Assembly (NCBI GenBank): GCA_902775345.1
Contig: CACYLW010000001.1
Span: 123,958 to 187,957 of the forward strand
DNA: 64,000 nucleotides
Source of the DNA: an uncultured Eubacteriales bacterium
Lineage (GTDB): Bacteria; Bacillota; Clostridia; Peptostreptococcales; Anaerovoracaceae
Direction: 5' to 3'
In this document: positions 1 through 64,000 of the stretch, piece after piece
Layout: every line of letters begins with the position of its first letter
Numbering within the stretch: the stretch's first letter is position 1
Notes under the pieces: generated by a model
The model's database searches: none
What the model saw: only the letters and a program-made list of their open reading frames with translations
Told to the model about the DNA's origin: nothing
Made by a program: the position numbers and the translations under genes

Positions 1-953
1 AGATGGTAGCAGGATGCATCTGCTGCACACTCGTCGGGGACTTCGGAAAAGCCCTGAACGAAGTGATCGAGCAGTATGATCCGGACAGGATCCTTATAGA
101 GCCGTCCGGAGTCGGAAAACTCTCAGATGTTATCATCGCTGTACAGGATCTTCAGAACGACAAGATCGAGCTCAACGGCTTCACGACGGTAGTCGATGCC
201 AAGAGATACAAGATGTACATGGAGAACTTCGGTGAGTTCTTTGCGAATCAGGTAGAGCACGCAAGCTCCATTTTCCTTTCGCATCAGCAGGGAATGACAT
301 CCGCGGAACTCGATGAAGTAGTAAATGATATCAGAACTCTGAATAAGACAGCACAGATAGTCACGACCGACTGGGATCAGCTCAGCGGCGCAAAGATGCT
401 CGAAGTCATGGAGTCAGACAAGACCCTGAACGCGGAGCTCGACAAACTGAGAGAAGAAGCTTACGAGGAGCTCGAGGCGCACGAACACGAGCATGAGCAC
501 GAACATGATGAGGAGTGCGGATGCGGACACCATCATCACCACCATCACCATGATGACGACGATGATGACGATGAGGACGAACACGAGCACCATCATCACC
601 ATCACCACGATGACGACGATGACGACGAACATGAGCATCATCACCATCACCACCATCACCATCATCACCATGGACATGACGCTGACGAGGTCTTCGACGA
701 AGTCGGAGCGCAGACCAGCAACAAATATACAAAAGCGGAACTCGAGGAGATCATCGACAGCCTCGATGAGTGCGGCGAGGTGCTCAGGGCAAAGGGCATC
801 GTAGAGAACGCAGACGGAGGCTGGCTCGAATTCGATTACGTACCGGGCGAGGGCGAGGTCAGAGAGACCGAAGCTGAGGCGACCGGAATGATAGCCGTCA
901 TCGGTACAAGACTCAACAAAGAAAAACTTAAGGGGCTGTTCAGACTGGCATGA
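1..953 (+). CDS. COG0523/CobW-type G3E GTPase, 5' end outside window
   Basis: This is the distal part of a G3E-family GTPase of the COG0523 group, proteins thought to deliver or sense metals such as zinc or cobalt. The frame is open from the first bases, so the P-loop lies upstream of the window. The visible part carries the family metal motif GCICC near its start, the EPSG motif of the switch region, and a CobW C-terminal domain (GEVLRAKGIV onward). Between the two domains sits a long His/Asp/Glu tract with a CGCG element, presumably a metal store or sensor. Its stop overlaps the next start as ATGA, so the two GTPases are translationally coupled. Family membership is clear; the metal is not. 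Confidence 0.88.
   Translation, partial: MVAGCICCTLVGDFGKALNEVIEQYDPDRILIEPSGVGKLSDVIIAVQDLQNDKIELNGFTTVVDAKRYKMYMENFGEFFANQVEHASSIFLSHQQGMTSAELDEVVNDIRTLNKTAQIVTTDWDQLSGAKMLEVMESDKTLNAELDKLREEAYEELEAHEHEHEHEHDEECGCGHHHHHHHHDDDDDDDEDEHEHHHHHHHDDDDDDEHEHHHHHHHHHHHHGHDADEVFDEVGAQTSNKYTKAELEEIIDSLDECGEVLRAKGIVENADGGWLEFDYVPGEGEVRETEAEATGMIAVIGTRLNKEKLKGLFRLA
480..680 (+). repeat. His/Asp low-complexity tract inside the GTPase
   Basis: This is an in-frame run of CAC/CAT and GAC/GAT/GAG codons giving alternating poly-His and poly-Asp blocks, with about 35 histidines in about 67 residues. CAC and CAT are mixed irregularly, so it is not a simple trinucleotide expansion. Open frames on the other strand here are artefacts of this composition. 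The likely role is metal binding. Confidence 0.9.
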
Positions 954-1891
954 GAGATATACCTGTATACCTGTTTACCGGATTCCTCGGTGCAGGAAAG
1001 ACATCATTCATAAAAGAAACACTTGAAAATCATGAGTTCGGAGACGACGGGCGCACGCTTCTGCTCATATGTGAGAATGGCGAAGTCCGGTATGAGCCTG
1101 AGAAGTTCGTCGGCCCGGGAGTCAGGGTAGAGCGCATAAAAACCGAAGCTGAGCTCAACGACGTGAATCTCGGACGAATCAACAGACAGGGCGGCTTCGA
1201 CCGTGTAGTAGTCGAGATGAACGGCATGTGGGAGAACCAGAAGCTCTTCGCGGCGATGCCTGACGGATGGCTTATCGCTCAGGAGATGGCTCTCTTCGAC
1301 ACCCGCACTTTCATGATGTACAACAAGAACATGCGTCAGCTCTGCTTCAACAAGATGCAGACTGCGGACATGGTGGTGTTCAACCGCTGCGAGAAGGGTT
1401 TCGACAAGATGCCTTATCACAAGGAGGTCCGCATCGCGAACCGCAACTCGCTGATAGTCTACGAATACGGCCCGAACGACATAGAGCCGGATGACATCAT
1501 AGACCCGCTCCCATACGACATGAACGCTCCGAAGATAAAGATCGAAGACGAGTGGTACGCGGAGTGGTACAGGGATATCAACGAAAATGAGGATGACTAC
1601 GACGGCAAGACTTTCATTATCAAGGGAAGGGTGGCGCTGTCAGATGAGCTCCCGCAGGGGCAGTTCGCGTTCGGAAGACACGTAATGACCTGCTGTGAGG
1701 CTGACATACAGTTCGCAGGCCTGCTGGCATACTACTCCGGCGCTGAAAAGCTCAGCGTTGGAGACTGGATCGAGATAACAGCCAAGGTCCGCTGCGAGTA
1801 TACAGAAGCATATAAGGAAAAGGGACCTGTGCTCTACATCAGGAAACTCGAGAGATGTGAAGCTTGCAGCCCGGAGGTCGCAACATTCTGA
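950..1891 (+). CDS. P-loop GTPase fused to DUF1980/TIGR03943-like domain
   Basis: The N-terminal half is a COG0523-like GTPase with the P-loop GFLGAGKT at residues 11-18 and an NEGE-like switch element (CENGEV). The CxCC metal motif of ordinary family members is absent. From about residue 215 the protein changes to a domain with ITAK, FGRHVMTCCEAD and GLLAYY elements. These resemble the C-terminal domain of the YcgQ-type putative permease subunit (DUF1980/TIGR03943), a protein usually encoded beside a COG0523 GTPase. Here the two seem joined without the membrane part. It overlaps the upstream GTPase by ATGA. The joint architecture suggests a metal-linked envelope or transport role; this is inference. 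Confidence 0.75.
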   Translation: MRDIPVYLFTGFLGAGKTSFIKETLENHEFGDDGRTLLLICENGEVRYEPEKFVGPGVRVERIKTEAELNDVNLGRINRQGGFDRVVVEMNGMWENQKLFAAMPDGWLIAQEMALFDTRTFMMYNKNMRQLCFNKMQTADMVVFNRCEKGFDKMPYHKEVRIANRNSLIVYEYGPNDIEPDDIIDPLPYDMNAPKIKIEDEWYAEWYRDINENEDDYDGKTFIIKGRVALSDELPQGQFAFGRHVMTCCEADIQFAGLLAYYSGAEKLSVGDWIEITAKVRCEYTEAYKEKGPVLYIRKLERCEACSPEVATF

Positions 1892-1911
1892 AAACAGAAG
1901 GGAAGAGAAAG

Positions 1912-3339
1912 ATGAAGAGTTTCAGGTTCAGGAAAATGGCAAGGAGATCGCTCAGAACCGCGCTTATACTGGCGCTGACGCTGTGCATGACTGCGGGTCT
2001 CATTACGGTCGCCAGCCCGGCTTATGCCGCATCGGAGTTCAGGTATTCGAGCCCTTTCAGCAAAACGGGATATTCGACCTATTATCACAAGGGCAAGTAC
2101 AACGGCTGCTATATAGTAAACGGAGTGGATATCTCGGACTGGCAGTCAAAGAACTGCCGCTTCCGTGATGCCAGAAAAGCCGGTGTCGATTTTGCCATCA
2201 TGAGAGTCACTTACAGCTCGTACGGCAGAAAAGATCTCCAGATGCATATAGACGAAAAGTTCTATACACAGTACACCAAAGCCAAGGCAGCCGGAGTCAT
2301 GACCGGAGTTTATGTTTTCTCGCAGGCGACGAACGCGTCGGAAGGAATAAAGGAAGCGCGTTACGCTATCAACAGGCTCAAGGCGCTGGGGATCGGCCCT
2401 GAAGACCTTCAGCTTCCTGTTTATATGGATTATGAGTTCGCGGGAGGAGTGTTCGGCAGGATGCACGGCCTCAGCAGAATCAACGCAACCAATGCGGCTG
2501 TCGGCTTCTGCAACGCAATAAAGGCTGCGGGGTATACCCCGGGCATCTATGCAAACACGACCTTCTTCAGTTCATACATAGCTACTTCACAGCTGGCGAG
2601 CGATGTAGACCTCTGGTGTGCCCAGTACTACAGCCGAAACCAGTCCGGAGTGAACTATTCCAAGTGGCAGTACTCGAGCAGCGCCAGGATCAGCGGCATG
2701 CTTTCCTATACAGGTCTTCCGGGAAATATAGATGCTGATTTCTGGTACCTCAACGTCAGAAAGGCGAAGAGTTCGGTCGTCACAAAGATCTGCGGCGTGA
2801 CCACTCTGAGCCTGAGGACCGCAAAGTCACCTAAGTTCCGGTTATACAGCGGCAGTAAGCTACTTCGGGAAGGAGTGGACTACTGCACCGGCGGCATCAG
2901 GACCTGCAGGCAGGGCAGCGCATATGTATACATCAAGGGTATAGGAGCATACAGCGGATATGCGATGATACCGATCAAGATCGCAAGTAAGTCAAGCGGC
3001 AAGATGTCTACGGAAGTATCGTGCGCTAACTATCTCAGGAAGAACAATGCAGGAAAGTCCAGATACTTAACAGTATCAAAGAAGATCACATATTCAACAG
3101 GTGCTACATATGTCGTTCAGGATTATCTGAATATAAGAAAGGGGCCTGGCACGAATTATGACAAGGTGCTCAGAAGCAGCCTGCCGACCGCAACAAGGAA
3201 CAAGACGGTTTCCGGCAACACGACCGGCGTTCTCAAGCCGGGATCAAAAGTCAAATGCCTGAAAGTGAGCGGAGACTGGATGAAGATCGACGGCGGCTGG
3301 ATATGCTGCAGGGAGGGCAACGAAGTATACCTGAAATAG
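1912..3339 (+). CDS. Secreted GH25 lysozyme with C-terminal SH3-like domain
   Basis: The product is a peptidoglycan muramidase. A basic N-terminus and hydrophobic core ending in AYA form a signal peptide (residues 1 to about 39). The GH25 domain follows with GVDISDWQ near its start, an FAIMRVTYSS strand, GVYVFSQA and the acidic pair in PVYMDYEFAGG, the usual active-site region. A linker of about 100 residues leads to an SH3-like wall-binding domain (YLNIRKGPGTNYDKV). The start at 1912 was chosen because the signal peptide begins there, after a purine-rich GGGAAGAGAAAG. It follows the GTPase by 20 bases and ends at a clear terminator, so it may be cotranscribed with it. It probably acts in wall turnover. 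Confidence 0.9.
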   Translation: MKSFRFRKMARRSLRTALILALTLCMTAGLITVASPAYAASEFRYSSPFSKTGYSTYYHKGKYNGCYIVNGVDISDWQSKNCRFRDARKAGVDFAIMRVTYSSYGRKDLQMHIDEKFYTQYTKAKAAGVMTGVYVFSQATNASEGIKEARYAINRLKALGIGPEDLQLPVYMDYEFAGGVFGRMHGLSRINATNAAVGFCNAIKAAGYTPGIYANTTFFSSYIATSQLASDVDLWCAQYYSRNQSGVNYSKWQYSSSARISGMLSYTGLPGNIDADFWYLNVRKAKSSVVTKICGVTTLSLRTAKSPKFRLYSGSKLLREGVDYCTGGIRTCRQGSAYVYIKGIGAYSGYAMIPIKIASKSSGKMSTEVSCANYLRKNNAGKSRYLTVSKKITYSTGATYVVQDYLNIRKGPGTNYDKVLRSSLPTATRNKTVSGNTTGVLKPGSKVKCLKVSGDWMKIDGGWICCREGNEVYLK

Positions 3340-3365
3340 CCCTTCGCAAAAGAGAATAAATCCTG

Positions 3366-3395
3366 AAAGGGAGGCATGTGCCTCCCTTTTTCCAT
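3366..3395 (+). terminator. Rho-independent terminator after GH25 gene
   Basis: AAAGGGAGGCA pairs with TGCCTCCCTTT across a 2-base loop and is followed by T residues. It lies 27 bases after the lysozyme stop. Confidence 0.9.
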
Positions 3396-3662
3396 GCAAT
3401 GAAAAAACGACTCTGTACAAGCTGAACCCCATCAACATGTGCATAGCCGTTTCTTCAAAGCACTATCTCATATCGATTTCTCTAAAAGTACTCTCCCCGT
3501 AGACCTGAGAGCCTTTTTTATGTTGTTCGCAAACATACTCTTACGAGTTGAACTGACAGCCTGCACAACAACATTTATCGTAACTACATTGTATTGAATG
3601 TGAACGCCTGATGTTATAATATTATTTCGAATAGTATAACAAAATTAAGAACAGAGCAAAAC
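3396..3662 (+). promoter_or_regulatory. Intergenic leader of AraC gene with extended -10
   Basis: With the preceding terminator this makes a gene-free stretch of just over 300 bases. It contains a good extended -10 box, TGTTATAAT at 3612-3620, about 45 bases before the AraC start, with TTGAAT (15-base spacer) as a weak -35. A CTCTC/GAGAG stem followed by T residues near 3490-3520 may be a weak hairpin. I see no small gene or RNA in it. Confidence 0.5.
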
Positions 3663-4394
3663 ATGGCAGAAAAAAGAACAGCAAACTTCATACTCAGCCG
3701 TACGAGGAGGAACCAGATCTATCTTCCTTACACGCGCAAGAAACCGTACTTCGAAGCTATAGCATCGGGAGATGATGACAGGATCGCCGAGCTTTCGCAG
3801 GAGAACTACGAATACCCGACCGCACTTTTCAACAGGTGCGGCTCATACAGCGAGGCGATGAATAAAATGTATTACGAGGCAGTCGGCGCCGCCAACGAAA
3901 TGTGCCTGGTCGCCATTCAGTCCGGCCTGCTTGACATGGTCGCATACGACATCCGCGACGAGTTCATAAAGGAGTTCGACAACGCGGTCTCGCTGCCCGA
4001 CCTTTATGACCTCGTACATGGCATGGCGCACAATTACGCCATGAAAATGAAGTATGTACTCAGGGAGAAGAGGCGCTCACCAAGACTCGCGCACATGATG
4101 ACATACATAGAGGAGCATCTGACCGAAAAAATAGAACTTGCGGATATCGCGGAGCATGTGGGCATCAGCCGTACATATGCTTCCGCGGTGTTCAAAGAGG
4201 AACTTGGCATAACCATCAGCGAGTTCATACTCAAGGAGCGGCTGCTCGAGGCTAAGCGCATGCTTAGAGACACAGATCTTACGGTGGCCAGTATTGCCGA
4301 CAGGCTCGCGTTCTGCTCTCAGAGCTACTTTACAAAGAATTTTACTGAGGCAGAAGGAATGACGCCTGTTGAGTACCGCAGACAATTCGGATAA
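3663..4394 (+). CDS. AraC-family transcriptional regulator
   Basis: A 243-residue DNA-binding regulator. The C-terminal 100 residues hold the two AraC helix-turn-helix units: IELADIAEHVGISRTYAS for the first and LTVASIADRLAFCSQSYFTKNF for the second, ending in GMTPVEYRRQFG. The N-terminal 140 residues are not a recognisable cupin; they look helical and resemble the sensor region of small clostridial AraC proteins. The start follows AGAGC weakly, and an extended -10 lies 45 bases upstream. The gene stands alone between a terminator and the polymerase gene, so its target is unknown; autoregulation or control of the downstream polymerase is possible. Confidence 0.88.
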   Translation: MAEKRTANFILSRTRRNQIYLPYTRKKPYFEAIASGDDDRIAELSQENYEYPTALFNRCGSYSEAMNKMYYEAVGAANEMCLVAIQSGLLDMVAYDIRDEFIKEFDNAVSLPDLYDLVHGMAHNYAMKMKYVLREKRRSPRLAHMMTYIEEHLTEKIELADIAEHVGISRTYASAVFKEELGITISEFILKERLLEAKRMLRDTDLTVASIADRLAFCSQSYFTKNFTEAEGMTPVEYRRQFG

Positions 4395-4438
4395 GCGGCG
4401 ACAGCCTGCGCCTTGTTATTTTAAAAATCGTAAAAGAT

Positions 4439-5803
4439 ATGGATTATAAAAACTGGAAAAAAGCATACGTCTGCATCGATCTCAAGTCTTTCTATGCCTC
4501 GGTGGAATGCGTAGAGAGGGGCCTTGACCCGATGACTACGGATCTTGTCGTGGCTGATCCGACGCGGGGAGACAGGACGATCTGTCTGGCCGTATCTCCA
4601 TCTCTGAAGGCCAGGGGAGTAAGCGGCAGGGCAAGAGTGTTCGAGATCCCGAAGAGCTTCGAATACATCATGGCGCCTCCGAGGATGAAGCTGTACATGG
4701 AGTATGCCGCGGAGATCTACAAGATATATCTCGACTACATCGCCCCGGAGGACATGCATGTCTATTCGATCGACGAGGTCTTCTTTGACGTGACCGCATA
4801 TCTGAAGAGGTACGGCATGGATCCGAAGCAGATGGCGGAGTTTCTGATGAAGGAAGTCTATGAGAGGATCGGGGTCAGGGCGACTGCGGGAGTAGGATCT
4901 AATCTGTATCTTGCCAAGATAGCCATGGACATAATCGCCAAGCATGCCGAAGACTTCATCGGGGTGCTGGACGAGGACGAGTACAAGCTGCAGCTCTGGG
5001 ACCACAGACCTCTCACCGATTTCTGGATGATAGGACGTCAGACGGCTAAGAAATTCGAGCGTATCGGCATAACTACCATGGGCGGGATCGCCGCGCTTGC
5101 CGCGCGTGACGAGGACCTGTTCTACAGGATGTTCGGCATAAACGCCGAACTCATGATCGATCACGCTTACGGCATCGAGACTACGGAGATGTCGGATATC
5201 AAGGGATACAAGACAAAGAGCAACTCTCTATCGCACGGTCAGGTACTGATGCGTGACTATACGAATGAAGAGGGCCGCCTGATAATAAAGGAGATGACCG
5301 AACAGCTCTGCCACGAGATGACCGAGATAGGAAAGGTGACGCCTAATGTTTCGATAGCGGTCGGTTACAGCAATGCCCTTCGCACGCCGATGACGCACGG
5401 CTCCGTATCTTTCGGGTACATGACGGACGCGGCTTCGGTAATAATGCCTGCCGTTGCAGACCTGTATGACAGCATCACCAACCATGAATATCCGGTCAGA
5501 AGGATTTTCGTAAACTTCAATGACATAAAGCCGCGCGAAGCGGATAAGCAACTGACGCTCTTTGATCTTGCTGATACTGATGCAGAAGAGAGCGGCAAAA
5601 CGAAAGGGCAGATGCGCAGAGACGGACTGTCTGATCCGGTCTCAGAGACCCGGACCCGGCTCAAGCGTGATGCCGCGCTGCAGGAAGCCGTCAACTCCAT
5701 AAGAAAAAAGTACGGCAAAGACGCGATGTTCAGAGGGATGGATCTCGAGGAAGCCGCGACCACCATAGAGAGAAATCATCAGGTAGGCGGCCACAAAGAA
5801 TGA
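4439..5803 (+). CDS. Y-family DNA polymerase (DinB/UmuC type)
   Basis: A translesion DNA polymerase of 454 residues. The palm begins YVCIDLKSFYASVECVERG, which carries the first catalytic aspartate and the steric-gate-region Phe-Tyr; the second acidic pair is in YSIDEVFFD. A helix-hairpin-helix region (RTAKKFERIGITTMGGIAAL-like, residues about 200-225) and a little-finger domain follow. It is of the UmuC/UvrX-like bacterial group rather than classical DinB, as the RVFEIP segment and the neighbouring YolD-like gene suggest. Only about 20 bases separate it from the small downstream gene, so they are probably cotranscribed. No LexA box was identified by eye. Confidence 0.9.
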   Translation: MDYKNWKKAYVCIDLKSFYASVECVERGLDPMTTDLVVADPTRGDRTICLAVSPSLKARGVSGRARVFEIPKSFEYIMAPPRMKLYMEYAAEIYKIYLDYIAPEDMHVYSIDEVFFDVTAYLKRYGMDPKQMAEFLMKEVYERIGVRATAGVGSNLYLAKIAMDIIAKHAEDFIGVLDEDEYKLQLWDHRPLTDFWMIGRQTAKKFERIGITTMGGIAALAARDEDLFYRMFGINAELMIDHAYGIETTEMSDIKGYKTKSNSLSHGQVLMRDYTNEEGRLIIKEMTEQLCHEMTEIGKVTPNVSIAVGYSNALRTPMTHGSVSFGYMTDAASVIMPAVADLYDSITNHEYPVRRIFVNFNDIKPREADKQLTLFDLADTDAEESGKTKGQMRRDGLSDPVSETRTRLKRDAALQEAVNSIRKKYGKDAMFRGMDLEEAATTIERNHQVGGHKE

Positions 5804-5819
5804 TGAGAAGTGTGTGAAG

Positions 5820-6011
5820 ATGATGAAAGAGAACGACAAAAAATGTATAATAAACAACGGTGGGCCATGGGAGAGGCCTGCCTCATCGAGACCCAGAATG
5901 CCCCGTTCGCAGAGGGCAAAGCAGTTCGCACCGTTTGAAGCGCTGACCGGTCTGTCCGAGAGACTCAGACAGGCGGAAGAGGAACATGAGAGGGAGTTTC
6001 AACGCAAATGA
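5820..6011 (+). CDS. Small YolD-like protein downstream of Y-family polymerase
   Basis: A 63-residue basic protein whose core, RSQRAKQFAPFEALTGL, matches the RAKxFxPFxAL pattern of YolD-like proteins that accompany Y-family polymerases in Firmicutes. Such proteins are thought to help or control the polymerase. The C-terminus is a charged helix. The exact start is uncertain: in-frame GTG 5814, ATG 5820 and ATG 5823 are all close. Its stop overlaps the arginine deiminase start (ATGA), so translation of the two is coupled even though they serve different pathways. Confidence 0.7.
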   Translation: MMKENDKKCIINNGGPWERPASSRPRMPRSQRAKQFAPFEALTGLSERLRQAEEEHEREFQRK

Positions 6012-7228
6012 TCAAAGGAGTGCACAATTACTCTGAGATAGGCAAACTTAACAAAGTGCTGCTTCACCGAATCGGCACTGAAGTCGACGGACTTGTCCCT
6101 GATAATTTCGCACGGCTTCTGTTTGATGACATTCCATATCTCAGGGTAGCACAGCAGGAGCACGACCGCTTTGCTGCCATACTGAAAGAGAACGGTGTTG
6201 AAGTAGTCTATTATGTTGATGAGGTGGCAAAGGCAATAGACAGCCCGGCCATAAAGGACCGCTTCATAAGGGAGATGCTCGATGAGACACGCTTTTCATC
6301 CCGGGGAGTTAAAGAAGCCATATACGCTTATCTTATAGCGATGGATGCTCATAAACTGGTAGAGAAGGTGATTGCAGGCATAAGAAAGACCGACCTCACC
6401 GATTACAGACCACGGACTCTCGCCGAGAAGATCGATGAAGCGTATCCGTTCTACATGGATCCCATGCCAAACATGTATTTCACGCGTGACCAGGGAGCCT
6501 GCATCGGCAGCGGAGTCGCGATCCATCACATGAGCACGGCAACGAGAAGAAGAGAGAGCCTGCTGCTCAGATACATGTATGAGTTCAACAGCGACTTTGC
6601 GCCCGCGGGAACCGATAAGTGGTACGACTACAATGATCCGTACAGCCTGGAGGGCGGCGATATACTGGTGCTCAGCAAGGATGTCGTAGCGATCGGGCTT
6701 TCCGAGAGAACGACAGCTGCGGGCATCGAGACATTATCCAGAAACCTGCTGACTGGCTCGGATTTCAGGAAGGTGCTCGTGTTCAACATTCCTAAGAAGA
6801 GAGCATTCATGCACCTCGATACAGTGTTTACGATGGTGGATCACGATAAATTCTCGATCCACCCCGAAATAGAAGGTCCTCTGCAGCTCTACGAGCTCAG
6901 CCTCGGAGCTGGCGGAGAGATACAACTCGATTCGATGACCGAAGACCTCGCGGGTATCCTGGCGAAAGAGCTCGGCCTGCCGGCCGTGAAACTCATCCGC
7001 TGCGGAGGCGATGATGTCATGGCGGCGCAGAGAGAGCAGTGGAACGACGGTTCCAACACACTCTGCATCGCGCCGGGCAAGGTCATCACCTATGAAAGAA
7101 ACTACGTTACAAACGACCTGCTCGACAGGAACGGCATAGAAGTGCTTACTATGCCGAGCTCAGAACTTTCGAGGGGCAGAGGCGGCCCGCGCTGCATGTC
7201 ATGCCCTGTAAACAGAAGCGATCTGTGA
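6008..7228 (+). CDS. arcA: Arginine deiminase
   Basis: Hydrolyses arginine to citrulline and ammonia, the first step of the arginine deiminase pathway. The 406-residue length is typical. Family landmarks are visible: MPNMYFTRDQGA, the ExGD-type segment SLEGGDILVL, HLDTVFTMVD with the catalytic histidine, and the C-terminal RGGPRCMSCPVNR with the nucleophilic cysteine. It begins within the stop of the YolD-like gene and is followed after 51 bases by ornithine carbamoyltransferase. No carbamate kinase or arginine/ornithine antiporter gene is in the window. Confidence 0.96.
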   Translation: MIKGVHNYSEIGKLNKVLLHRIGTEVDGLVPDNFARLLFDDIPYLRVAQQEHDRFAAILKENGVEVVYYVDEVAKAIDSPAIKDRFIREMLDETRFSSRGVKEAIYAYLIAMDAHKLVEKVIAGIRKTDLTDYRPRTLAEKIDEAYPFYMDPMPNMYFTRDQGACIGSGVAIHHMSTATRRRESLLLRYMYEFNSDFAPAGTDKWYDYNDPYSLEGGDILVLSKDVVAIGLSERTTAAGIETLSRNLLTGSDFRKVLVFNIPKKRAFMHLDTVFTMVDHDKFSIHPEIEGPLQLYELSLGAGGEIQLDSMTEDLAGILAKELGLPAVKLIRCGGDDVMAAQREQWNDGSNTLCIAPGKVITYERNYVTNDLLDRNGIEVLTMPSSELSRGRGGPRCMSCPVNRSDL

Positions 7229-7279
7229 TTTGCGGCAGACACACCGGCATAAACAACAACTGAGACTGGAGGATAAACA

Positions 7280-8275
7280 ATGGCAGTTAATCTTAAAGGA
7301 AGAAGCTTTCTTACCCTTATGGACTTCACACCGGCTGAGATCAGATACCTGCTCGATCTCGCGCACGATCTGAAGGCAAAAAAAAGACTGGGTATCAAAG
7401 GGAAATCGCTCGAAGGAAAGAATATCGTCCTGCTCTTTGAAAAGACATCGACAAGAACAAGATGTTCATTCGAAGTTGCTGCAATGGATGAGGGCGCAGG
7501 AGTGACATACCTTGACAGCAAGAGTTCCCAGATGGGCAAGAAGGAAAGCATTGCAGATACAGCGAAGGTGCTCGGCCGCATCTTTGACGGCATTGAGTAC
7601 AGAGGATATGAGCAGTCTGTCGTAGAGGAGCTGGCTGCAGAGTCCGGTGTTCCTGTGTGGAACGGACTTACTGACATCGACCACCCTACGCAGATCCTTG
7701 CAGACCTGCTCACGATCGAAGAGCATGTGGCGAAGCCTCTCAGCAAGGTAAAGGTGGTATTCGTGGGCGACGTCAGGAACAACATGTCATACGCCTGGAT
7801 GTACGGCTGCGCCAAGATGGGCATGGACTTCGTTGCTTACGGACCTGATGAACTCTGCAAAGGTGTTGACGCAGACGTGCTTGCCCGCGCTAATGCCGTT
7901 GCTGCCGAGACAGGTGCTTCGATAACAGTTACTGACGATGAGGCGGCTCTCAAGGGCGCGGATGTAGTATACACAGACATCTGGGCTTCGATGGGCGAGG
8001 AAGATCAGATCCCTGAAAGAGTAAGACTGCTGACTCCTTTCAAGGTGACGGAAGACCTCATGGCAAAGACGGAGAATCCAGAATGCCTCTTCATGCACTG
8101 CCTCCCTTCGTTCCATAACTTCGAAACGACCATGGCAGCAGAGCAGATGAAGCTCGGCTATGATATCCGCGAAGTAACGGAAGAAGTCTTCTCGGGCAAG
8201 AACTCAGTCGTATTCGACGAGGCTGAGAACAGGCTCCACACAATAAAAGCGGTTGTAGTTGCGACCCTCGCATAA
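7280..8275 (+). CDS. arcB: Ornithine carbamoyltransferase
   Basis: Interconverts citrulline plus phosphate with ornithine plus carbamoyl phosphate. The 331-residue protein shows the carbamoyl-phosphate motif STRTRCSFEVA, the DHPTQILADL segment, and the C-terminal HCLPSFHN variant of the ornithine-binding HCLP loop. Its place behind arcA suggests the catabolic direction (arcB rather than biosynthetic argF). It has a good GGAGG site (tggaggataaac before the start). With no kinase alongside, its carbamoyl phosphate may be used by the pyrB product encoded two genes downstream. Confidence 0.95.
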   Translation: MAVNLKGRSFLTLMDFTPAEIRYLLDLAHDLKAKKRLGIKGKSLEGKNIVLLFEKTSTRTRCSFEVAAMDEGAGVTYLDSKSSQMGKKESIADTAKVLGRIFDGIEYRGYEQSVVEELAAESGVPVWNGLTDIDHPTQILADLLTIEEHVAKPLSKVKVVFVGDVRNNMSYAWMYGCAKMGMDFVAYGPDELCKGVDADVLARANAVAAETGASITVTDDEAALKGADVVYTDIWASMGEEDQIPERVRLLTPFKVTEDLMAKTENPECLFMHCLPSFHNFETTMAAEQMKLGYDIREVTEEVFSGKNSVVFDEAENRLHTIKAVVVATLA

Positions 8276-8305
8276 CAATAAATATTAAAGGAGATCTGAC
8301 GAAGA

Positions 8306-9418
8306 ATGGAGTTCAAAATACCTGAATACAAAGCGCCTGACTTCACAGCGGCTAAGCTTGCGAATGCTCCGGACTGCAGGTTCGAAGAGGCAGACAGAGA
8401 CGGAGTCGCACCTGAGTACTTTCACAGCACATCGATGTTCCCTGAGTATTTCAAGGTGAACGGAGAGTGGAAGCTTGCGGAAGAGAGCAGGATGGATTCG
8501 AGCGTAGTGCTGAGACCTGACGGCAGGCTTGACGTAGTTGAAAACCGCAACATCCGCAAGGGTGATCTTGTGGCGCTCGGAAGAAGTGAGGACGGACGCG
8601 AAGGCATATACGTACACACCAGGGGCTTTGAAGACGAAGAAGCAGAACTTGATGATCAGTTTGTATTCCGCCAGGGCAGAAGCAGGGAGACCTCATATGC
8701 CCGTGACTATGACAAGCTTTTCGAACTGCTGAATTACGAGAAAGAGCACGGGAACATCGTATGGGTCATGGGACCTGCATTTGCCTTTGACCACGACGCG
8801 AGAGCATGCATGCAGGCTCTTGTAGAGAATGGATATGTGGACGCGCTGCTCGCAGGAAACGCGCTGGCTACCCACGACCTCGAAGGAGCTCTGCTTAATA
8901 CGGCGCTTGGTCAGGATATATATACACAGAAGTCGCAGCCAAACGGCCACTACAATCATCTTGACGTAGACAACAAGGTCCGCAGAAGCGGTTCAATTTC
9001 GCAGTTCATCGAGGACTACGGCATCGACAACGGGATCATCTACAGCTGTGTGAAGAACAATGTGCCGATCGTTCTTACCGGTTCCATAAGAGACGACGGT
9101 CCTATACCTGAAGTCATCGCTGATGTCTATAAGGGCCAGAACGTCATGAGACAGACTGTCAAGAAGGCGACAACGGTTATCTGCCTCGCTACGATGCTCC
9201 ACACGATCGCAACGGGCAACATGACACCGTCATTCAGGGTGCTCGAGGACGGCACTGTCAGACCGGTATTCCTTTACACGGTCGACGCCGATGAATTTGT
9301 CGTCAACAAGCTCCTCGACAGAGGAAGCCTTGCGGCGACTACCATAGTTACAAACGTACAGGATTTCATCACGATCGTAGCAAACGGGCTCGGTCTTGAG
9401 TGGAAAAGATATTCATAA
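8306..9418 (+). CDS. TIGR00300-type ornithine cyclodeaminase
   Basis: A 370-residue protein of the LOR/SDH-homologous family TIGR00300, known from archaeal ornithine cyclodeaminase and the C-terminal half of cyanobacterial arginine-catabolic AgrE/ArgZ proteins. These convert ornithine to proline and ammonia and are unrelated in sequence to the bacterial mu-crystallin type. Visible landmarks are GPAFAFDHDAR, LLAGNALATHDLEGA, the nucleotide-binding-like IVLTGSIRDDGPIPEV, and the C-terminal TTIVTNVQDFITIVANGLG. It lies 30 bases behind arcB, whose product is ornithine, which strongly supports the role. The activity itself is inferred. Confidence 0.8.
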   Translation: MEFKIPEYKAPDFTAAKLANAPDCRFEEADRDGVAPEYFHSTSMFPEYFKVNGEWKLAEESRMDSSVVLRPDGRLDVVENRNIRKGDLVALGRSEDGREGIYVHTRGFEDEEAELDDQFVFRQGRSRETSYARDYDKLFELLNYEKEHGNIVWVMGPAFAFDHDARACMQALVENGYVDALLAGNALATHDLEGALLNTALGQDIYTQKSQPNGHYNHLDVDNKVRRSGSISQFIEDYGIDNGIIYSCVKNNVPIVLTGSIRDDGPIPEVIADVYKGQNVMRQTVKKATTVICLATMLHTIATGNMTPSFRVLEDGTVRPVFLYTVDADEFVVNKLLDRGSLAATTIVTNVQDFITIVANGLGLEWKRYS

Positions 9419-9439
9419 GTAAGACAGAAAGGGGATCAC

Positions 9440-10360
9440 ATGGGAGAAGTAAAGCATCTGATCAATATTACCGATCTGAGCGTAGAAGACATCAGTCATC
9501 TGATGGAGACCGCCGATGACATCATCGCGCATCCTGAAGCTTACTGGGACAGCTGTGCGCACAAGAAGCTTGCTACGCTCTTCTTTGAACCGAGTACCAG
9601 AACAAGACTTTCTTTCACGGCAGCCATGATGGAACTGGGCGGCAACGTGCTCGGATTCGACCAGGCACAGTCAAGTTCTTCGGCGAAGGGCGAGACCGTG
9701 GCTGATACCATAATAATGGCCGGCTGCTATGCGGATATAATCGCGATGAGGCATCCGAAGGAGGGCGCGCCGGTTGTAGGTTCTGCCAAATCCTCGGTTC
9801 CTATCATAAACGCCGGAGACGGCGGACATTTCCATCCGACCCAGACTCTGACTGACCTCATGACGATCCACCGCAAGAAGGGCGAGATAGGAAACTTCAC
9901 GGTAGGCCTCTGCGGAGACCTCAAGTACGGGAGAACGGTCCACTCGCTCATCGACGCGCTTCTGAGATACGAAGGCGTGAAATATGTCATGATCGCTCCT
10001 GAAGAGCTCAGGATCCCGGGCTACATCAGAGACAGGCTCAATGACGCGGGCGTCGAGTGGCGCGAGGTTGAAAGCCTCGAGGACGCGATCCCTGAACTCG
10101 ACATACTGTACATGACCAGGATCCAGCAGGAGAGGTTCCCGAGCTGGGAAGAGTATGAGAAACTCAAGGACAGCTTCATACTTACAAGGTCCATGCTGAA
10201 GCCGGCAAAGGAAGACATGATAATCATGCATCCGCTGCCGAGAGTCAACGAGATAGACGTGGATGTGGACGATGATCCGAGAGCATGCTATTTCTATCAG
10301 GCTCTCATGGGCAAGTACATCCGCATGGCGCTCATACTGTATCTGCTGGGCATCAAATAG
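9440..10360 (+). CDS. pyrB: Aspartate carbamoyltransferase catalytic subunit
   Basis: Transfers the carbamoyl group from carbamoyl phosphate to aspartate, the committed step of pyrimidine synthesis. The 306-residue protein carries FFEPSTRTRLSF, the SSSAKGET loop whose Ser and Lys contact carbamoyl phosphate across the trimer interface, and the HPLPR motif. The start has an AAAGGGG ribosome site. It follows the cyclodeaminase gene by 21 bases and precedes pyrI by 13, so it appears to belong to the arginine cluster rather than to a pyr operon. Confidence 0.96.
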   Translation: MGEVKHLINITDLSVEDISHLMETADDIIAHPEAYWDSCAHKKLATLFFEPSTRTRLSFTAAMMELGGNVLGFDQAQSSSSAKGETVADTIIMAGCYADIIAMRHPKEGAPVVGSAKSSVPIINAGDGGHFHPTQTLTDLMTIHRKKGEIGNFTVGLCGDLKYGRTVHSLIDALLRYEGVKYVMIAPEELRIPGYIRDRLNDAGVEWREVESLEDAIPELDILYMTRIQQERFPSWEEYEKLKDSFILTRSMLKPAKEDMIIMHPLPRVNEIDVDVDDDPRACYFYQALMGKYIRMALILYLLGIK

Positions 10361-10373
10361 AGAGGAGGAAACC

Positions 10374-10799
10374 ATGAACATAGACGGAATAAACACAGGA
10401 TATGTACTCGATCACATCAAGGCCGGCAAGGGCTTCGAACTCTATCACCTCCTCGGTCTCGACAAGGCTGACTGCACTGTAGCTATCATACAGAGAGCAT
10501 CCAGCGGGAAGTACGGCGCAAAAGATATCATCAAGATCGATGCTGACATTCCGATCGATTACGACCTGATCGGATACATCAGCTCGGACATCACGGTCAA
10601 TATCGTAAAGGACCGCGAGCTCGTGAAAAAGTTCAAACCGGGTCCTCCGGCAGAACTCAGGAACGTGATCACATGCCGCAATCCGCGGTGCATCACTTCC
10701 GTAGAGAGGGGCATACCGCAGAGGTTCAGACTCGTAGACAAGGAATCCAGGGATTACCGCTGCGTATACTGCGATACGCTGTACCGCGAAAATAAGTAA
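10374..10799 (+). CDS. pyrI: Aspartate carbamoyltransferase regulatory subunit
   Basis: A 141-residue regulatory chain that binds nucleotide effectors and bridges catalytic trimers. The N-terminal nucleotide-binding domain ends near residue 95. The zinc domain has the expected four cysteines as CxxxxC (CRNPRC) and CxxC (CVYC). The start at 10374 was chosen because it follows AGAGGAGGAAACC directly; an upstream in-frame extension would run into pyrB. pyrI is uncommon in Firmicutes but present in many Clostridia. It ends the cluster ahead of a hairpin terminator. Confidence 0.94.
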   Translation: MNIDGINTGYVLDHIKAGKGFELYHLLGLDKADCTVAIIQRASSGKYGAKDIIKIDADIPIDYDLIGYISSDITVNIVKDRELVKKFKPGPPAELRNVITCRNPRCITSVERGIPQRFRLVDKESRDYRCVYCDTLYRENK

Positions 10800-10805
10800 G
10801 CAAAT

Positions 10806-10837
10806 GGACTCCATGGCAGGGCCATGGGGTCCTTTGA
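10806..10837 (+). terminator. Terminator after pyrBI
   Basis: GGACTCCATGGC pairs with GCCATGGGGTCC (one T-G wobble) and is followed by a short T run. It closes the arginine-pyrimidine cluster. Confidence 0.75.
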
Positions 10838-10868
10838 TAAACGGATAATAATCAAGTGAGGTCTAGAG

Positions 10869-11606
10869 ATGAAGAAAAATAGACTCCTTATACTGATGCT
10901 GGCGCTCGCGCTGATAACAGCTCTCCTGCTGCCTGCGTGCAGTAAGAAAGAAGAGAGCCCGGAACCGTCTGAGCCCGCTGAAGCAGCTGAGACAGAAGAA
11001 ACGGAGGAGGCATCAGTGATAGACTACATGGTCCTGGTAAATAAAGACAGCGAGCTGCCTGCGGGATGGGAGGAGGCTCTCGATGTCACTGCCATCACCA
11101 ATTCTGTAGGTGATGAGGTGCAGACTGAGAAGAAGGCTTATGAGGCATACTGCGCTCTCAAGGAAGCAGTCGAAAAGGACCTTGAGGGATATGATAAAGG
11201 GGAGGTCAGGCTCGAACTGGACTCCGCCTACAGAAGCGTCGAGGCGCAGCAGAAGATAGTTGACGACTTTACGGAAAAATACGGCGAAGACTATGTCAGA
11301 AAGTATGTAGCTGTTCCGGGTTACTCCGAACATCATACGGGACTTGCGCTTGACCTTTACTTCACGATAGACGGCAAGGACATCTACGAGAATGAGGATC
11401 TGGTACAGTATCCGGATATATGGGAAGCGGTCCACGCCAGACTTCCGGAATTCGGGTTCATACTCCGCTTCCCGGAAGGGAAAGAGGACACTACCGGATA
11501 TGCCTATGAGCCTTGGCACATCCGTTATCTGGACAGTCCTGAGATAGCTAAGGAAATAACCGACAGCGGCATGACGCTTGAAGAATACCTCGCTGAGAAG
11601 AAATAA
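10869..11606 (+). CDS. VanY-like D,D-carboxypeptidase lipoprotein
   Basis: A membrane-anchored carboxypeptidase that trims the terminal D-alanine of peptidoglycan stems. The signal ends in a lipobox (LLPAC, cysteine at residue 24), followed by a Glu/Pro-rich spacer. The catalytic M15B domain shows SAYRSVEAQ, SEHHTGLALDL with the zinc His and Asp, and EPWHIRYL with the catalytic Glu and last zinc His. It has its own GTGAGGT ribosome site, 70 bases after the pyrI stop and beyond a terminator. Like the other envelope genes here it indicates a monoderm cell wall. A role in glycopeptide resistance is not suggested by the neighbours. Confidence 0.92.
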   Translation: MKKNRLLILMLALALITALLLPACSKKEESPEPSEPAEAAETEETEEASVIDYMVLVNKDSELPAGWEEALDVTAITNSVGDEVQTEKKAYEAYCALKEAVEKDLEGYDKGEVRLELDSAYRSVEAQQKIVDDFTEKYGEDYVRKYVAVPGYSEHHTGLALDLYFTIDGKDIYENEDLVQYPDIWEAVHARLPEFGFILRFPEGKEDTTGYAYEPWHIRYLDSPEIAKEITDSGMTLEEYLAEKK

Positions 11607-11634
11607 GCAGGATGACCGGAACCGGGAGGAAAAC

Positions 11635-13020
11635 ATGGGTATAATTGCAGGATTCATGGTGCCGCATCCGCCTATGATCGTGCCCGACATAGGCAGGGGG
11701 AGCGAGGCGCAGGTGGCGGAAACCACTGCTGCCTATGAAAGGGTGGCGGATGAGATAGCGGCACTCGCTCCGGAAACGATTATAATAACAAGCCCTCATT
11801 CGATAATGTATGCGGACTACTTTCACATCTCGCCGGGCAGAAGCGCAGGCGGGAGTTTCGCCGGCTTCAGAGCTCCGGGAGTAAGATTCAATGAAGAGTA
11901 TGACACGGAGCTCGTCAGGGAGATATGCAGACTGGCCGATGAAGAGGATTTTCCCGCGGGCACTATGGGCGAGCGGGACAGGGAGCTTGATCACGGAACG
12001 ATGGTCCCTCTCTGGTTCATCAGGAACAGGTATAAGGGCGGAAAGATAGTGCGCATCGGACTTTCAGGACTGCCTCTGATCGATCACTACAGGCTCGGAA
12101 TGATACTGCGCGAAGCTGCTGAAAATACAGGCCGCAGAGTGGTTATTGTCGCCAGCGGTGATCTTTCGCACAAGCTGCAGGATTACGGGCCGTATGGATT
12201 CGCGCCGGAGGGGCCGGTGTACGATGAGCGCATAATGGATGTGATGGGGCGCGCCGCCTTCGGTGAACTCCTTGACTTCGACAGCGCATTCTGCGACAAG
12301 GCTGCCGAATGCGGACACCGCTCGTTCGTCATAATGGGCGGCGCGTTCGACGGCACGGCCGTAAGGGCTGAGAGGCTGGCTCATCAGGATGTCACGGGCG
12401 TAGGATACGGTATATGCACGTTCTATCCTAAGGGCCCTGACGAAAGCAGGCGCTTCCTGGAACGCAGGATGGCGGAGATCGAAGAGGAACTCCGAGCGAA
12501 GCGTGAACAGTCTGACGAGTATGTAAGGCTGGCGCGTGAGGCTGTGGAGGCATATGTGCTCAGGCGCGAGGTGCTGAAAGTACCGGCAGGACTGCCCGGT
12601 GAGATGCTTTCGGATCAGGCAGGAGCATTCGTGTCGATACACGAGCACGGAGAGCTGAGAGGATGCATCGGAACGATCAGCCCGACGAGGAACTGCATAG
12701 CTGAGGAGATCATAGGCAACGCGATCAGCGCTTCGACGAGAGACCCGAGGTTCCCGGCGATAAAGGCTGACGAGCTGCCGTGGCTTGAGATAAACGTGGA
12801 TGTGCTCGGCGAGCCCGAAGACATAGACTCCGAAGACGAACTCGATGTCAAGAGATACGGAGTCATAGTAAGCTGCGGGCACAGGAGGGGCCTGCTGCTG
12901 CCTGACCTCGACGGCGTCGACACGCCGGAGCAGCAGGTTGAGATCGCGATGAAAAAGGGCGGCATCCACAGGTTCGAGAAATATAAACTGCAGAGATTCG
13001 AAGTGATAAGGCATTACTGA
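11635..13020 (+). CDS. MEMO-AMMECR1 fusion (AmmeMemoRadiSam system proteins B and A)
   Basis: A 461-residue two-domain protein. Residues 1 to about 270 form a MEMO1-like domain related to extradiol dioxygenases (MVPHPPMIVPDIGRG at the start, SPHS and ASGDLSHKL motifs with likely metal ligands). Residues about 290-460 form an AMMECR1 domain (GAFVSIHEHGELRGCIGT and FPAIKADELPWLEINVDVL). The radical SAM gene follows directly. Together they make up the AmmeMemoRadiSam set, conserved across bacteria and archaea without a settled function. The start at 11635 follows GGGAGGAAAAC. In many genomes A and B are separate; here they are one chain. Confidence 0.9.
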   Translation: MGIIAGFMVPHPPMIVPDIGRGSEAQVAETTAAYERVADEIAALAPETIIITSPHSIMYADYFHISPGRSAGGSFAGFRAPGVRFNEEYDTELVREICRLADEEDFPAGTMGERDRELDHGTMVPLWFIRNRYKGGKIVRIGLSGLPLIDHYRLGMILREAAENTGRRVVIVASGDLSHKLQDYGPYGFAPEGPVYDERIMDVMGRAAFGELLDFDSAFCDKAAECGHRSFVIMGGAFDGTAVRAERLAHQDVTGVGYGICTFYPKGPDESRRFLERRMAEIEEELRAKREQSDEYVRLAREAVEAYVLRREVLKVPAGLPGEMLSDQAGAFVSIHEHGELRGCIGTISPTRNCIAEEIIGNAISASTRDPRFPAIKADELPWLEINVDVLGEPEDIDSEDELDVKRYGVIVSCGHRRGLLLPDLDGVDTPEQQVEIAMKKGGIHRFEKYKLQRFEVIRHY

Positions 13021-13021
13021 C

Positions 13022-13882
13022 ATGGCTGTTTGCAAGGTTTGTTTCAGACACTGCGATATACCGGAAGGGGGTCTGGGCTTTTGCGGAGCGCGGACCTGCA
13101 CTGACGGAACGGTGACCGCCGCCAATTACGGCAGAGTCACTTCGCTTGCTCTCGATCCGATAGAAAAGAAACCGCTCGCGAGGTTCCATCCGGGTTCGAT
13201 GATCCTTTCGGCGGGCAGCTACGGATGCAATCTGAGGTGTCCGTTCTGTCAGAACTATCAGATATCCTGGTCAGAGGAAGCATACCGGTTTGCTGACAGG
13301 GCGGAATACATACCGCCTGAGGAGATGGCGGACATAGCGCTGTCATGCAGGGACCGGGGCAACATAGGAGTAGCTTTCACATATAACGAGCCGCTCATAG
13401 GATATGAATACATACGTGACACGGCAAAGCTGGTGCATGAGCAGGGCATGGTCAACGTGATCGTTACCAACGGCACCGCGGACCTCTCCGTACTCGCCGG
13501 ACTTGCGCCGTATATAGATGCGATGAACATAGACCTCAAGGGCTTCAGCGATCACTATTACAACAAGGTGCTCGGCGGCGACCGCGCCATGACGATGGCT
13601 TTCATCGAAGAGGCGGTAAAACACTGTCACGTTGAGCTGACGACCCTTATCGTTCCGGGTGAGAACGACAGCGAGGACGAGATGCGTGAGATGACGGCCT
13701 GGATCGCAGGACTCACTGACAGTGACGGCAATACAATAGGCGAGGGGATCCCGCTGCACATCTCGAGATTCTTTCCGAGGTTCCACATGACGGACAGGGA
13801 CGCAACGAAGGTAAGTCTCGTTTACAGGCTGGCAGATGTGGCCCGCGAAAGACTGAGGCATGTTTATACCGGCAACTGCTGA
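13022..13882 (+). CDS. amrS: AmmeMemoRadiSam system radical SAM enzyme
   Basis: A 286-residue radical SAM enzyme. The cluster motif CNLRCPFC (CxxxCxxC) lies in SYGCNLRCPFCQNYQIS, followed by VAFTYNEPLIGYEY and VTNGTADLS. The N-terminal CxxC-type cysteines (VCKVCFRHC, GFCGARTC) look like an additional metal or cluster site, as in this family. It begins one base after the stop of the MEMO-AMMECR1 gene, so the two are coupled. The family resembles pyruvate-formate-lyase activases, but its substrate is not established. Confidence 0.92.
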   Translation: MAVCKVCFRHCDIPEGGLGFCGARTCTDGTVTAANYGRVTSLALDPIEKKPLARFHPGSMILSAGSYGCNLRCPFCQNYQISWSEEAYRFADRAEYIPPEEMADIALSCRDRGNIGVAFTYNEPLIGYEYIRDTAKLVHEQGMVNVIVTNGTADLSVLAGLAPYIDAMNIDLKGFSDHYYNKVLGGDRAMTMAFIEEAVKHCHVELTTLIVPGENDSEDEMREMTAWIAGLTDSDGNTIGEGIPLHISRFFPRFHMTDRDATKVSLVYRLADVARERLRHVYTGNC

Positions 13883-13930
13883 TGCAGGGCTGAGCCGGAC
13901 TGAATAATAAAAGGCTATTGGGAGAAGGAC

Positions 13931-14638
13931 TTGAGAAAAATAACAGGGAAAGACATAAGGGCAGCGTTCCGCACGTCGTCGCCTATCATCGTGACCTTTC
14001 TTGTGCTGGGCATAGGATACGGCATACTGATGGAAAAGCACGGATACGGACCCATGTGGTCGCTGCTTTCCGGGATAATCATATTAAGCGGGACCGCGCA
14101 GTTCGTCAGCGTCACGATGCTGAGCAGCGGCTCTGTTTTAATGGCCGGGCTCACCGCCCTCATGATATCCGCCAGGCACATATTCTTCAGCATATCGATG
14201 ATAGGCAGGTACAGCAGCGAGGGCAGGCGCAAAGGTTATCTTTATTATGCCCTCTGCGATGAGACCTATGCCATGCTGAGCAAGGATGACGGTCCTGAAG
14301 GCGTCAATGTCAGCAATTACAGGCTGCTCGTGACGCTGTTCGACCAGAGCGCCTGGTTAACAGGCTCATTCCTCGGCGGATGGATAGGCACGCTGCTCAC
14401 TTTCGACTCGACGGGGATCGACTTCGCCATGACTGCGCTGTTCACGACCGTGTTCATACAGCAGTGGATAGACAATAAATGTCATCTGCCGGCAGTACTG
14501 GGAGTGACGGCGACTCTGGCTTGCCGCGTCATATTCGGAAGGGACATATTCCTCATCCCGGCAATGATCATAATAATCGCTGTGCTGACAGCTGCCCGCG
14601 GAAAAATTGAACCGGCAGGAGGTGAGAGCCATGACTGA
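13931..14638 (+). CDS. azlC: AzlC-like branched-chain amino acid exporter subunit
   Basis: The large subunit of an AzlCD-type efflux pump. The 235-residue membrane protein has several helices and the family signature LSGTAQFVSV followed by ISARHIFFSISMI. It starts with TTG at 13931 after GGGAGAAGGAC; no closer ATG fits. Its last 8 bases overlap the azlD start, which is typical for this pair. AzlCD in Bacillus exports leucine analogues. BrnQ, encoded further along, would import the same amino acids. Confidence 0.92.
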   Translation: MRKITGKDIRAAFRTSSPIIVTFLVLGIGYGILMEKHGYGPMWSLLSGIIILSGTAQFVSVTMLSSGSVLMAGLTALMISARHIFFSISMIGRYSSEGRRKGYLYYALCDETYAMLSKDDGPEGVNVSNYRLLVTLFDQSAWLTGSFLGGWIGTLLTFDSTGIDFAMTALFTTVFIQQWIDNKCHLPAVLGVTATLACRVIFGRDIFLIPAMIIIIAVLTAARGKIEPAGGESHD

Positions 14639-14960
14639 TCACATGCACGCGATGATAGTGATAGCTGTGATGGGGCTTGCCGTACTGGCTACGAGGATAG
14701 TGCCGGTGCTCATCTTCGGCAGAGGAGAGAAGGTGCCGGAATTCATACTTTACCTCGGAAGGGTAGTGCCTTACACGGCCATGGGACTGCTCATCGTATA
14801 CTGCCTCAGGGACATGCCGGTGCTCGATGCGCCGCACGGATTGCCAGAGATAATATCGCTGACAGTTGTTACAGTTACGTATCTCTGGAAACGCAACACA
14901 ATACTGAGCGTTGTGGCAGGAACGGCTCTGTACATGTTCCTTGTGCAATCGATATTCTGA
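14631..14960 (+). CDS. azlD: AzlD-like small subunit
   Basis: A 109-residue protein with three or four hydrophobic helices, including VIAVMGLAVLATRIVPVLIF and the family-like PVLIFGRGEKVPEFILYLG. The start at 14631 was chosen because GGAGGTGAGAGCC precedes it and because it gives the usual 8-base overlap with azlC. It acts together with AzlC in amino acid efflux. Confidence 0.9.
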   Translation: MTDHMHAMIVIAVMGLAVLATRIVPVLIFGRGEKVPEFILYLGRVVPYTAMGLLIVYCLRDMPVLDAPHGLPEIISLTVVTVTYLWKRNTILSVVAGTALYMFLVQSIF

Positions 14961-14972
14961 AAAGGACAGACA

Positions 14973-16229
14973 GTGAACGATCTTCTTACCGAAAACACGG
15001 ATCACACAGAAAAATACATACTTGTCGCAGTAGCTTCGGGAGATGAAGAAGCCGCCTGGGACTCGCTTGACGAGCTCTCCGACCTTCTCGACACAGCCGG
15101 CGGAGAGACGGTGATGCAGGTCGTACAGAACCTTGCCCATCCTGACAAAGCGACATATATCGGAAAGGGCAAGGCCGCTGAGATCCGTGAGGCGATAGAG
15201 ATCCATGAGGCCGACGGCATTATCTGCGACGATGAGCTGACAGCCTCGCAGATGCGGAACCTTTCTGAACTGACCGGAGCGAAGGTCATTGACAGAACTA
15301 CGCTCATACTCGACATCTTTGCTGCCCATGCCCGCACAAGAGAGGGAAAGCTTCAGGTAGAGATCGCCCAGCAGAAATACAGATACGCAAGGCTTCGCGG
15401 AATGGGTGAGGCGCTTTCCAGACTCGGCGCAGGCATAGGAACAAGAGGTCCGGGCGAGACGAAGCTCGAGACCGACAGACGAGTGATACAGAAGCGGATA
15501 AAGATACTTTCGGACGATATCGAGGCCATGAAGAGGGCGCGCGACACAGCCCGTAAGAGACGGTCTTCCAATGCTGTGCCGGCTGCTGCGATCGTCGGCT
15601 ACACCAACGCGGGCAAGTCTACGCTGCTCAACAGGATCACGGGTTCGGACGTGCTGTCCGAAGACAAGCTCTTCGCGACACTCGATCCTACAACAAGGGC
15701 GGCTCTGCTTCCTGACGGCCAGCAGGTGCTGTTCACCGACACGGTAGGGTTCATAAACAAGCTTCCGCACAATCTCGTCGACGCGTTCCGCAGTACTCTG
15801 GAAGAAGCCGGCTATGCCGACATCATAGTGCATGTGATAGACGCGTCGGATCCGCAGGCCGAGATGCACCGGAGAGTAGTCTATGATACACTTATAGACC
15901 TCGGGATCACCGACAAGCCGGTCATCACGGTATGGAACAAGGCGGATCTGGTCGATGAGGATGCGCTCTTCAGGGACTTCGGAGCTGACGCATCGGTGAA
16001 GATCTCGGCAAAGACGGGTGCCGGACTCGATGAGTTTTACGGTGAACTTGCAAGACTTCTCAGGGAGAGCCGGCTCTTTATCGATACGGTCATCTCATAT
16101 AAAAATACCGCTGTCGTAGCGGAGATAAGAAAGACCGGCCAGCTTCTCACGGAAGACTATGAGGAGGAGGGCATACACATTAAGGCGTACGTGCCGCGTG
16201 CCCTGGCTGCAAAACGGGAACTTGAATGA
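14973..16229 (+). CDS. hflX: GTPase HflX
   Basis: A ribosome-associated GTPase that splits stalled 70S ribosomes. The N-terminal HflX domain has the glycine-rich region (RLGAGIGTRGPGETKLE), and the G domain has GYTNAGKS, DTVGF and NKAD. The 418-residue length is normal. The start is GTG at 14973, preceded by AAAGGACAGACA, 12 bases after azlD. It overlaps the next gene by ATGA. Confidence 0.95.
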   Translation: MNDLLTENTDHTEKYILVAVASGDEEAAWDSLDELSDLLDTAGGETVMQVVQNLAHPDKATYIGKGKAAEIREAIEIHEADGIICDDELTASQMRNLSELTGAKVIDRTTLILDIFAAHARTREGKLQVEIAQQKYRYARLRGMGEALSRLGAGIGTRGPGETKLETDRRVIQKRIKILSDDIEAMKRARDTARKRRSSNAVPAAAIVGYTNAGKSTLLNRITGSDVLSEDKLFATLDPTTRAALLPDGQQVLFTDTVGFINKLPHNLVDAFRSTLEEAGYADIIVHVIDASDPQAEMHRRVVYDTLIDLGITDKPVITVWNKADLVDEDALFRDFGADASVKISAKTGAGLDEFYGELARLLRESRLFIDTVISYKNTAVVAEIRKTGQLLTEDYEEEGIHIKAYVPRALAAKRELE

Positions 16230-16918
16230 TAAGACTGATTAAAAAACTGATGATACTTATAATAATTGCTGCAGTGCTCGTGTTCGGACTCAGCGCCTAT
16301 GTGACCCAGTCCGTAAAAAGTGAGATCGCCGGAGTGGATGCCGGAGATGGCATAAGTGAGACTGAAGCAGCAGACTGCAAAAGCATCGATCCGCAGTGCA
16401 TACTGGTGCTGGGATGTGCGGTATGGGCAGACGATGAGCCGTCACCCATGCTCAGGGACAGGCTCGATACAGCCATCTCACTCTACAAGGCAGGCGTTGC
16501 GCCAAAGCTGCTACTCAGCGGTGACAACAGCATCGTGGAGTACAGTGAGCCGGACTGCATGCTGAAGTACACGCTTGCTCAGGGAGTCCCGCCTGAAGAC
16601 ATATTTCTTGACTATGCCGGATTCTCCACATATGAGTCTGTGTACAGATCGCACGCGGTGTTCATGGCAGACCGCCTGATAGTGGTCACGCAGAAGTATC
16701 ACCTGTTCAGGGCTCTCAAGGCGTGCGAAGCCCTTGGGATCGAGGCAAAGGGCGTAGCATCCAACCAGCAGAAATACGCAGGCAGATACTACAGAGAGGC
16801 AAGAGAGGTGCTGGCGCGCGATAAAGACCTTTTCAAGGGAATGATAAAGGCGAAGCCGACATTCCTGGGCGAAGAGATTCCTGTGGATGGAGACGGAACA
16901 GTCACGCATCTCAACTGA
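16226..16918 (+). CDS. SanA/YdcF-like DUF218 membrane protein
   Basis: A 230-residue protein with one N-terminal membrane helix (LMILIIIAAVLVFGLSAYV) and an external DUF218 domain. The domain core shows ILVLGCAVWADDEPSPML, LLLSGD, and VTQKYHLFRAL, as in SanA, which affects vancomycin exclusion in E. coli. It is expected to act on an envelope substrate; none is established. It is coupled to hflX by a 4-base overlap. Confidence 0.85.
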   Translation: MIRLIKKLMILIIIAAVLVFGLSAYVTQSVKSEIAGVDAGDGISETEAADCKSIDPQCILVLGCAVWADDEPSPMLRDRLDTAISLYKAGVAPKLLLSGDNSIVEYSEPDCMLKYTLAQGVPPEDIFLDYAGFSTYESVYRSHAVFMADRLIVVTQKYHLFRALKACEALGIEAKGVASNQQKYAGRYYREAREVLARDKDLFKGMIKAKPTFLGEEIPVDGDGTVTHLN

Positions 16919-16957
16919 TAACAAGGAAACAATAATAACAGTCTTGGAGATAATAGA

Positions 16958-17434
16958 ATGAATGAAGCTGAAGTAAGAGGGCGCGCTTTTCTGGAAAGCA
17001 AGGGAATGAGCGGCCGTATCATAGATTTCAAGAACACTGACATCACTGCCGAAAGCACAGCACTGGCACTCAATGTCGATGTGGACAGGATATGCAAGGG
17101 TCTGGCCTTCAAAGGCAAGGGAGGCACGGCGATCGTGGTGATCGCATCGGGAAAGTCGCGTGTCAACAACGGAATGTTCAGGAATGTGTTCGGATTCAGA
17201 CCTACCATGCTTCCGGCAGAGCAGACTGAGGAACTGGTCGGTCACATCGCAGGCACGATCAATCCGTTCTGCCTTAAGGACACGGCGAAACTCTATCTGG
17301 ATCTTTCCATAAGAAAACATGTAGGCGAGACCGTGTTCCCCGGCATAGGCGGTGAGGACTCGGTCGTGGAACTCACTCCTGACGAACTCGAAAAACTGTC
17401 CGATCCGGTCTGCTGGGTCAAGGTCACAGTATAA
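16958..17434 (+). CDS. YbaK/EbsC-type aminoacyl-tRNA deacylase
   Basis: A 158-residue YbaK-family protein, which removes mis-attached amino acids (for example Cys-tRNA-Pro) in trans. The conserved lysine lies in KGLAFKGKG, and the C-terminal part has VGETVFPGIGGEDSVVEL. Ribosome site TTGGAGATAATAG. It is the last gene of the rightward run begun at 10869 and ends at a strong bidirectional hairpin facing the preA-like gene. Confidence 0.9.
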   Translation: MNEAEVRGRAFLESKGMSGRIIDFKNTDITAESTALALNVDVDRICKGLAFKGKGGTAIVVIASGKSRVNNGMFRNVFGFRPTMLPAEQTEELVGHIAGTINPFCLKDTAKLYLDLSIRKHVGETVFPGIGGEDSVVELTPDELEKLSDPVCWVKVTV

Positions 17435-17444
17435 AGAACGAAAA

Positions 17445-17477
17445 CAGTCCCCCGGTGCCTCAGGCACCGGGGGACTG
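17445..17477. terminator. Bidirectional terminator between convergent genes
   Basis: A near-perfect inverted repeat: CAGTCCCCCGGTGCCT and its complement around a single central base, 16 pairs. It has an A-rich left flank and T-containing right flank, so it can stop transcription from both the ybaK-like and preA-like sides. Confidence 0.88.
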
Positions 17478-17496
17478 CTCGGTTTATCCTTAATTT

Positions 17497-19008
17497 CTAT
17501 CTCTTTACTGTTTTTCTTGCGGTTTTGATTGCCTTCTGTGAGCAAACCAGCCTGCACAGATGGCATCCTACGCACTTGTTGCCAACAAGTATCGGCTTGC
17601 GCGTTTCGAGGTCGAACTTTATAGCCTGATGGCCCCCGTCCATGCAGGATATGTAACATCTGCCGCAGCCGTTGCAGAGTTCATAGTCAAATACAGGGAA
17701 CAGTATGGTATCTCTTTCAATACTGTGATGGTCTACTACCGTGCTTGCCGCAACGCCTATGAGATCCTTCACTGATGAGATGCCTTTACACTTCATGTAT
17801 TCCTCAAGGCCCTCGATCATATCATCGATGATCCCGTATCCGTACTGCATTACGGCGGTCGTTACCTGCAGGCTTCCTGAACCGAGAAGTATGAACTCAA
17901 GCGCATCGCGCCAGGTCTCTATTCCTCCCATGCCGCTTATGTGCATGTCGTCAAGCTCTTCGCATCTGGAGAGATCGGAGATGAATCTCAGCGCTATGGG
18001 CCTTACTGCATTGCCCGAGTAGCCGCCGACGATAGACTTGCCCCGTACGGCAGGCTCCGCCACAAGAGTGTCGATGTCAACGCCGGTGATGGAGTTGATG
18101 GTATTGATGGCGGCGATACCGTCAGCACCTCCGCGTCTGGCGGCGAGCGCTATCGGCACCATGTCGGTAATATTCGGTGTGAGCTTTGCAAGTACCGGAA
18201 GCTTCGTGCCTCTCTTGGTTGCCCTTGTAAACTTTTCAACCAGCTCAGGGGACTGACCTATCGTAACGCCCAGATCATCGTCTTCCATGTTAGGGCACGA
18301 GAAGTTGCACTCTATCACCGAAGCCCCGGCTTTTTCACACTTTGACGCGAGATTGGTCCATTCCTGCTCATTCTGCCCCATGATAGAGGCTATGATCACC
18401 TTTGTCGGGAATTCCTTTCTCAGCTTTTCGAATATCTGCATGTTTTCTTCAACGCTGTGGTCGGAGAGCTGCTCAATGTTCTTGAACCCGCAGAAGGCGT
18501 TGGAGTGATGTCTGATCGCTGAGAATCTCGGGGAAGTCTCATGCTGCGGAAAGCTGCAGATGGTCTTGAAGGAAGCTCCTGCCCATCCGGCCTCAAAGGC
18601 GCGCTTACACATGTCATATGAGCTTGCGACTACCGATGATGACAGAAGGAAAGGGTTCTCAAGCTTAATACCGCAGATATCCGTAGAGAGATCGACCCGG
18701 TCGATTATTTCTGAAGGAAGGATCCATGCATCTTTCTTCACCTGCATCAGTATTTCACGGATGCTGACAGGCAGCCTGGTATCGCTTTGTACGCAGGCCT
18801 TTTCGCATGGAGCATTGCAGTATGTGCAGTCACAGTTCAGCCTGTTGACCGCGCCTATAAAATTCTTGAAGTACAAAGATTTGAGGATGGTGCCTATGTC
18901 AGCGTGCTGAGGACAGACTCCGGTGCATGGCGGATCAAGGCAGAGCAGACACCTGCTTACCTCGGACTTATCAAAAGCCGCCGCATATTTCTGACTGTTA
19001 TGTTCCAT
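17497..19008 (-). CDS. PreA-like dihydropyrimidine dehydrogenase with extra N-terminal Fe-S domain
   Basis: A 503-residue protein. Residues 1-90 have two cysteine clusters (CLLCLDPPCTGVCP and CDCTYCNAPCEKAC), the Fe-S helical domain usually found on PreT or GltD. Residues about 105-410 form a dihydroorotate-dehydrogenase-like FMN barrel (NPFLLSSSVVASS, ECNFSCPN). The C-terminus has two ferredoxin motifs (CNGCGRC and CVGCHLCRLVC). No FAD/NAD domain or adjacent preT is present. It probably reduces uracil or thymine or a related cyclic substrate, perhaps with ferredoxin as donor. The start at 19008 follows GGAGGTGAATGTTTT. It converges on ybaK. Confidence 0.82.
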   Translation of the reverse strand: MEHNSQKYAAAFDKSEVSRCLLCLDPPCTGVCPQHADIGTILKSLYFKNFIGAVNRLNCDCTYCNAPCEKACVQSDTRLPVSIREILMQVKKDAWILPSEIIDRVDLSTDICGIKLENPFLLSSSVVASSYDMCKRAFEAGWAGASFKTICSFPQHETSPRFSAIRHHSNAFCGFKNIEQLSDHSVEENMQIFEKLRKEFPTKVIIASIMGQNEQEWTNLASKCEKAGASVIECNFSCPNMEDDDLGVTIGQSPELVEKFTRATKRGTKLPVLAKLTPNITDMVPIALAARRGGADGIAAINTINSITGVDIDTLVAEPAVRGKSIVGGYSGNAVRPIALRFISDLSRCEELDDMHISGMGGIETWRDALEFILLGSGSLQVTTAVMQYGYGIIDDMIEGLEEYMKCKGISSVKDLIGVAASTVVDHHSIERDTILFPVFDYELCNGCGRCYISCMDGGHQAIKFDLETRKPILVGNKCVGCHLCRLVCSQKAIKTARKTVKR

Positions 19009-19185
19009 AAAACATTCACCTCCGTGATGATGAGCCGGATCATTACCGTTGTCTATCTTATGCCTCTTATTATAATTAATTGTTACCCCCGATGTACAAC
19101 ATAATGACGGATGTTATGAAGGAAAAACGTATGTTATACTCAGGGTAAGGATATTGGAGAACAACGTATTACGGAAATACTGACT

Positions 19186-20004
19186 ATGAAAAAGAATCTG
19201 TACGGAAAAAATGTATTTGTGACCGGAGCGTCATCCGGCATCGGCCGGGCATGCGCCAGGATGTTCGCGATGAACGGATGCGATGTCACGGGCGTCTCGA
19301 GAAATACCGAAGAAAAGACTGAATATTTCGCGGGAGGCGGAAGCCTGACTCTGAGAAAACTGGATGTCACAGATGAGGCTGCAACAAAGGCGTTCATTGA
19401 GGGACTCCCGGATGTTGACATTGCGGTTCTTTGCGCGGGAATGGGAGTCGCCGGACCGGCGGAGACAGCTCCGTCCGGACTTACCAGAAAGCAGATGGAG
19501 GTCAACTATTTCGGAACGCTTAACGCCGCACAGCCTTGCCTGACGAGGATGCGCGCACGGGGCAACGGTCTCCTGATAATAATAGGTTCGATCGCAGGCA
19601 GGGTATCCATACCGATGCAGAGCCAGTACTCTGCGAGCAAATATGCGCTTGAAGCTTTTACCGATGCTGTCCGCATGGAGATGAAACAGTACGGTGTAAG
19701 AGCCTGCATCATAGAGCCGGGTGACACAAAGACCGGCTTCACCGCGGCAAGGGAGACACAGGACGTCAGCGGCGCCGGATACGGCAGCATTCTTGAGAAG
19801 AGTGTGGCAAAAATGGCTGCGGATGAACAGAACGGCAGGTCACCTGACAGTGTTGCAAAGGTGGCGCTCGCTCTGGCGGCAAGAAAAAACCCTCCGGCAA
19901 GGGTGCCGGTAGGGCTCGATTACAAAGCGCTCATGGTACTGCTGCGTGTCATGCCTGACCGCGGTAAGGAGTTCATACTCAGAAAGCTCTATCTGCCGAA
20001 ATGA
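19186..20004 (+). CDS. Short-chain dehydrogenase/reductase
   Basis: A 272-residue SDR oxidoreductase. It has the nucleotide-binding GASSGIGRACA near the N-terminus, LDVTD, CAGMGVAG, the catalytic serine in IIIGSIAGR and YSASKYALEAF with the catalytic Tyr and Lys. IEPGDTKTGF follows as the usual post-catalytic loop. The substrate is unknown; the closest-looking proteins act on lipids or sugars. The gene stands between divergent preA and convergent proC, with a possible TATACT -10 near 19133. No clear ribosome site is seen. Confidence 0.88.
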   Translation: MKKNLYGKNVFVTGASSGIGRACARMFAMNGCDVTGVSRNTEEKTEYFAGGGSLTLRKLDVTDEAATKAFIEGLPDVDIAVLCAGMGVAGPAETAPSGLTRKQMEVNYFGTLNAAQPCLTRMRARGNGLLIIIGSIAGRVSIPMQSQYSASKYALEAFTDAVRMEMKQYGVRACIIEPGDTKTGFTAARETQDVSGAGYGSILEKSVAKMAADEQNGRSPDSVAKVALALAARKNPPARVPVGLDYKALMVLLRVMPDRGKEFILRKLYLPK

Positions 20005-20811
20005 TCACATTGAGTGCTTCTTTTCCATTATTTTGTCAATTGCGTGGATAAGTGAATATCTGAAACCTGTCTCCTCCAGGGCGCTGATGCCCACGATGGT
20101 AGTCCCGCCCGGAGTGCATATGGCATCCTTGAGCTCGCCCGGATGCTTTCCGCTTTCCATCATGTATTTGGCAGTGCCGCTGATCATCTGCGGCACTATT
20201 TTATATGCCTGAGCTCTGCTCATGCCGTTCTTTACAAGGCCGTCTGCCATAGCCTCGATGAATACATCGACGAATGCCGGGGCACAGCCGGCTCCGGTAC
20301 CGCCAAGCGACAGGAGCTCTGAGCTGAAGTACTCGATCTTCGCGATCTGTCCGAAAACACCCTCGAACAGTTCGAGCTGTTCAGGTGTAAGTGAATGAGT
20401 CGCTTCCGCGACGATGATGCCCTCTCCGACCGCGACCGGTGTGTTAGGGACGGTGCTGATGTGATTGAAGCCTTCACCGAGATAGCTGACGTAACGCTCA
20501 TAGTCTATCCCGGCAGCAATGGAGAAGAGAGGCTTGCCTTTAAGCGCGTCCGCGGCGGCTTTAACGACGCCTTCCACTTGCTGAGGAAGGACTGCGATCA
20601 CGATGATGTCGCTTGCTGAAGCGACCTCCCCGGCGTTCGCGCAGGCGTTGATGCCGCGCTTTTCACAGGCTGCGCGTAGCTTGTCCATGTTCCTTGCGCA
20701 GGCATATATGGCTGAAGGCGCCACGACATCCTTTATAAGCAGGCCGTCACAGATGGCGCTTGCCATGCTTCCGAATCCGATAAAACCGACTTTTGCCTTG
20801 CTGAAATCCAT
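20005..20811 (-). CDS. proC: Pyrroline-5-carboxylate reductase
   Basis: Reduces pyrroline-5-carboxylate to proline. The 268-residue protein has the Rossmann motif GFIGFGSMASAI, VLPQQVEGV, SIAAGI, PNTPVAVGEG, and the C-terminal substrate region ICTPGGTTIVGISALE. It begins at 20811 after AAGGAG with a long 11-base spacer. It ends at base 20005, immediately next to the last base of the convergent SDR gene, with no terminator visible between. It is separate from the ornithine cyclodeaminase gene, which would give a second route to proline. Confidence 0.95.
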   Translation of the reverse strand: MDFSKAKVGFIGFGSMASAICDGLLIKDVVAPSAIYACARNMDKLRAACEKRGINACANAGEVASASDIIVIAVLPQQVEGVVKAAADALKGKPLFSIAAGIDYERYVSYLGEGFNHISTVPNTPVAVGEGIIVAEATHSLTPEQLELFEGVFGQIAKIEYFSSELLSLGGTGAGCAPAFVDVFIEAMADGLVKNGMSRAQAYKIVPQMISGTAKYMMESGKHPGELKDAICTPGGTTIVGISALEETGFRYSLIHAIDKIMEKKHSM

Positions 20812-20894
20812 AGTCTACATCACTCCTTTCCGGTATTATCGATATTCTATCACGAAAGACACATGGTTTTATATCATAATGAGAGCTGTCAGCG

Positions 20895-20903
20895 TGCTAT
20901 AAT
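20895..20903 (+). promoter_or_regulatory. Extended -10 promoter of VOC gene
   Basis: TGCTATAAT is an exact extended -10 element 35 bases before the VOC gene start. No strong -35 is visible, as expected for extended -10 promoters. The divergent proC start lies at 20811. Confidence 0.65.
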
Positions 20904-20937
20904 ATGAACGATATAACTACGGACGGTAAGGTGCGGC

Positions 20938-21300
20938 ATGAGATTCAGAAACTTCCTTATAGTTGTAAAAGACATAGAAAAGTCAAAGCAGTTCTATCAT
21001 GATCTGTTCGGATTTGAGGTGCTCGTTGACTTTGACGGGAACATGATCCTTACGGACGGGCTGGTCCTTCAGGAAGAGAAGTACTGGAAGGAATTCCTGC
21101 AGAGGGATGTGATACCCGAGAGCAATTCCTGTGAGCTGTATTTCGAAGAGAGTGACATCGAGGCTTTCACAGAAAAGCTGGAGCGTCTGTACCCCGACAC
21201 AAAGTTTGTAAACAGGCTGATGACGCATTCATGGGGACAGACAGTCGTCAGGTTCTATGATCCGGACGGCAATCTCATAGAAGTCGGAACACCGTTTTAG
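20938..21300 (+). CDS. VOC-superfamily (glyoxalase/bleomycin resistance fold) protein
   Basis: A 120-residue single VOC module: MRFRNFLIVVKDIEKSKQFYHDLFGFEV at the N-terminus and VVRFYDPDGNLIEVGTPF at the C-terminus with the usual terminal Glu metal ligand. Such proteins bind a metal and act on small molecules or give resistance to toxic compounds. The substrate cannot be told. It probably heads a short operon with the zinc-ribbon and trmL genes. Confidence 0.85.
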   Translation: MRFRNFLIVVKDIEKSKQFYHDLFGFEVLVDFDGNMILTDGLVLQEEKYWKEFLQRDVIPESNSCELYFEESDIEAFTEKLERLYPDTKFVNRLMTHSWGQTVVRFYDPDGNLIEVGTPF

Positions 21301-21314
21301 CAGGAGGTCAGGAA

Positions 21315-21608
21315 ATGGCTGACGGCAAGTGGGTAATGACAGAGGAAGATTCAAAGAGAGTCGACCTTACATACAGCGGCTCCGGCCTGCAGAACATGCG
21401 GGATCTGCCTAATTATGGCCGGCATAAGGCTGTCGATGACCGCAGCGGCGGGGCTGAGGCAAAGTGCGCTTTCTGCGGATCGGCTGATCTCCAGACGGGG
21501 TTCGGCGGTTTCGGAGAAGGCTTCGGATACAGGTCGTTCAAATGCAGATCCTGCGGCGGTACGACCGATTTTGTCTACAAGGACGAAACAGGAAAGTATT
21601 TTAAATAG
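21315..21608 (+). CDS. Small protein with C-terminal zinc ribbon
   Basis: A 97-residue protein not matched to a named family. The C-terminal half carries two CxxC knuckles (CAFC and CRSC) separated by a Gly/Phe-rich segment, a zinc-ribbon pattern. The N-terminal half is polar without recognised motifs. Ribosome site CAGGAGGTCAGGAA. It lies 14 bases after the VOC gene and 25 before trmL. Binding to nucleic acid or protein is possible but not shown. Confidence 0.7.
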   Translation: MADGKWVMTEEDSKRVDLTYSGSGLQNMRDLPNYGRHKAVDDRSGGAEAKCAFCGSADLQTGFGGFGEGFGYRSFKCRSCGGTTDFVYKDETGKYFK

Positions 21609-21633
21609 AAGCGCGGGAAGAGCACATAGATAA

Positions 21634-22104
21634 ATGGCAATACACATAGTACTCGTAGAACCTGAAATACCGCCGAATACCGGCAATATCGCCAGAACGG
21701 CTGCTGCTACAGACAGCGTGCTGCATCTTGTGAAACCGCTCGGCTTCAGCCTGGACGAAAAGAGTCTCAGGCGCGCCGGCCTTGATTACTGGCCTTACGT
21801 GTCACTGGAGGTCCACGAGAGCTTCGGAGAGTTCCTTGAAAAGTATAAAGGCCGAAGAATGTGGCTGTCGACGACAAAAGGTGACAGGCTGTATACCGAA
21901 GCAGACTTCAGGGATGAAGACATGATACTCTTCGGGCGTGAGACTGCCGGCCTTCCGGGGGATTTCATCGATGCAAATAAGGAGTGGGCGATCCGCATAC
22001 CGATGAGCGGCGACACACGCCTCAGGTCGTTCAATCTGTCAAACGCCGCGAACATAGTTCTGTTCGAGGCGCTCAGGCAGCTTGGCTTTCCGGGGCTTAA
22101 ATAA
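21634..22104 (+). CDS. trmL: tRNA (cytidine/uridine-34 2'-O)-methyltransferase
   Basis: A 156-residue SPOUT methyltransferase that 2'-O-methylates the wobble base of certain leucine tRNAs. Motifs: EPEIPPNTGNIARTAAAT at the N-terminus, LFGRETAGLP, and the knot region IPMSGDTRLRSFNLSNAANIV. Length and motifs match TrmL closely. The ribosome site is weak. It is followed by a 48-residue gene on the same strand. Confidence 0.94.
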   Translation: MAIHIVLVEPEIPPNTGNIARTAAATDSVLHLVKPLGFSLDEKSLRRAGLDYWPYVSLEVHESFGEFLEKYKGRRMWLSTTKGDRLYTEADFRDEDMILFGRETAGLPGDFIDANKEWAIRIPMSGDTRLRSFNLSNAANIVLFEALRQLGFPGLK

Positions 22105-22127
22105 AAAAAAGAAACGGGGGAAAAGTC

Positions 22128-22274
22128 ATGAAGAAGTTCAACGCTGATTATTTCAAGGATTGGGATTATAAAAAGCATGCCAGATTCTGCACGGCGCTTT
22201 ATCTCGGACTGTATGCTTTTGATATGACATTTTCGTATTTCATCATAAAGAAGGTAGTTAAGAAGGCTTTATAA
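22128..22274 (+). CDS. 48-residue membrane-like small protein
   Basis: A small gene beginning ATGAAGAAG after AAACGGGGGAAAAGTC. The peptide has a charged aromatic N-terminus (FKDWDYKKHARF), a hydrophobic stretch (CTALYLGLYAFDMTFSYFII) and a basic tail (KKVVKKAL), which suits a single membrane-spanning helix. Its TAA stop shares one base with the ATG of the next gene (TAATG), so they are translationally coupled. That tight junction is the best evidence that it is real. I do not recognise a family. Confidence 0.6.
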   Translation: MKKFNADYFKDWDYKKHARFCTALYLGLYAFDMTFSYFIIKKVVKKAL

Positions 22275-22714
22275 TGAACAGACAGGACAGAGCAGAAGAA
22301 TTATTCAGAAAAGGGTATAATTGCAGTCAGTCGGTATTCGCGGCATTTGCGGACGTGCTTGGCATGTCTGTCGAGGAAGCGGCAAAGATAGCCAGTCCTT
22401 TCGGCGCCGGATTCGGTAAGCTGAGAGAAGTATGCGGCGCTGTAAGCGGCATGACGCTTGCTGCCGGATACCTGAAGGGCTATGATGATCCTGAAGACTA
22501 CGACAGCAAGAAGGAACTGTACGCGCTCATTCAGAAAATGTGCGCTGAGTTCGAAGAGCGGCAGGGCACCATCATATGCAGGGAGCTGCTTGGCCTGAAA
22601 AAGGGGGAGGATCTCGGAGAGCCTTCGGTACGTACGGAGGAGTACTATCAGAGCAGACCGTGCATCGGCGCATGCAGAACGGCAGCCGGGATCGCCGAAA
22701 AATACCTTCTCTGA
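22274..22714 (+). CDS. C_GCAxxG_C_C family protein
   Basis: A 146-residue protein with the cysteine pattern of the C_GCAxxG_C_C family (TIGR01909): NCSQSVFAAF, then CGAVSGMTLAAG, and a C-terminal cysteine pair in SRPCIGACRTAAG. These proteins are common in anaerobes and are presumed redox or metal-binding, with no proven activity. It is translationally coupled to the preceding 48-residue membrane-like gene, which may anchor or partner it. Confidence 0.88.
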   Translation: MNRQDRAEELFRKGYNCSQSVFAAFADVLGMSVEEAAKIASPFGAGFGKLREVCGAVSGMTLAAGYLKGYDDPEDYDSKKELYALIQKMCAEFEERQGTIICRELLGLKKGEDLGEPSVRTEEYYQSRPCIGACRTAAGIAEKYLL

Positions 22715-22770
22715 TAGTATGAAACAAGCAAACAGGATAACAGGTCTGGATAATAAAAGAGGATAATCGA

Positions 22771-23346
22771 ATGGCAGCAGAAGATCAGAAAAAAACACTG
22801 GAATACGTAGACGGATATACTGACGAGATAACGGACGTACTGTCGGAGGACGGCGGAACAGCAGAAGCCCAGGTACCGGAGAGTGAGATCAAGTACGACG
22901 TCGATCTTGAGAACAACATCGAATTTGAGGTAGAGACCGAACCGGCACCGGAGCCTCAGCCTGAACCTTATGAAGAGACTGTGACCCAGGAAGTCACTGA
23001 GGAATACACATACGGGCCGGACTACGGCCGGGGCTATAACAGGGGCTACGGCTACGACCGCGGATACGGATATAACCGGGGCTACAACCGGCGCAGGACC
23101 GCATACAGACGGTGCAATAAACACGTATTTACATGGATATTCTCGTTTGTGATGGGCCTTTACGGCGTCGACAGGTTTGCCCGCGGACAGATAGGACTCG
23201 GCCTGCTTAAGCTGATGACGTTCGGAGGCTTCGGCATGTGGTATCTTGCCGACCTGATCATAGCGATACTGGAATCATACGTCGGACCTTACCGCGATCA
23301 GGAGGATCTGGAGTTCGATCAGTTTGGAAGATACACTAGCTATTAG
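22771..23346 (+). CDS. TM2-domain protein with acidic and RGY-repeat N-terminus
   Basis: A 191-residue membrane protein. The first 80 residues are acidic and Pro/Glu-rich. Residues about 85-112 are a Tyr/Gly/Arg low-complexity run made of RGY and YGY units. The C-terminal 75 residues are a TM2 domain: two helices linked by a short turn (FVMGLYGVDRFARGQIGLGLLKLMTFGGFGMWYLADL), with the characteristic DRF. The TM2 function is unknown. It has its own ribosome site (AGAGGATAATCGA). Confidence 0.85.
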   Translation: MAAEDQKKTLEYVDGYTDEITDVLSEDGGTAEAQVPESEIKYDVDLENNIEFEVETEPAPEPQPEPYEETVTQEVTEEYTYGPDYGRGYNRGYGYDRGYGYNRGYNRRRTAYRRCNKHVFTWIFSFVMGLYGVDRFARGQIGLGLLKLMTFGGFGMWYLADLIIAILESYVGPYRDQEDLEFDQFGRYTSY

Positions 23347-23361
23347 AAGGGGGACTGGAAA

Positions 23362-23934
23362 ATGCTTACACTTGAAAGAGCAAAGGAACTTAACGATGCA
23401 GTGGTGACAGAGGATCATCTCAGGCTCCACGCGCTGAACGTGATGGCGGCGATGGGCGCTATGGCAGAGCACTTCGGTGAAGACAAGGAGCACTGGATGG
23501 CTGTCGGATATCTGCATGATTACGATTACGAGCAGTATCCTGATGAGCATCTGCTGCACACGGAACAGCCGCTGCTCGATGCGGGAGTCGATCCTGAAGA
23601 CGTGCGCGCGATACTTGCTCACGGCTATGGACTGATCAACGACGTGGAGCCGCTTACCAACATGGAAAAGTCGCTCTATACCGTCGATGAACTTACAGGA
23701 ATAATACAGGCATACGCCATTCTCAGGGGAGAAGGCATCATCGGCATGCAGCCTAAGGGCTTCATGAAGAGGTTCAAGGACAAGAGATTTGCCGCCAAGT
23801 GCGACCGCGAACTGATAAAAGACGGCTGCGCCCGTCTCGGCATGGAGCTCAGGGATGTGGCGGAGATCTGCATCAGGGGCATGGAGGAGCACGCGGAAGA
23901 ACTCGGTCTGCTTGGGAAACCTGCTGAAGAATAA
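23362..23934 (+). CDS. HD-domain phosphohydrolase-like protein
   Basis: A 190-residue HD-domain protein. The metal ligands are visible as EDHLRLHALNV, the HD pair in VGYLHDYDYEQ, and AHGYG. Such small HDIG proteins act on nucleotides or phosphate esters, but the substrate cannot be predicted. Ribosome site AAGGGGGACTGGAAA. It lies 15 bases after the TM2 gene and 12 before the EamA transporter, so it sits inside an operon. Confidence 0.87.
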   Translation: MLTLERAKELNDAVVTEDHLRLHALNVMAAMGAMAEHFGEDKEHWMAVGYLHDYDYEQYPDEHLLHTEQPLLDAGVDPEDVRAILAHGYGLINDVEPLTNMEKSLYTVDELTGIIQAYAILRGEGIIGMQPKGFMKRFKDKRFAAKCDRELIKDGCARLGMELRDVAEICIRGMEEHAEELGLLGKPAEE

Positions 23935-23946
23935 CAGGGACCGGCT

Positions 23947-24846
23947 ATGAGCGATAACAGGAAAGGCGCACTGCTGATAATCCTGGCGGGCACATGCTGG
24001 GGCGTGATCAGCATTTTTATCAATTACCTTTCTGCTGCCGGGCTCGGCGAGATGCAGATATCGTTTCTGCGTCAGTTGTTTGCCGTACTCGTATTCGCTC
24101 TGATCATTCTCATAAGCGACAGGTCCGGATTCAGGATCCCCGTGAAAGACCTCGGCCTGATCATGCTGGTAGGCCTGATCAACGGCGTGGTGTTCAATTT
24201 CCTGTATTTTTATACAATAATAAACAGCCGGGCATCGATAGCCGTGGTGCTTCTGTATACATCACCGGTATTCGTTATCATCCTTGCGAGAATATTCTTC
24301 AGGGAGAAGATAACCAGATACAAGTCAATTGCTCTGGTGCTGACGGTAGCAGGCTGCCTTTTAGTCACCGGAGTGCTGGGAGAGGGCTATATGCCTCCTC
24401 CGGCTGCGATCCTGACAGGAGTGCTGACGGGGCTTGCATATGCGCTCAACAACATCCTGACAAGCGCGGCTGTAAAGAAAAATGATCCGCAGACGGTGAC
24501 TTTTTACACTTTGTTTTTCAGTTTTTTATTCCTGATCCCGTTCAGCGGCTGGAGAAGCCTGACATCTCTGTGCATGACAAACCCGGCGATACTTGTCGTT
24601 GCCTTCCTGATGTGTCTGGTAACAGCGGTGCTGGCCCAGTATTTCTTCTCGGTGGGACTCAGGCTGATCGAAAGCGGAAAGGCTGCGATATACGGCGCCA
24701 CCGAGCCGATAGTAGGTTCGCTGGTCGGCATCCTCATATTCCATGAGGAATCAAATTTAATGAAAATAGCCGGCATCATCATGGTCATAGCAGCGATACT
24801 GCTGACCGGAAAAAGCGATGCCGGGAAAAAGGAGGATACGAGATGA
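23947..24846 (+). CDS. EamA/DMT-family transporter
   Basis: A 299-residue inner-membrane protein with ten predicted helices in two EamA repeats. The first begins LLIILAGTCWGVISIF. The second ends with ATEPIVGSLVGILIFHEE, the classic end of an EamA repeat, and then LMKIAGIIMVIAAILL. The family exports amino acids and other metabolites; the substrate is unknown. It overlaps the calcium exchanger start by 4 bases (ATGA). Confidence 0.92.
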   Translation: MSDNRKGALLIILAGTCWGVISIFINYLSAAGLGEMQISFLRQLFAVLVFALIILISDRSGFRIPVKDLGLIMLVGLINGVVFNFLYFYTIINSRASIAVVLLYTSPVFVIILARIFFREKITRYKSIALVLTVAGCLLVTGVLGEGYMPPPAAILTGVLTGLAYALNNILTSAAVKKNDPQTVTFYTLFFSFLFLIPFSGWRSLTSLCMTNPAILVVAFLMCLVTAVLAQYFFSVGLRLIESGKAAIYGATEPIVGSLVGILIFHEESNLMKIAGIIMVIAAILLTGKSDAGKKEDTR

Positions 24847-25889
24847 AGTATCTGAGCATATTGCTGGTTTTCATACCGGTCACGATATATGGAAAAATAG
24901 CGGGATTTTCTGATTCGATGCTTTTCATATGCAGCGCGCTCGCGATCATTCCGCTTGCGGGAGTCATGGGAAAGAGCACTGATGACATCGCCTGCTTCTG
25001 CGGGCAGAAGATCGGCGGCCTCCTGAACGCCACATTCGGGAACGCGACCGAACTCATAATAGCTTTCGTTGCAATGAAAGAGGGAATGTTCGATGTCGTG
25101 AAGGCGTCTCTCGCGGGTTCCGTGATCGGCAATATCCTGCTGGTACTCGGAATGTCGATGCTGGCGGGCGGTATAAAGCACAAGATACAGAGATTCAATA
25201 TCCATTCGATCAACATCACCTCGAGCATGCTTCTGTTTTCGGTGCTTGGCCTCGGCATACCTGCGATCTTTACGCACGCGCTGCCTGAGTCCAGCCTCAC
25301 AACGGAGTACGAGGGTTTCAGTGTTGTGGTCGCGCTCCTTATGCTGCTGGTGTATGTGATGCAGTTCGTATTCACCTTTGTGACACACCGTACGCTTTAT
25401 GAAGACTCCATGCCTGATGAAGAGGAGCACAAAACGGCGAGCCTGCCACGCGCGATCATGATGCTTCTTGCGTCGACGATCTGCATAGCGGTGATATCGG
25501 AGATCTTTGTAGGAACTGTAGAGCCTATGGCGGAAAGCGCCGGCCTCCACAAGACATTCGTCGGAATCATCCTGGTTCCTATAATAGGCAATGCCGCGGA
25601 GCACTCATCCGCGATAATCATGGCCATGAAAGACAAGATGAACGCCGCGATAGAGATCGCGCTCGGCTCAAGCCTGCAGATCATACTGTTCGTGGTGCCT
25701 GTCCTGACACTTCTCAGCCTGTTCTTTACGCCGATGAGCATCGTATTTACACCATTTGAGCTGGTCGCGGTAACGGGCTCTGTACTGATAGCTAACCGCG
25801 TGGCTTCCGACGGCGAATCAAACTGGCTGGAAGGCCTCCAGCTGGTGACCGTGTACATCATGATCGGCGCCGCGTTCTTCTTTGTATAG
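24843..25889 (+). CDS. Calcium/proton exchanger (CaCA family)
   Basis: A 348-residue antiporter with eleven hydrophobic segments. Both alpha-repeat signatures are present: FGNATELIIAFVAMKEG in the first half and IIGNAAEHSSAIIMAMKDK in the second, carrying the essential glutamates of CAX/ChaA-type exchangers. An acidic loop (DEEEH) separates the halves. It should extrude Ca2+ using the proton gradient. It is translationally coupled to the EamA gene and is the last gene before a terminator. Confidence 0.92.
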   Translation: MKYLSILLVFIPVTIYGKIAGFSDSMLFICSALAIIPLAGVMGKSTDDIACFCGQKIGGLLNATFGNATELIIAFVAMKEGMFDVVKASLAGSVIGNILLVLGMSMLAGGIKHKIQRFNIHSINITSSMLLFSVLGLGIPAIFTHALPESSLTTEYEGFSVVVALLMLLVYVMQFVFTFVTHRTLYEDSMPDEEEHKTASLPRAIMMLLASTICIAVISEIFVGTVEPMAESAGLHKTFVGIILVPIIGNAAEHSSAIIMAMKDKMNAAIEIALGSSLQIILFVVPVLTLLSLFFTPMSIVFTPFELVAVTGSVLIANRVASDGESNWLEGLQLVTVYIMIGAAFFFV

Positions 25890-26010
25890 AGAACGCTAAA
25901 AACGCTGTTAATAAAAAATCATTGTGCGTGAGTCAAGGCCGGCTGGTGGATTTATTTTCAATGAAGCGGGCGCGGCACATAAAGCAGCATATAACATCTT
26001 AATGAATAGA

Positions 26011-26045
26011 GCGGGGAGGCATCTGTGATGCCGCCCCGTGTTGTT
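26011..26045 (+). terminator. Terminator after the Ca2+ exchanger operon
   Basis: CGGGGAGGCATC and GATGCCGCCCCG pair around TGT, with one mismatch, followed by TGTTGTTTTG. The 240-base gap between 25889 and 26131 otherwise holds only the next promoter. Confidence 0.8.
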
Positions 26046-26104
26046 TTGCCTGTGCAATAGCCCTCTTTCGCTCTTCTGAAAGATGAAAAAGAGCCTGTCA
26101 TGTG

Positions 26105-26110
26105 TATAAT
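26105..26110 (+). promoter_or_regulatory. -10 box upstream of PfkB gene
   Basis: TATAAT lies 20 bases before the kinase start, immediately before ATGAAGAGAGG, which contains the ribosome site. No convincing -35 is visible. Confidence 0.5.
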
Positions 26111-26130
26111 ATGAAGAGAGGTAACAACAA

Positions 26131-27066
26131 ATGAGCAGATACGATATAGTTTTCATAGGAACAGCCATACTGGATTCGGTCATAAAGGGCTTTGACCCTG
26201 AGCCTGTTTCGGTGGCCGGCTTCCGTGCGGAGAGCGGTTCGATCAATGCCGGAGGAGAGGGCGTAAACGGCTCCATCGCCTCGGCGAAGCTTGGCATGAA
26301 AAGCGCTCTTCTGTGCTTCCTCGGCAACGATCAGGCAGGAGACCTTATTGAGGTCGAACTTGAAAAAAGCGGCGTAGACACAAGCTGCATAGTGCGGACT
26401 TCAGAAAACCCTACTCCGGTAACGACGATTTTCGTAGCTGAAGACGGAAACCGCAAATCGATAACCAACAACGCCCACAGCTATAACTTTCATCCGGAGA
26501 GGTATACTGACAGGTTTACGGACACTGAGGCGGTCGTCATAGGTTCACTGTTCAGGGCGCCGTTCAATGACCCGGACGTGATCAGGGCCGTTGTTACGGA
26601 GGCGCACGCGAAGGGGCTGATGATATTTGCGGATACAAAGATCCCTAACTTCAGAAAGCTCACGCTCGATGACATAGCGGATTCGCTTCCGATGATAGAC
26701 TACATAACTCCGAATGAGGATGAGGCAAGGTTCTTCACCGGAGAAGAAGAGCCTGAGAAAATGGCCGCTGCTTTCCTCGCGAAAGGCGTGAAGAACGTTA
26801 TATTAAAGCTCGGAGGCAGAGGCTGCCTGTTCATGAACAGAGACGAAACGATATACATGCCGGCATATAAGATCGATGTGGTAGATGCCACCGGTGCCGG
26901 GGATAGTTTCATGGCCGGATTCGTGTCGGAACTCATACGCGGCAGCGACGTTCGAGATGCCCTGGCCTTCGCAAGCGCATGCGGAGCGATCTGCACCACG
27001 GCAGTGGGGACGGGAACCGCGTTATGTAACAGAGAGCAGGTGCTGAAAATGATCAGCGATCAATAA
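26131..27066 (+). CDS. PfkB-family carbohydrate/nucleoside kinase
   Basis: A 311-residue ribokinase-fold kinase. It has the N-terminal GGEGVNGSIASAKLG, the middle region TPNEDEARF and the C-terminal catalytic DATGAGDSFMAGF with the base aspartate. The substrate could be a sugar such as ribose or fructose, or a nucleoside. It is separated by 21 bases from a predicted esterase and by the esterase from a LysR gene, which may form a small catabolic unit. Confidence 0.9.
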   Translation: MSRYDIVFIGTAILDSVIKGFDPEPVSVAGFRAESGSINAGGEGVNGSIASAKLGMKSALLCFLGNDQAGDLIEVELEKSGVDTSCIVRTSENPTPVTTIFVAEDGNRKSITNNAHSYNFHPERYTDRFTDTEAVVIGSLFRAPFNDPDVIRAVVTEAHAKGLMIFADTKIPNFRKLTLDDIADSLPMIDYITPNEDEARFFTGEEEPEKMAAAFLAKGVKNVILKLGGRGCLFMNRDETIYMPAYKIDVVDATGAGDSFMAGFVSELIRGSDVRDALAFASACGAICTTAVGTGTALCNREQVLKMISDQ

Positions 27067-27087
27067 TAAAAAGAAGGGGCAGAGATA

Positions 27088-27858
27088 GTGCTTATTAAAC
27101 AGGATTTCTATTTTAACTCATTAGGTGCAAACAGACCGTTACACATACGTGTCCCTGATCACGGTGAACCTCCGTTTCCGGTGTTTTACTTTTTTGACGG
27201 ACACAATCTTTTCAGGGATGAAGACGCTACATTCGGTAAGTCCTGGGGCCTGGAGGAGTACTGCAGGGACTGGGACAAGCAGATGATCATCGTCGGCGTC
27301 GAATGCGCGCACGGGCACAACGAGCGCCTCTCGGAGTATCTGCCTTACGGAGTCAATTTCGGATGGCTGAAAGGCATAAAGCCTCTGGGAGAAGCGACGA
27401 TGCAGGGCATAATATACGAACTCAAACCGTACATTGACGCGACGTTCCCGACGATCCCGTTCAGGGAATGCACGGCTATAGGGGGATCGAGCATGGGCGG
27501 CCTGATGGCGGCTTACGCTCTGGTCAGATACAATCAGTACATTTCCAAGGCGGCATGCCTTTCTCCGTCGATCGGCAGCGTGAGCGGCAAGTTCTGGCAT
27601 GAGATGAATGAAACGGAGCTGAGTCCTGACTCACGCATATACCTTTCATGGGGAACGCAGGAAGGGTACGGGAAAATAAAGGATCCGGACGTTGAAGATA
27701 AGTCAAGCTGGATATATAAGACATGCCGCGGAACCGCAAATAAGGTGATAGCCGCAGGCGGCGAAGCAAAGCTTTACTGCCAGATCGGCGGCAGGCACTG
27801 TGAAGCAGACTGGGAGAAGCAGCTGGGCATATTCATGCCGTTCCTGTGGCAGGAGTGA
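27088..27858 (+). CDS. Alpha/beta-hydrolase esterase, EstD/Fes-like
   Basis: A 256-residue hydrolase of the putative esterase family (PF00756). The nucleophile elbow is GGSSMGGLMAAYALV, the oxyanion region is YFFDGHNLF, and the last histidine is in GGRHCEADWEKQL. The start is GTG at 27088, after AAGGGGCAGAGATA. No signal peptide is seen, so it acts inside the cell. Its natural ester is unknown. It lies between the PfkB kinase and a LysR gene with short gaps. Confidence 0.88.
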   Translation: MLIKQDFYFNSLGANRPLHIRVPDHGEPPFPVFYFFDGHNLFRDEDATFGKSWGLEEYCRDWDKQMIIVGVECAHGHNERLSEYLPYGVNFGWLKGIKPLGEATMQGIIYELKPYIDATFPTIPFRECTAIGGSSMGGLMAAYALVRYNQYISKAACLSPSIGSVSGKFWHEMNETELSPDSRIYLSWGTQEGYGKIKDPDVEDKSSWIYKTCRGTANKVIAAGGEAKLYCQIGGRHCEADWEKQLGIFMPFLWQE

Positions 27859-27879
27859 CAGCTTATGGGGGACTGAGAG

Positions 27880-28761
27880 ATGGATCTGAGGAGTTTACGA
27901 TATTTTGTGACAGTAGCCGAAGAACTGAACGTAACAAGGGCTGCTGAGAAACTGCATATGAGTCAGCCGCCTCTGAGCGCGCAGATCAAAAGCATGGAAG
28001 AGGAACTCGATACGGTGCTTTTTATCAGAGGAAAGAGAAGACTTAAACTGACGGAATCCGGACAGCTGCTTTACAGGCGGGCAAAGGAGATCCTGAGTCT
28101 TGCTGAAAAAACCCGCTCGGAGGTCCATTCGATGGGCGAGGGAATGAGAGGAACGATTTCCATCGGCCTTGTCGAAGGAATGGCTCCTGATATAGCTGCT
28201 GAATGGTTTGCGGGCTTTATAGGAAAGTATCCGAATATAAGGTTCAGAATACTTGACGGAAGCACCGACGATCTGCTGGAGAAGATGAGGACGGGCCTTA
28301 TAAGCCTGGCCGTCATTACCTCGCCGTGCGACCATTCCCTGCTCCACAGCTTTCATGTCGGAGAAGAAAGGATAGCTGCGCTGATCAACAAGACTCATCC
28401 GCTTGCAATGAAAGACGGTGAAGAGATCGACATCAGGGAGCTTGAGGGAGAGAACCTTATCGTTCCGAGCAGAAGAGCGCTGATCGACACCATTTACAAA
28501 TGGTTTGAAAAAGTGGGAACAGAGCCGAAGATAGTCTGTGAGATGGACAGCTATCTTGACGCGGCTGCGCTTGCGGGCAGAATGGTCGGCATAAGCATTT
28601 ATCCGAGGACTGCGTATGTGCCGAATGATTCCCTTATCTTCAAGGAGATATCGGGTGATGACAAGAAAATGGAGTATCTGTTTGTGTGGCGCAAGGGACA
28701 CCCGCTCCCAACGATAGAGAAGACTTTCATTGATTATGTAAAGGAAATGGTTTCGCGGTAA
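27880..28761 (+). CDS. LysR-family regulator
   Basis: A 293-residue LysR protein. The winged helix starts MDLRSLRYFVTVAEELNVTRAAEKLHMSQPPLS, typical of the CynR/BenM branch, and a periplasmic-binding-like effector domain follows (ISIGLVEGMAPDIA and ISIYPRT). It is transcribed with, not divergent from, the upstream esterase and kinase, from which it is separated by 21 bases. It may control that small operon. It is not close to the two LysR paralogues at 37.4 and 45.6 kb. Confidence 0.92.
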   Translation: MDLRSLRYFVTVAEELNVTRAAEKLHMSQPPLSAQIKSMEEELDTVLFIRGKRRLKLTESGQLLYRRAKEILSLAEKTRSEVHSMGEGMRGTISIGLVEGMAPDIAAEWFAGFIGKYPNIRFRILDGSTDDLLEKMRTGLISLAVITSPCDHSLLHSFHVGEERIAALINKTHPLAMKDGEEIDIRELEGENLIVPSRRALIDTIYKWFEKVGTEPKIVCEMDSYLDAAALAGRMVGISIYPRTAYVPNDSLIFKEISGDDKKMEYLFVWRKGHPLPTIEKTFIDYVKEMVSR

Positions 28762-28793
28762 ACTGATAATGCGCAGGCCTGACTGAAGACATG

Positions 28794-28819
28794 GAGCGTC
28801 CTTCGGGATGCTCTTTTTT
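28794..28819 (+). terminator. Terminator with TTCG loop
   Basis: GAGCGTCC and GGATGCTC pair around a TTCG tetraloop (one G-T pair), followed by TTTTTT. It ends the kinase-esterase-lysR unit. Confidence 0.9.
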
Positions 28820-28953
28820 CATACTCAAAAAATATGATAATGCTAAAAATATATGTATTTCATTAATAAAACCACAAGGGGTATTTTTGAAGCATATTTA
28901 AAAAAATCCAACCGGATCATCATCGTGAAGGAAGTGAAAGGAGGATCGGTGAG

Positions 28954-31044
28954 ATGAGCAGAGTGCTGGACCGTTTCGGATCCATGGTATTCGATGACAA
29001 AGTAATGAGAGCGATGCTGTCCGAGGACGCATATCGTTCAATGCGAAATACTATCAACAGGGGAGATCCTCTGAATCAGGAGATCGCTAATGCCGTTGCC
29101 CAGGCTATGAAGGACTGGGCTGTATCAAACGGAGCCACTCACTTCACGCACTGGTTCCAGCCTCTTACCGGCATTACGGCTGAGAAGCACGACAGCTTTA
29201 TCCAGACTTCGCCGGACGGAAGAGTGATCATGGAATTCTCCGGCAAGGAACTTATAAAAGGAGAGCCTGATGCCTCCTCGTTCCCGTCGGGAGGTCTCAG
29301 AGCCACTTTCGAGGCGAGAGGTTATACAGCCTGGGATCCGACATCATACGCATTTATAAGAGACCGCACATTGTGCATTCCGACTGCATTTTGTTCATAC
29401 AGCGGAGAGGCGATGGATGAGAAGACTTCGCTTCTCAGGTCGATGGACGCGCTCAATCATCAGGCGCTGAGGGTGCTTCACCTTCTGGGCAACGATTCGG
29501 TAAAGAGAGTCCATGCAGTTGCCGGCGCAGAGCAGGAATACTTCCTGGTACCCCGTGAACTTTACGATAAAAGGCCTGACCTGAGGTTTACGGGAAGGAC
29601 TCTGTTTGGTGTCATGCCTCCGAAAGGGCAGGAACTCGATGACCATTACTTCGGGGCAATAAAACCTGAGATAGCGAGGTTCATGGAGGAACTGAATGAA
29701 GAACTGTGGAAGCTCGGAGTGCTCGCAAAAACAGAGCATAACGAGGTCGCCCCGTCACAGCACGAACTGGCGTGCATATATACAAAAGTAAATGTCACCG
29801 TCGACCAGAACCAGCTGGTCATGGAGATGATAAAAAAGGTGGCGGAAAGGCATGGCTTCGCAGCACTGCTGCACGAGAAACCATATGACGGCGTGAACGG
29901 AAGCGGAAAACATAATAACTGGTCGTTGTCTACAGACAAGGGAGATAACCTGCTTGCGCCGGGAGATACTCCGCATGACAACGCGCAGTTCCTGCTGTTC
30001 CTGTGCGCAGTGATCAAAGCGGTAGATGATTATCAGGATCTGCTGAGGATATCCGTGGCATCTGCCGGCAACGACCACAGGCTCGGTGCCAGCGAGGCAC
30101 CTCCTGCAGTGGTATCCATATTCCTCGGTGATGAACTCACGGCAGTCCTTGAATCCATAGAAAAGGATATTCCTTATGAAAACAGCGGGGAAGTGCTGAT
30201 GAAGCTTGGTACGGAAGTTATCCCGGGCTTCAGGAGAGATAATACAGACAGGAACCGCACGTCGCCTTTCGCGTTCACCGGAAACAAATTTGAGTTCAGA
30301 ATGCCGGGGGCGATGAGCAGTCTTGCTTTTCCTAATGTCATCCTGAACAGCGCGGTTGCGGATGCTTTGGGATACTATGCGGACATGCTTGAGGGAGCAG
30401 CGGAGCCAAGTGAAACCGTATATAAACTCATACGGGAAACCGTCCGCGATCATAAACGGATAGTGTTCAACGGCAACGGATACGAAAATGAGTGGATCGT
30501 GGAAGCTGAAAGGAGAGGTCTCTCAAATTACAGGACCACTCCGGATTGTGTGCAACACCTTCTTGATGAAAAGAATGTCAGGATGCTTACGGAACAAAAG
30601 GTGTTCAGCCTGTCTGAACTCGAATCAAGATGCGAGATAATACTTGAGAATTACTGCAAGACGATCTGTATTGAGGCCAGGACCATGAGGTCCATGGCGA
30701 TCAAAAGAATAGCGCCGGCAGTCGAGGCATATACCGCTGAGCTTTCAGCTAACATGAACGAAAAGAAGCGTGCGCTGCCTGGCCTGGAATGCAGGTTCGA
30801 GAAAGAGATAATCATCAGGCTGTCTGAAAAAACCGATCAGATCTACAGCGACGTCCAGAACATGATATATGTGCTGAACACTTTGAGCGGAAATGATTAT
30901 TACGGCGATGCCGTGATCATCCGCGATGAGCTTATCCCGGCCATGAGAAGGCTGAGAGAGGACGGCGATGCTGCTGAAATGCTTACATCAAAGAAATACT
31001 GGCCGCTTCCGAACTACGGACTTCTGATGTTCGGAGAGAAATAA
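28954..31044 (+). CDS. glnN: Type III glutamine synthetase
   Basis: Makes glutamine from glutamate, ammonia and ATP. The 696-residue length is that of GSIII, longer than GSI or GSII. Landmarks: an N-terminal GSIII domain ending FPSGGLRATFEARGYTAWD, EQEYFLV with metal-binding glutamates, EVAPSQHELA, NGSGKHNNWSLST, and AGNDHRLGASEAPPAV. A strong AAAGGAGG ribosome site precedes it. An AT-rich leader of about 130 bases follows the previous terminator and must hold its promoter. It heads a four-gene run in which the next three products all consume glutamine. Confidence 0.96.
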   Translation: MSRVLDRFGSMVFDDKVMRAMLSEDAYRSMRNTINRGDPLNQEIANAVAQAMKDWAVSNGATHFTHWFQPLTGITAEKHDSFIQTSPDGRVIMEFSGKELIKGEPDASSFPSGGLRATFEARGYTAWDPTSYAFIRDRTLCIPTAFCSYSGEAMDEKTSLLRSMDALNHQALRVLHLLGNDSVKRVHAVAGAEQEYFLVPRELYDKRPDLRFTGRTLFGVMPPKGQELDDHYFGAIKPEIARFMEELNEELWKLGVLAKTEHNEVAPSQHELACIYTKVNVTVDQNQLVMEMIKKVAERHGFAALLHEKPYDGVNGSGKHNNWSLSTDKGDNLLAPGDTPHDNAQFLLFLCAVIKAVDDYQDLLRISVASAGNDHRLGASEAPPAVVSIFLGDELTAVLESIEKDIPYENSGEVLMKLGTEVIPGFRRDNTDRNRTSPFAFTGNKFEFRMPGAMSSLAFPNVILNSAVADALGYYADMLEGAAEPSETVYKLIRETVRDHKRIVFNGNGYENEWIVEAERRGLSNYRTTPDCVQHLLDEKNVRMLTEQKVFSLSELESRCEIILENYCKTICIEARTMRSMAIKRIAPAVEAYTAELSANMNEKKRALPGLECRFEKEIIIRLSEKTDQIYSDVQNMIYVLNTLSGNDYYGDAVIIRDELIPAMRRLREDGDAAEMLTSKKYWPLPNYGLLMFGEK

Positions 31045-31077
31045 AAGGCCGGAAAGGTCATCTGAAGGGAGGAAGAT

Positions 31078-34283
<3,206 letters not shown>

Positions 34284-34286
34284 ACT

Positions 34287-36155
34287 ATGTGCGGAATAGT
34301 AGGATTTACCGGGAGCCAGCAGGCAGCGCCTGTATTGCTCAGCGGACTGTCAAAACTGGAATACAGAGGGTATGATTCTGCTGGACTTGCTGTGCGTGAC
34401 GGCGAGTCTTTGGCTGAAGTAGTTAAAGCAACAGGAAAGCTCAGGAACCTTGCTGATAAGATCGACAACGGCAAAGCGCTTCCTGGTACCTGCGGAATAG
34501 GACACACCAGATGGGCGACCCACGGGGAACCTTCACAGAACAACGCGCATCCGCATGTCAGCGGAAATGCTGCAGGTTCAGCATCGGGACCGGTAGAATC
34601 TGACGTCGTCGGAGTACATAACGGTATCATAGAGAACTACGAGGAACTGAAAGCAAAGCTCGTAAGTCAGGGTTACATTTTCTACAGCTCGACGGATACC
34701 GAGGTCGCAATAAAACTGGTCGATTACTATTACAAGAAATACAAGATCGGACCTATCGACGCCATCAACAGGATGATGGTCCGTGTAAGAGGTTCATACG
34801 CTCTCGCCCTGATGTTCAAGGACTATCCGGGAGAGATCTACGCTGCGCGTAAGGACAGCCCGATGGTCATCGGCACGGCGGACGGTGAATCGTTCCTCGC
34901 TTCCGATGTACCGGCTCTTCTGAAGTACACTCGCGACATTTACTATGTCGAAGACCTGCATTCGGTCAGGATCCTTCCGGGCGAACTGCATTTCTTTGAC
35001 CTCAACGGAGACGAGGTCGAGGTGGAAAAGACCCATATCACATGGGATGCTGAAGCGGCTGAGAAGGGCGGCTATGAGCACTTCATGATCAAAGAGATCC
35101 ATGAGCAGCCGAAAGCCATACGCGATACGCTCAACAGCGTGATCCACGACGGGCAGGTAGATCTGTCCGCTGCGGGACTCACTAAGGACGTGCTGTCCGG
35201 CATCAGCGAGATACACATCGTTGCGTGCGGCTCTGCATGGCACGCCGGAATGGTCGGCAAATATGTCATCGAGGATCTCGCGGAGGTCCCGGTCACCACT
35301 GAGATCGCGTCAGAATTCAGATACAAGAAGATCCTGATCGACAAGGATGCGCTCGTGGTGATCATCTCGCAGTCGGGAGAGACAGCTGACACGCTGGCAG
35401 CACTCAGAGCGGCAAAGGCGAAAGGCATACGCACGCTGGGCATCGTCAATGTCGTGGGATCCACAATAGCAAGAGAAGCTGACAATGTGTTCTACACACT
35501 GGCGGGTCCTGAGATCGCTGTAGCTACCACAAAGGCATACAGCGCGCAGCTGGCGGCTCTTTACACGCTGGCTGTAGCAATGGGAGACGCCAAGGGAAAA
35601 ATCAGCGATCCGGATTACAAGTACTATATTGAAGAGCTGCTGGCCTTACCGGATAAGATCGAAAAAACTCTTGAAGCCAAGGAAAGGATACAGTGGTTCG
35701 CGGCCAAATACTCGAATGCGCGAGACGTGTTCTTCCTCGGAAGGGGACTCGACTACGCGATAAGCCTCGAGGGAAGCCTCAAGATGAAGGAGATCAGCTA
35801 TATCCACAGCGAGGCATACGCTGCAGGAGAGCTTAAGCACGGCACCATCAGCCTCATTGAAAACGGCATCCTCGTTATAGGCCTGCTGACCCAGGACGAA
35901 CTGCTTGAGAAGACTGTCAGCAACATGGCGGAGTGTAAAGCTCGCGGAGCATATCTGTTCGGCGTGACGACTGAGGGAAGATATAACGTAGAAGATTCGG
36001 TCAACTTCACCATCTACGTTCCGAGAGCGGACGAGCACTTCGTAGGAAGCCTGGCCGTGATCCCGCTGCAGCTGCTCGGATATTATATAAGCGTTGCAAA
36101 GGGGCTCGACGTGGACAAGCCGCGCAACCTTGCAAAATCAGTTACTGTAGAGTAA
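34287..36155 (+). CDS. glmS: Glutamine-fructose-6-phosphate aminotransferase (isomerising)
   Basis: Makes glucosamine-6-phosphate, the entry to cell-wall amino sugars. It has N-terminal class II glutaminase with Cys2 (MCGIVGFTG), GYDSAGLAV, HTRWATHG and HNGIIENY. Two SIS domains follow (SQSGETADTLAALR and LKHGTISLIE), with the C-terminal PRNLAKSVTVE ending typical of GlmS. The 622-residue length is close to the usual. It starts 3 bases after the pyrG stop. No glmS ribozyme is possible in that gap, so regulation must act through the operon promoter or elsewhere. Confidence 0.97.
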   Translation: MCGIVGFTGSQQAAPVLLSGLSKLEYRGYDSAGLAVRDGESLAEVVKATGKLRNLADKIDNGKALPGTCGIGHTRWATHGEPSQNNAHPHVSGNAAGSASGPVESDVVGVHNGIIENYEELKAKLVSQGYIFYSSTDTEVAIKLVDYYYKKYKIGPIDAINRMMVRVRGSYALALMFKDYPGEIYAARKDSPMVIGTADGESFLASDVPALLKYTRDIYYVEDLHSVRILPGELHFFDLNGDEVEVEKTHITWDAEAAEKGGYEHFMIKEIHEQPKAIRDTLNSVIHDGQVDLSAAGLTKDVLSGISEIHIVACGSAWHAGMVGKYVIEDLAEVPVTTEIASEFRYKKILIDKDALVVIISQSGETADTLAALRAAKAKGIRTLGIVNVVGSTIAREADNVFYTLAGPEIAVATTKAYSAQLAALYTLAVAMGDAKGKISDPDYKYYIEELLALPDKIEKTLEAKERIQWFAAKYSNARDVFFLGRGLDYAISLEGSLKMKEISYIHSEAYAAGELKHGTISLIENGILVIGLLTQDELLEKTVSNMAECKARGAYLFGVTTEGRYNVEDSVNFTIYVPRADEHFVGSLAVIPLQLLGYYISVAKGLDVDKPRNLAKSVTVE

Positions 36156-36194
36156 GCGCTGATGAGGTCATCAAAACCGGGAGAGGGGGCAGAA

Positions 36195-37394
36195 ATGACC
36201 GGAAGAAAACTGATCGCTCTTATTATGTCGATTTGCATGATCACATGCATGGCTTCATTGATGACAGCCTGCGGGTCAGGCAAAAAAGCCGCGGAGCCTA
36301 AGGAGGAGACCGCCGCAGCCGAAGAGACTGAAACGGAGGATGCTTCTGAAGCATCTGAAGAAAAGCGCGGATCCCCGCAGACAATGTATGTTAACGCAGA
36401 GGACGGATTGCTCCTGCGCAAGGGCCCGGGAACGGATAATGACGTGGTCCACGCTCTTACCTACGGCCAGGACATACAGGTAGAAAAGACCGAGGACGGA
36501 TGGGCATATACGACTGTTGACGGCAAAAGCGGCTGGTGCTCGATGGAGTATCTGACGTCAAACAAGGATGAGATCAGGACTCAGGAGAAGAGCAAGTCCG
36601 AAGATGCTGCTCCGGATAAACTTGTAGAGCCTTCAAATTCCGCGCTCGACGGTTACCACGGGTACGTGGAATCTCCGGAAGGCCTCAACATGAGATATGG
36701 CCCGGGAGAGCAGTACGATGTCATTGATGTCGTTCCGGATAAAACGGAACTGACCGAACTTGGTTGGGAAGAAGGATGGGTATACGTCCAGTATAAGGAC
36801 AATTACGGATGGATCAGTGCCCAGTACTTCATAATGCAGGGCGGCAGAGAAAAGCCGGTCATCTATCTGTATCCGACCAGAACAACGGATGTCAATGTAA
36901 AGGTCACCCTGAGCGGCGGCAGATTTACGCAGTGCATACCGGCCGGCAACGGTGAATGGACTGTTACTGCCCGCCCGGACGGCAGACTGACCGATAAAGC
37001 GACAGGGGAATCGTATGACTATATCTTCTGGGAGTCGACTGATGACACCGAATACGACTGGTCAAAGGGCTATGTCGTGAAGGGCTGCGAAGCAGAAGGC
37101 TTCCTGCTGCGCGTGCTTCCGGAGATGGGCCTGAACGAAAAAGAGTATACAGAGTTCATCGGTTACTGGCTGCCACGCCTGCAGAAGAATGAGTACAATC
37201 TGGTAGCATTCCAGACGAAATGCTACACCGATACAGTCAGGATGGACATTAGTCCTGAGCCTGACAGCGTCCTCAGGGTATTCATGGCCTTCAAAAAAAC
37301 CGATGGTCCTGCATCGGTTGAAAGCCCGGCAATTGAGCCTTTCGAAAGAAAGGGGTTCACTGTTGTTGAATGGGGCGGCGCAGAAGTCCGGTAA
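36195..37394 (+). CDS. Lipoprotein with two bacterial SH3 domains
   Basis: A 399-residue exported protein. The signal ends in a lipobox (SLMTAC) and is followed by an acidic Glu/Ala-rich linker. Two SH3-like domains follow: VNAEDGLLLRKGPGTDND and VESPEGLNMRYGPGEQYD. The C-terminal 200 residues begin VIYLYPTRTTDVNVKVTLSG and form a domain I have seen only in uncharacterised clostridial lipoproteins, with no catalytic motif I can name. The start at 36195 was chosen for the signal peptide and the GGGAGAGGGGGC ribosome site. It follows glmS by 39 bases, so it may be transcribed with that operon. Confidence 0.85.
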   Translation: MTGRKLIALIMSICMITCMASLMTACGSGKKAAEPKEETAAAEETETEDASEASEEKRGSPQTMYVNAEDGLLLRKGPGTDNDVVHALTYGQDIQVEKTEDGWAYTTVDGKSGWCSMEYLTSNKDEIRTQEKSKSEDAAPDKLVEPSNSALDGYHGYVESPEGLNMRYGPGEQYDVIDVVPDKTELTELGWEEGWVYVQYKDNYGWISAQYFIMQGGREKPVIYLYPTRTTDVNVKVTLSGGRFTQCIPAGNGEWTVTARPDGRLTDKATGESYDYIFWESTDDTEYDWSKGYVVKGCEAEGFLLRVLPEMGLNEKEYTEFIGYWLPRLQKNEYNLVAFQTKCYTDTVRMDISPEPDSVLRVFMAFKKTDGPASVESPAIEPFERKGFTVVEWGGAEVR

Positions 37395-37428
37395 CTTATG
37401 GCAGATCCATGGAGCAACTCTTCAACGG

Positions 37429-38298
37429 TCACCTGACATTTTCTTTCAGATATGTTATTACGGAGCGGGCTAACGGGCCCGCTTCTTTTATTGATTTGAT
37501 GCCGATGCCAAGAGTCCTGTATGACTCCGGATCAAGCATGCGGCTGTCGTATTCTCCCGGGTGCTTTTCTATTATCAGCTCCGGAAGTACAGCTATGCCG
37601 AGTCCGTGCTGAACCATCGACAGCACGGCAAAGTCGTCCCTGAAATAATATTTTACATCAGGGGCAAAACCGGCCTGATCAAAGACCTTCCGCACATCGC
37701 GGTCATAGGACTGATATGTCATGATGAGCGGATAATCCCTCAGTACGTCCACCGGAACAAAGTCGTAAGTGCTGAGGTCGTGTTTTTCAGAGAAGACCAC
37801 AAGCATCGGATCATCCAGGAGGGGAATAAAGTCGATCGACTTCCGCTCAGGCTCACTGAGGAGCGCGATGTCGAGAGAGCCGTCGGCAACTCCGTGCTCC
37901 ATCTCGTCCTGACCGCTTTCCACTATCTCAAAGCCCACTTCCGGATAGTTGTCCTGAAAATGGTCGAGCAGCTGCGGCAGCCATGATGTGGAAGTGCTTA
38001 CGAAAGTGCCGATCCTTATGGTGCCGCGCTTTATGCCGCTTATATCCGCTATCTCCTGAAACAGTTTTTCCTCCTGGGCGCGCATCGCACGCATCGTCGG
38101 AAGCAGCTGGAGCGCCTCGCGTGTCGGCTCGACGCCTTTCTTTGTTTTGATGAGAAGGGGAAAACCGACCTCATCCTCGAAGGATCTCATCATCTGTGTC
38201 AGGTTGGACTGGGTGTAGCCAAGGATCTCCCCTGCCTTTGTAAGGCTGCCGCTGTCGATCGCGGTGAGCAGGACCTGTATCATCTTCTGTGTGTTCAT
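37429..38298 (-). CDS. LysR-family regulator, paralogue 1
   Basis: A 289-residue LysR protein: HTH LLTAIDSGSLTKAGEILGYT with SNLTQMMRSFEDEVGFPLL, then an effector domain (GTIRIGTFVSTSTSWLPQLL, DGSLDIALLS, FAVLSMVQHGLGIAVLPE). By eye it is well over half identical to the LysR at 45.6 kb, with nearly the same ends. The ATG at 38298 was preferred over GTG 38304 because GGGAGG lies at the right distance. It is divergent from a 29-residue peptide gene and from brnQ, the classic position for a LysR regulating its neighbour. Confidence 0.93.
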   Translation of the reverse strand: MNTQKMIQVLLTAIDSGSLTKAGEILGYTQSNLTQMMRSFEDEVGFPLLIKTKKGVEPTREALQLLPTMRAMRAQEEKLFQEIADISGIKRGTIRIGTFVSTSTSWLPQLLDHFQDNYPEVGFEIVESGQDEMEHGVADGSLDIALLSEPERKSIDFIPLLDDPMLVVFSEKHDLSTYDFVPVDVLRDYPLIMTYQSYDRDVRKVFDQAGFAPDVKYYFRDDFAVLSMVQHGLGIAVLPELIIEKHPGEYDSRMLDPESYRTLGIGIKSIKEAGPLARSVITYLKENVR

Positions 38299-38374
38299 AA
38301 GCACCTCCCGGTATCTCCTTCTGATTAGATACTAAACATTAAAGAAAATAATATCAAGCATCATATCTATTAAT

Positions 38375-38457
38375 TTTTCATCATATGTGTAATGAGTTAT
38401 ATTGTGATCAGAAAGAAAGACCGAAAGGTCATGGAGATAAAAACCGGTAAAAGGAGG
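38375..38457 (+). promoter_or_regulatory. Promoter and structured leader of peptide gene 1
   Basis: TTTTCA at 38375 and TATATT at 38398 with a 17-base spacer form a plausible promoter. ATCAGA starts at 38407, about the transcription start, followed by a GACC-GAAA-GGTC hairpin at 38419-38430, AGATAAAAA at 38435-38443 and AGGAGG at 38452-38457. The same order of elements precedes the peptide gene at 45.4 kb. Confidence 0.6.
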
Positions 38458-38464
38458 TAACAAA

Positions 38465-38554
38465 ATGGGTATTCTCATCACAATGGCTTACACAGCATTC
38501 ATGACATTTATCTGCACCAAGGTTATTGAACACACACCATCGGAGCACAAATAA
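38465..38554 (+). CDS. 29-residue hydrophobic peptide beside LysR 1
   Basis: A short gene with an excellent ribosome site (AGGAGG, 7 bases before ATG) and its own downstream hairpin. The peptide has a hydrophobic first two-thirds (GILITMAYTAFMTFICTKVI) and a polar tail (EHTPSEHK), which suits one membrane helix. It lies between a divergent LysR and brnQ. A second gene of the same size and layout occurs beside the LysR paralogue at 45.6 kb. It could be a small accessory subunit of the BrnQ carrier, a regulatory peptide or a type I toxin; I recognise no family. It is not a leader peptide rich in consecutive Ile/Leu/Val codons. Confidence 0.6.
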   Translation: MGILITMAYTAFMTFICTKVIEHTPSEHK

Positions 38555-38582
38555 AAATAGCTTATGAGAGAGGTCAGCAAAA

Positions 38583-38615
38583 CGGAGGCTGCGGTACCAC
38601 AGCCCTCCGCTTTTG
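38583..38615 (+). terminator. Terminator between peptide gene 1 and brnQ
   Basis: CGGAGGCTG pairs with CAGCCCTCCG with one bulged C and a 6-base loop, followed by CTTTT. A TATAAT lies just beyond, so brnQ can be transcribed separately. Confidence 0.7.
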
Positions 38616-38617
38616 CG

Positions 38618-38623
38618 TATAAT
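38618..38623 (+). promoter_or_regulatory. -10 box of brnQ
   Basis: TATAAT lies 36 bases before the brnQ ATG, directly after the preceding hairpin. No good -35 is visible because the hairpin occupies that position. Confidence 0.5.
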
Positions 38624-38659
38624 AGATGTCGTCGGAACAGATATAAGTGAGGACCAGCA

Positions 38660-39988
38660 ATGAAAAAGGATCTCAGCATAAAAGAACTCGCAATAATGGG
38701 AGGAGCGCTTTTCTCGATGCACTTCGGCGCGGCGTGCATGCTTTTTCCCGTGCAGTGGGGAAAGGACGCGGGAACCGCGCTCTGGCCGGTATTTGCCGGG
38801 GTTGTGCTTTCCGGAGTACTTCTTCCGTATTTCGGCTATCTGGCTCTTGTAAAAGGCGACGGAACATTCCTTGATATAACGAGAAGGATCTCACCGAAAT
38901 TCGGGACTGCCTTTGCGGCACTGACAATATTCGTCATAGGACCTCTGTACATGGTTCCGAGGATGAGCGCTGCGGCATGGGCGGCGATAGTGCAGATCAC
39001 GGGACTGGAAACAGACAGCATGCTCCCTGTGGTGCTGTTCTCGATAATCTACTATCTTATCACCTACTGGTTTGTCGTTAATCCGGGAGAAGTCATGGAT
39101 AAGATAGGAAAGATACTGTTTCCCGTGCTCGTCGTAGTAGTGACGGCAGTCATAGTAAAAAGCCTCGTTTCACCGATATCGCGTGAATGGGCGGCGCCTT
39201 CCTTTGATCAGAATCCTGTGGTGTATGGATTCCTGCAGGGTTATGCAACAGCCGATCTCCAGTGTGCGCTGCTTTTCGGAGTCGTCGTAGTGCAGGGCAT
39301 CAGGAATGCCGGCATAGCTGAGAAGGCGACAAACAGGAATCTGGTAAAGATCGGCATCATAGGACTGGGGCTCCTGCTGGTGACAATACTCGGTCATATG
39401 ATCGCGGGCGCCAACACCGGCGGAACGATTGACCTGACACTCTCTGCATTATATACGGAGATGGTCCTGGTGCTGTGGGGCAAGGCCGGAGGCATACTGT
39501 TCAACGTGGCACTGGTCGCTGCCGCACTTACGACAGCCGTTGGCGCAGTCTCATCCACTTCCGAGATCTGGGAAGAGATAATGCATGAGAAAAACAGCAG
39601 ATTATACACTTACAGAAACTTCTGCATAGTGTCGTGCGTGCTTTCTTGCATCGTTTCTTTCGCGGATCTCGATACGATAGTCAAGGTAGTGGGACCGGTC
39701 CTGGATGCCTGCTATCCGGCGGCGATAGTCATCGCGATGTATTACTGCATCTGCAGAAACAACGCCTCCGCTGCAAATCTCAGCGCGGCAAAATGGGCGT
39801 TCATAGTAACTTTTGCCATAAGCGTGATCGAACTGATTTCCAGATACAGCCAGATGTTCGGCCTTGGATGGACCTGGGCTGAAAGCCTTTACGGAAAGTT
39901 CCCTCTTTCTGAGTACAGTCTGGCATGGCTGCCGGTGAGCATCATCGTATATGCAGCTGCCCGGCTCATGCAGCCCGGAAAGAAATAA
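38660..39988 (+). CDS. brnQ: BrnQ-type branched-chain amino acid:cation symporter
   Basis: A 442-residue LIVCS-family carrier with twelve predicted helices. Landmarks include ALFSMHFGAACMLFPVQWG (equivalent to the LFGAGNLIFPP region), the IGPLYMVPRMSAAAWA segment (the family IGPxxxxPR), IGKILFPVLV, and GYATADLQCALLFGVVVV. It imports leucine, isoleucine and valine with Na+ or H+. Ribosome site GTGAGGACCAGCA. It is preceded by a peptide gene and a LysR gene that may control or assist it, and AzlCD at 14 kb would export the same substrates. Confidence 0.9.
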   Translation: MKKDLSIKELAIMGGALFSMHFGAACMLFPVQWGKDAGTALWPVFAGVVLSGVLLPYFGYLALVKGDGTFLDITRRISPKFGTAFAALTIFVIGPLYMVPRMSAAAWAAIVQITGLETDSMLPVVLFSIIYYLITYWFVVNPGEVMDKIGKILFPVLVVVVTAVIVKSLVSPISREWAAPSFDQNPVVYGFLQGYATADLQCALLFGVVVVQGIRNAGIAEKATNRNLVKIGIIGLGLLLVTILGHMIAGANTGGTIDLTLSALYTEMVLVLWGKAGGILFNVALVAAALTTAVGAVSSTSEIWEEIMHEKNSRLYTYRNFCIVSCVLSCIVSFADLDTIVKVVGPVLDACYPAAIVIAMYYCICRNNASAANLSAAKWAFIVTFAISVIELISRYSQMFGLGWTWAESLYGKFPLSEYSLAWLPVSIIVYAAARLMQPGKK

Positions 39989-40002
39989 TACAGGTTTTTA
40001 CC

Positions 40003-40033
40003 GCGGCAGTCCTGTAAGGCTGCTGCTTTTTTT
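40003..40033 (+). terminator. Terminator after brnQ
   Basis: GCAGTC and GGCTGC pair around CTGTAA, then TGCTTTTTTT. It is short but has a long T run. Confidence 0.7.
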
Positions 40034-40034
40034 G

Positions 40035-40043
40035 TGCTATAAT
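40035..40043 (+). promoter_or_regulatory. Extended -10 promoter of tex
   Basis: TGCTATAAT, an exact extended -10, lies directly after the brnQ terminator and about 59 bases before the tex start codon. Confidence 0.6.
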
Positions 40044-40101
40044 GAGCAGGTTGCTGAATGTAATACAGAAAAGATCATAAGAAACATGAGAGGACATATA
40101 T

Positions 40102-42288
40102 TTGGATAAATTACTTAAAAAAATAGCTGAAGAAACAGGAATAAAACTCTGGCAGGCTGAGGCGGCAGCGGAACTGATAGACAGCGGCTGCACCATACCG
40201 TTCATCGCACGCTACCGTAAGGAAGCGACCGGTGCCATGGATGATGAGGTGCTTAGAAACTTCGATGAGCGTCTGAGATATCTGCGCAACCTCGAAGACC
40301 GCAAGCAGACCGTGCTGGCGGCCATAGATGAACAGGGAAAGCTGACTGACGAACTCAGAACAAGGATAGAAGCTGCTGAAACGGCAGCAGTGCTTGAGGA
40401 TCTTTACAGACCGTACAGACCAAAGAGAAAAACACGCGCGAGTGTGGCAAGGGAAAAAGGCCTGCAGGGTCTTGCTGACTATCTGCTGGCAAAGGACTCA
40501 AAAGGCAATCCTGTTAAGGAAGCTGAAAAATACATATCTGAAGAGAAGGAGATCCCGGATGCTCAGACCGCTCTTGGGATGGCACAGGATATTATCGCAG
40601 ACGACATGTCAGATGATGCCGACATAAGGGCGTGGATAAGAAAGAAAACACTTGCCGGGGGATTCATCTCCTGCAGCCTGGGCGCAGAAGGAAAGAAGAT
40701 CGTCGGATCCGGAGAGCGTTCAGTTTATGAGAATTACTTTGAATACACCGAAGCGGTGTCGAAGATCCCGGGGCACAGAGTGCTGGCAATAAACAGGGGA
40801 GAAAAAGAGAAAGTGCTTTCTGTTTCCGTTGAAGCTCCTGAAGACGAGATAGATGCGTACCTTAAGCGCAGGATGCTGCGCGGAGTTGCGGAGCCATGCA
40901 GGCCGTTCGTGGAAGCCGCGGCTGAAGACGGATACAAAAGGCTCATAGCGCCATCCATAGAAACAGAGATACGCGGGAGTCTGACAGAAACGGCAGAGGA
41001 GGGCGCGATAAAAGTGTTCGGCTCGAACCTGGAGCAGCTCCTCATGCAGCCGCCGATCAAGGGCAGGACCGTGCTCGGCTGGGACCCGGCGTTCCGTACC
41101 GGATGCAAGCTTGCGGTCTGCGATCCGACCGGAAAGATAATGAAGACTGCGGTGATATATCCGACCGCGCCGCAGAACAGGGTGGCAGAATCCGTGAAGG
41201 TTCTCGAAGACCTCTGTGACAGATATGAAGTCGATATTATTTCAGTAGGCAACGGCACGGCTTCAAGGGAATCCGAAAAGATCATCGCTGATTTCATCCG
41301 CGGCTATGAAAAGAACAGACGAGGCAGAAAACTGCAGTATGCGATAGTCAACGAAGCCGGCGCGTCGGTCTACTCTGCCAGCAAGCTCGCGACGGAAGAA
41401 CATCCTGATCTCAACGTAGGCGAAAGGAGTTCTGCCTCGATCGCCCGCAGGCTGCAGGATCCGCTGTCGGAGCTCGTAAAGATCGATCCTAAGGCGATAG
41501 GCGTAGGGCAGTATCAGCACGACATGAATCAGAAGCGTTTGGGAGAGGTGCTGGCCGCAGTAGTAGAGAAGTGTGTGAACATGGTAGGCGTTGACCTTAA
41601 CACAGCTTCACCGTCTCTGCTCGGTTATGTTTCGGGAGTCAGCAGGCAGATCGCGGCAAACATCGTGGCATACAGAAACGAGCACGGAAGATTCGATACG
41701 CGCAAGGAACTGCTGAAAGTCCCTAAGCTCGGGCCGAAGGCTTTTGAGCAGTGCGCGGGATTTCTGAGGATCACGGACGGCAGCGAACCTCTCGATGCTA
41801 CCTCGGTGCATCCTGAAAGCTATGATGCGGCAAAGGCAATACTGAAAGAGTGCGGCTATGGCGCTGACGACATAGTCGCCGGAAAGATCAAAGGCGTGGC
41901 TGCCAGAAAAGATATAGCGGATAAGCTTGGAATCGGAAAGTACACCTTTGACGATATAGCCGCAGAGCTTGAAAAACCGGGAAGAGATCCGAGAGAGAAT
42001 GTTCAGGCGCCTGTTCTCAGAAGTGACGTTCTGGAGATATCGGATCTTGCGCCGGGGATGGAGCTGAAAGGAACAGTACGCAACATCGTGGATTTCGGGG
42101 CGTTCGTAGATATCGGAGTGCATCAGGACGGGCTCGTGCATGTTTCCGAACTGGCTGACAGATTTGTAAAGCATCCGCTCGATGTGGTCAAAGTGGGCGA
42201 CATAGTGAATGTACAGGTGCTGTCGATAGATGAAAAACGCGGCAAGATAGCTCTGTCCATGAAAAGAGCAAGTGCTATAATAAAGTAA
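40102..42288 (+). CDS. tex: Tex-family S1 RNA-binding protein
   Basis: A 728-residue Tex/YhgF protein, thought to act in transcription or RNA-damage responses. Domains in order: N-terminal helical region with PFIARYRKEATGAMDDE, a YqgF-like RNase H fold (LGWDPAFRTGCKLAVCD), helix-hairpin-helix modules (GVDLNTASPSLLGYVSG), and a C-terminal S1 domain (GTVRNIVDFGAFVDIGVHQDG). The start is TTG at 40102 with an AGAGGA ribosome site. It is preceded by its own extended -10 promoter. Confidence 0.96.
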   Translation: MDKLLKKIAEETGIKLWQAEAAAELIDSGCTIPFIARYRKEATGAMDDEVLRNFDERLRYLRNLEDRKQTVLAAIDEQGKLTDELRTRIEAAETAAVLEDLYRPYRPKRKTRASVAREKGLQGLADYLLAKDSKGNPVKEAEKYISEEKEIPDAQTALGMAQDIIADDMSDDADIRAWIRKKTLAGGFISCSLGAEGKKIVGSGERSVYENYFEYTEAVSKIPGHRVLAINRGEKEKVLSVSVEAPEDEIDAYLKRRMLRGVAEPCRPFVEAAAEDGYKRLIAPSIETEIRGSLTETAEEGAIKVFGSNLEQLLMQPPIKGRTVLGWDPAFRTGCKLAVCDPTGKIMKTAVIYPTAPQNRVAESVKVLEDLCDRYEVDIISVGNGTASRESEKIIADFIRGYEKNRRGRKLQYAIVNEAGASVYSASKLATEEHPDLNVGERSSASIARRLQDPLSELVKIDPKAIGVGQYQHDMNQKRLGEVLAAVVEKCVNMVGVDLNTASPSLLGYVSGVSRQIAANIVAYRNEHGRFDTRKELLKVPKLGPKAFEQCAGFLRITDGSEPLDATSVHPESYDAAKAILKECGYGADDIVAGKIKGVAARKDIADKLGIGKYTFDDIAAELEKPGRDPRENVQAPVLRSDVLEISDLAPGMELKGTVRNIVDFGAFVDIGVHQDGLVHVSELADRFVKHPLDVVKVGDIVNVQVLSIDEKRGKIALSMKRASAIIK

Positions 42289-42325
42289 TTAAGAGGCAAC
42301 AGAAGCCGGGAGAAGATCATTACAG

Positions 42326-43039
42326 ATGAGACTGGTAAAAACTGACAGACTTGCAGCAAGCAGCTGCGGCGCAGATGTAAAGCTTTCCGTAGAAGGAGCT
42401 TTCAGGATAGTGGAAGACATGGTCACTGAGCTGATGGGTGACCAGCATATAGACGGAGTCACATGCATGCGCGAATACGGCGGCATGTGGGTCTTCGTCC
42501 GCAACAGGATAGAAATGCCGCAGCCCCTTGCCTGGATGGAAGAGTATGTTGCTACGAGTTACATAAGCTCATTCTCAAGGATAAGACTGTATATAGATAC
42601 CGTGCTTCAGAAGGCTGACGGCAGCATAGCGCTAAGGTCCAGACTCGAGCTGTGCGCTGTAGACCTCGAGACCGGCAAGATCAGAAAAGCGGAGAGCGTC
42701 GGCGTGGGTGAGAAGACTCCTGCTGAGGAGCCGTTGATCGAAATGGCGTATACAAAGGAAAAACCGGTCCGGGGCGACCTGACAGACGAGGTGACGGTTC
42801 GTCCGGCAGATATCGATTACTGCCATCACACCAACAATGTTGCATATGTCCGTTACTTCATGAACCAGATCGGTGTGGATGAGCTGATCGAGCATCCGGT
42901 CAGGGCGATCGAGGTCCAGTATGCGACCCAGACACATGAGGGGGACAGGCTAAGCATCTACCGCTGCGTTTCCGAAAATGAAGCGTATGTAATAGAAAAG
43001 GACGGCAATAAAGTCGTCAGCTGCATCATGGAACGGTGA
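42326..43039 (+). CDS. Acyl-ACP thioesterase
   Basis: A 237-residue double-hotdog protein of the acyl-ACP thioesterase family (PF01643). The second hotdog has VRPADIDYCHHTNNVAYVRYFM, the DxNxHxNN-like catalytic element with an Asp-His-Asn pattern, and the first includes GGMWVFVRNRIEMPQPLAW. It should release free fatty acid from acyl-ACP. Such genes are frequent in gut Firmicutes. It follows tex by 37 bases and is followed by an SGNH hydrolase, so it may belong to a short lipid-related run. Confidence 0.88.
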   Translation: MRLVKTDRLAASSCGADVKLSVEGAFRIVEDMVTELMGDQHIDGVTCMREYGGMWVFVRNRIEMPQPLAWMEEYVATSYISSFSRIRLYIDTVLQKADGSIALRSRLELCAVDLETGKIRKAESVGVGEKTPAEEPLIEMAYTKEKPVRGDLTDEVTVRPADIDYCHHTNNVAYVRYFMNQIGVDELIEHPVRAIEVQYATQTHEGDRLSIYRCVSENEAYVIEKDGNKVVSCIMER

Positions 43040-43084
43040 CTGCTGCAGCGGGACGGAAACACGATTGGAGACAGTGATACGGAA

Positions 43085-43651
43085 ATGAAAATCCTTTGCA
43101 TCGGCGACTCGAATACGTACGGATACGATCCGAGATCATACATCGGATCCAGGTATCCGGAAGAAGTGCGGTGGACAGACCGCCTGGGTGACTGTGAGGT
43201 GATCAACTGCGGGCTCAACGGCATGACCGTGCCGCGCAATCACCTCAGATCTGTAGGGCAGATCAGGGCGAACGATCCGGACCTGGTCATTGTGATGCTC
43301 GGCACCAACGATCTGCTCAGCGGTCTGAACACAGAACAGATAGCAGAACGTATGGATGGCTTTCTTGACTCGATAAGCGGTCCGGGAAAGCAGATCCTGC
43401 TGATCTCACCTCCGCTGCTGCAATATGGCGAGTGGGTCATGGACGATGACGTGGTGGATGAATCACAGATGCTGGGAGAGACCCTGCGGGAACTGGCAGA
43501 CAGAAAGAACTGCCTGTTCGCCGATGCAGGTGAATGGGATATCGGGATGACTTTTGACGGAGTACATTTTTCACCTGAGGGCCATGAGACTTTTGCGAGG
43601 GAGCTGTCAGCGTTCCTTGCAGGACTTTCTGGAGATAACAGCGGCGAATAG
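43085..43651 (+). CDS. SGNH/GDSL-family esterase
   Basis: A 188-residue hydrolase with block I IGDSNTYGYDP (nucleophilic Ser), the block II glycine in GLNGMTVPRNH, block III LGTNDLLSG and block V DGVHFSPEGH with the catalytic Asp and His. It has no signal peptide, so it is cytoplasmic. It may be an arylesterase or acetylesterase. It lies 45 bases after the thioesterase and 16 before the SRAP gene. Confidence 0.9.
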   Translation: MKILCIGDSNTYGYDPRSYIGSRYPEEVRWTDRLGDCEVINCGLNGMTVPRNHLRSVGQIRANDPDLVIVMLGTNDLLSGLNTEQIAERMDGFLDSISGPGKQILLISPPLLQYGEWVMDDDVVDESQMLGETLRELADRKNCLFADAGEWDIGMTFDGVHFSPEGHETFARELSAFLAGLSGDNSGE

Positions 43652-43667
43652 ACACGCGGAAGAAAAA

Positions 43668-44288
43668 ATGTGCTGCAGATATTATTATGAAGACTTTGAA
43701 ATAGAGCTCAGGGAACTCATGAAGGCAGAGAAGGTAGTTGAACTGCCGGATTTCAGGCGCAGAAACACTGAGAAAAGAGATATCTGCCCGTCGCAGTCAG
43801 CGGTCATAATACACTGCGCGGGACCTGAAAGCGACGGAAAGGGCAGCATCATCGGTGCTTCTGAAATGTCATGGGGCTTCTCAAATCCCGCGAAAAAAGG
43901 GCTCATAATCAATGCGAGAGCAGAGACGGCGAGAGAGAAGATAACTTTTGCAGACAGCATAGCCAGGCGGCGCTGCGTGATCCCTGCGAGCGGTTTTTAC
44001 GAATGGGATCCTTATAAAGCGAGATACCGCTTCACATCAGCGGACGGAGGACTGCTTCTGCTCGCCGGTTTCTACCGCAAAGAGCAGGGGCTGCCGAGAT
44101 TCACCGTACTGACTACAGAGGCGAATGAATCGATGATAAAGGTCCACGACCGCATGCCGGTCATGATCAGAAGGGAAGAGATCAGGCCGTGGATCGAAGA
44201 TGATGCCAGACTGCCGGACTTTCTTGGCAGGAAGCAGATGCAGCTCGTGTGTGAACAGGATTCAGGACAGATAAGGTTCAGCTTCTAG
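43668..44288 (+). CDS. SRAP (HMCES/YedK) abasic-site shield protein
   Basis: A 206-residue SOS-response-associated protein that crosslinks to abasic sites in single-stranded DNA through Cys2. The mature N-terminus is MCCRYYY. Conserved segments visible are WGFSNPAKKGLIINARAETA, RRRCVIPASGFYEWDP and HDRMPVMI, with the expected Asn, Glu and His. The ATG at 43668 is required to place Cys2 at the N-terminus; a longer frame upstream would hide it. It is the second DNA-damage gene in the window besides the Y-family polymerase. Confidence 0.94.
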   Translation: MCCRYYYEDFEIELRELMKAEKVVELPDFRRRNTEKRDICPSQSAVIIHCAGPESDGKGSIIGASEMSWGFSNPAKKGLIINARAETAREKITFADSIARRRCVIPASGFYEWDPYKARYRFTSADGGLLLLAGFYRKEQGLPRFTVLTTEANESMIKVHDRMPVMIRREEIRPWIEDDARLPDFLGRKQMQLVCEQDSGQIRFSF

Positions 44289-44326
44289 AAGGACTGGAAG
44301 GAGAAGAGGATAAAGGAGGAGAAGGC

Positions 44327-45214
44327 ATGGCATCAACTGTATATTTCACCAGAGACGTTACACCTGAAAACATAATCAGGCTGTATGACAAACTCGGAGT
44401 AAAGCTTGAGGGAAAGACAGCGATCAAAGTACATTCGGGCGAGGAAGGCAATCAGAACTACCTGCATCCTGAATTCTGGAAGCCTGTGGTCGAATATGTC
44501 GGCGGCACCATCGTGGAATGCAATACTGCTTATGCAGGTAAGAGAAACAGCTCATACAAGCATATGAAACTGCTTGAGAGGCACGGCTGGAAAAAGTATT
44601 TCGTTGTGGATCTGATGGACAGATACGGTCCTGATATCGAGATCCCTGTCAGAAACGGAAAACACCTGAAGAAAGACATAATGGGAAAGCACTTCCTGAG
44701 ATATGACTCGCTTCTGGTGCTGTCGCATTTCAAGGGCCATCCGATGGGTGGATACGGCGGAGCTCTTAAGCAGCTTTCCATAGGCTGCGCTTCAACTGCC
44801 GGTAAGGTCTATATTCATTCAGCAGGAAAGTACCAGCAGGCAAAAGATCAGGACGTAGTATGGACGGATCTGCCGCCTCAGGATGACTTCCTTGAGTCCA
44901 TGGCAGAAGCTGCAAGTGCCGTGGTTGACCACTTTGCCGGAAAAGCAGTTTACATAAATGTAATGGCAAACATGTCAGTTGACTGCGACTGCTGCGCTGT
45001 CGCGGAAGATCCGTGCCTGAAGGATATGGGCATACTGATCTCGACAGATCCTGTGGCTATAGACAGAGCATGTATCGACCTCGTAAAGAAGTCGGATGAT
45101 CCGGGCAGGGAGCATTTCATGGAGAGAGTAACGTCAAGAAACGGTGAGCATACCATCGATGCTGCAGCTGAGCTCGGTGTCGGATCAAAGGAATACGAGC
45201 TGATCGAGCTGTAA
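44327..45214 (+). CDS. DUF362 domain protein
   Basis: A 295-residue protein of the DUF362 family, found in many anaerobes and sometimes annotated as Fe-S cluster binding. It begins VYFTRDVTPENIIRLYDKL and has AIKVHSGEEGNQNYLHPEF, LLVLSHFKGHPMGGYGGALK, and a C-terminal cysteine group (CDCCAVAEDPC). It lacks the C-terminal two-cluster ferredoxin part that some relatives have. The function is not known. An AAAGGAGGAGAAGGC ribosome site precedes it. It is followed by a 200-base gap with the promoter of peptide gene 2. Confidence 0.85.
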   Translation: MASTVYFTRDVTPENIIRLYDKLGVKLEGKTAIKVHSGEEGNQNYLHPEFWKPVVEYVGGTIVECNTAYAGKRNSSYKHMKLLERHGWKKYFVVDLMDRYGPDIEIPVRNGKHLKKDIMGKHFLRYDSLLVLSHFKGHPMGGYGGALKQLSIGCASTAGKVYIHSAGKYQQAKDQDVVWTDLPPQDDFLESMAEAASAVVDHFAGKAVYINVMANMSVDCDCCAVAEDPCLKDMGILISTDPVAIDRACIDLVKKSDDPGREHFMERVTSRNGEHTIDAAAELGVGSKEYELIEL

Positions 45215-45305
45215 GAAGCAGCATGAGATCCATTCGCATTCCGAAATTCTGATACGGACTCAGTTGATATTAGAAAATGTAATACCGGATATGCAAAACA
45301 ACCAT

Positions 45306-45411
45306 TTTACTTTTAGCTATATGAATGTTATTTTTTTATCAGACAAAGAGAGCCGCACATCAGAAAGCTGATGCGGCCTGCAAAATAGATAAAAATGTAA
45401 TATACAGGAGG
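45306..45411 (+). promoter_or_regulatory. Promoter and structured leader of peptide gene 2
   Basis: TTTACT at 45306 and TATTTT at 45329 with a 17-base spacer form a plausible promoter. ATCAGA starts at 45338, nine bases after the -10 start as in the 38.4 kb copy. A bulged hairpin (GCCGCA...TCAG with CTGATGCGGC) spans 45352-45377, then AGATAAAAA at 45387-45395 and AGGAGG at 45406-45411. Confidence 0.6.
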
Positions 45412-45418
45412 CAATAAA

Positions 45419-45511
45419 ATGGTAGGAATCATCGCAGCAGTAGGAATCGTTGCAGTATCCGGAGTAATCACATATGAGTTCGAAGAGAAGATCGCTCCAA
45501 AGAACAACTAG
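45419..45511 (+). CDS. 30-residue hydrophobic peptide beside LysR 2
   Basis: A short gene starting 7 bases after AGGAGG. The peptide is Val/Ile/Ala-rich for about 18 residues (MVGIIAAVGIVAVSGVIT) and ends with a charged tail (YEFEEKIAPKNN), which suits a single membrane helix. It stands alone: it has its own promoter and terminator, with no other rightward gene in the transcript. The neighbouring LysR is convergent here, whereas it is divergent at the first copy. That it recurs with the same leader and the same kind of LysR is the main evidence that it is a real gene. The function is unknown. Confidence 0.62.
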   Translation: MVGIIAAVGIVAVSGVITYEFEEKIAPKNN

Positions 45512-45545
45512 TAAATAACGAATTAGTTAATAGTAATCCGTGTTT

Positions 45546-45587
45546 AAAGGAAACGATCCGTCAGAAATGACGGATCGTTCCTTTTTA
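45546..45587. terminator. Terminator between peptide gene 2 and LysR 2
   Basis: A long stem, ACGATCCGTCA with TGACGGATCGT, flanked by AAAGGA/TCCTTT and closed by a GAAA loop, followed by a T run. It serves the peptide gene and may also stop the convergent LysR transcript, whose stop codon it touches. Confidence 0.92.
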
Positions 45588-46454
45588 TCGTATGTTTTTC
45601 ATGATGTATCTGATCACGAATTTCGCAAGTGGACCAGCGTATTCGTATGATCTGATGCCTATCCCAAGCGTTCTGTAAGCTTCGGGCTCGAGCATCCTGG
45701 TGTCATAATTTCCCGGGAACTCATTGATGGTGAGCTCAGGCAGTATCGCGAGCCCAAGTCCGCGCTGCACCATCGAGAGCACTGCGAAGTCGTCCCGTGA
45801 ATAATACCTTACCTGGGGAGTAAAGCCCGCGTCTTCGAAGACCCTGTGAGGATCCTTGTCGTAGCTCTTATACGTCATGATGAAAGGATAATCTTTCAGC
45901 TTGTCGACAGGCACGTAATCATATTTGCTCAGTTCATGACCCTGTGGAAAGGCTATGAGCATCGGATCCTCGAGAACGGGTATGAAATCTATGCCGGCCT
46001 TTTCACCCGGATAGCTCATAAGAGCGATGTCGAGAGAGCCGTCAGTGAGACCGTCTATCATCTCGTCGTGACCAAGCTCCTCGATCTGAAAAACGACCTG
46101 AGGGTAATTGTTCTGAAAGTATTCTATTATCTGCGGTACCCAGTATACCGAAGTGCTGACGAAGGTACCGATCCTGATCGTGCCCCTGTGCAGCCCCTGC
46201 AGTTCGGCTACTTCCTGGTCGAAGCGCTCTTCGCTTTCGACTATCCGCCGCATCGCGGGAATGAGACTCCTGGCTTCCTGTGTCGGTTCAACACCGCGGT
46301 TTGTCTTGACGAGGAGAGGAAATCCTACCTCTTCTTCAAAAGCCTTCATTATCTGCGTAAGGTAAGACTGCGTATATCCCAGAGCCTGACCGGCTTTGGT
46401 AAGGCTGCCCTTGTCTATGGCAGCAAGCAGTATTCTGATCTTCTGTGTGTTCAA
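45585..46454 (-). CDS. LysR-family regulator, paralogue 2
   Basis: A 289-residue LysR protein, paralogous to the one at 37.4 kb. HTH: LLAAIDKGSLTKAGQALGYT; effector domain: GTIRIGTFVSTSVYWVPQII, DGSLDIALMS, and FAVLSMVQRGLGLAILPE. I chose the TTG at 46454: it follows GGAGAAAATAGGG, gives the same length and NTQK N-terminus as the paralogue, and avoids an overlap of about 80 bases with the upstream lysozyme-like gene. It is probably cotranscribed with that gene, 20 bases upstream. Its target could be the nearby peptide gene, which converges on it. Confidence 0.9.
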   Translation of the reverse strand: MNTQKIRILLAAIDKGSLTKAGQALGYTQSYLTQIMKAFEEEVGFPLLVKTNRGVEPTQEARSLIPAMRRIVESEERFDQEVAELQGLHRGTIRIGTFVSTSVYWVPQIIEYFQNNYPQVVFQIEELGHDEMIDGLTDGSLDIALMSYPGEKAGIDFIPVLEDPMLIAFPQGHELSKYDYVPVDKLKDYPFIMTYKSYDKDPHRVFEDAGFTPQVRYYSRDDFAVLSMVQRGLGLAILPELTINEFPGNYDTRMLEPEAYRTLGIGIRSYEYAGPLAKFVIRYIMKNIR

Positions 46455-46474
46455 CCCTATTTTCTCCGTTAATA

Positions 46475-47329
46475 TCAGTACCAGCCGCTGGACTGGAAAT
46501 GTGCCCATGCCGCGGATGGGGAGCCGTACCTTCCGGCTATGTATTTCAGTCCCCATCTTATCTGAGGCTCAGGATTGGTAAGATAGTCGCTTCCCTCAGA
46601 GGCCATCTTTGAACCCGGCAATGCCTGAGGTATGCCGTGAGCCCCGCTCCTTTTGTTATGCGAATTTGGGTTCCAGCCCGACTCTCTGTTCCAGAGGTAT
46701 ATCAGAGGCTCGATCTCTGATGCATCCCATCCGAAATCCGGCAGAAGTGAGAGAGCGTACTTCTGGTATTCTCCCTTGATGCCGCCCTCAATAGGCAGTC
46801 CCTCAGGAATATCCGAAGACAGCGTTCCCGCCGGAATGTAATACTCCTCATCGTCCACAACGATGCGGCTCCATCCGTTGTGCGTGACTCCCGTGCGCCG
46901 GATCATCTTGTCTTCGTCGATCGTTCCGGCGCTGCTGTATGACATGTCAGCGCCTGTCCTGTACTCGACTTTCTCCGTGGTCCACACGTACTCAAATAAT
47001 TCCTCGGAAATACCTTCCATGTAAGTCTTTATGACCTGACCGGCCTGCGCATTCACGTTGACTGTAGTATCTGAAAGGGTGACCGAACAGAGCTCCCTGA
47101 AAACGCGCATTTCAATATTGTGACACCAGACTCTGTACAGATAACCGCATGCCAGTATCACAGAAACCAGTTCGACCGCTATTATCACTCTCAGTATCGC
47201 AGGCTTTTTGCTTCGTACTCTGAGGTGTCTGGGCCTGGAGCCTTCTGCTTTTGCGTGTTTAGGATTGGCGATTTCCAGTTCGTTCTCTATGGCGCTTACC
47301 TCTCTGAAATCGAAAAAGGCCGTAATCAT
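46475..47329 (-). CDS. Membrane-anchored SLT-type lytic transglycosylase-like protein
   Basis: A protein of about 284 residues with a basic cytoplasmic N-terminus of about 45 residues, one membrane helix (AILRVIIAVELVSVILACGYLY) and an external domain. The C-terminus has an SLT-like muramidase fold: LIYLWNRESGWNPNSHN with the catalytic glutamate, SGAHGIPQALPGSKM, and AGRYGSPSAAWAHFQSSGWY, close to resuscitation-promoting or transglycosylase enzymes. The start is uncertain: TTG 47335 and ATG 47329 are possible and neither has a good ribosome site. It is encoded just ahead of LysR 2. Confidence 0.82.
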   Translation of the reverse strand: MITAFFDFREVSAIENELEIANPKHAKAEGSRPRHLRVRSKKPAILRVIIAVELVSVILACGYLYRVWCHNIEMRVFRELCSVTLSDTTVNVNAQAGQVIKTYMEGISEELFEYVWTTEKVEYRTGADMSYSSAGTIDEDKMIRRTGVTHNGWSRIVVDDEEYYIPAGTLSSDIPEGLPIEGGIKGEYQKYALSLLPDFGWDASEIEPLIYLWNRESGWNPNSHNKRSGAHGIPQALPGSKMASEGSDYLTNPEPQIRWGLKYIAGRYGSPSAAWAHFQSSGWY

Positions 47330-47471
47330 AATCAAATTATCATATGAAGTGAAGGCTTTTCAACTTATTCTTTCAAGTCAGCCGGCTTATGATAATATAA
47401 AAGCAGTCAAATGCACATATTTTTGAGCGGAATAAGGAAATACCGCCCGGACAGAAAGGAGCAGCTGACAG

Positions 47472-47882
47472 ATGATAAAACCTATAGTAAGGGATGCGTT
47501 CTTCCTTAATCAGAAGTCCGAAGAAGCGACCTGGGCCGACCTGGCCGTTGCGCAGGATCTCGAGGATACGCTCAAAGCGAACAGGGAACGGTGCGTCGGC
47601 ATGGCTGCGAACATGATCGGTTACAGGAAGCGCATCATTATCGTCGCGACAGGTTTTGCGGATCTTATAATGATAAACCCGGTAATAACGGAAAAGTCCG
47701 GACCATATGAAACAGAGGAGGGCTGCCTTTCACTTCCGGGAGTCAGAAAGACTACAAGGTATAACAAAATTACGGTGAGATACCTGGACAAGAAGTTCGC
47801 GGAACATACACAGAGCTTCAGCGGGTATATCGCGCAGATAATCCAGCATGAATGCGATCATCTGCAGGGAATACTGATTTAG
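47472..47882 (+). CDS. Peptide deformylase-like protein
   Basis: A 136-residue protein of the peptide deformylase family. Motif II EEGCLSLPG (metal Cys) and motif III IQHECDHLQG (HExxH-type with two metal His and the catalytic Glu) are intact. Motif I, normally GxGxAAxQ, reads GMAANMIG, so the glutamine that contacts the formyl substrate is methionine. It is shorter than housekeeping Def. It may be a divergent deformylase with altered specificity. It starts after AAAGGAGCAGCTGACAG; a possible -10 (TATAAT-like) lies near 47395. Confidence 0.85.
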   Translation: MIKPIVRDAFFLNQKSEEATWADLAVAQDLEDTLKANRERCVGMAANMIGYRKRIIIVATGFADLIMINPVITEKSGPYETEEGCLSLPGVRKTTRYNKITVRYLDKKFAEHTQSFSGYIAQIIQHECDHLQGILI

Positions 47883-47888
47883 CAAATA

Positions 47889-47932
47889 AAAAACCGCAAC
47901 TTTCTGTTATAGTAACGTGTTGCGGTTTCTTA
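47889..47932. terminator. Bidirectional terminator, AAACCGCAAC type, copy 1
   Basis: AAACCGCAAC and GTTGCGGTTT form the outer stem, with a small inner GTTA/TAAC inverted repeat. It has A residues on the left and T residues on the right and lies between convergent genes. A terminator with the same outer stem occurs at 56.2 kb. Confidence 0.88.
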
Positions 47933-48136
47933 TTATACTGTGATGACTTCAAAATCGTTGTTGTCAGTCTCGTGGAAGGACGCAAGCTTTGTCATCAAAG
48001 AAGTGACAGACCTTTCAGAATACTGCTTTGCTTCACTCTGTTCATAAGTGTTGATAAAGCACTTGTTCTTTGTCGAAAGCGATGCAACATAGCCTGTTTC
48101 ATTGCTATACTTGTTCGTCCACTTAATAATTACCAT
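47933..48136 (-). CDS. 67-residue small protein of unknown function
   Basis: A small basic, polar protein beginning MVIIKWTNKYSNETGYV and ending DNNDFEVITV. I do not recognise it. The start at 48136 was chosen because AGGAGG lies 8 bases upstream; a longer hydrophobic extension in frame (to 48238) would bypass that site. It converges on the deformylase-like gene across a terminator and is divergent from peptidase E. The overall composition suggests a soluble cytoplasmic protein. Confidence 0.65.
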   Translation of the reverse strand: MVIIKWTNKYSNETGYVASLSTKNKCFINTYEQSEAKQYSERSVTSLMTKLASFHETDNNDFEVITV

Positions 48137-48243
48137 TGCTATGACCTCCTTTCCTGGTAGTTTCAAGAGGGGATAATACTCTTTTGTAAACCAAATGTCA
48201 ACTGTAGTGCCGAGAAAGACAATAATAAAAAGGAGCAAAACGG

Positions 48244-49005
48244 ATGAAACTTTTTCTCACAAGCAGCCCTATCGGGATATACCGCAGTGACGAGCCGCTG
48301 AATTATGCAGGCTTCAATCCTGCTAACGGAATGGTGGCGGAGCTGAAACGATTCTGGGCAGATAATGCAAGATGCCTTCTCATATCTGCCTTTCATGATG
48401 ATCACGAACTCAATGACAGAATGAGAGAGGATTATGAGAATATAGTCAGGGATACCGGACTACCGCTCTCATGCATGGATATCTGCGATTCGAGGAACGG
48501 AAAAGAAAAGGCTGCCGGACTTCCGGGATATGATTTTGTCATACTGGGAGGCGGTCACGTTCCGACCGAGAATGCTTTTTTCAAAAGCATAGGACTTGCG
48601 GAAGCCTTCTCCAGCTTTGACGGAATAGTTATGGGTATCAGTGCCGGAACGATGAACTGCGCCCGCATCGTTTATGCACAGCCTGAACTTCCGGGTGAAG
48701 CAGGCGACCCGTGCTACGAACGCTTCATACCGGGGCTGGGACTGACTGAATATAACATTCTGCCTCACTATAATGCGGTAAAAAACGACATAATAGACGG
48801 CATGCGTCTGATAGAAGATATAGCTTTTGCGGACAGCGCTGGACGCACATTCTACGCGATCACAGACGGAAGCTACCTGCTCCAGACAGAAGACCGGGCG
48901 GAGATCAGAGGCGAAGCATACATGATCCGTGACGGTGAGATCAGACAGGTATGTACGGATGGGAGTATATTCAGACTGATCAGTTGCCTGAACGGATCAG
49001 TCTGA
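48244..49005 (+). CDS. Peptidase E (family S51)
   Basis: A 253-residue S51 family peptidase, which removes N-terminal aspartate from dipeptides or degrades cyanophycin-type products. The nucleophile is in MGISAGTMN; other landmarks are FVILGGGHVPTEN and LPHYNAV with the catalytic-region His. Ribosome site AAAGGAGCAAAACGG. Its 3' end overlaps the convergent ECF transporter gene by 26 bases. Confidence 0.88.
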   Translation: MKLFLTSSPIGIYRSDEPLNYAGFNPANGMVAELKRFWADNARCLLISAFHDDHELNDRMREDYENIVRDTGLPLSCMDICDSRNGKEKAAGLPGYDFVILGGGHVPTENAFFKSIGLAEAFSSFDGIVMGISAGTMNCARIVYAQPELPGEAGDPCYERFIPGLGLTEYNILPHYNAVKNDIIDGMRLIEDIAFADSAGRTFYAITDGSYLLQTEDRAEIRGEAYMIRDGEIRQVCTDGSIFRLISCLNGSV

Positions 49006-49477
49006 AGAGCGGCTGCATGGCCAGTGCCACTGCAATGCCTACGGCGAACTGTCCTGCATTCCAAGGGAGGCCAATCGCTGCAATAGCCCAGCTGCCGTAC
49101 ATGACGCGCTCAGCGATCAGATAACCGGTGCACATGATAAGACCGCCGGCTGTCATGGAAACAATTTTTGAGGTCTTTTCGACCAGATAGCCGGCAGCAA
49201 ACGCCATCGCAAATTTAATAAAGAAGCTCCATGGTGCCCAGAATGCGAATCCGCCAAGGACATCAGCGAGCGAAGAACCCAGGGCTGCAGCAACTGCGCC
49301 CTGTTTTTTTCCGAGCAGAAGCACGCCGGTGTAGACCATTGCGTCTCCAAGATGCACATAGCCCTGTGTCATCGGGACGGGTATCCTGAACAGGATCGTG
49401 CCAAGCAGAACGAGGCACACCATGAGTGCGGTGAGGACGAGCTTGTTTGTCCTGATATCTGAAGAATGTGGACTCAT
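48980..49477 (-). CDS. ECF transporter S component
   Basis: A 165-residue membrane protein with about six helices. The N-terminus has LVLTALMVCLVLLGTILF and the middle has YVHLGDAMVYTGVLLLG and AAALGSSLADVLGGFAFW, the layout of an energy-coupling-factor substrate-binding subunit. It would need shared EcfAAT components encoded elsewhere. The vitamin is not certain. Divergence from a PLP-dependent MocR regulator suggests vitamin B6 (PdxU type) or a related cofactor, by inference only. The start at 49477 follows AAGGAGGATCAC. Confidence 0.82.
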   Translation of the reverse strand: MSPHSSDIRTNKLVLTALMVCLVLLGTILFRIPVPMTQGYVHLGDAMVYTGVLLLGKKQGAVAAALGSSLADVLGGFAFWAPWSFFIKFAMAFAAGYLVEKTSKIVSMTAGGLIMCTGYLIAERVMYGSWAIAAIGLPWNAGQFAVGIAVALAMQPLFRLIRSGN

Positions 49478-49502
49478 GTGATCCTCCTTTTGACGGCTGT
49501 TC

Positions 49503-49552
49503 TTGAACGTTGTTATCATATGGATTATAATATCATGCGACTGAGATTTCAA
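49503..49552. promoter_or_regulatory. Two overlapping opposed promoters
   Basis: On the + strand, TTGAAC (49503-49508) and TATAAT (49526-49531) have a 17-base spacer. On the - strand, TTGAAA (complement of 49547-49552) and TATAAT (complement of 49524-49529) also have a 17-base spacer. The two -10 boxes share bases 49526-49529, so only one polymerase could bind at a time. The promoters serve the aminotransferase fusion and the ECF gene. Confidence 0.7.
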
Positions 49553-49610
49553 AAATGCTCATTTTGCGACTTTTATTGATAACAATTTAATTGATTTTGG
49601 GAGATAACAG

Positions 49611-51851
49611 ATGATTTCTGTGGAAATTGATCACAATTCAGGCAAAAGCCTTTATGTACAGCTCTATGAGTATCTGAAGAGGGAGATCGCGGAAGGCCGT
49701 ATCGAAACGGGAGAGCGGCTGCCTTCCCTGAGGGCAATGTCCGGCGCGGCCGGCATGAGTGTCACGACCGTTAAAACAGCCTATGAGCAGCTTATAGTGG
49801 AAGGATACCTGATAAGCAAGCCGCAATCAGGGTATTATGCAGCGCGGGGAGCTGTGATAAAGGACTCACGCAAAAGATCGAAGGACCATGAAGGGGAAGA
49901 TCCTGAGCGTGCAGGCGCGCAGAGCGGTGACAGGGATATGCAGAAAAACAACGGGACCTCTTTCAGCTGTGATCTCGAGTCCTTTGATTTCGTCAAATGG
50001 AAGAAATGCATGTCCGCAGTACTCAACGACACGCCGGAACTGCTGCTTTCTGATGCAGACCGTCAGGGCGAGCCTGCGCTCAGAGAGGAGATAGCAAGAT
50101 ATCTGTACAAGTCAAGAGGTGTGGTCTGCACTCAGGATCAGGTGGTTATCAGCGCGGGCACACAGCAGCTCATCAATCATCTGGCAAGGATCCTTAAAAT
50201 GATGGAGATAGTTCATGTGTCTGTCGAGGATCCGGGGTATATGCCTGTAAGGAGCATTATCCGTGACTGGGGCTTCAGCATGAGCTGCATCCCGGTAAAG
50301 GATGACGGCATAGTCATAGAGAGGCTTCCGGTGAACATCAGGACCGCTGTGTATATCTGTCCTCAGAACCAGTTCCCGACAGGGGCGCTTATGCCGATCA
50401 GCCGCAGACATGAGATACTCGACTGGGCGGAAGCCAACGACAGCATTATCATAGAAGACGACTACAACAGCGAACTCAGATACACAGGCATGCCTATACC
50501 TGCGCTCCAGGGAATAGACCACGGCAACAGAGTGGTCTATCTTGGCTCCTTCACATCCACGCTTTTCCCGGCAATAAGGATCAGCTATATGGTCCTGCCG
50601 AAAAAGATGGTGAAGCTGTATGAAAAAATACGCGGCAATTATGATCAGACCTGCTCCAAGACTGAGCAGCTGACACTGGCCGAGTTCATGAAGAGGGGGT
50701 TCTTCCACACCAATCTCAGACGGGTGCGTAAGCTTTATTCCGTCAAGCTGCAGGAGGCGCTGGAAGCGATCAGAGAGTACGGCAGCGCCGGTAATTTCAT
50801 AACGGCTGAGAATACCCAGTCAGGAATAAACATAATATTCAGGCTGAATACGCATACAATGGTGATTGCCGGGGGGCAGAACGGAGATGCCAGGTCTCAG
50901 GAGATACGCCGCGAAATGGCGGAGCGACTTGTACAGACAGCTGCTGAAGCCGGCATAAAGGTGAGAGACATTGAACAGCTCGACCGCGAAGGCCAGATAT
51001 ACATGGTGTTCTATTATAACCAGATCCCTCTCAGCCAGATCAGAACTGCTGTCAGGACCATGATCGAGGGGTTCAAGTCCGACGTAACAAAAGGAAGCCT
51101 CGGCCTTCCTTCAGTATACGAAGTCATCAGACTGAGCGGCGGCAGACCGCAGTTCCTGCAGGAACACTATGAGAGGCTCGAAAGATCTCTTGCAAGTATG
51201 CGGATACCTGTGCCTTTCACATGCGGTGAACTGGCCGGATGCATCGCCCGGCTTGCGGAAGAGAGCGGGATAAAGGATCACAATATAAAGATAGAAGTGG
51301 ATGTAAGCGGACACTCAATGATGTATCTGAACCCGACACACTATCCGTCCGCGGAGCTGTACGAGCACGGTGTCAGGACAGACCTTTTCAAAGGCGAGAG
51401 AAAGAATCCTAACATCAAGATGATGGACCGCGAGCTCAGAGACGCGACCGACAAAGCGATAAAAAGCGGAGGTCTCTACGAAGTGCTTCTGGTCAACAGG
51501 GACGGGGCCATTACAGAGGGCAGCCGTTCAAATGTGTTCTTCATAAAAAACGGAGAAATATATACTTCCCCGACGGATGCAGTACTGCCGGGCGTCACCA
51601 GGACCATTATCATAAGGATCATAGAGGAGGCGGGCATACCGCTGCACTACTGCGCGGTAAAAACGGATGAACTGGCGGACTTCGATTCAGCATTCATTAG
51701 CGGAACATCTCCTAAGGTCATGCCGGTCGCCAGCATCGGCGAGATCACATATGATGTGAACGATCCGGCGCTGAGATATATAATGGCGGGCTTCAACAGG
51801 AAATCAGAACAGTACGCCGGCGGCGTGCAGGAAGACAATGTACTAAAATAA
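49611..51851 (+). CDS. GntR-MocR / class I aminotransferase / class IV aminotransferase fusion
   Basis: A 746-residue three-domain protein. Residues 1-80: GntR winged helix (SLYVQLYEYLKREIAEGRI, MSVTTVKTAYEQL). Residues about 120-490: a MocR/PdxR-type class I fold with EDDYNSELRY, but the PLP-lysine position reads SFTSTLFP, with Ser316 instead of Lys, so it cannot form the usual aldimine. Residues about 500-730: a class IV aminotransferase (D-Ala/branched-chain/ADC-lyase group) with Lys603 in NIKMMDREL and ITEGSRSNVF carrying Glu636, so this domain looks active. I know MocR proteins but not this added enzyme domain. It probably senses or modifies an amino or vitamin ligand and controls the divergent ECF gene; this is inference. 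Confidence 0.85.
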   Translation: MISVEIDHNSGKSLYVQLYEYLKREIAEGRIETGERLPSLRAMSGAAGMSVTTVKTAYEQLIVEGYLISKPQSGYYAARGAVIKDSRKRSKDHEGEDPERAGAQSGDRDMQKNNGTSFSCDLESFDFVKWKKCMSAVLNDTPELLLSDADRQGEPALREEIARYLYKSRGVVCTQDQVVISAGTQQLINHLARILKMMEIVHVSVEDPGYMPVRSIIRDWGFSMSCIPVKDDGIVIERLPVNIRTAVYICPQNQFPTGALMPISRRHEILDWAEANDSIIIEDDYNSELRYTGMPIPALQGIDHGNRVVYLGSFTSTLFPAIRISYMVLPKKMVKLYEKIRGNYDQTCSKTEQLTLAEFMKRGFFHTNLRRVRKLYSVKLQEALEAIREYGSAGNFITAENTQSGINIIFRLNTHTMVIAGGQNGDARSQEIRREMAERLVQTAAEAGIKVRDIEQLDREGQIYMVFYYNQIPLSQIRTAVRTMIEGFKSDVTKGSLGLPSVYEVIRLSGGRPQFLQEHYERLERSLASMRIPVPFTCGELAGCIARLAEESGIKDHNIKIEVDVSGHSMMYLNPTHYPSAELYEHGVRTDLFKGERKNPNIKMMDRELRDATDKAIKSGGLYEVLLVNRDGAITEGSRSNVFFIKNGEIYTSPTDAVLPGVTRTIIIRIIEEAGIPLHYCAVKTDELADFDSAFISGTSPKVMPVASIGEITYDVNDPALRYIMAGFNRKSEQYAGGVQEDNVLK

Positions 51852-51932
51852 AAAAGGTTTCTGTATCACACAAAGGTTGATATCCGGCCGCAGCAATCCT
51901 AAAATAGGTATGCGGAAATTGGAGATAATGCT

Positions 51933-54155
51933 GTGTCAGAAATAATAAACGATAACGACAAAGACAAAGATAAAGATAATAGCAGCGGCAGGAAGATAAA
52001 CTTCAAATGGAAAGACATTGACGCTGACGCCGGCAAGAAATCCGGAAGAAAACTCTTCAGCTTCAGAAAGAAAAAGACCACCGGCGCATCAAAGCCTCTG
52101 ACAAAAGGCAAGGTGCTTCTGGGCGTTCTGTGTCTTATTGTGCTCGCACTCGCGGGGGCTTTTGCGTACGCTTATAATTCTGTGCCGGATGTCGATCCTG
52201 ATGCCAGCACCATCTACTCCAATATAGCTCTCAGCTCCATCATCTATGATTCAAAGGGTGCGGAGATCGACAAACTCTACTATACCGAAGACAGGGAAGT
52301 CGTCTCCATAAAAGATATTCCGGAGAATACAAAGAATGCTTTCATCGCCATAGAGGACAAAACGTTCTACAAGCATCATGGGCTGAATTACAAAAGACTG
52401 ATCGGCGCTGTCTTCAGCAAGCTGACCGGACGGACCAGCGAGATCAGCGGAACATCAACTATTACGCAGCAGCTTGCCAGAAACGTGTTTCTTTCAGACA
52501 TAAAAAGCGAACGTACGCTGAGCCGTAAGTTCCGCGAGATGATCTATGCCCTCAAGATCGAAAAGGCGTATTCAAAGGACGAGATCCTTGAGGCGTATCT
52601 GAACACAATATATCTGGGGTATGGATGTTACGGGATCAAAGCTGCGGCATATACATATTTCGGAAAGGAAGTGGATGAGCTCAGCCTCGAGGAAAGCGCT
52701 GCTCTTGCGGCACTTCCGCAGGCTCCTGATTCATACGCCCTTCTGAAAGACAGTGAGGACGAAAATACGACCTACATGAAAAGCAGCGGCCTGTATGCGA
52801 ATGAAATCGCTGCTGAAAGGCGGGACCTGGTGCTCGATCTCATGGAGGAACAGGGCTATATCGATTCCTCCGAGGCGGATGAGGCAAAGAAAAAGATAGC
52901 TGATATACTTGATCCGCACATAGCTAAGAAACCTAAGGAACTGACATATTTCACGGATTATCTTACGGACGAGGTCGCTAATGACCTCGCAGATGAATAT
53001 TCCATGTCACTTGAAAAGGCGGAGCGGATCATACATACAGGCGGTCTCCGCATCTATTCGACTATCGACCAGGATATACAGAAAGCGATCAACACTGAAT
53101 TCAGCGATGACTGGAATTTCCCGTATTCAGAGGAAACTCCGCAGGCGGCAATGGTGGTGACTGAAGTCGGCACGGGACGGATCCGTGCGATGGTAGGCGG
53201 AAGGAACACCTCCGGACAGATGCTGTTCAACAGGGCGACATCTCCGAGGCAGCCGGGGTCATCGATCAAACCTCTGTCCGTGTACTCTGCTGCCCTCCAG
53301 AAGAGTGAGGATTATGCCAAGCGCGGCATGCCGTTCCCGTTCACTGATTTCGGGTATGACAGACAGGGCGTGTACCGCTGGGGAAAATATATCACTGCAG
53401 GCTCTACGGTGGTAGACGAGAGAATGTTCATCGACGGCGAGATGTGGCCGCTGAACTTCTCGAGGCGGTTCTCCGGATACAGGACTTTCAGGACGGCGCT
53501 GCAGCAGTCGATCAACACCTGCGCGGTGAAGATACAGCTTCAGGTCGGTGCTGACTACTCGATGGAAATGTTGCGGAAATACGGTATCTCGACGATCGCT
53601 GATGACGCTTCCGAGCCGACCAACGACTACAACCCTGCTGCGTTGGCTCTGGGAGCAATGACATATGGTACGACACCGCTCGACATGGCGCTTGCCTACG
53701 GAACATTCCCAAACAAAGGCGTGAGAAACTCCGCGGCCGCATACACCAAGGTGACGGACTCAAAAGGAAAGGTGATCCTTGAAAAAGAGCCCGAAGGTAC
53801 TCAGGTGCTCGATGAGAATGTGGCGTTCATAATGAGAGACTGTCTTGAGTCCGTAGTCTCGAGAGGCATAGCCTATAACGCATCGATATACGGTGTACAG
53901 GTCGGAGGAAAAACCGGTACCACAAATGACAACTATGATTACTGGTTCGTGGGATTTACTCCGAAGTATTCCGCCGCGCTCTGGATAGGAACAGACCATA
54001 ATACTGTCATGAGCGGATCGTCCGGGATAGCTGCTCTGTTATGGGGCAGGATAATGAGCCAGGTACCGGATGTTACAGAGGGGGAATATCCTCCGCAGCC
54101 GGATGATGTAGTCACCGTTTACGGAGAGTACTACACCGAAAAAACACAGCCATGA
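51933..54155 (+). CDS. Class A penicillin-binding protein (PBP1A type)
   Basis: A bifunctional glycosyltransferase-transpeptidase that builds peptidoglycan. It has a basic, Lys/Asp-rich cytoplasmic tail of about 60 residues, a membrane helix (LLGVLCLIVLALAGAFAYAY), a GT51 domain (EDKTFYKHHGLN, STITQQLARNVF, LNTIYLGYGCYG) and a transpeptidase domain with SSIKP (SxxK), SINTC (SxN) and KTGTT. The start is GTG 51933 with GGAG eight bases before it; an ATG at 51928 is in another frame. It follows the fusion gene by 81 bases. The 740-residue length is usual. Confidence 0.95.
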   Translation: MSEIINDNDKDKDKDNSSGRKINFKWKDIDADAGKKSGRKLFSFRKKKTTGASKPLTKGKVLLGVLCLIVLALAGAFAYAYNSVPDVDPDASTIYSNIALSSIIYDSKGAEIDKLYYTEDREVVSIKDIPENTKNAFIAIEDKTFYKHHGLNYKRLIGAVFSKLTGRTSEISGTSTITQQLARNVFLSDIKSERTLSRKFREMIYALKIEKAYSKDEILEAYLNTIYLGYGCYGIKAAAYTYFGKEVDELSLEESAALAALPQAPDSYALLKDSEDENTTYMKSSGLYANEIAAERRDLVLDLMEEQGYIDSSEADEAKKKIADILDPHIAKKPKELTYFTDYLTDEVANDLADEYSMSLEKAERIIHTGGLRIYSTIDQDIQKAINTEFSDDWNFPYSEETPQAAMVVTEVGTGRIRAMVGGRNTSGQMLFNRATSPRQPGSSIKPLSVYSAALQKSEDYAKRGMPFPFTDFGYDRQGVYRWGKYITAGSTVVDERMFIDGEMWPLNFSRRFSGYRTFRTALQQSINTCAVKIQLQVGADYSMEMLRKYGISTIADDASEPTNDYNPAALALGAMTYGTTPLDMALAYGTFPNKGVRNSAAAYTKVTDSKGKVILEKEPEGTQVLDENVAFIMRDCLESVVSRGIAYNASIYGVQVGGKTGTTNDNYDYWFVGFTPKYSAALWIGTDHNTVMSGSSGIAALLWGRIMSQVPDVTEGEYPPQPDDVVTVYGEYYTEKTQP

Positions 54156-54160
54156 CGGAG

Positions 54161-54193
54161 ACGCATTGCTTTTTACGGGCAATGCGTTTTTTA
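54161..54193 (+). terminator. Terminator after PBP gene
   Basis: ACGCATTGC pairs with GCAATGCGT across a 9-base loop and is followed by TTTTTTAT, just 6 bases after the stop codon. Confidence 0.92.
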
Positions 54194-54251
54194 TATTGGA
54201 TATAAAGTAAAAAACGTTTCATAGGAAAACTCCGCAGCGCTTAAAATGTGG

Positions 54252-54271
54252 TATTATTGTTTTTAATAATA
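54252..54271 (+). promoter_or_regulatory. AT inverted repeat upstream of NCS2-like permease
   Basis: TATTATT and AATAATA flank 6 bases, a perfect 7-base inverted repeat 75 bases before the permease start. TATTAT could also be its -10 box, so the repeat may be an operator over the promoter. Confidence 0.4.
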
Positions 54272-54345
54272 GTATTGCACATTTATGGAAGGTGTAACGA
54301 CAGAGATAGGTTTATTTATAAGCATAAAGAAAGGAGATGGTAGTT

Positions 54346-55419
54346 ATGGCCTTGTACCTGAAAGATATTTTTGCAGCTATTGCTGTAGTCTTTAATGCGA
54401 TCCCGATGGCCATGTTCTCATTATCATATGGATTTGCTGCATTTCCTACAGCGCTTGGATTCATAGTCGGCGGATTCGGCATGCTTCTTACTCACCAGAT
54501 CGCACCGATCTCGCTGCAGGCAGAAAGCATCGTGCTTGCGGGAACCATCAGCCATGACCGCAATGAAAGACTGAACATCATCTTTTACAGCGGTATCGTA
54601 ATGGCGGTCCTGGGACTGTGCGGCGTGCTTACAAAGACCATGGATTTTATCGGTCCATGCATCCTTAACGCCATGCTGGCAGGCGTAGGCCTGATGCTGG
54701 CTAAGGCCGGATTCGACATGATAAAGCAGAACAGGTTGGTTTCCGGCGTATCAATGGCGTCAGCGCTTATAGTTTATTTTGCAACCAACGATCTCATCTG
54801 GACGATCGCAGTCTCTGTTGTTGTAAGTGACATCGCACACCTTATCAAAGTCAAAGTGACAGGCCGCCAGGATCATCTGCTTGAGGTCGATATGAGTAAG
54901 GAAAAACTCATACCGCTGAAGCTGACCGTTAATACACATATCATCCGCAGCGTCCTCGCTGTCTGCACACTTCAGATAGGCGGAAATATCGCTTACGCTA
55001 CCATCACGGCTGGTATTGCCGGAGAAACGGCAAATGTCGACGCTATCACCGTATACTCCGGTCTGGCTGACTCGGCAAGCGCATTCTTTGGCGGCGGTCC
55101 GGTAGAGGCGATCATCAGCGGTACTGCGGCAGCACCTCATCCTATGCTTGCAGGACTGATACTTGTTGCTATCGTATCGGCGATATTCCTGACTAAAACG
55201 ATTACGAGACTTGCCAAGCACATTCCTGCGGAAACTATTTCGGGCTTCCTGTTCGTGCTCGGAGCATTCGCGGTCTTCCCTGAAGACGCAAAAGCCGCAC
55301 TCACCGAAGACCCGGTCGTAGGTGCCTGTGTAATCATTGTCACAAGCTTCTCCGATCCGTTTATCGGCATGGTATCCGGCATCGCACTGAAATACGGACT
55401 GATGTTCCTCGGAGCATAG
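54346..55419 (+). CDS. NCS2-like nucleobase/xanthine permease family protein
   Basis: A 357-residue membrane protein with about ten hydrophobic segments. The C-terminal half has SASAFFGGGPVEAIISGTAAAPHP, reminiscent of the substrate loop of NCS2/AzgA purine transporters, and a repeated layout of short helices. It is shorter than most NCS2 carriers (about 430 residues), so substrate and family rank are uncertain. I chose ATG 54346 because AAAGGAG lies 9 bases before it; the ATG at 54337 directly abuts GGAG. It is preceded by an inverted repeat and is flanked by terminators, so it is a single-gene unit. Confidence 0.7.
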   Translation: MALYLKDIFAAIAVVFNAIPMAMFSLSYGFAAFPTALGFIVGGFGMLLTHQIAPISLQAESIVLAGTISHDRNERLNIIFYSGIVMAVLGLCGVLTKTMDFIGPCILNAMLAGVGLMLAKAGFDMIKQNRLVSGVSMASALIVYFATNDLIWTIAVSVVVSDIAHLIKVKVTGRQDHLLEVDMSKEKLIPLKLTVNTHIIRSVLAVCTLQIGGNIAYATITAGIAGETANVDAITVYSGLADSASAFFGGGPVEAIISGTAAAPHPMLAGLILVAIVSAIFLTKTITRLAKHIPAETISGFLFVLGAFAVFPEDAKAALTEDPVVGACVIIVTSFSDPFIGMVSGIALKYGLMFLGA

Positions 55420-55439
55420 TAATACAGATCTGAACAGAT

Positions 55440-55472
55440 AAGCCCCCGGACGATAAGGTCCGGGGGCTTTTA
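55440..55472 (+). terminator. Terminator after permease gene
   Basis: AAGCCCCCGGAC and GTCCGGGGGCTT pair with a 6-base loop, then TTAT. It lies between the permease and the convergent AraC remnant. Confidence 0.92.
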
Positions 55473-55483
55473 TGATGCCCGTA

Positions 55484-55705
55484 TTACAGATGCTCATGGT
55501 ATTTCTCGCGGAAGGTTTTTCGGTATGCTGCCGGCGAGAGCCCTTTCTGTTTCTTGAAAAGCCGGCTGAAGTAGAACGCGTTCTCATACCCGACCATGGA
55601 AGCGATGTTGGAAATATTGTAGTCAGTAGTTTCCAGAAGTATCTGTGCGTTGCGTATCCTTGTGGAAAGGATATACTTCATGGGAGTTGATCCGACTACC
55701 TTCTG
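55484..55705 (-). pseudogene. AraC-family regulator remnant, C-terminal part only
   Basis: Only the C-terminal HTH part of an AraC protein remains, about 74 codons. GSTPMKYILSTRIRNAQ is the end of the first HTH, and ISNIASMVGYENAFYFSRLF with LSPAAYRKTF is the second. In-frame coding similarity runs back past the ATG at 55681 to about QKVVG (about 55705) and then stops, leaving no sensor domain and half of the first HTH missing. On the other strand from the same point begins the headless GPH transporter. The two were probably a divergent regulator-transporter pair. Confidence 0.8.
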
Positions 55706-56140
55706 AACCTGTACGGGTATACCGCAGGAACGCTGGGAAGACTCGGTGTTGTCATAGCCGGCTATCTGGGGAGCATCCCGCTCATGCTTGCGTGCACGGC
55801 CATAGCGGCGTTTGGCATGAGCCCGCTGCAGGGTGATATGAACGCGCTCATTGCTACCTGCTCAGAGTATACATACCTGACACACGGTAAACGTGTGGAC
55901 GGAACAATGTATTCATGCACATCGCTCGGCACAAAGCTCGGAGGCGGTATCGGAACAGCCCTTGCAGGATGGCTGCTGAGCTTCAGCGGCTACGTCGGAG
56001 GGGCAGCAGAGCAGACAGCTTCGTGCATCAACATGCTCCATGTGATGTATCTCTGGCTTCCGATGATCTTCAACCTTCTGATCACGCTGATCCTGACCAG
56101 GCTGAATGTAGAAAAGGCTGTTGAGGACCTGAAGAAATAG
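55706..56140 (+). pseudogene. GPH-family sugar transporter remnant, C-terminal part only
   Basis: The C-terminal third of a glycoside-pentoside-hexuronide cation symporter (MelB/UidB/YicJ type). It has GTALAGWLLSFSGYVG and SEYTYLTHGKRVDGTMYS, equivalent to the family DYGEWKTGxRxEG segment. The frame is readable from about 55700 but lacks eight or so of the twelve helices. The ATG at 55784 would give only 118 residues. A normal family member has about 450. It starts where the oppositely oriented AraC remnant ends. Confidence 0.78.
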
Positions 56141-56151
56141 TTCGGTGTAAG

Positions 56152-56200
56152 AAAAACCGCAACCTTGTCATGACAACGGGTTGCGGTTTCTTTTTTTTTG
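56152..56200 (+). terminator. Terminator, AAACCGCAAC type, copy 2
   Basis: AAACCGCAACC pairs with GGTTGCGGTTT. The loop itself contains the perfect palindrome TTGTCATGACAA, so one long hairpin forms, followed by a run of nine T. The outer stem is the same as that of the terminator at 47.9 kb. Confidence 0.92.
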
Positions 56201-56307
56201 TGTCCGGCAGCGCGGTGTGTGTTCTCAACCAAGCGCAGTCAAATGTGTAAAATATCTTTGTTTCACGTTAACAATTTTATAAAATGTAAACGTGAGAGGA
56301 TAAATGA

Positions 56308-57456
56308 ATGGTTTATATCGATAACATTTACAAGGGCCTTCTGGTATTCCCGTTCATAGCAGCATTATTCACACTGCCATATGCGGTGTATCAGTATAAC
56401 AGGCACGGATCAGTATCGAAATACAGGACGCTGATCATCTACAGCTATATACTCTACATGCTGATCGCGTTCTTCATGGTCATCCTGCCGCTTCCTGACA
56501 GGGCATCGACGGTGGGGAATACGTGGCAGGAGCATCTGAATCTGATCCCGTTCAGACAGATCTGGCTGTACTGGCACAATAAAGAGTTCGGAATTGCTGC
56601 CCTCAGGAAATATCTTGTGAGCATGTCGCTCTGGCAGCTGCTTTTCAACATCCTGCTGACCGTACCGTTTGGCATATACATGCGATATTACTTCAGGCTG
56701 AGCCTGAAGCGTACGGTTCTTTACTCGTTCCTGCTGAGTCTTTTCTACGAAACGAGTCAGATAACAGCTCTTTTCGGAATCTATCCGGGACCATACAGGC
56801 TGGCAGATGTTGAGGATCTGATCTGTAATACATTAGGCGGAGCCGGAGGCTATTACATAGCGTCTGTATTTGCCGGAGTGCTTCCAAGCAGAGCTGAGAT
56901 CGATGAGAAGTGCAGGGCGCAGGGTACCAGAGTCACAGGCATGCGTAGAATGTGGGCGGGCCTTTTTGACTATGTGTTCATCGCCGCGGTGTATATCTTT
57001 CTGCTCGGCGTGGTCCAGGTGCTGGATCCCGGGTTTACCGGTTACTCCATTTACGGAGAGGTGTTTATCTGGTCCTTTTTCTGCATGACATCTCTTGTGC
57101 AGGTCCTCATAACTAAGGGATCAACGCTGGGACATGCTGCGTGCAGGATGATCCTTGTGTCAGAAGACGGAGGGATGGCGTCGGCAGGACAGCTTATAAA
57201 GCGCTATCTGTATCTGTGGCTGTTTACAGAACTGCCGCTGATCATAGCCGGACAGCTCATGAATGTAAGGGTCGCTTTCGCGGTCGACCTTATCATACTG
57301 GCGTTGACTGCTGCCTCGCGCATATATTTCATTATTTATTTCATTAATGTAGTAGTAAGAAAAGGCAAACTGATGCCACACGATAAACTCAGCAGGACAC
57401 TTTACATGGTGACCGGTGTCCCTGAATACATTATTGGGAGGTGGAGCTATGTTTAA
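56308..57456 (+). CDS. VanZ-RDD membrane protein
   Basis: A 382-residue protein with two membrane domains. Residues 1-190 are VanZ-like (MVILPLPDR, NLIPFRQIW, FETSQI and a DVEDLICNTLGGAGGY segment), a fold known from teicoplanin resistance. Residues about 210-380 are an RDD domain with the initial Arg/Asp pattern in RMWAGLFDYVFIAAVY and the later GSTLGHAACRM. Such fusions occur in Clostridia with no fixed function. A possible promoter lies in the 100 bases after the preceding terminator. The gene is coupled to the next by an 8-base overlap. Confidence 0.85.
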   Translation: MVYIDNIYKGLLVFPFIAALFTLPYAVYQYNRHGSVSKYRTLIIYSYILYMLIAFFMVILPLPDRASTVGNTWQEHLNLIPFRQIWLYWHNKEFGIAALRKYLVSMSLWQLLFNILLTVPFGIYMRYYFRLSLKRTVLYSFLLSLFYETSQITALFGIYPGPYRLADVEDLICNTLGGAGGYYIASVFAGVLPSRAEIDEKCRAQGTRVTGMRRMWAGLFDYVFIAAVYIFLLGVVQVLDPGFTGYSIYGEVFIWSFFCMTSLVQVLITKGSTLGHAACRMILVSEDGGMASAGQLIKRYLYLWLFTELPLIIAGQLMNVRVAFAVDLIILALTAASRIYFIIYFINVVVRKGKLMPHDKLSRTLYMVTGVPEYIIGRWSYV

Positions 57457-57967
57457 AATTCTTTTGCTGCTGATTGCCGGTGGTCTTCTTATCGGCGCAT
57501 ATATAATAAGAAAAGGGATCGGCTGCCTTTTTACAATAATAGCGATCGTTATTATCGGACTGCTGGTGGTGCCGTTCATCAGAAGCGCTCTCCCCGACTC
57601 AGCGAATGATCCCGGACAGAGCACGGAAAATGCTGTTGAGCAGCTAAGTGACGATTATCAGCAGGTATACTTTGATGAACTTGCGGATGAACTGGCAAAC
57701 GGTGCCGACCCGGCAAAATCAAAATATCTTGGACAGAAGATAATAATTGTCGGAGATTTTGATAAGACAAATTCAGATGATGACAGCATAACCGTATCGT
57801 ATGGCATGGAAGACGATAATACCCTGCTCGTAGTCGGCCGCTTGCAGACTGATGAGCAGCGTGAGACGTCCGGGCAGTTCTCAGAGGGTGACACGGTTAT
57901 ACTGAAGGGTACGATCACTGATGTCAATGAGTCCGCATTCTTCATGGACGTAGATGACATTGAATGA
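57449..57967 (+). CDS. Membrane-anchored OB-fold-like protein
   Basis: A 172-residue protein with two closely spaced hydrophobic segments at the N-terminus (ILLLLIAGGLLIGAYII and LFTIIAIVIIGLLVVPFI) and an external acidic domain of about 120 residues. The latter has KYLGQKIIIVGDFDKT and GDTVILKGTITDVNE, resembling the tRNA_anti-like OB fold found in envelope proteins. The start at 57449 follows GGGAGGTGGAGCT and overlaps the VanZ-RDD gene by 8 bases. The partnership suggests an envelope complex; the function is unknown. Confidence 0.72.
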   Translation: MFKILLLLIAGGLLIGAYIIRKGIGCLFTIIAIVIIGLLVVPFIRSALPDSANDPGQSTENAVEQLSDDYQQVYFDELADELANGADPAKSKYLGQKIIIVGDFDKTNSDDDSITVSYGMEDDNTLLVVGRLQTDEQRETSGQFSEGDTVILKGTITDVNESAFFMDVDDIE

Positions 57968-58011
57968 TAAAAGCCCGCAATGCCGTCCGGAAGTTGTATA
58001 ATCAGAGTACT

Positions 58012-58848
58012 ATGAAGATACATGTGCTGCATTGCGGATATATAAGAATAGCAAAGAGGCTGCTGGATAACGGAGGGCGGTTTTCGACAGATATCGCCAA
58101 AGCCATGCTGGTACCGGACAGGGAGAGAGTAACACTTCCGGTCAGCGCCTATCTGATAGAACACCGTGCCGGCACCTATCTTGCAGATACAGGGTGGAGC
58201 CGGGACATAAGTCCTGATGGCGTGTACGATTTCAAGGCGGCCTGCAAGGTGCTGCCAAGACATCTGGCCATGCTGTATCACCCGTTTGTCCCACACGGGG
58301 AGACAGTCAGGGAACAGTTGGATGAAAGAGGTGTCAGGCCTGAAGAAATAAAGGCTGTCCTGATCACACACTTTGACGCGGATCATATTGCCGGACTGAG
58401 ATCGGTGAGCAGCGCTCAGAGGATAATTGTTCCGGAGGATGAAGCTTACTGGTCCGTGCGCACAAAGTACAGGATGCGTCAGGCGAGAGAACTGTGGGAA
58501 ACATCAGGATATGAGCGTGTCTTTTATAGAGGGCATCTGCTGGGCCCGATGAATCTGGCAATTGACGTCACCGGTGACGGGAGCATCATGATGGTCAGTC
58601 TGCCGGGACATACGGATGGTCATGCCGGAGTGATGGTCAGAGAGGGCAGAAAGCATGTGCTTATCGCTGCTGATTCCGCAGTCTCGTCTTACAACTGGGA
58701 AACCTTGCGTCCGGCCGGACTCGGCGCGGATACGGAGCTTCAGAAAAAAACACTGAGGTGGATAAAGAAGGCAGCATCAGATCCGGACTGCATCAGCGTG
58801 CTTTGCAGCCATGATCCGGATATGCAGCCGCAGACAATAACTATATAG
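58012..58848 (+). CDS. Metallo-beta-lactamase-fold hydrolase
   Basis: A 278-residue MBL-fold protein of the lactonase-like group. The metal motif is THFDADHIAG, the second ligand is in LPGHTDGHAGV, and a third in AADSAVSSY. Most residues look intact. The ATG at 58012 fits the family N-terminus (MKIHVLHCGYIRI); a longer frame from 57964 would overlap the OB-fold gene by ATGA but adds an unlikely basic extension. TATAAT at about 57997 sits only 9 bases before the ATG, so the mRNA may be leaderless. The natural substrate is unknown. Confidence 0.82.
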   Translation: MKIHVLHCGYIRIAKRLLDNGGRFSTDIAKAMLVPDRERVTLPVSAYLIEHRAGTYLADTGWSRDISPDGVYDFKAACKVLPRHLAMLYHPFVPHGETVREQLDERGVRPEEIKAVLITHFDADHIAGLRSVSSAQRIIVPEDEAYWSVRTKYRMRQARELWETSGYERVFYRGHLLGPMNLAIDVTGDGSIMMVSLPGHTDGHAGVMVREGRKHVLIAADSAVSSYNWETLRPAGLGADTELQKKTLRWIKKAASDPDCISVLCSHDPDMQPQTITI

Positions 58849-58854
58849 AACAGA

Positions 58855-58893
58855 AGAGCCCTGAGGTCAAAAATACTTCAGGGCTCGTTTTTA
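58855..58893 (+). terminator. Terminator after MBL gene
   Basis: GAGCCCTGA and TCAGGGCTC pair with a 12-base loop, followed by GTTTTTA. It separates the MBL gene from the convergent TetR remnant. Confidence 0.9.
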
Positions 58894-58914
58894 CTATGCG
58901 GAATGCGCAGCAGG

Positions 58915-59222
58915 TCACTGTTGGGAGATTTTCTTTGAAAGGAAGTACATCTTTTCAGCGAGATCCTGACTGCTGATCCGGAAACCTGTATTTACCCATT
59001 CACGCATCATGCCGACTGTTCCGTTGGCTATGTAGATCCGTATAAAACGGGAGGACGGCTCATCTATTTCATCACTGACGGGAACGTATCCGTTGCAGAG
59101 GAATTCCACGAGCCTGGCAGTAAAATTGCTTCCGGAAGAATCATTGAACAGTATCTGGAAAGTCCTTTTGTTTTCTTTGATAAAGTCAAAAAATTCCGAA
59201 ATCGCAGAAAGAAGCGCTTTCT
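58915..59222 (-). pseudogene. TetR-family regulator remnant, ligand-domain part only
   Basis: About 100 codons of a TetR/AcrR-type regulator. The readable frame includes SEFFDFIKENKRTFQILF, typical of the ligand-binding half, and ends EKMYFLSKKISQQ. The N-terminal DNA-binding domain is missing, and the frame has no proper start; GTG 59109 would give only 64 residues. The similarity ends near 59222, where the oppositely oriented phospholipase-D remnant begins. Function as a regulator is not possible without the HTH. Confidence 0.78.
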
Positions 59223-59223
59223 G
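59205..59223. repeat. Inverted repeat at the remnant junction
   Basis: CAGAAAG and CTTTCTG flank AAGCG, a perfect 7-base inverted repeat sitting exactly where the TetR and phospholipase-D remnants meet. It may mark the deletion end point or be chance. Confidence 0.5.
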
Positions 59224-59498
59224 ATTATGCTGATCCGGGCTTCGTGCACGCGAAGGTGTTTGTGAGTGACGATAAAAAAGCAGTCGTCGGAACGATCAAT
59301 CTCGACTACCGGAGTCTGTATCATCACTTCGAGTGCGCCACATACATGTATAAAACAAGCTGCATAAGTGAAATTGAAAGAGATTTTCAGGATACCATGG
59401 CAAAATGCCGCGAAGTAACGCCGGAGACTATAGGTAAGGAAAAACTGTCAATGAAAATCATCGGCATTGTAACAAAGTCAATGGCACCGCTTCTGTAG
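59211..59498 (+). pseudogene. Cardiolipin synthase remnant, C-terminal PLD motif only
   Basis: The C-terminal part of a phospholipase-D-type cardiolipin synthase. PGFVHAKVFVSDDKKAVVGT is the second HKD motif (HxKxxxxD) and INLDYRSLYHHFECATYMY is the family continuation. The N-terminal membrane part and first HKD motif are lost. About 95 codons are readable back to about 59211, where the TetR remnant starts on the other strand. Two HKD motifs are required for activity, so this fragment is inactive. Confidence 0.82.
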
Positions 59499-59519
59499 AG
59501 CATGGCAGAACCAATAGTA

Positions 59520-60557
59520 CTAAGCGTCTTCCATGCTTTGTACTACTGACAATAAATATTCCTTGCGAAGGTCAAAGTCTTCGTAGAAATTACTGCCATA
59601 CCTGAGGATCCCGTTGTTCTCGTCGTTGACCAGATCATAGAGCTGCTCGTAAACCGGATCCTGCTCGGCGAAGACCGGATACAGCGTCCTGTCTGCGGGC
59701 AGCATATACTCGAGACCATCCTCACCGGTGCACAGATCATGGACAAAGCTGCTGTCTGTAACGATCTCCATTATATCGAGGCAGTCAAGCAGCTTTTCGC
59801 CTGAGGTGCTGTATCCCATGGAAATAAAGTCAGTCATGAACAGCGGCATCTCGTTTACATCATTTTCGGATAAGTTGGCCAGCTGAACGACATATTCATC
59901 CCGGTCAAGAGACCTCAGGTTTTCGGTGAAGCCCAGCAGGTACCTGCATTCACCGCTGCGGAATCTGTCTATGACTTCTTCCGTATCAAGCATGGAATCC
60001 TCGAATGCCTCACGTCCCCCGATAGTCCTGAAGATCCTTTCGATCACATTGATAGTGCCCTCGCCGCTGTCCTGATAATTACAGAAGGCAAGCACGCTGT
60101 AGTATCCGATCATGGACTTCAAAGGCGCCGACAGACCTCCCTCGATCTCAAAAATGTTGTTTACCGGAGTGTAGTCCTTTTTTCGGCATATCAAAACGTT
60201 CGCGCATGTCATGAACGGAAATCCGTATGTTTTTCCTTTGATCCTGCTGCGGTCCAGGATCCAGTCAAACACCTTGTCGGTATCGATGATCTCAGGCAGT
60301 ACCCGGATGATCCCTTTATCGACAAGTGCAGACATGGCACATGCGTCATACATATAAATGTCCCCGTCTTTATCAGGGATCTCATGATAGCAGTTCCAGT
60401 CCCGGAACTCGATCCTGCGGGTATGACCGGATTTTCTGAAACGCTCCTCCAGAAGCGTACGGAAACGATCCGGATCGCGCAGGTATACAAAAGTGTAAAT
60501 AATGACAGGAGAGTCATCTCTCAGTGATGCAGCACCGGCTGCTTTTTTTTCTTCCAT
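59520..60557 (-). CDS. Thiaminase I-like protein without signal peptide
   Basis: A 345-residue protein resembling thiaminase I (thiamine pyridinylase), a periplasmic-binding fold that splits thiamine or its breakdown products. Visible parallels are YLRDPDRF, RDWNCYHEIPDKDGDIYMYD, KTYGFPFMTCANVLIC with a cysteine (Cys118) at the catalytic position, GFTEN with a glutamate (Glu212) where the family base lies, PLFMTDF, and YMLPADRTLYPVF. Known members are secreted, but this one starts MEEKKAAGAA without signal sequence, so it is cytoplasmic if the start is right (AGGAG lies 5 bases before). It lies 12 bases after the GNAT gene in the same operon. An ordinary solute-binding protein is the alternative. 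Confidence 0.68.
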   Translation of the reverse strand: MEEKKAAGAASLRDDSPVIIYTFVYLRDPDRFRTLLEERFRKSGHTRRIEFRDWNCYHEIPDKDGDIYMYDACAMSALVDKGIIRVLPEIIDTDKVFDWILDRSRIKGKTYGFPFMTCANVLICRKKDYTPVNNIFEIEGGLSAPLKSMIGYYSVLAFCNYQDSGEGTINVIERIFRTIGGREAFEDSMLDTEEVIDRFRSGECRYLLGFTENLRSLDRDEYVVQLANLSENDVNEMPLFMTDFISMGYSTSGEKLLDCLDIMEIVTDSSFVHDLCTGEDGLEYMLPADRTLYPVFAEQDPVYEQLYDLVNDENNGILRYGSNFYEDFDLRKEYLLSVVQSMEDA

Positions 60558-60569
60558 GAATACTCCTTG

Positions 60570-61043
60570 CTATCTTTTGCCGAGTTCTTCAAGAGTTTCT
60601 CCGAACAGGCGGTAGAAGATCCAGTCTTTCTTCTGGGTGGAATTCAGTTTGAGATACAGCTGGTTTGCCGGCTCGTTCCACTCGAGGCAGTGCCATTCGA
60701 CCTTCTTGTATCCGCGGCTTACCGCGATGCGGCAGAGCTCTCTCATCATGGCTTCGCCTATGCCGTTGCCCCTGTATTCCGGTCTGACATAAAGGTTTTC
60801 AATGAACATGCCTTTGGCGCCGAATATGGACGCGTAATTATCAAGGAACATCGCGAACCCCACCTCTTTTCCGTCTGAGCTCGCGAACAGCGTCTCTATG
60901 TCCCTGTTTGCTATTGCCGTGCGGATGTCTTCCTCTGTTGTTGTGATCTTATCCGGCAGCTTCTCATATTCCGCAAGCTCATTGATGAGACCGACTATCA
61001 TGCCGGCGTCATCGACTGTTCCGAGTCTGAATTGAATATCCAT
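60570..61043 (-). CDS. GNAT acetyltransferase, diamine/SSAT-like
   Basis: A 157-residue GNAT. The acetyl-CoA motif is in RPEYRGNGIGEAMMREL, preceded by FIENLYV, and WHCLEWNEPANQLYLKL with DWIFYRLFGE is the C-terminal pattern of spermidine/diamine N-acetyltransferases. It should acetylate a polyamine, diamine or similar amine. The start at 61043 follows GGGGGAAAA and fits the family length; upstream ATGs would extend it to 214 residues. It is cotranscribed with the thiaminase-like gene. Confidence 0.85.
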   Translation of the reverse strand: MDIQFRLGTVDDAGMIVGLINELAEYEKLPDKITTTEEDIRTAIANRDIETLFASSDGKEVGFAMFLDNYASIFGAKGMFIENLYVRPEYRGNGIGEAMMRELCRIAVSRGYKKVEWHCLEWNEPANQLYLKLNSTQKKDWIFYRLFGETLEELGKR

Positions 61044-61157
61044 TTTTCCCCCTTTTGTATCGATACCCATTTTTCCGATTATAACATACGGCAGATATGA
61101 TAAGTTCATAAATGCATCTTCAATAACGAACATGGGCGTTTTATATACTGCGGATAT

Positions 61158-61166
61158 GGTATTATG
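61158..61166 (+). promoter_or_regulatory. Extended -10 (TGGTATTAT) ahead of the 61.2 kb operon
   Basis: ATATGGTATTATGAA occurs here and again at 63.8 kb before the ankyrin gene, at similar distances. It probably marks the promoter of both. Confidence 0.5.
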
Positions 61167-61234
61167 AAGAAAAACAGTGACCGGAAAATCCGGCGTTTTG
61201 CAGTTTACGCACAATGCTGTAAGGAGGGACCTGC

Positions 61235-61447
61235 ATGAGGTCGATACTTATCAGGGATACGACCAGGGAAGAACGCGAGCAGATAGTCGCAGATTCCATC
61301 GGGAATATTAACGGCGCATGTGATGGCTGCGCTGCCGGACTTGCGGAGATGTATCAGGATTACATTGACGGCAGGAAGGAGATCCGGGATATCAACTCGG
61401 AATTTTGCGCGCGGCACGAACAGGATTTGGCATCAGAAGCAGACTGA
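61235..61447 (+). CDS. 70-residue conserved-looking small protein
   Basis: A small protein beginning MRSILIRDTTREEREQIV with a cysteine pair in GACDGCAAGLAEMYQDYIDG and a charged helical end. I have the impression of similar short proteins in other Clostridia but cannot name a family. The ribosome site AAGGAGGGACCTGC is good. A probable promoter (TGGTATTAT, 61158-61166) lies 70 bases upstream. It is the first of four tightly spaced genes. Confidence 0.7.
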   Translation: MRSILIRDTTREEREQIVADSIGNINGACDGCAAGLAEMYQDYIDGRKEIRDINSEFCARHEQDLASEAD

Positions 61448-61448
61448 C

Positions 61449-61772
61449 ATGGAATACTATAAACTGGAAATATTCATACCGGAATCACACTTTGCTGAGC
61501 TGAGAAAAGCTCTTCAGGAAGCAGATGCGGGTCACATCGGCAACTATGACTCCTGTTTGTCATACAGCAGAGTCATCAGTACATGGAGACCGCTTGCCGG
61601 CACGGATCCTTTCATTGGCAGGGAAAACGAGATAAGTGAGGAAGAGGAACTCAAAGTTGAGGTGACGGTCACAGGAGAAAGAATCGAGGAAACGATCGCT
61701 GCGGTAAAGGCTGTACACCCGTATGAAGAGCCTGTCATCAATGTGATCAGACTGTACAGAACCGGAATATAA
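61449..61772 (+). CDS. Stand-alone YqfO/NIF3-insert (CutA-like) domain protein
   Basis: A 107-residue protein matching the YqfO inserted domain of NIF3-like proteins, a ferredoxin-like trimeric fold related to CutA. Key features are MEYYKLEIFIPESHFAELRKAL, the GNYDSCLSYS loop and HPYEEPVINVIRL at the C-terminus. Free-standing copies occur widely without a proven activity; metal binding is presumed. It starts one base after the stop of the 70-residue gene. Confidence 0.85.
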   Translation: MEYYKLEIFIPESHFAELRKALQEADAGHIGNYDSCLSYSRVISTWRPLAGTDPFIGRENEISEEEELKVEVTVTGERIEETIAAVKAVHPYEEPVINVIRLYRTGI

Positions 61773-61791
61773 GATATAAGGAGACCGGCAA

Positions 61792-62073
61792 ATGAAGAAG
61801 ATAACGATGTTCCACATAAACGAATGCAGATACTGCGATTTTGCAAGAAAGGCAATTGCTGAACTAAGGGAAGAAAACCCTGAGTATCAGAAAGTTGAGA
61901 TCGAAATGATCAACGAGGATGAACACCCGGAGATCATTGAGAACTATGATTACTGGTCGGTACCAAGTCTTTTCATAGACCATGACAAGATATTTGAGGC
62001 CGCGCTCTTCATGCCTTATGAGACTGTCAAAGAGGGTGTGAAGCTTGCGTTTGATAAAGCGCTTGAAAAATGA
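61792..62073 (+). CDS. Glutaredoxin-like protein
   Basis: A 93-residue thioredoxin-fold protein. MKKITMFHINECRYCDFA has a CxxC (CRYC) active site, and the cis-proline loop is SVPSLFID. The domain is complete but small, like clostridial NrdH/glutaredoxin types. It probably reduces disulfides with thioredoxin reductase. It follows the YqfO-like gene by 19 bases and overlaps the next by ATGA. Confidence 0.88.
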   Translation: MKKITMFHINECRYCDFARKAIAELREENPEYQKVEIEMINEDEHPEIIENYDYWSVPSLFIDHDKIFEAALFMPYETVKEGVKLAFDKALEK

Positions 62074-62642
62074 ACAAGGATGACAGAGTGTTGCTGGACG
62101 CGGACATACGTGAGCCGCTGTTCGACTATTTAGAGCAGCATCATGGCAAAGTAAGATTCCTGGAGGAAAAGGTCACCGGCAAGGCGAGGGCTGATGTTGT
62201 CATGGTTTTACCGGACAGGATCTGCGGCATAGAGATCAAAAGTGATGCGGACAGCTATACGCGGCTTGCGGTTCAGGTAAAGAACTATGACAAATACTAT
62301 GATGAGAATTATCTGGTAGTAGGTTCTACCCATGCACTTCATGCGGCTGAACATGTCCCTGCATACTGGGGGATCATTTCCGTGGAGCTGATAAAAGGCG
62401 AAATTGATTTCTACCGCGTAAGAGAAGCGAAGCCAAATCCTAAGGCCAGGCTGAAGAATAAGATGAGCCTGCTGTGGAAATCTGAATTCTCACATATACT
62501 GGCCGGGAATAAAATGCCGAAATACGCTCAGAAGAGCAAGAAGTTCATTACCGAGAAACTGATCGATAAGGTTCCGGAAGAGGTCCTGCATGAACAGATC
62601 AGTGAAGAACTTTTCGAGCGTGACTATACAATTTACGACTAA
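62070..62642 (+). CDS. sce7726-like PD-(D/E)XK-fold protein
   Basis: A 190-residue protein of the sce7726 family. The nuclease-like core is ADVVMVLPDRICGIEIKSDADSYTRLAVQVKNYDKY, with an Asp then EIK, compatible with a PD-(D/E)XK active site. YYDENYLVVGS follows. Its role may be DNA repair or defence, but nothing specific is known to me. It overlaps the glutaredoxin gene by ATGA, so it is the last gene of the four-gene operon. Confidence 0.75.
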   Translation: MNKDDRVLLDADIREPLFDYLEQHHGKVRFLEEKVTGKARADVVMVLPDRICGIEIKSDADSYTRLAVQVKNYDKYYDENYLVVGSTHALHAAEHVPAYWGIISVELIKGEIDFYRVREAKPNPKARLKNKMSLLWKSEFSHILAGNKMPKYAQKSKKFITEKLIDKVPEEVLHEQISEELFERDYTIYD

Positions 62643-62679
62643 ATACAATCTGTCAATTCAGAGTTTGCGGGTATCTGCC

Positions 62680-63312
62680 ATGTATGAAATAAAGAATGAC
62701 ACTTTCTATGATTTTATAAGACCGTATGATTTGGATGACGAATACTATTTTGTCGGTGAGGTTGACTATCATCTTTTAAAAAGTGATAAACCTTATGAAG
62801 GCCTGCGATCTCACAGGGAGGCCCTGATAGTTGTCTTTGACCGCCTGGCAGAAAACAGTATAGAGGATCTTAAGGGCATCAGCGAAAGATGCGGCGATGA
62901 TATAGCGGATAAGTTATCTCCGCTGATCTATTATATCGATAAGGCTAAACCAACTCCATTGGATCCGGATGATTTCTTCTATTGTCCGAATATTGTAAAG
63001 ACCGATTATTATGGCAATGTCTATTATGATGCCGAATGGGAACCAAATGACGAGAACTGTGGAACTACAGTCCCTTACTGGTATGCTGTCATGGAACCGG
63101 TGCATGGCAGAAGAAATAAGCCCGAAGACTTCAAAAAAGTGAACGGGGTTCTGTTTCCAAACGGTACAGGTGCGCTTGACATATATGAATGGACGACTGA
63201 CTGGTCGGATTTTTTTGACGCCGGGCATGAATGGTATGGCGCATGCTGCTGGAGCATCCATGACAAGAGCATGAACAGATATGTGGTAATGCTTGTATCA
63301 GCAACAGACTGA
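62680..63312 (+). CDS. Uncharacterised 210-residue acidic protein
   Basis: A 210-residue acidic, Tyr/Trp-rich protein with YEIKNDTFYDFIRPYDLDDEYY at the N-terminus and DIYEWTTDWSDFFDAGHEWYGACCWSIHD near the C-terminus. I recognise no family. The codon use seems more AT-rich than the neighbours. There is no good ribosome site before ATG 62680, and its end overlaps the next remnant. Small acidic proteins of this look are often immunity or inhibitor proteins in accessory regions, which is only a guess. Confidence 0.6.
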   Translation: MYEIKNDTFYDFIRPYDLDDEYYFVGEVDYHLLKSDKPYEGLRSHREALIVVFDRLAENSIEDLKGISERCGDDIADKLSPLIYYIDKAKPTPLDPDDFFYCPNIVKTDYYGNVYYDAEWEPNDENCGTTVPYWYAVMEPVHGRRNKPEDFKKVNGVLFPNGTGALDIYEWTTDWSDFFDAGHEWYGACCWSIHDKSMNRYVVMLVSATD

Positions 63313-63456
63313 TAAACCGGTAAAAAGAGGAGGCTTGTTTATAAACATTGAACAGGCAGATGCTTTCAGCGGCTCTTACGTCCAGATCCGGCCGGCTGAC
63401 ACAGGGACACAGGCACTCGGCGGAGCAGTCGGTGTATTCCTCGCGCTAATCCGCTT

Positions 63457-63757
63457 GCGCCGACATATAACAGGCGGCCTCACACTTTTCCCGGGGACGC
63501 CGCTTCTTGAGGAGGCACAGCGAGGCGAATTCGACCCGCTCTCAGAGAGGGAGATGCTCGAAGAACTGAAAACTTTCGCAGAGAACCTGGATGTTGACTG
63601 CACTTTCATTACGCATCATACGATATCCGGGATAAACCTGACCGGCCCGGACTTTCTGAAGAGAAAGGACAGGATCGTCGGAGCCCTGGAGCATGAGATA
63701 AGGCACGGTGATATGGACAGGCTGGCGGCATACCGGAGAAACAAGAGGACCCTATAA
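63457..63757 (+). pseudogene. Radical SAM enzyme remnant, C-terminal part only
   Basis: An open frame from 63293 codes for 154 residues, but only its second part is recognisable: GGLTLFPGTPLLEEAQRGEF and PLSEREMLEELKTFAENL match the C-terminal tail of an oxygen-independent coproporphyrinogen-oxidase-like or Elp3/MiaB-type radical SAM protein. The CxxxCxxC core is absent. Upstream residues (about 63304-63456) show nothing recognisable and may be another fragment. It is a 5'-truncated gene. Confidence 0.65.
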
Positions 63758-63764
63758 AAGCGCT

Positions 63765-63797
63765 AATGTCCCGGATCAAAATTCCGGGACATTTTAT
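63765..63797 (+). terminator. Terminator before the ankyrin gene
   Basis: AATGTCCCGGA pairs with TCCGGGACATT around CAAAAT and is followed by TTATAT. Confidence 0.9.
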
Positions 63798-63864
63798 ATA
63801 CAACGAATATGGTATTATGAAAGGAAGAGAAAAAACAAATCATAATTCAGGAAGGTGAAGCGAC

Positions 63865-64000
63865 ATGAAGAAACTGTTTGCTGCTATAAGAGCATCTGAC
63901 CTTGAAATGGTAAGGCAAATCATTGAAAAGAAACCTGAACTGGTAAATTGTGTTGCAAAGAAGCCGCCTAAGAAGGATGACGGACAATCGCCTTTGCAGG
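63865..64000 (+). CDS. Ankyrin-repeat protein, 3' end outside window
   Basis: The first 45 codons of a gene with a GAAGGTGAAGCGAC ribosome site and a TGGTATTAT -10-like box about 50 bases upstream. KKLFAAIRASDLEMVRQIIEKKPELVN is the start of an ankyrin repeat (helix pair with xxLxxAxxxGxxxxVxxLL), followed by a GQSPLQ sequence that begins the next repeat (TPLH type). The rest of the gene lies beyond the window. Function unknown; a protein-protein interaction scaffold. Confidence 0.75.
   Translation, partial: MKKLFAAIRASDLEMVRQIIEKKPELVNCVAKKPPKKDDGQSPLQ

Follow-up and report, generated by a model that had tools for sequence, protein, structure and literature searches.

A probable PdxR-lineage regulator that has lost the MocR lysine and is fused to a fold type IV transaminase, encoded beside a gene of a vitamin B6 transporter family

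PLP binding by the known MocR regulators rests on a Schiff-base lysine. A gene in the 64,000-nucleotide stretch of DNA analysed here (the window) raises the question of what such a protein does when this lysine is replaced and a second aminotransferase is attached. A preliminary description, made from the sequence, had noted a GntR HTH, a class I aminotransferase fold with serine at the lysine position, and an intact-looking class IV aminotransferase. It had suggested that PLP sensing may have moved from a dead class I domain to the class IV domain, and had named structure prediction and a search for the same architecture as checks. The gene and its parts are as follows.

49611-51851, plus strand: 746-aa ORF for the fusion of a GntR winged HTH, a fold type I aminotransferase domain without the lysine, and a fold type IV aminotransferase
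49650-49838, plus strand: GntR winged HTH, residues 14-76 (Pfam PF00392, 3e-13)
49956-51080, plus strand: fold type I (MocR/PdxR) domain, approximately residues 116-490 (NF052282, counts of pocket residues, Foldseek)
50556-50558, plus strand: codon of Ser316 (translation, alignment)
51111-51737, plus strand: fold type IV transaminase domain, residues 501-709, with Arg507, Lys603, Glu636 and GSRS at 637-640 (PF01063)

The fused protein and its two aminotransferase pockets

Translation of the ORF gave no internal stops. The three domains were recovered by Pfam (GntR at residues 14-76, 3e-13; Aminotran_1_2 at 150-363, 4.7e-10; Aminotran_4 at 502-709, 1.1e-42). The NCBIfam PdxR equivalog NF052282 matched residues 13-484 with 435.9 bits (cut-off 320). 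An AlphaFold2 model, calculated with 48 aligned sequences as input, had a mean pLDDT of 86.8, with values below 50 only at residues 84-114 and 739-746, and Foldseek found matches for both folds. GabR and PdxR led the matches of the regulator part (TMt 0.84-0.86 for the chains of 7pq9), and DtolTA those of the C-terminal part (9j0v, TMt 0.91, rmsd 1.9, 37% identity). By sequence, the nearest solved structures were B. clausii PdxR for the class I domain and DtolTA (9j0u, 3.4e-39) for the class IV domain. The gene is present in one copy in its own genome (2.25 Mb, 90.5% complete), and the search for the same architecture returned the fusion from many separate assemblies at 57-87% identity. Because of this recurrence, a sequencing error or a split gene was ruled out. 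The three-domain architecture and the loss of the MocR lysine are real, and as an architecture the "possible new kind of enzyme-regulator" of the preliminary description is supported. A search with Rfam at gathering thresholds over 47000-53000 gave no match.

Ser316, located in LGSFTSTLFPAIRIS, aligned with the Schiff-base lysine of B. clausii PdxR (7pq9) and of GabR (4n0b). This lysine has been reported as conserved in all MocR clusters, and Tyr205, Phe250, Asp279 and Tyr281 of GabR are described as pocket residues (PMC6677901). We counted the pocket residues in 34 fused sequences and in 69 unfused relatives with Ser or Thr at position 316. Tyr210 (Tyr205 in GabR) was found in 34/34 fused and 68/69 unfused sequences, Phe255 (Phe250) in 32/34, with Tyr in the other two, and 62/69, Asp283 (Asp279) in 34/34 and 68/69, and Tyr285 (Tyr281) in 33/34 and 69/69. 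Arg319 of GabR has a phosphate role; its counterpart Arg323 was present in all 34 fused sequences and is Lys in 53 of the 69 unfused ones. The position of GabR His248 (253 here) was occupied by Asn in 34/34 and 62/69. In a clade of fused proteins with Pro316 (see below), all five contact residues were kept in 11 of 11 sequences, L049 included. Judged from these counts, the class I pocket is not dead, contrary to the preliminary description: apart from the lysine, most of the B6-pocket residues examined are retained. Since the lysine is gone and most of the pocket remains, a non-covalently held B6 compound is most likely what is read; the pocket would suit PMP, or else PLP bound to an amino acid.

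In its winged HTH, its class I fold and its score above the PdxR equivalog cut-off, the fused protein resembles PdxR (B. clausii, 7pq9/7zla; streptococcal pdxR-pdxKU), and it differs from PdxR by the missing Schiff-base lysine and the additional C-terminal class IV transaminase. It also resembles B. subtilis GabR in the class I fold and the five kept contact residues, whereas GabR holds PLP by Lys312, senses GABA and has no class IV domain. Without this lysine the fused protein is no standard MocR, although it derives from one. Neither a fusion of a MocR with a class IV domain nor a group of MocRs lacking the lysine was mentioned in the open-licence literature that was searched.

Another lysine might form the Schiff base in the class I domain, for which K129, K450 and, in the unfused proteins, K323 would be candidates. 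K129 (49995-49997) occurred in 0/7 lysine-bearing sister sequences, 93% of the unfused lysine-less and 100% of the fused lysine-less proteins, so that by the residue counts of these groups it arose together with the loss of K316. K450 (50958-50960) occurs almost only in fused proteins (91% and 100%, versus 10% in unfused ones), and Lys323 is the common residue of the unfused relatives as counted above. Position 323, however, is invariably Arg in the fused proteins, and in the model the first class I helix (127-140) begins at K129, while K450 directly precedes a short small-domain strand (451-453). We regard a replacement lysine as very unlikely.

The class IV site appears intact. Lys603 and Glu636 were present in 34/34 fused sequences, and Y503, R507, R522, N558, R610, GSRS 637-640, T663, R664, G698 and T699 were likewise invariant; position 560 was Lys in 23 and Arg in 11 sequences, and position 608 was variable. 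With the exception of R507 and 608, the residues correspond to those that in DtolTA, from Desulfobacula toluolica (9j0u/9j0v), are described as binding PLP or belonging to the pocket (PMC11673721): counterparts of Tyr34, Arg53, Lys137, Arg144, Glu170, GSRS, Thr198-Arg199 and Gly233-Thr234 were found in all 34. DtolTA is described as a monomeric transaminase that converts PLP and D-alanine to free PMP; the first half-reaction alone was seen, with PMP released, and the authors allow that the proper acceptor was missed (PMC11673721). Unlike DtolTA, which is a free protein, the class IV domain is here fused to a regulator, carries Arg507 in place of Gln38, varies at the position of Ser142 (608), and is about 30 residues shorter at its N-terminus. 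The match begins at DtolTA residue 31, and the missing residues are the dimerisation-blocking segment. In the model the C-terminal helix of the class I domain (474-494) continues into the first class IV strand (501-509), which leaves no room for the roughly 30 residues with which a free class IV enzyme begins; the segment before this strand was kept in 11 of 12 standalone class IV relatives.

Arg also stands at the position of Arg507 in 12/12 standalone relatives. In our own alignment this is presumably the place of Lys35 of the Bacillus D-amino acid transaminase. Lys35 is named as a group able to fix the gamma-carboxylate of glutamate (PMC11673721), and Arg507 hints at 2-oxoglutarate/D-glutamate as substrates.

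Around the standalone class IV relatives (flagellar genes, Usp, PDZ protease, selB, RmuC) no B6 pathway was indicated. Standalone DtolTA-like genes divergently adjoin a flagellar cluster in three loci (L191, L196, L197), identified by Pfam in L197 (flaG, fliD, fliS, flgN) and by blastp in the other two. A role as folate lyase (PabC) is unsupported: the PabC models scored under cut-off, and the scanned neighbours of standalone relatives (10 proteins) included no folate gene.

The divergent transporter gene and the predicted operator

Upstream of the fused gene the following features were found.

48980-49477, minus strand: divergent gene for an ECF transporter S-component (PdxU/HmpT family, PF07155), likely ATG at 49477 (PF07155, ribosome-binding site)
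49503-49531, plus strand: sigma-70-like promoter of the fused gene, TTGAAC-N17-TATAAT (promoter scan)
49524-49552, minus strand: TTGAAA-N17-TATAAT, sigma-70-like promoter for the S-component gene, which overlaps the -10 box of the fused gene's promoter (promoter scan)
49553-49590, plus strand: predicted operator of two direct repeats (CA at 49560 and 49583, 23-bp pair; alignment, repeat statistics)

The S-component matched PF07155 with 6.6e-31 (on the longer ORF from 49552), and its nearest solved relative was HmpT (4hzu_S, 4.4e-13). With the likely ATG at 49477 and AGGAGG at 49488 on the minus strand as ribosome-binding site, 49478-49610 had been correctly taken as the intergenic region. The PF07155 family contains PdxU and PdxU2/HmpT (PMC9997740), and HmpT was found with pyridoxamine (PMC4860826). 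In one pairwise alignment, read by eye, the columns of the pyridoxamine-binding HmpT residues Glu41 and His84 hold Asp and Lys in the S-component, so that the substrate may differ.

By blastp, 20 of 21 HTH-bearing fused loci with more than 700 bp of upstream sequence had the divergent S-component, the one without it being L049; a further locus with 27 bp upstream was left unjudged. It was found in 51 of 82 judged unfused loci, lysine-bearing ones included, and not in the other 31, with 4 more unjudged for too little sequence. None of nine HTH-less loci with more than 900 bp upstream had it.

The promoter scan returned three promoter-like sites (0.8 expected), and 20 aligned fused upstream regions share an invariant block of seven columns at the -10 box. 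The two promoters face each other with their -10 boxes in common. Relative to the S-component promoter the repeats are immediately upstream of the -35 box, and relative to the regulator promoter they are downstream of the -10 box. This position would be a place for activation of the S-component gene together with repression of the regulator gene. By chance figures that treat related sequences as independent, the 23-bp pair occurred in 13 of 20 fused loci (0.5 by chance) and the 24-bp pair in 9 (0.8), these sets overlapping, while the 24-bp pair was present in 30/70 unfused Ser/Thr/Ala loci (2.8), in 4/7 lysine-bearing loci with an S-component (0.2) and in 3/8 lysine-bearing loci without one (0.5). 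Some pair at 23-25 bp was found in 16/20 fused loci and none in 4, and the 24-bp repeat was missed in many loci that have the S-component. The tested repeat pattern had one match in its own genome, at the predicted operator (reversed control: 0); in eight relatives it occurred once each in five and not in three. As it is unique in its own genome, this divergon is the probable target, although the pattern would not detect a more loosely matching site.

With a divergent gene of a B6-transporter family and a predicted direct-repeat operator, the locus resembles a vitamin B6 divergon of the PdxR/PdxU type, and at the sequence level its layout and the operator statistics would fit a control of B6 genes from the shared repeat region. 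Streptococcal PdxR represses pdxR and activates pdxKU under B6 lack, with a modest effect on pdxKU and mixed transcript data (PMC11619246). In contrast to that system, the S-component has no adjoining kinase gene in the window. Unfused relatives such as L066 and L070 form a family-wide, lysine-less PdxR-like group, many members of which have divergent S-components and the 24-bp direct-repeat operator; it includes Hornefia butyriciproducens and Eubacterium pyruvativorans.

Distribution of the fusion and order of events

The named relatives come mostly from uncultured gut or rumen assemblies labelled Mogibacterium, Clostridiales, Clostridia or Bacillota. In the genome surveys the best two to three candidates per genome were scored under strict thresholds (1e-165 for the family, 1e-80 for the phylum). 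Of 349 family genomes, 42 had a match at E <= 1e-165; these fall into 2 of 92 genera, 26 (its own included) into the genus of the window (g1) and 16 into a second genus (g36). The match extends into the class IV domain in 39 of the 42, and covers residues 1-492 only in G001, G015 and G347 of g1. It runs from residue 1 into the class IV domain in 21 g1 genomes and one g36 genome (G410); the other 15 g36 matches start at residue 86 or later, and in G032 and G033 (g1) the fused match is cut at a contig end. In the phylum survey 10 of 398 genomes matched at E <= 1e-80; no fusion was seen there outside its own genome, the other matches ending by residue 488.

Copies of one locus that were identical to another, or contained in it, were dropped first, and 121 distinct relatives were then classified. 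The unfused ones carry Ser (66), Thr (3), Ala (1), Asn (1) or Lys (15, and one more without a detected HTH) at position 316; the fused ones comprise 21 with HTH and Ser, one with HTH and Pro, 10 with Pro and no HTH, and two 5'-cut sequences with Ser. As these relatives were drawn from search hits, the proportion without the lysine should not be read as a census. A maximum-likelihood tree was calculated from the class I alignment after removal of column 316 (110 rows, 358 columns; 11 of the 121 were left out as more than 93% identical or too short). It placed the lysine-bearing proteins basally, followed by a single lysine-less clade of 92 of the 110 rows (bootstrap 100, SH-aLRT 98). Of these 92 rows, 65 are unfused; the 27 fused rows group together as a single nested clade (98/93), and this clade contains the Pro316 proteins as a clade of nine rows (100/99), eight without the HTH and L049 with it. 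The direction of the tree rests on the chosen outgroup, which did not fall on one side of a branch. The likely order is that the lysine was lost, the class IV domain was then gained, and the HTH was lost on one branch. A loss of the lysine because of the fusion was rejected, since the lysine-less state is older on the tree. Outside the main lysine-less clade, the MocR lysine was lost separately two more times, in L152 (to Ser) and in L160 (to Asn). Lysine-bearing MocRs of the outgroup divergently adjoin pdxS (L033, L034) or a pyridoxamine kinase gene (L086).

This order bears on the proposal of a dead class I domain whose PLP sensing was taken over by the class IV domain as a new sensor. The replacement of the lysine by Ser316 and the constancy of K603 and E636 in 34/34 fused proteins would suit it. 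Against it, there are many unfused proteins without the lysine (66 Ser, 3 Thr, 1 Ala and 1 Asn of 121), which on the tree predate the fusion, and many of them keep transporter and operator without a class IV domain, so that the loss of the lysine needed no replacement. As the class I pocket residues are conserved as well, we consider this take-over quite improbable. What the class IV domain contributes may be an enzyme activity or a second sensor.

HTH-less fused proteins with Pro316 were seen in g36 (L057, L058, L059, L061, L065, L081, L085, L121 and others). A tblastn search of eight HTH-less loci with residues 1-130 gave nothing convincing (best E 0.22), L061 having little upstream sequence and L060 containing a run of N. 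The neighbours of the HTH-less and related genes (DcuC-type carrier, M20 peptidase, asparaginase, histidine kinase, aldehyde dehydrogenase family) indicated no B6 pathway. G298, G311 and G319 contain an HTH-less fused gene together with an unfused Ser-type regulator that has a divergent S-component; because of this coexistence the fused copy resembles an extra one that left regulation. The g36 fused genes perhaps reflect transfer between the two genera, and the HTH-less proteins are possibly a regulator turned enzyme. The ratio of class I to class IV divergence had a median of 0.74 in HTH-bearing fused pairs (120 pairs, not independent) and was 1.32 in HTH-less pairs (28 pairs, not independent). 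By these ratios constraint shifts upon loss of the HTH: the class I domain diverges more slowly than the class IV domain before it and faster after it.

Most g36 fused genes have lost the HTH and kept both pockets, and both folds therefore seem to have a job that is independent of DNA. The class IV part could instead be an ordinary metabolic transaminase for D-amino or branched-chain amino acids, joined for co-expression, with the two halves independent. Its best NCBIfam matches are indeed D-amino-acid and branched-chain transaminase models, all under cut-off, and a standalone homologue of 45% identity in the same genus lies beside genes for a Mrp/NUBPL-type NTPase and selB, not beside B6 genes. 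We regard this possibility as unlikely, as the two folds remain joined after loss of the HTH and the five class I pocket residues are retained throughout the Pro316 clade, which suggests that the folds cooperate.

Vitamin B6 supply and a proposed role of the fusion

A B6 survey of 60 genomes, many of them incomplete, found pdxS (PF01680) over cut-off in 12 of the 60 and in none of the 36 genomes of the genus, its own included (G010 had a weak match of 20.1 bits, under cut-off). The C-terminal domain of PdxH was detected in none of the 60, and in 3 of 14 control genomes. The genome of the window has a pyridoxamine kinase equivalog (284.7 bits, cut-off 231). Split-barrel proteins of PF01243 occurred in 28 of the 36 genus genomes, two of them in its own genome, so that a PMP oxidase may be among them. 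From the gut relatives we infer an anaerobic host. An anaerobe that imports pyridoxamine and makes PMP needs a route to PLP, and a half-transamination is one. To our knowledge no sequence has been assigned to the pyridoxamine-phosphate transaminase EC 2.6.1.54; its product is D-glutamate, which would fit a fold IV enzyme. This activity, on free PMP and a keto acid, is recorded for Clostridium kainantoi (PMC9309667), and it serves here for comparison as an activity on record.

In the reading that we favour with moderate confidence, the protein is a derived, lysine-less regulator of B6 uptake from the PdxR lineage that carries a transaminase converting PLP and PMP. It would bind the direct repeats between its own gene and the PdxU/HmpT-type uptake gene, and would repress its own promoter and activate the transporter when B6 is scarce. 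The class I pocket would most likely read non-covalently held PMP, or PLP as external aldimine, while the DtolTA-like fold IV part would convert PLP to PMP and back, using a D-amino acid and a keto acid; a hand-over between the two pockets is conceivable. For this speak the PdxR score, the nearest structures, the S-component, the repeats, the promoters, the B6 genes beside outgroup MocRs, the lack of a pdxS match over cut-off in the genus, the kinase and the kept pocket. On the other side, a regulator without the Schiff-base lysine might not respond to B6 at all. Several sequence observations also count against it: Lys at the Arg323 position in 53/69 unfused relatives and Asn at that of His248 in all 34 fused ones, the changes at HmpT Glu41/His84, and the 31 of 82 unfused loci without an S-component. 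Further such observations are the 24-bp repeat in 3/8 lysine-bearing loci that lack an S-component and its absence from many loci that have one, the short N-terminus of the class IV domain, and the PF01243 candidates for a PMP oxidase. Taken together, the protein probably works like PdxR with an added transaminase.

A bolder version of this reading would make a B6-salvage enzyme its own regulator. The class IV domain would be an oxygen-independent PMP:2-oxoacid transaminase that makes PLP from imported, phosphorylated pyridoxamine, the lysine-less class I domain would set the expression level of the uptake gene as a PMP sensor or as a site where PMP is handed over, and the HTH-less g36 proteins would be the enzyme alone. 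We put this forward tentatively and think it unlikely. Standalone class IV genes are also present in genomes with pdxS (for instance G036, G039, G040 and G045), so that the enzyme does not track the need for a PMP-to-PLP route, and the frequency of PF01243 proteins and the modest effect of streptococcal PdxR likewise count against it.

The MocR regulators are the standard example of how an enzyme became a sensor, with the PLP lysine treated as a fixed part. The lysine-less group, with most of the pocket kept, provides natural variants with which the role of the lysine in sensing can be tested, and the fusion with its HTH-less descendants suggests a path on which a regulator moves back in the direction of an enzyme. 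Should the class IV domain act on free PMP, it would supply a sequence for the Clostridium activity EC 2.6.1.54, and would suggest how PLP may be obtained from pyridoxamine in an anaerobe without pdxS or a canonical PdxH.
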